Assembly (NCBI GenBank): GCA_017959485.1
Contig: JAGDAM010000390.1
Location: 1 to 7,550, forward strand
DNA: 7,550 nucleotides
Source: Clostridia bacterium
GTDB lineage: Bacteria; Bacillota_A; Clostridia; Oscillospirales; CAG-272
Direction: 5' to 3'
Shown here: in pieces, positions 1 through 7,550 of the stretch
Layout: each line of letters starts with the position of its first letter
Position numbering within the stretch: the stretch's first letter is position 1
Position numbers and translations under genes: made by a program
Notes under the pieces: model-generated
Told to the model about the DNA's origin: nothing
The model's database searches: none
What the model saw: the letters and a program-made list of their open reading frames with translations, nothing else

Positions 1-31
1 CGCAGCGCGAGAGAATTTCACGAATATCCAT
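1..31 (-). CDS. Start of a divergent gene, truncated by the window edge
   Basis: Reading leftward from 31 there is an ATG followed by nine sense codons, giving MDIREILSRC, before the window ends. An AGG lies five bases upstream of the ATG (TTAGGTCAAA then ATG), a weak but correctly placed ribosome binding site. The frame is open as far as can be seen, and the 105-base gap to the next gene is a normal divergent intergenic region. The ten residues faintly recall the N-terminus of some clostridial deoxyribose-phosphate aldolases (DeoC), but ten residues cannot decide this and no function is assigned. Confidence 0.4.
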   Translation of the reverse strand, partial: MDIREILSRC

Positions 32-74
32 TTTGACCTAACTTTTCTTTCCCGCTCAAAGGCGGTAATTAACG

Positions 75-102
75 CGGTTCAAATATTGCGTGACCTGAAC
101 CG
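75..102. repeat. Inverted repeat, possible operator
   Basis: CGGTTCA (75-81) and TGAACCG (96-102) are perfect 7-bp inverted arms separated by 14 bp. The centre-to-centre distance is 21 bp, two helical turns, as expected for a dimeric repressor rather than an RNA hairpin. The right half overlaps the spacer and abuts the -35 box of the promoter at 90-118, and the whole element lies between the two divergent starts. It could control one or both genes. No regulator is identified. Confidence 0.4.
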
Positions 103-118
103 GAAAATGAATTATAAT
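90..118 (+). promoter_or_regulatory. Sigma-70-type promoter for the zinc-ribbon gene
   Basis: GTGACC (90-95, four of six to TTGACA) and a perfect TATAAT (113-118) are separated by 17 bp, the optimal spacing. Transcription would start near 124-126, leaving a very short leader before the start codon at 137 or 149. The surrounding 111-135 stretch is strongly AT-rich compared with the genes. The TATAAT lies in the palindrome ATTATAAT, so it could also be read on the other strand, but no matching -35 box was found there. Confidence 0.6.
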
Positions 119-136
119 ATATAAAATTATTTTGGG

Positions 137-835
137 ATGATGATAATTATGAAAATCTTGTTATTACTGCTTTTGATATTTCTCGCGGCGCCTGTCGCAA
201 TCGCCGGAATCGTTATTCTGACAGTCTTTGCGAAAATCAGGAATGACGTCCGCAATTCGGGATTGAGCGGCGGCGACATCGGGAAAGCGGTCCAAGAGGC
301 CAAGCAGGCCGCGGACGATCCAGAACCGAGAACTGTTTTCGGCGCGACGAAGATGTATCTCGATCTTATTCGAAAAGACTTTCCCGACTACCACAACGAC
401 GAGGCGGTCTCGGCGCTGAAAACGCTTATCAGAGAGTTTCTCGAAATCAGATTCGAAGGCAGAGAAAAATACGACCTCGCCAACGTAGAGGAAGGGCTCG
501 AGCTGATGGCCGACCGCGGAAGCGGAACCGACGTCACCGAGATCAAAATCCACTCGTCGGCGATATCCGCGTACGACAAAACGAAGGAATACGCGACGGT
601 AACCTACGTTGCCGCGGCCGGCTTCCGCGCCGGAGACAGAAGATACGAAGAACGGTACCGCGTCAAATATACGCTGAAACTGATTGAAAATAATTACCCC
701 GCGAAGATGCTCGTATGTCCGAGATGCGGAGGAGCCGTTGAATCGACGAGGGATAAGGTCTGTCCCTTCTGCGGCAGCGGAATTATCCGGGATACGATTC
801 TTTCCTGGAGATTCACTTCGATCGAACTCGACTGA
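137..835 (+). CDS. Membrane-anchored protein with C-terminal zinc ribbon (Tim44-like type)
   Basis: The 232-residue product begins with a hydrophobic segment (about residues 5-30), a single N-terminal membrane anchor or uncleaved signal. A soluble domain of about 150 residues follows, with a DFPDY motif near residue 80 and an alternating-strand stretch (IKIHSSAISAY). The protein ends in a zinc ribbon with CPRC at 194-197 and CPFC at 209-212, then a short Trp-containing tail. This layout matches a family of small clostridial proteins annotated as Tim44-like or zinc-ribbon domain proteins. Their role is not established, and transport or membrane-protein handling is only suggested by the Tim44 name. 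The ATG at 137 has no Shine-Dalgarno sequence. The ATG at 149 (fifth codon, with GGGA about 11 bases upstream) may be the true start. The gene has its own promoter and appears monocistronic, although no terminator hairpin follows it. Confidence 0.8.
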   Translation: MMIIMKILLLLLLIFLAAPVAIAGIVILTVFAKIRNDVRNSGLSGGDIGKAVQEAKQAADDPEPRTVFGATKMYLDLIRKDFPDYHNDEAVSALKTLIREFLEIRFEGREKYDLANVEEGLELMADRGSGTDVTEIKIHSSAISAYDKTKEYATVTYVAAAGFRAGDRRYEERYRVKYTLKLIENNYPAKMLVCPRCGGAVESTRDKVCPFCGSGIIRDTILSWRFTSIELD

Positions 836-859
836 CCCTCAAATTTCTTTGTTTATTAT
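832..859 (+). promoter_or_regulatory. Probable promoter of the Lrp-aminotransferase operon
   Basis: CTGACC (832-837, four of six to TTGACA) and TATTAT (854-859, five of six to TATAAT) lie 16 bp apart. The -35 box touches the stop codon of the preceding gene. Transcription would start near 866 and give a leader of about 70 nt. A weaker alternative is TTGTTT at 849-854 with TATTTA at 872-877. The absence of a terminator after 835 means read-through from upstream is also possible. Confidence 0.4.
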
Positions 860-867
860 ATCATAAA
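852..867. repeat. AT-rich dyad, candidate Lrp-family operator
   Basis: TTTATTATATCATAAA is an imperfect palindrome: 14 of its 16 positions are symmetric. It covers the proposed -10 box and start site of the following operon. Lrp/AsnC regulators typically bind AT-rich imperfect dyads of about 15 bp and often control their own gene, so this site is a reasonable autoregulatory operator. This is inference; a 16-bp AT-rich dyad can also occur by chance in a promoter. Confidence 0.3.
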
Positions 868-890
868 AACATATTTAGTGCAAGACAAAA

Positions 891-931
891 GGACGGGTTT
901 CGGCACCTCAGGCAGGCCCGTTCCGGGAGGT
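891..931 (+). promoter_or_regulatory. Leader hairpins over the regulator's ribosome binding site
   Basis: Two mutually exclusive pairings can be drawn in the leader. In the first, GGACGGG (891-897) pairs with CCCGTTCC (917-924) with one bulged base, leaving the GGGAGG free. In the second, ACCTC (905-909) pairs perfectly with GAGGT (927-931), burying the Shine-Dalgarno sequence. The ribosome binding site GGGAGG is at 925-930, six bases before the ATG at 937. The choice between structures could tune translation, but the second stem is only 5 bp long with a 17-nt loop, so support is modest. Confidence 0.3.
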
Positions 932-936
932 ATGTT

Positions 937-1422
937 ATGGATCAGGCACTTATGCTTCTTGAACAGAACGCAAAGCTGAGCGCGTCTCAGATAGCCGGGA
1001 TGACCGGCGAGGAAGAGTCCGCCGTTGCGGCAAGAATCCGCAATTACGAACGCCAGGGCGTGATTTTGGGATACCACGCGCTCGTAGACTGGGACAAGAC
1101 CGACCGCGACGTTATAACCGCGGTTATAGAGCTGAAGGTCGAGCCGACGCCCGACCGCGGTTTTGACAGGATCGCGGAACAGATTTACAGATATCCCGAG
1201 GTCGACAGCGTGATGCTTATGTCGAGCGCGGGCTACGATCTGCTTCTGACCATGAAGGGCAAGACGATGAAGGAAATCGCCTATTTCGTCGCCTACAAAC
1301 TCGCGACTCTCGAGGACGTAAAAGCCACCGCCACCCATTTCGTACTGAAAAAATACAAAGACAAGGGCTCGATTTGCGAGCCGGGCCATTCGGACGAACG
1401 CGAGCAGAGCATGCTCAACTGA
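937..1422 (+). CDS. Lrp/AsnC-family transcriptional regulator
   Basis: This 161-residue DNA-binding regulator has the usual family length. An N-terminal helix-turn-helix occupies about residues 1-50 (LSASQIAGMTG, then a recognition helix ending near NYERQGVILGYHALVD). A C-terminal RAM (ligand-sensing and oligomerisation) domain spans about residues 60-140, with the typical core EVDSVMLMSSAGYDLLL and a following amphipathic helix. Family members bind amino acids and control amino-acid metabolism genes, often including their own. The start is well set by GGGAGG six bases upstream. The stop lies 4 nt before the start of an aminotransferase gene, so the two are almost certainly co-transcribed. 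The pairing suggests the regulator senses a substrate or product of that enzyme. The ligand cannot be read from the sequence. The last 20 residues are a charged tail beyond the RAM domain. Confidence 0.9.
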   Translation: MDQALMLLEQNAKLSASQIAGMTGEEESAVAARIRNYERQGVILGYHALVDWDKTDRDVITAVIELKVEPTPDRGFDRIAEQIYRYPEVDSVMLMSSAGYDLLLTMKGKTMKEIAYFVAYKLATLEDVKATATHFVLKKYKDKGSICEPGHSDEREQSMLN

Positions 1423-1426
1423 AATT

Positions 1427-2623
1427 ATGGATTATTCCGAAATAGTATCAGAGAGGGCATATTCCCTTCAGCCGTCGGGCATACGGAAATATTTTGACAT
1501 GCTCGCCGGAAGGAAGGACGTCATCGGGCTGACCGTCGGCCAGCCCGATTTCGACACGCCCTGGCATATAGTCAACGCGGGAATCGAAAGTCTTCGCCGC
1601 GGAAAAACCTACTATACCGGCAACGCCGGAATGGCGGAGCTCAGACGCGAAACCGCTGCATATCTTAACCGCCGCTTTTCCGTGCCCGCTTCCGAAGACG
1701 AGATCATAATTACCGTAGGCGGATCCGAGGCGATCGATCTTGCCTTTCGCGCAATGCTCAATCCGGGCGACGAGGTAATCATCCCTCAGCCCTGCTTTGT
1801 CTGCTACGGGCCGCTTGTAAGTATGGCGGACGGTGTCCCCGTCTATATCAGGACGCGTGAAGCCGACTCCTTCAAGCTTACTCCCGAAGCGCTTGAAGCG
1901 GCCGTCACTCCGAAGACCAAGCTGCTTGTACTTCCCTATCCCGCAAACCCGACCGGCGCTATCATGACTCGGGAGGAGCTTCTTCCGATAGCCGAAATCT
2001 GCCGCAGGCACGGCATATTCGTCCTTTCCGACGAAATTTACGCCGAGCTGAACTTCAACGGCAGGCGTCACTGTTCAATCTCCTCGCTTGAAGGAATGAA
2101 GGAAAGAACTATCGTCGTCAGCGGTTTTTCGAAGGCGTACGCCATGACCGGATGGCGCATAGGATACTCCTGCGCTCCGGCGGAAATCACAAAACAGATG
2201 CTGAAGATTCATCAGTACGGAATCATGTGCGCGTCGACAACGTCGCAGTACGCGGCGCTTGAGGCGCTGAGAGAGGGCGACGGGGATATCGCCTTTATGG
2301 CTTCGGAGTACGACCGACGCCGCAGAATGATTACCGACGGGCTCCGTTCGCTGGGCATTCCCTGCTTCGAACCCGAGGGAGCTTTTTATATTTTCCCGAA
2401 CGTAGGCGTTTTCGGTCTTTCAAGCGAAGAGTTCTGCTCAAGACTGCTGAACGAAAGCGGAGTTGCAATCATTCCCGGCACCGCCTTCGGCGAATGCGGA
2501 GAGGGATTTGCGCGAATATCCTACGCCTACTCAATCGATCACATACTGAAAGCGCTCGACGGAATAGGACAGTTCCTCCGTTCGGAGAAACTGACCGCCG
2601 CCGGAGCACAAACTGAAAAATGA
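1427..2623 (+). CDS. Class I/II PLP-dependent aminotransferase
   Basis: This 398-residue cytosolic fold-type I enzyme moves an amino group between an amino acid and a 2-oxo acid using pyridoxal phosphate. Landmarks are in the expected order: GLTVGQPDFDTP near 34-45, a YTGNAGMAELR segment near 63-73, NPTG with N174, SDEIY with D202 and Y205, and SKAYAMTGWR with the PLP-binding lysine K236 and phosphate-binding R244. The carboxylate-binding arginine is R363 in FARISYAYS. These fit the aspartate/aromatic/alanine aminotransferase subgroup (PatA/AspC-like); substrate is not resolved. Length is normal and nothing is missing. It follows the Lrp-type gene by 4 nt without a clear Shine-Dalgarno sequence, so its translation is probably coupled to the regulator. 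Its TGA overlaps the start of the next gene (ATGA). Confidence 0.93.
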   Translation: MDYSEIVSERAYSLQPSGIRKYFDMLAGRKDVIGLTVGQPDFDTPWHIVNAGIESLRRGKTYYTGNAGMAELRRETAAYLNRRFSVPASEDEIIITVGGSEAIDLAFRAMLNPGDEVIIPQPCFVCYGPLVSMADGVPVYIRTREADSFKLTPEALEAAVTPKTKLLVLPYPANPTGAIMTREELLPIAEICRRHGIFVLSDEIYAELNFNGRRHCSISSLEGMKERTIVVSGFSKAYAMTGWRIGYSCAPAEITKQMLKIHQYGIMCASTTSQYAALEALREGDGDIAFMASEYDRRRRMITDGLRSLGIPCFEPEGAFYIFPNVGVFGLSSEEFCSRLLNESGVAIIPGTAFGECGEGFARISYAYSIDHILKALDGIGQFLRSEKLTAAGAQTEK

Positions 2624-4695
2624 AACAGAGAACTTTTATCAGAAGTTTTACCGCTTCCCTCGCGACGCTTCTTCTAATGATGATCTGTTCCTGCGGCAAT
2701 ACCGCGATACCCGCGCCCGAATCATCCGAGCCCGGGACTTCGGCTTCCGAGGCGTCGTCCCCGGAACTGCGGGAGCCGCAGACCGTCACGGTACCGGCAT
2801 CCGAACTCGGTCTTGAACCGTTTTATATCCTTCCCGACGAAACCGGGACGGTCGGAGCCGCGGCGGACGAAAACGGCAATATCGTTATTACTTCCGAAAA
2901 ACCCGGAAAGACGGTAATTACGGTAAAGAACGTTTACGCGGAAGAGGCATATATTAACGCGGAAGTCACCGACTCGCTGGAGCTTACCTGCACCGCGGTA
3001 CCCTTCGTCCCCGGAAAATCTCTGAATGCGGTGACCGAGGGAGCGAGAAAGAACTCGGATATTACGTCGGTTCTTCAAAAATGCATCGACCGGATGAGAG
3101 CGGAAGGCGGAGGAACGGTATACCTTCCTTCCGGAAGCTACAAACTGTCTTCAATCACCATGAGGCCCGGTGTCACGCTCCGGCTCGCTGGATTCCCGCG
3201 CAAGGCAACCGACGGATACCTTGGGCAGACCGCGTCAGACGCAGCCAAGGGCGTCTTTGCGGTAATAACGACGACCGGAAGTTCGAAAAACAGCATATTC
3301 ATCTACAACGTCAACCTGCCTCAGTCATACTGCACTTCGGGCTGCTCCGATTTCAGGGTCAGCGGAGGTCTCTGGGACTGCCAGTCGAAGATGAAATGGT
3401 CGGCGACCGCCTGCGGCTCGAACATAGTGTTCGAGAACGCGGTAATCAAGGATATACCGAACAACCACGCGATGCAGATAGACGGTTGCTCCGACTTTAC
3501 CGTACGTAACATAGTTTTCGCCGGATACAACTTCCCGACCGACGGTACGCTGACCCGCGAGACGATTCAGCTTGAGCCGACGACTCCGGGCGCCATCACC
3601 GGCGACCACGCGAATTCGCCGATCCTCTGCGACAGCGGAGATTATCACTCCTGCAGCAACGTCTCGGTTATCGGCTGCTATTTCGGAAAGTCGGACAAGA
3701 CCGGACCGCAGCTGGTAGCCGTCGGCCATCACAGCGCCACCGGATCGCTCGTCTGCGACGGATTCCGATTCGAGGGAAACCGCGTCGAAAACCCGCTTTA
3801 CTGCGGACTTCATCTGCCGAACTACGTAAACGTGGTGATAAAGGACAACGAGTTTATCTCGGACAACCCCTATTCGACCGCGTCGCTCGGCGACGACTCG
3901 GCGCTGATTTCGCTTTACGGATTTACAGGCAACAACACCTTCACGATAGACGGCAAAACGGTTTATCACTCCTTCGGGTACGAGCATCCGGGAACTCAGA
4001 ATTTCACGATTACCGACAACACGTTCACGCTTGGAGGCAAAACTCCACTGCGCGCGGTATACATCTGCGGAGCATCTCCGGACAACAAAAACTTCGCGAC
4101 GTATACCGTGAACTCGTCGCAATACCGCGTGGAACAGTACCCGGGGCCGCTCTTTTCGCTCAACGGGTTTGTCCTTCACCGAAATATTGCCGCGAACATC
4201 ACCTTCTCGGACAACAAAATCTCGGTCACGTCCCAGCCGGGCAATGTCACCGACTTCGTATATCTCAAAAATATTCTCGGCTTCTTCTGCGAAGGCAATG
4301 AAATCGACGTCGCGGTCGGAGTGTCCATCCGCGCCAGCGCGTTCGGAATCAAGGGCTTCTACGCCTATTCTTCCAGCGTCATCACCGACGCGGACGTCAT
4401 GAACCGGCGCTCGGTGACGGTAACGCCGGGTGCCTCAGCGAAGTTTTACCTTTCGACTCCCGACGGGGAGCAGAAATTCCTCGGCTGCAAAGCCGAGTGT
4501 ACGCTGACTTTCGAGCGGTCGGGAAGCGGAACGCTGACGTTCACGACCGACAAAAAAGGCAATCTGACGCTGAACGTCCTGCCGGATCCCGGATGGAAAT
4601 ACGCCGGGATCTACGACGCGGACGGAAATCCGGTCAATCTCGGAAAAGCGATTTCCGTCAACAAAACGATCTACGTTAAGTTCGTGAAAGAATAA
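2620..4695 (+). CDS. Secreted beta-helix lipoprotein (pectate-lyase-like)
   Basis: This 691-residue protein begins with a signal peptide and lipobox ICSC, so C25 is the probable lipidated cysteine and the protein is held on the outer face of the membrane. A Ser/Glu/Pro-rich linker (about 28-55) and a bacterial Ig-like domain (about 57-118) follow. A pectate-lyase-3-type cap comes next, with an acidic/hydrophobic helix and GGGTVYLPSGSYKL (near 165), leading into a right-handed parallel beta-helix to about 590. Coil turns recur as FEGN, IKDN, ITDN, FSDN and CEGN. Conserved-looking polar clusters are HAMQID (283-288), ETIQLEP (314-320) and GHHS (369-372), which could line a carbohydrate-binding or lyase/hydrolase cleft. 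Residues 598-691 form a beta-rich domain like the divergent InlB B-repeats. Polysaccharide binding or cleavage is inferred. The ATG overlaps the aminotransferase stop. The nearest Shine-Dalgarno-like GGAG is 13 bases upstream, so translation is probably coupled. Confidence 0.88.
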   Translation: MKQRTFIRSFTASLATLLLMMICSCGNTAIPAPESSEPGTSASEASSPELREPQTVTVPASELGLEPFYILPDETGTVGAAADENGNIVITSEKPGKTVITVKNVYAEEAYINAEVTDSLELTCTAVPFVPGKSLNAVTEGARKNSDITSVLQKCIDRMRAEGGGTVYLPSGSYKLSSITMRPGVTLRLAGFPRKATDGYLGQTASDAAKGVFAVITTTGSSKNSIFIYNVNLPQSYCTSGCSDFRVSGGLWDCQSKMKWSATACGSNIVFENAVIKDIPNNHAMQIDGCSDFTVRNIVFAGYNFPTDGTLTRETIQLEPTTPGAITGDHANSPILCDSGDYHSCSNVSVIGCYFGKSDKTGPQLVAVGHHSATGSLVCDGFRFEGNRVENPLYCGLHLPNYVNVVIKDNEFISDNPYSTASLGDDSALISLYGFTGNNTFTIDGKTVYHSFGYEHPGTQNFTITDNTFTLGGKTPLRAVYICGASPDNKNFATYTVNSSQYRVEQYPGPLFSLNGFVLHRNIAANITFSDNKISVTSQPGNVTDFVYLKNILGFFCEGNEIDVAVGVSIRASAFGIKGFYAYSSSVITDADVMNRRSVTVTPGASAKFYLSTPDGEQKFLGCKAECTLTFERSGSGTLTFTTDKKGNLTLNVLPDPGWKYAGIYDADGNPVNLGKAISVNKTIYVKFVKE

Positions 4696-4700
4696 ATAAA

Positions 4701-4748
4701 CGGGCTGAAAGAGTCGCGGCGACTTTTTCAGCCCGATGTTTTTATTTT
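4701..4748. terminator. Strong bidirectional Rho-independent terminator
   Basis: Arms 4701-4717 and 4719-4735 are complementary over 17 positions with one G-U pair, so the working loop is about 3-5 nt around CGG. For the rightward lipoprotein operon, TTTTT-A-TTTT (4739-4748) follows closely. For the leftward gene ending at 4742, the complement of AATAAATAAA (4691-4700) gives a U-rich tract. It separates two convergent operons, and its rightward T-tract overlaps the stop codon of the leftward gene. Confidence 0.92.
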
Positions 4749-5692
4749 AACCTGAACCTTAACAGCGCTTCCCTGTCCTTCTCGTCCGCGTAATCTATTC
4801 CTACACGCGACAGTTCTTCGATACCGACGGCTGACACGTTGGAGTCCTCAAACCAGAGACGGTCGGAAAGCACCGCGTCGGATTTGTTCTCGGAGATATC
4901 GATACCAAGCTTTTTTGTAACCCGTCCCGGGCCGTCCGCTCCATCAATGCCGCGGATCAGTACCGCCTGTGCGTCGCCTTTAATTCCGGTAACAATATTC
5001 AGCATATAATGTATCCCGTAGCAGAGATAGATATATACCGTTCCTCCCTTGTCGAACATCGGACGGTTGCGGTCGGTCATACCGCGGCTGGCGTGGGACG
5101 CAGTGTCGTTTTCGCCGAAGTAGGCCTCGGTCTCGGTGACGCAAAAGCGCGCGACGTTTCCGTCCTCAAGCTTTACGGCAATAATTCTTCCGATCAGATC
5201 TCTAGCAACGGTATCCGCCGGACGTTCAAAAAAGTCTCTTCCGAGCCGGCGCGGGCGCTTCCGGCCGCGAATCGACCTGAAAGCTCTCTCAAGCGTCCGA
5301 GAGGCTCGCAGAAGGACGTCCGGGTTCCCGGTGCGTTCATATTCCGGCTCCCGTGGATCGCGTTCTCCGGTAATCTGCGCGGCGTATACGACGCGTTCGA
5401 TACGCGCCTGCGCAATCGCGGCGCGGCACATCGGGCAGGGTTCAAGCGACACATACATACGGCAGCCGTCAAGCCGCCAGTTACCGAGCCGGGCCGCGGC
5501 CTCGCGTATGGCGACGATCTCGGCGTGTGCGGTCGGGTCGGCGTCACGCTCGCGCCTGTTGACTCCAGTTCCGATAACGGCACCGTCTTTTACAACTACC
5601 GCGCCGACCGGTATCTCACCTTCCGTGAACGATTCTTCGGAAAGACGCACGGCAAGATCCGCGTACTCGTCGCCGTTTTGTTTTTTATCCAT
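4742..5692 (-). CDS. tadA/mpg: TadA-type adenosine deaminase fused to AAG/MPG-type DNA glycosylase
   Basis: One 316-residue cytosolic polypeptide holds two enzymes. Residues 1 to about 143 are a TadA-type deaminase, whose family converts the wobble adenosine of tRNA-Arg(ACG) to inosine. It shows IPVGAVVV, N45, the HAE site H56/E58 and the zinc cysteines C86 and C89 in PCPMC, almost the same numbering as E. coli TadA. From about 147, beginning RRLGRDFF, it is a complete alkyladenine (3-methyladenine) DNA glycosylase. Equivalents of human AAG E125, Y127, H136, Y159, N169 and R182 appear as E189, Y191, H200, Y222, N232 and R247. No in-frame ATG, GTG or TTG lies between codons 104 and 204, so the glycosylase cannot easily start alone. 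The TadA segment after VVY lacks the usual DxKxGAxGS stretch. The start is 3 nt after the CPBP protease stop, without a clear Shine-Dalgarno sequence, suggesting coupling. Both assignments are firm; joint function is not known. Confidence 0.92.
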
Positions 5693-5695
5693 AGT

Positions 5696-6679
5696 CTAAA
5701 ACCCGCCCAGCAGAAGATATAAGATATTCACAAGCGAACTCGATACGGTCAGGGCGACGAACACAACGAGCGTCGGACGGATCATATTTCTGCCGTAATC
5801 ATTTACCGGAAGATACTCGGGTTCGGTATCCTCGGGGACGCGGTGAAACCTGTGCCGCTTCAAATAAACGACGAAAAACACCGAGCAGGCCAGTCCTCCC
5901 GCCATCAAAACGATATCGGTCAGAACGGACGGAACCCCGCCGAAAACGCCCGACGCAGCGCCGATTCCGCCGAGCGACATCGCGGAGAGGAGGTTGTTGC
6001 AAAAATGAATCAGCGTTCCGGGCCAGATCGAACGGTAGTAAACGTAAACCGCGCCCAGAATCAGTCCCGCGCAGAAGGTGTGAAGGAACTTGTGAAAACT
6101 TCCGTGCATCATCGAAAAGGTAAAAGCCGAAAGAAAGATCGCGCCGGTCCTGCCGAAAGGCAGAAGGTTCGAAAGAAGGCAGCCGCGGAAGAACAGTTCC
6201 TCGAATACCGCGGGGATAACGGCGGTCGATATCAGCTCGAGAACCATAACGACCGGTATCGAAGACAGGTGCTCCGTTTCCGCGTATCCGAACGGGAGAA
6301 AGGAAATAATCTCGAAATTGAAATAAGACACCGCCGTATTGATTCCGACCGCTGCGGGGATCAGAAGAAAGAGCCCCGGATCGGCGGCGACGCCGAGATA
6401 AGGAGGGGTGCGCTCGGTCTTGCCCATCGCGATCCGGAATACAACGAGCGGAAGGGTCATGCAGAGTATGTATACCGCGCTTTCGCAGAGAGCGGCGACG
6501 ATCTCGGCGGTTGTGCCGTCAAAACCGGGCTCCGAATAGCTAAGCAGCACGGTCGGGAGTCCGTAAAGAGTATTAAACAAAAAGAACTGGGCGATCAGCG
6601 AGATGCCTGCCGCCGTTACCGTTCTGCGAAAACGGGTCTCGTTCGAAACCATGCCGGTGTCGGATATTTCACGGAACAT
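5696..6679 (-). CDS. CPBP-family intramembrane metalloprotease
   Basis: This polytopic membrane protein of 327 residues has about eight hydrophobic segments and the CPBP (Abi/CAAX protease) signature. Motif 1 is EELFFRG (E160, E161, R165), motif 2 is FSMMH (H192), and the last motif is IHFCNN (H225, N229). The glutamates and histidines are the expected metal-binding and catalytic residues. Bacterial members have been linked to prenyl-peptide or bacteriocin processing and self-immunity, but no substrate is evident here. ATG at 6679 is chosen because GGCGG lies nine bases upstream. A TTG at 6688 would add three residues but sits only three bases from AGAGG. The deaminase-glycosylase gene follows 3 nt after the TAG stop, so the two form an operon. 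About 50 C-terminal residues contain an extra hydrophobic hairpin. Confidence 0.87.
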   Translation of the reverse strand: MFREISDTGMVSNETRFRRTVTAAGISLIAQFFLFNTLYGLPTVLLSYSEPGFDGTTAEIVAALCESAVYILCMTLPLVVFRIAMGKTERTPPYLGVAADPGLFLLIPAAVGINTAVSYFNFEIISFLPFGYAETEHLSSIPVVMVLELISTAVIPAVFEELFFRGCLLSNLLPFGRTGAIFLSAFTFSMMHGSFHKFLHTFCAGLILGAVYVYYRSIWPGTLIHFCNNLLSAMSLGGIGAASGVFGGVPSVLTDIVLMAGGLACSVFFVVYLKRHRFHRVPEDTEPEYLPVNDYGRNMIRPTLVVFVALTVSSSLVNILYLLLGGF

Positions 6680-6695
6680 CGAATACAACCGCCTC

Positions 6696-6744
6696 TAAAA
6701 GATTAGGGGGCCGCAAGGCTCGCGCAGAGCTTTTACGGCCCCCT
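6696..6744 (-). terminator. GC-rich hairpin terminator after the ABC ATPase gene
   Basis: AGGGGGCCG (6705-6713) and CGGCCCCCT (6736-6744) are perfect 9-bp arms. The stem continues inward through AAGGCTC (6715-6721) with GAGCTTT (6727-6733), including one G-U pair, to a 5-nt loop. Read leftward, the stem is followed by UAAUCUUUU, an imperfect U-tract. It lies 14 bp beyond the ATPase stop and should end that transcript. Because it sits only about 25 bases before the CPBP start, it may also act as a partial terminator in that gene's leader. Confidence 0.75.
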
Positions 6745-6758
6745 GAAACAAGGTTATC

Positions 6759-7550
6759 TTAATGAATTATGCAGCGTTCGGTATCTTTGTCGAAGAAATG
6801 CATTCTGGTAAGATCGAACGCAACCTTAATGGTATCGCCCGCACGCGAAGTGGAGCGGGAGGAAACGCGGCCGACAAGATTGGTCTCGCCAATGACGAGG
6901 TGGATGTGAATCTCGGCGCCCATAAGCTCGGTGAGGTCGACGTAGACGTCGCACTGGCTGTCCTCGGGAATCGAGTTGAGGAACATCGGCTCGTCGTGAA
7001 TGGCCTCGGGACGGATACCCGCGATAACTTCCTGACCGATGTAATCCTTGAGTTCGGGAGCGTTGGCCTTCTCGGCGGGGAGCTTGAGCGACTTGTCTTC
7101 GAAATTGAAGAAGACGTCTTCGCCCTTCTTCACCAGCGTGCCGGTGATGAAGTTCATCTGAGGAGTTCCGATAAATCCGGCAACGAAAATGTTGCAGGGG
7201 CTGTCGTAAAGGTTCTGAGGAGTGTCAACCTGCTGGATAAGTCCGTCCTTCATAACGACTATTCTCGTGGCCATCGTCATAGCCTCGACCTGGTCGTGGG
7301 TAACGTAAATGAAGGTCGTCTTGACGCTCTCGTGAAGCTTTGTAAGCTCGGCTCTCATCGAAGCACGGAGTTTGGCGTCAAGGTTGGAAAGCGGCTCGTC
7401 AAGAAGGAAGACCATCGGCTTGCGGACGATGGCGCGTCCGAGCGCGACACGCTGTTTCTGACCGCCGGACAGAGCCTTCGGCTTTCTGTCGAGCATGTGG
7501 GTGATATCAAGAATTCTCGCGGCCTCTTCGACGCGTCTCTTGATCTCCTC
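6759..7550 (-). CDS. ugpC: ABC sugar-importer ATPase, MsmK/UgpC/MalK family (5' end missing)
   Basis: The visible 263 residues are the C-terminal part of a protein that is usually about 365-375 residues long. The frame continues to the window edge; the first visible residues are [18 protein letters not shown]. In visible numbering, the ABC signature LSGGQ is at 27-31, Walker B FLLDEP has D51 and E52, the D-loop SNLD is at 55-58, and the H-loop histidine in YVTHDQ is H85. The rest is the TOBE/OB regulatory domain of carbohydrate-importer ATPases. Walker A and the Q-loop lie outside the window. Such ATPases power sugar uptake at the cytoplasmic face and often serve several permeases. No permease or binding-protein gene follows, and a terminator comes directly after, so it may be a shared, stand-alone ATPase. 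It uses AAG for nearly all lysines, a bias typical of highly expressed genes. A methionine at 7496 is internal, not the start. Confidence 0.93.
6766..6793 (-). promoter_or_regulatory. Possible promoter for the CPBP-TadA/MPG operon
   Basis: On the minus strand TCGACA (6793-6788, five of six to TTGACA) and CATAAT (6771-6766, five of six to TATAAT) are 16 bp apart. They lie inside the last codons of the ABC ATPase gene. Transcription would begin near 6759, upstream of the hairpin at 6705-6744, so the hairpin would be part of the operon's leader. No other promoter candidate was found between the ATPase stop and the CPBP start. Confidence 0.35.

Follow-up and report, generated by a model that had tools for sequence, protein, structure and literature searches.

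Why should a deaminase and a DNA glycosylase be joined in one polypeptide? TadA makes inosine and AAG/MPG enzymes remove hypoxanthine, as bacterial AAG-type enzymes also do, and a single ORF encodes both in the 7,550-nucleotide stretch of Clostridia DNA analysed here (the window). The locus raises the questions of whether the joining is real, how often it arose, what each half would still do and why the two were joined.

The fusion gene and its surroundings

The following features of the window are referred to throughout.

4742..5692, minus strand: TadA-MPG fusion ORF, 316 aa in one chain
5267..5683, minus strand: TadA-type deaminase domain, about residues 4-142 (Pfam, structure model and fold match)
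4745..5257, minus strand: AAG/MPG glycosylase domain, about residues 146-316
5324..5377, minus strand: residues 106-123, a shortened and rebuilt region at the place of TadA loop L5, helix alpha4 and loop L6
5696..6688, minus strand: gene for a CPBP-type intramembrane protease, directly upstream of the fusion ORF with a 3-nt gap
4701..4735, no strand assigned: hairpin of 16 pairs followed by a T-run, between convergent genes

The window ORF is a deaminase-glycosylase fusion in one frame with a linker of near-zero length. A preliminary description of this DNA had claimed a single uninterrupted frame with intact catalytic cores, and every residue that it named is present in the ORF. The deaminase half carries the zinc and catalytic residues of the HAE and PCxxC motifs (H56, E58, C86, C89) and matches both the TadA fold and the TadA sequence profile. 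The glycosylase half matches PF02245 (Pur_DNA_glyco) at 149.3 bits (cut-off 27) and TIGR00567 (3mg subfamily) at 145.9 bits (cut-off 116.35). When aligned to human AAG it has all six active-site residues, namely E189, Y191, H200, Y222, N232 and R247, corresponding to the set E125, Y127, H136, Y159, N169 and R182 (human numbering).

The neighbours of the fusion gene in the window include an aminotransferase, the CPBP protease and an ABC transporter. By position, the CPBP protease gene is a probable operon partner of the fusion ORF, with which it would be co-transcribed. The hairpin at 4701..4735 is a likely terminator, terminator-like sites as a class being no more frequent than in shuffled sequence (4 found vs 3.4 expected). 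Elsewhere on the plus strand, 2620-4695 encodes a 691-aa protein with a lipoprotein-like signal and a weak pectate-lyase/rhamnogalacturonase match, and 937-2623 encodes an Lrp-type regulator with the aminotransferase directly after it. The Lrp-aminotransferase pair is common to 8/8 Clostridia-type regions compared; the best match of the window aminotransferase is 62% in genome G325, with 58-59% in G388 and G370.

Extent and rarity of the fusion family

Both domains were found in at least 76 protein clusters, in three lineages, by three protein searches. The main lineage, to which the window belongs, includes at least 60 clusters, P0040 among them. Lineage g2, with at least 10 clusters, includes P0129, P0130, P0167, P0169-P0171, P0173 and P0175-P0177. 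Lineage g3, with at least five, includes P0133, P0168, P0172, P0174 and P0178; the fusion of genome G058 (in locus L089) also belongs to g3. P0180, a 217-aa partial protein carrying both domains, stands outside the three lineage assignments. At least 52 clusters with both Pfam domains (P0001-P0052) came from the top of the list of the first protein search; P0121-P0130 and P0133 were added by a profile search, and P0167-P0178 and P0180 by a search that took the distant fusions as its starting point. The sources of the fusion clusters bear few names, those of Eubacteriales and Clostridia MAGs. The JGI name of P0051 states the two domains together: 'tRNA(Arg) A34 adenosine deaminase TadA/3-methyladenine DNA glycosylase Mpg'. 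Main-lineage rows are 45-61% identical to the window protein, P0001 excepted.

The fusion family is old and recurrent. The preliminary description had allowed for a fusion missing from all close relatives; the junction is found in P0001 and in dozens of other relatives. Its remark that it knew of no described system of this kind also stands, as no description of a natural TadA-glycosylase fusion appeared in the literature searched by title and abstract.

Among genomes, a full-length fusion occurs in 1/391 from the class of G008 (in G058, lineage g3). No main-lineage fusion was found in the genomes searched with profile A2, in draws of 9, 391, 51, 345, 295, 9, 4, 35, 95, 1 and 400 that overlap one another (the draw of 295 is largely that of 345), at thresholds mostly of E 1e-70 to 1e-80. 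The genome-contig loci listed, at least 80, match in the deaminase half, two of them as far as residues 156-160, and hold no fusion, the patterns used being ones that match every TadA.

Number of origins

TadA comes first in all three lineages. In the MPG tree the main lineage forms a clade (support 98/94); in the TadA tree g2 adjoins Lachnospiraceae TadAs and g3 is placed elsewhere. In AU tests on the TadA half, whose p-values (model LG+G4) are indicative because the grouping into main, g2 and g3 was defined with the first tree already in view, a single clade of all three lineages is rejected (p-AU 0.0023), as is main with g2 (p 0.007), while main with g3 is not (p 0.13); the main lineage as one clade is compatible with the data (p 0.49), by which its monophyly is not shown. 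The MPG half, under the same reservation, rejects a single clade of all three (p 2.5e-5) and main with g3 (p 1.4e-10) and does not reject main with g2 (p 0.19). Of the 98 MPG rows, 19 had been removed in advance of this test: near-duplicates, three long-branch rows including P0040, and P0060, an MPG-only protein nested within the main lineage in an earlier MPG tree.

Main with g2 is thus rejected by TadA and main with g3 by MPG, and a single origin of all three by both halves, which implies at least two fusions. Judged from these trees, at least two independent fusion events took place, and probably three. Part of this pattern could also arise from a single fusion in which one half was later exchanged.

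An altered deaminase in the window's branch

P0014, of the main lineage, aligns with the TadAs of E. coli, S. aureus and B. subtilis over 148-153 residues, Asp108 (E. coli numbering) included; the alignment of the window protein to the same TadAs stops at residue 105-106. The GALGGLF-type segment is gone in all seven rows of the window's branch (the window, P0001, P0002, P0040, P0053, P0054 and P0139), of which P0001 has the window's own letters in this region. At the Asp108 position, six branch rows have Ile and one has Ser. Asp is found there in 57/57 other main-lineage rows and 6/6 g3 rows, Asn in 10/10 g2 rows, and the 182 stand-alone TadAs compared have D in 96, N in 77, E in 8 and S in 1, with neither Ile nor a gap. 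In the window, Q106 and I107 occupy the positions of S. aureus TadA D103 and D104, the site of E. coli D108, and the structure model places no helix between the strands at residues 100-105 and 117-120.

In the available text of PMC10586758, Asp104/108 of TadA contacts the ribose of U33 (2'-OH), the loop-alpha4 region carries two substrate-binding loops, and alpha4 lies in the dimer interface. The anticodon-loop contacts after strand 4 (D108, L5/L6) and alpha4 are absent from the window protein and present in its main-lineage relatives. When residues listed in the available part of PMC10354150 are mapped by alignment, those for the target base (V29, N45, H56, A57) and for the 3' neighbour (G25, R47, E48) are kept in the window, and the 5'-neighbour residues are not conserved. 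Sequence change, too, has been faster in the deaminase half: the path from the window to P0002 measures 1.26 changes per site for TadA vs 0.64 for MPG, and the stem of the window's branch in the TadA tree is 0.83.

With the part that recognises the anticodon loop from its 5' side missing, along with alpha4, deamination of tRNA-Arg by the window protein is doubtful. Alignment and model together suggest that its deaminase domain has probably ceased to be an ordinary tRNA deaminase, though the shortened alpha4 region might still permit tRNA binding. The earlier phrase for the fusion, a maker and a remover of the same base, is fair as a reading of the domains; as a statement about this copy it is not supported, given the loss of the TadA anticodon-loop segment and alpha4.

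Decayed glycosylases and a hint of a separate TadA

Four members of the same branch, P0040, P0053, P0054 and P0139, keep at most two of the six named glycosylase residues and are nevertheless still fused; all four retain the deaminase motif. Their glycosylases are shortened at the C terminus and are still modelled as an AAG fold. The glycosylase is therefore dispensable in some of the branch. Besides these, the glycosylase half of P0132, near the intact P0121, reads like a frameshift, by decay or sequencing error.

From L83 onward P0001 and the window protein are identical (234/234 residues); over the first 71 residues of P0001 the two agree at 31/71. This N-terminal end is 73% and 69% identical to the stand-alone TadAs of G388 and G370, which pair in the TadA tree (support 99) with L107 outside. 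The simplest reading of these identities is that P0001 is an assembly join of the fusion gene and a stand-alone tadA at a shared LEPCPMC stretch. The apparent chimera is a hint that a separate TadA exists, either in this organism or in a neighbour in the sample; P0001 sits on a 3-kb contig and may combine two organisms. In the seven main ORFs of the window 70/142 Arg codons are CGC or CGT, and some gene of the organism is therefore expected to supply TadA activity.

Relation to known systems and to other fusions

Compared with bacterial TadA (PDB 1wwr, 2b3j, 1z3a), the window protein has Q106/I107 for D103/D104 (S. aureus), a short coil for loop L5, alpha4 and L6, and a fused glycosylase; its main-lineage relatives match bacterial TadA in D103/D104, L5, alpha4 and L6. 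Compared with human AAG (PDB 3uby, 1f6o), the window glycosylase lacks the N-terminal extension and an insertion, and it differs from AAG/MPG in forming the C-terminal half of a deaminase chain. The closest analogue of the natural fusion is the AYBE-type engineered base editor. According to the available text of PMC11224198, AYBE, ACBE and rAKBE likewise unite a TadA-type adenine deaminase and MPG in one chain; they are man-made, with a Cas9 nickase and evolved TadA8e, whereas the natural fusion has no targeting part and deamination of DNA by it is only hypothetical.

Other natural fusions of either gene include MGMT-MPG (P0075), GNAT-MPG (P0137), TadA-GNAT (L073) and TadA-alpha/beta hydrolase (L009). 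P0075 unites two alkylation-repair enzymes, MGMT (O6-methylguanine repair) and MPG. MPG occurs with GNAT also in P0142 (precomputed Pfam) and with CxxCxxCC in P0077. P0181 joins an M56 peptidase to an MPG that begins mid-domain, close to P0133, and looks chimeric. TadA-GNAT in L073 is confirmed by Pfam, as is, in Burkholderiales-type loci, the TadA-hydrolase of L009; L018, L024, L040, L051, L070 and L077 were assigned to the latter by eye.

What the window protein would do

On balance, and with moderate confidence, sequence and model are taken to describe a stable two-enzyme protein whose glycosylase half is active as its family is and whose deaminase half has moved off the tRNA anticodon or is drifting. 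In most relatives the N-terminal half would be a complete tRNA-A34 deaminase and the C-terminal half a complete hypoxanthine/alkylpurine DNA glycosylase, each presumably performing its own family's function within the shared chain. Within the window's branch, deaminase and glycosylase appear to have diverged in fate. The intact window glycosylase is the half likeliest to be still active as its family, and it would excise hypoxanthine, 3-methyladenine and related bases from DNA to leave an abasic site; routes of hypoxanthine repair are set out in the available text of PMC8438529. The deaminase, with zinc site, adenine pocket and 3'-neighbour contacts retained and 5'-neighbour contacts and alpha4 lost, has probably shifted to another adenine- or purine-containing substrate. 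Alternatively, it may be drifting, the essential deamination of tRNA having been left to a separate TadA.

Why the two enzymes are joined

For the family as a whole, a neutral or expression-level fusion is a tentative but sizeable possibility: two housekeeping enzymes with separate substrates and with ends that tolerate fusion would share a promoter and a chain. TadA and MPG are each found with unrelated partners, the fusion is rare (one full-length copy among 391 genomes of the class), and 10/74 TadA ORFs from the genome-contig loci listed exceed 300 aa, one of them a Pfam-confirmed TadA-GNAT, one a TadA-hydrolase and six more hydrolase-like by eye. The age of the main lineage speaks against it, as do catalytic residues unchanged in both halves in 73/73 rows compared and the same partner and order in three lineages; moreover, the list of MPG partners comes from searches begun at the fusion itself.

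Rather unlikely, by comparison, is a coupling of maker and remover, in which the tethered AAG would clear hypoxanthine left by harmful stray TadA deamination of DNA. Consistent with it, three lineages carry the same two enzymes in one order, and a single origin of the three is rejected by TadA and MPG alike. The genes tadA and mpg are non-neighbouring in 8/8 sampled genomes with both (233 kb apart on one contig in one, on different contigs in seven, where contig breaks could hide adjacency), so losing a stop between adjacent genes does not by itself explain the repeated joining; this also speaks against the chance fusion of adjacent genes entertained in the preliminary description. In the available text of PMC10354150, D108N alone gives TadA DNA activity and the animal tRNA deaminase ADAT2, with Asn at that site, edits DNA; the same text has E. 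coli TadA without a change at Asp108 not deaminating DNA A-to-I, which counts against the coupling. So does the tendency of both genes to fuse, TadA with GNAT and alpha/beta-hydrolase and MPG with MGMT, GNAT and CxxCxxCC. The decayed sisters, keeping the deaminase motif and losing the glycosylase, are the opposite of what a safeguard predicts. Given these other partners and the decayed sisters, the neutral reading is preferred to the safeguard for the family as a whole.

Asn108 in g2 (10/10) was considered as a sign of DNA activity linked to fusion and was rejected: Asn is present in 72/73 of the nearest stand-alone TadAs listed, so that it is the rule there and the g2 Asn is not tied to fusion. 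As a separate observation, the Asn108 carried by most Lachnospiraceae-type TadAs nearest g2 is the change that confers DNA activity on E. coli TadA. Asn at this position is also seen in L063, L088, L104 and L105.

For the window's branch, a redundant pair on its way out is more doubtful still. The long TadA branch, the four decayed sister glycosylases and the hint of a separate TadA agree with it, as does the frameshift-like glycosylase half of P0132 near intact P0121. It is quite improbable that the window protein is a natural adenine-to-abasic-site enzyme, in which loss of Asp108 and alpha4 would free the deaminase for ssDNA or other nucleic acid and the fused AAG would excise the hypoxanthine at once.

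A function in phage defence or on a mobile element is disfavoured and scarcely credible. The PADLOC match, to the deaminase part of a dCTP deaminase, is weak and short (E 1.7e-7, residues 56-103) and would be expected of any such zinc motif. Phage and plasmid records (45 and 248 matched, respectively) contained no fusion at 80% query coverage, 20 viral-contig loci have the TadA half only, and the window, with its aminotransferase, CPBP protease and ABC transporter, offers no phage or defence context for assignment to anti-phage deaminase systems. An origin from a phage, plasmid or virus was likewise rejected, the matches being to single domains only. An assembly artefact or one-genome chance fusion, favoured only by the chimeric look of the P0001 N-terminal end, is rejected, the same junction being present in dozens of independent relatives.

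Significance

TadA and AAG/MPG are the pair that engineers joined for adenine transversion editors, and their natural joining has happened at least twice. Should the adenine-to-abasic-site reading be true, the window protein would be a natural counterpart of AYBE and a natural bacterial DNA adenine deaminase. If the window deaminase has left tRNA, editor design could profit from it as a natural TadA-fold enzyme whose substrate loop has been rebuilt. A neutral fusion would make the family a clean case of two unlinked genes fused repeatedly; if the halves are coupled, TadA damage to DNA would be large enough for selection to notice.
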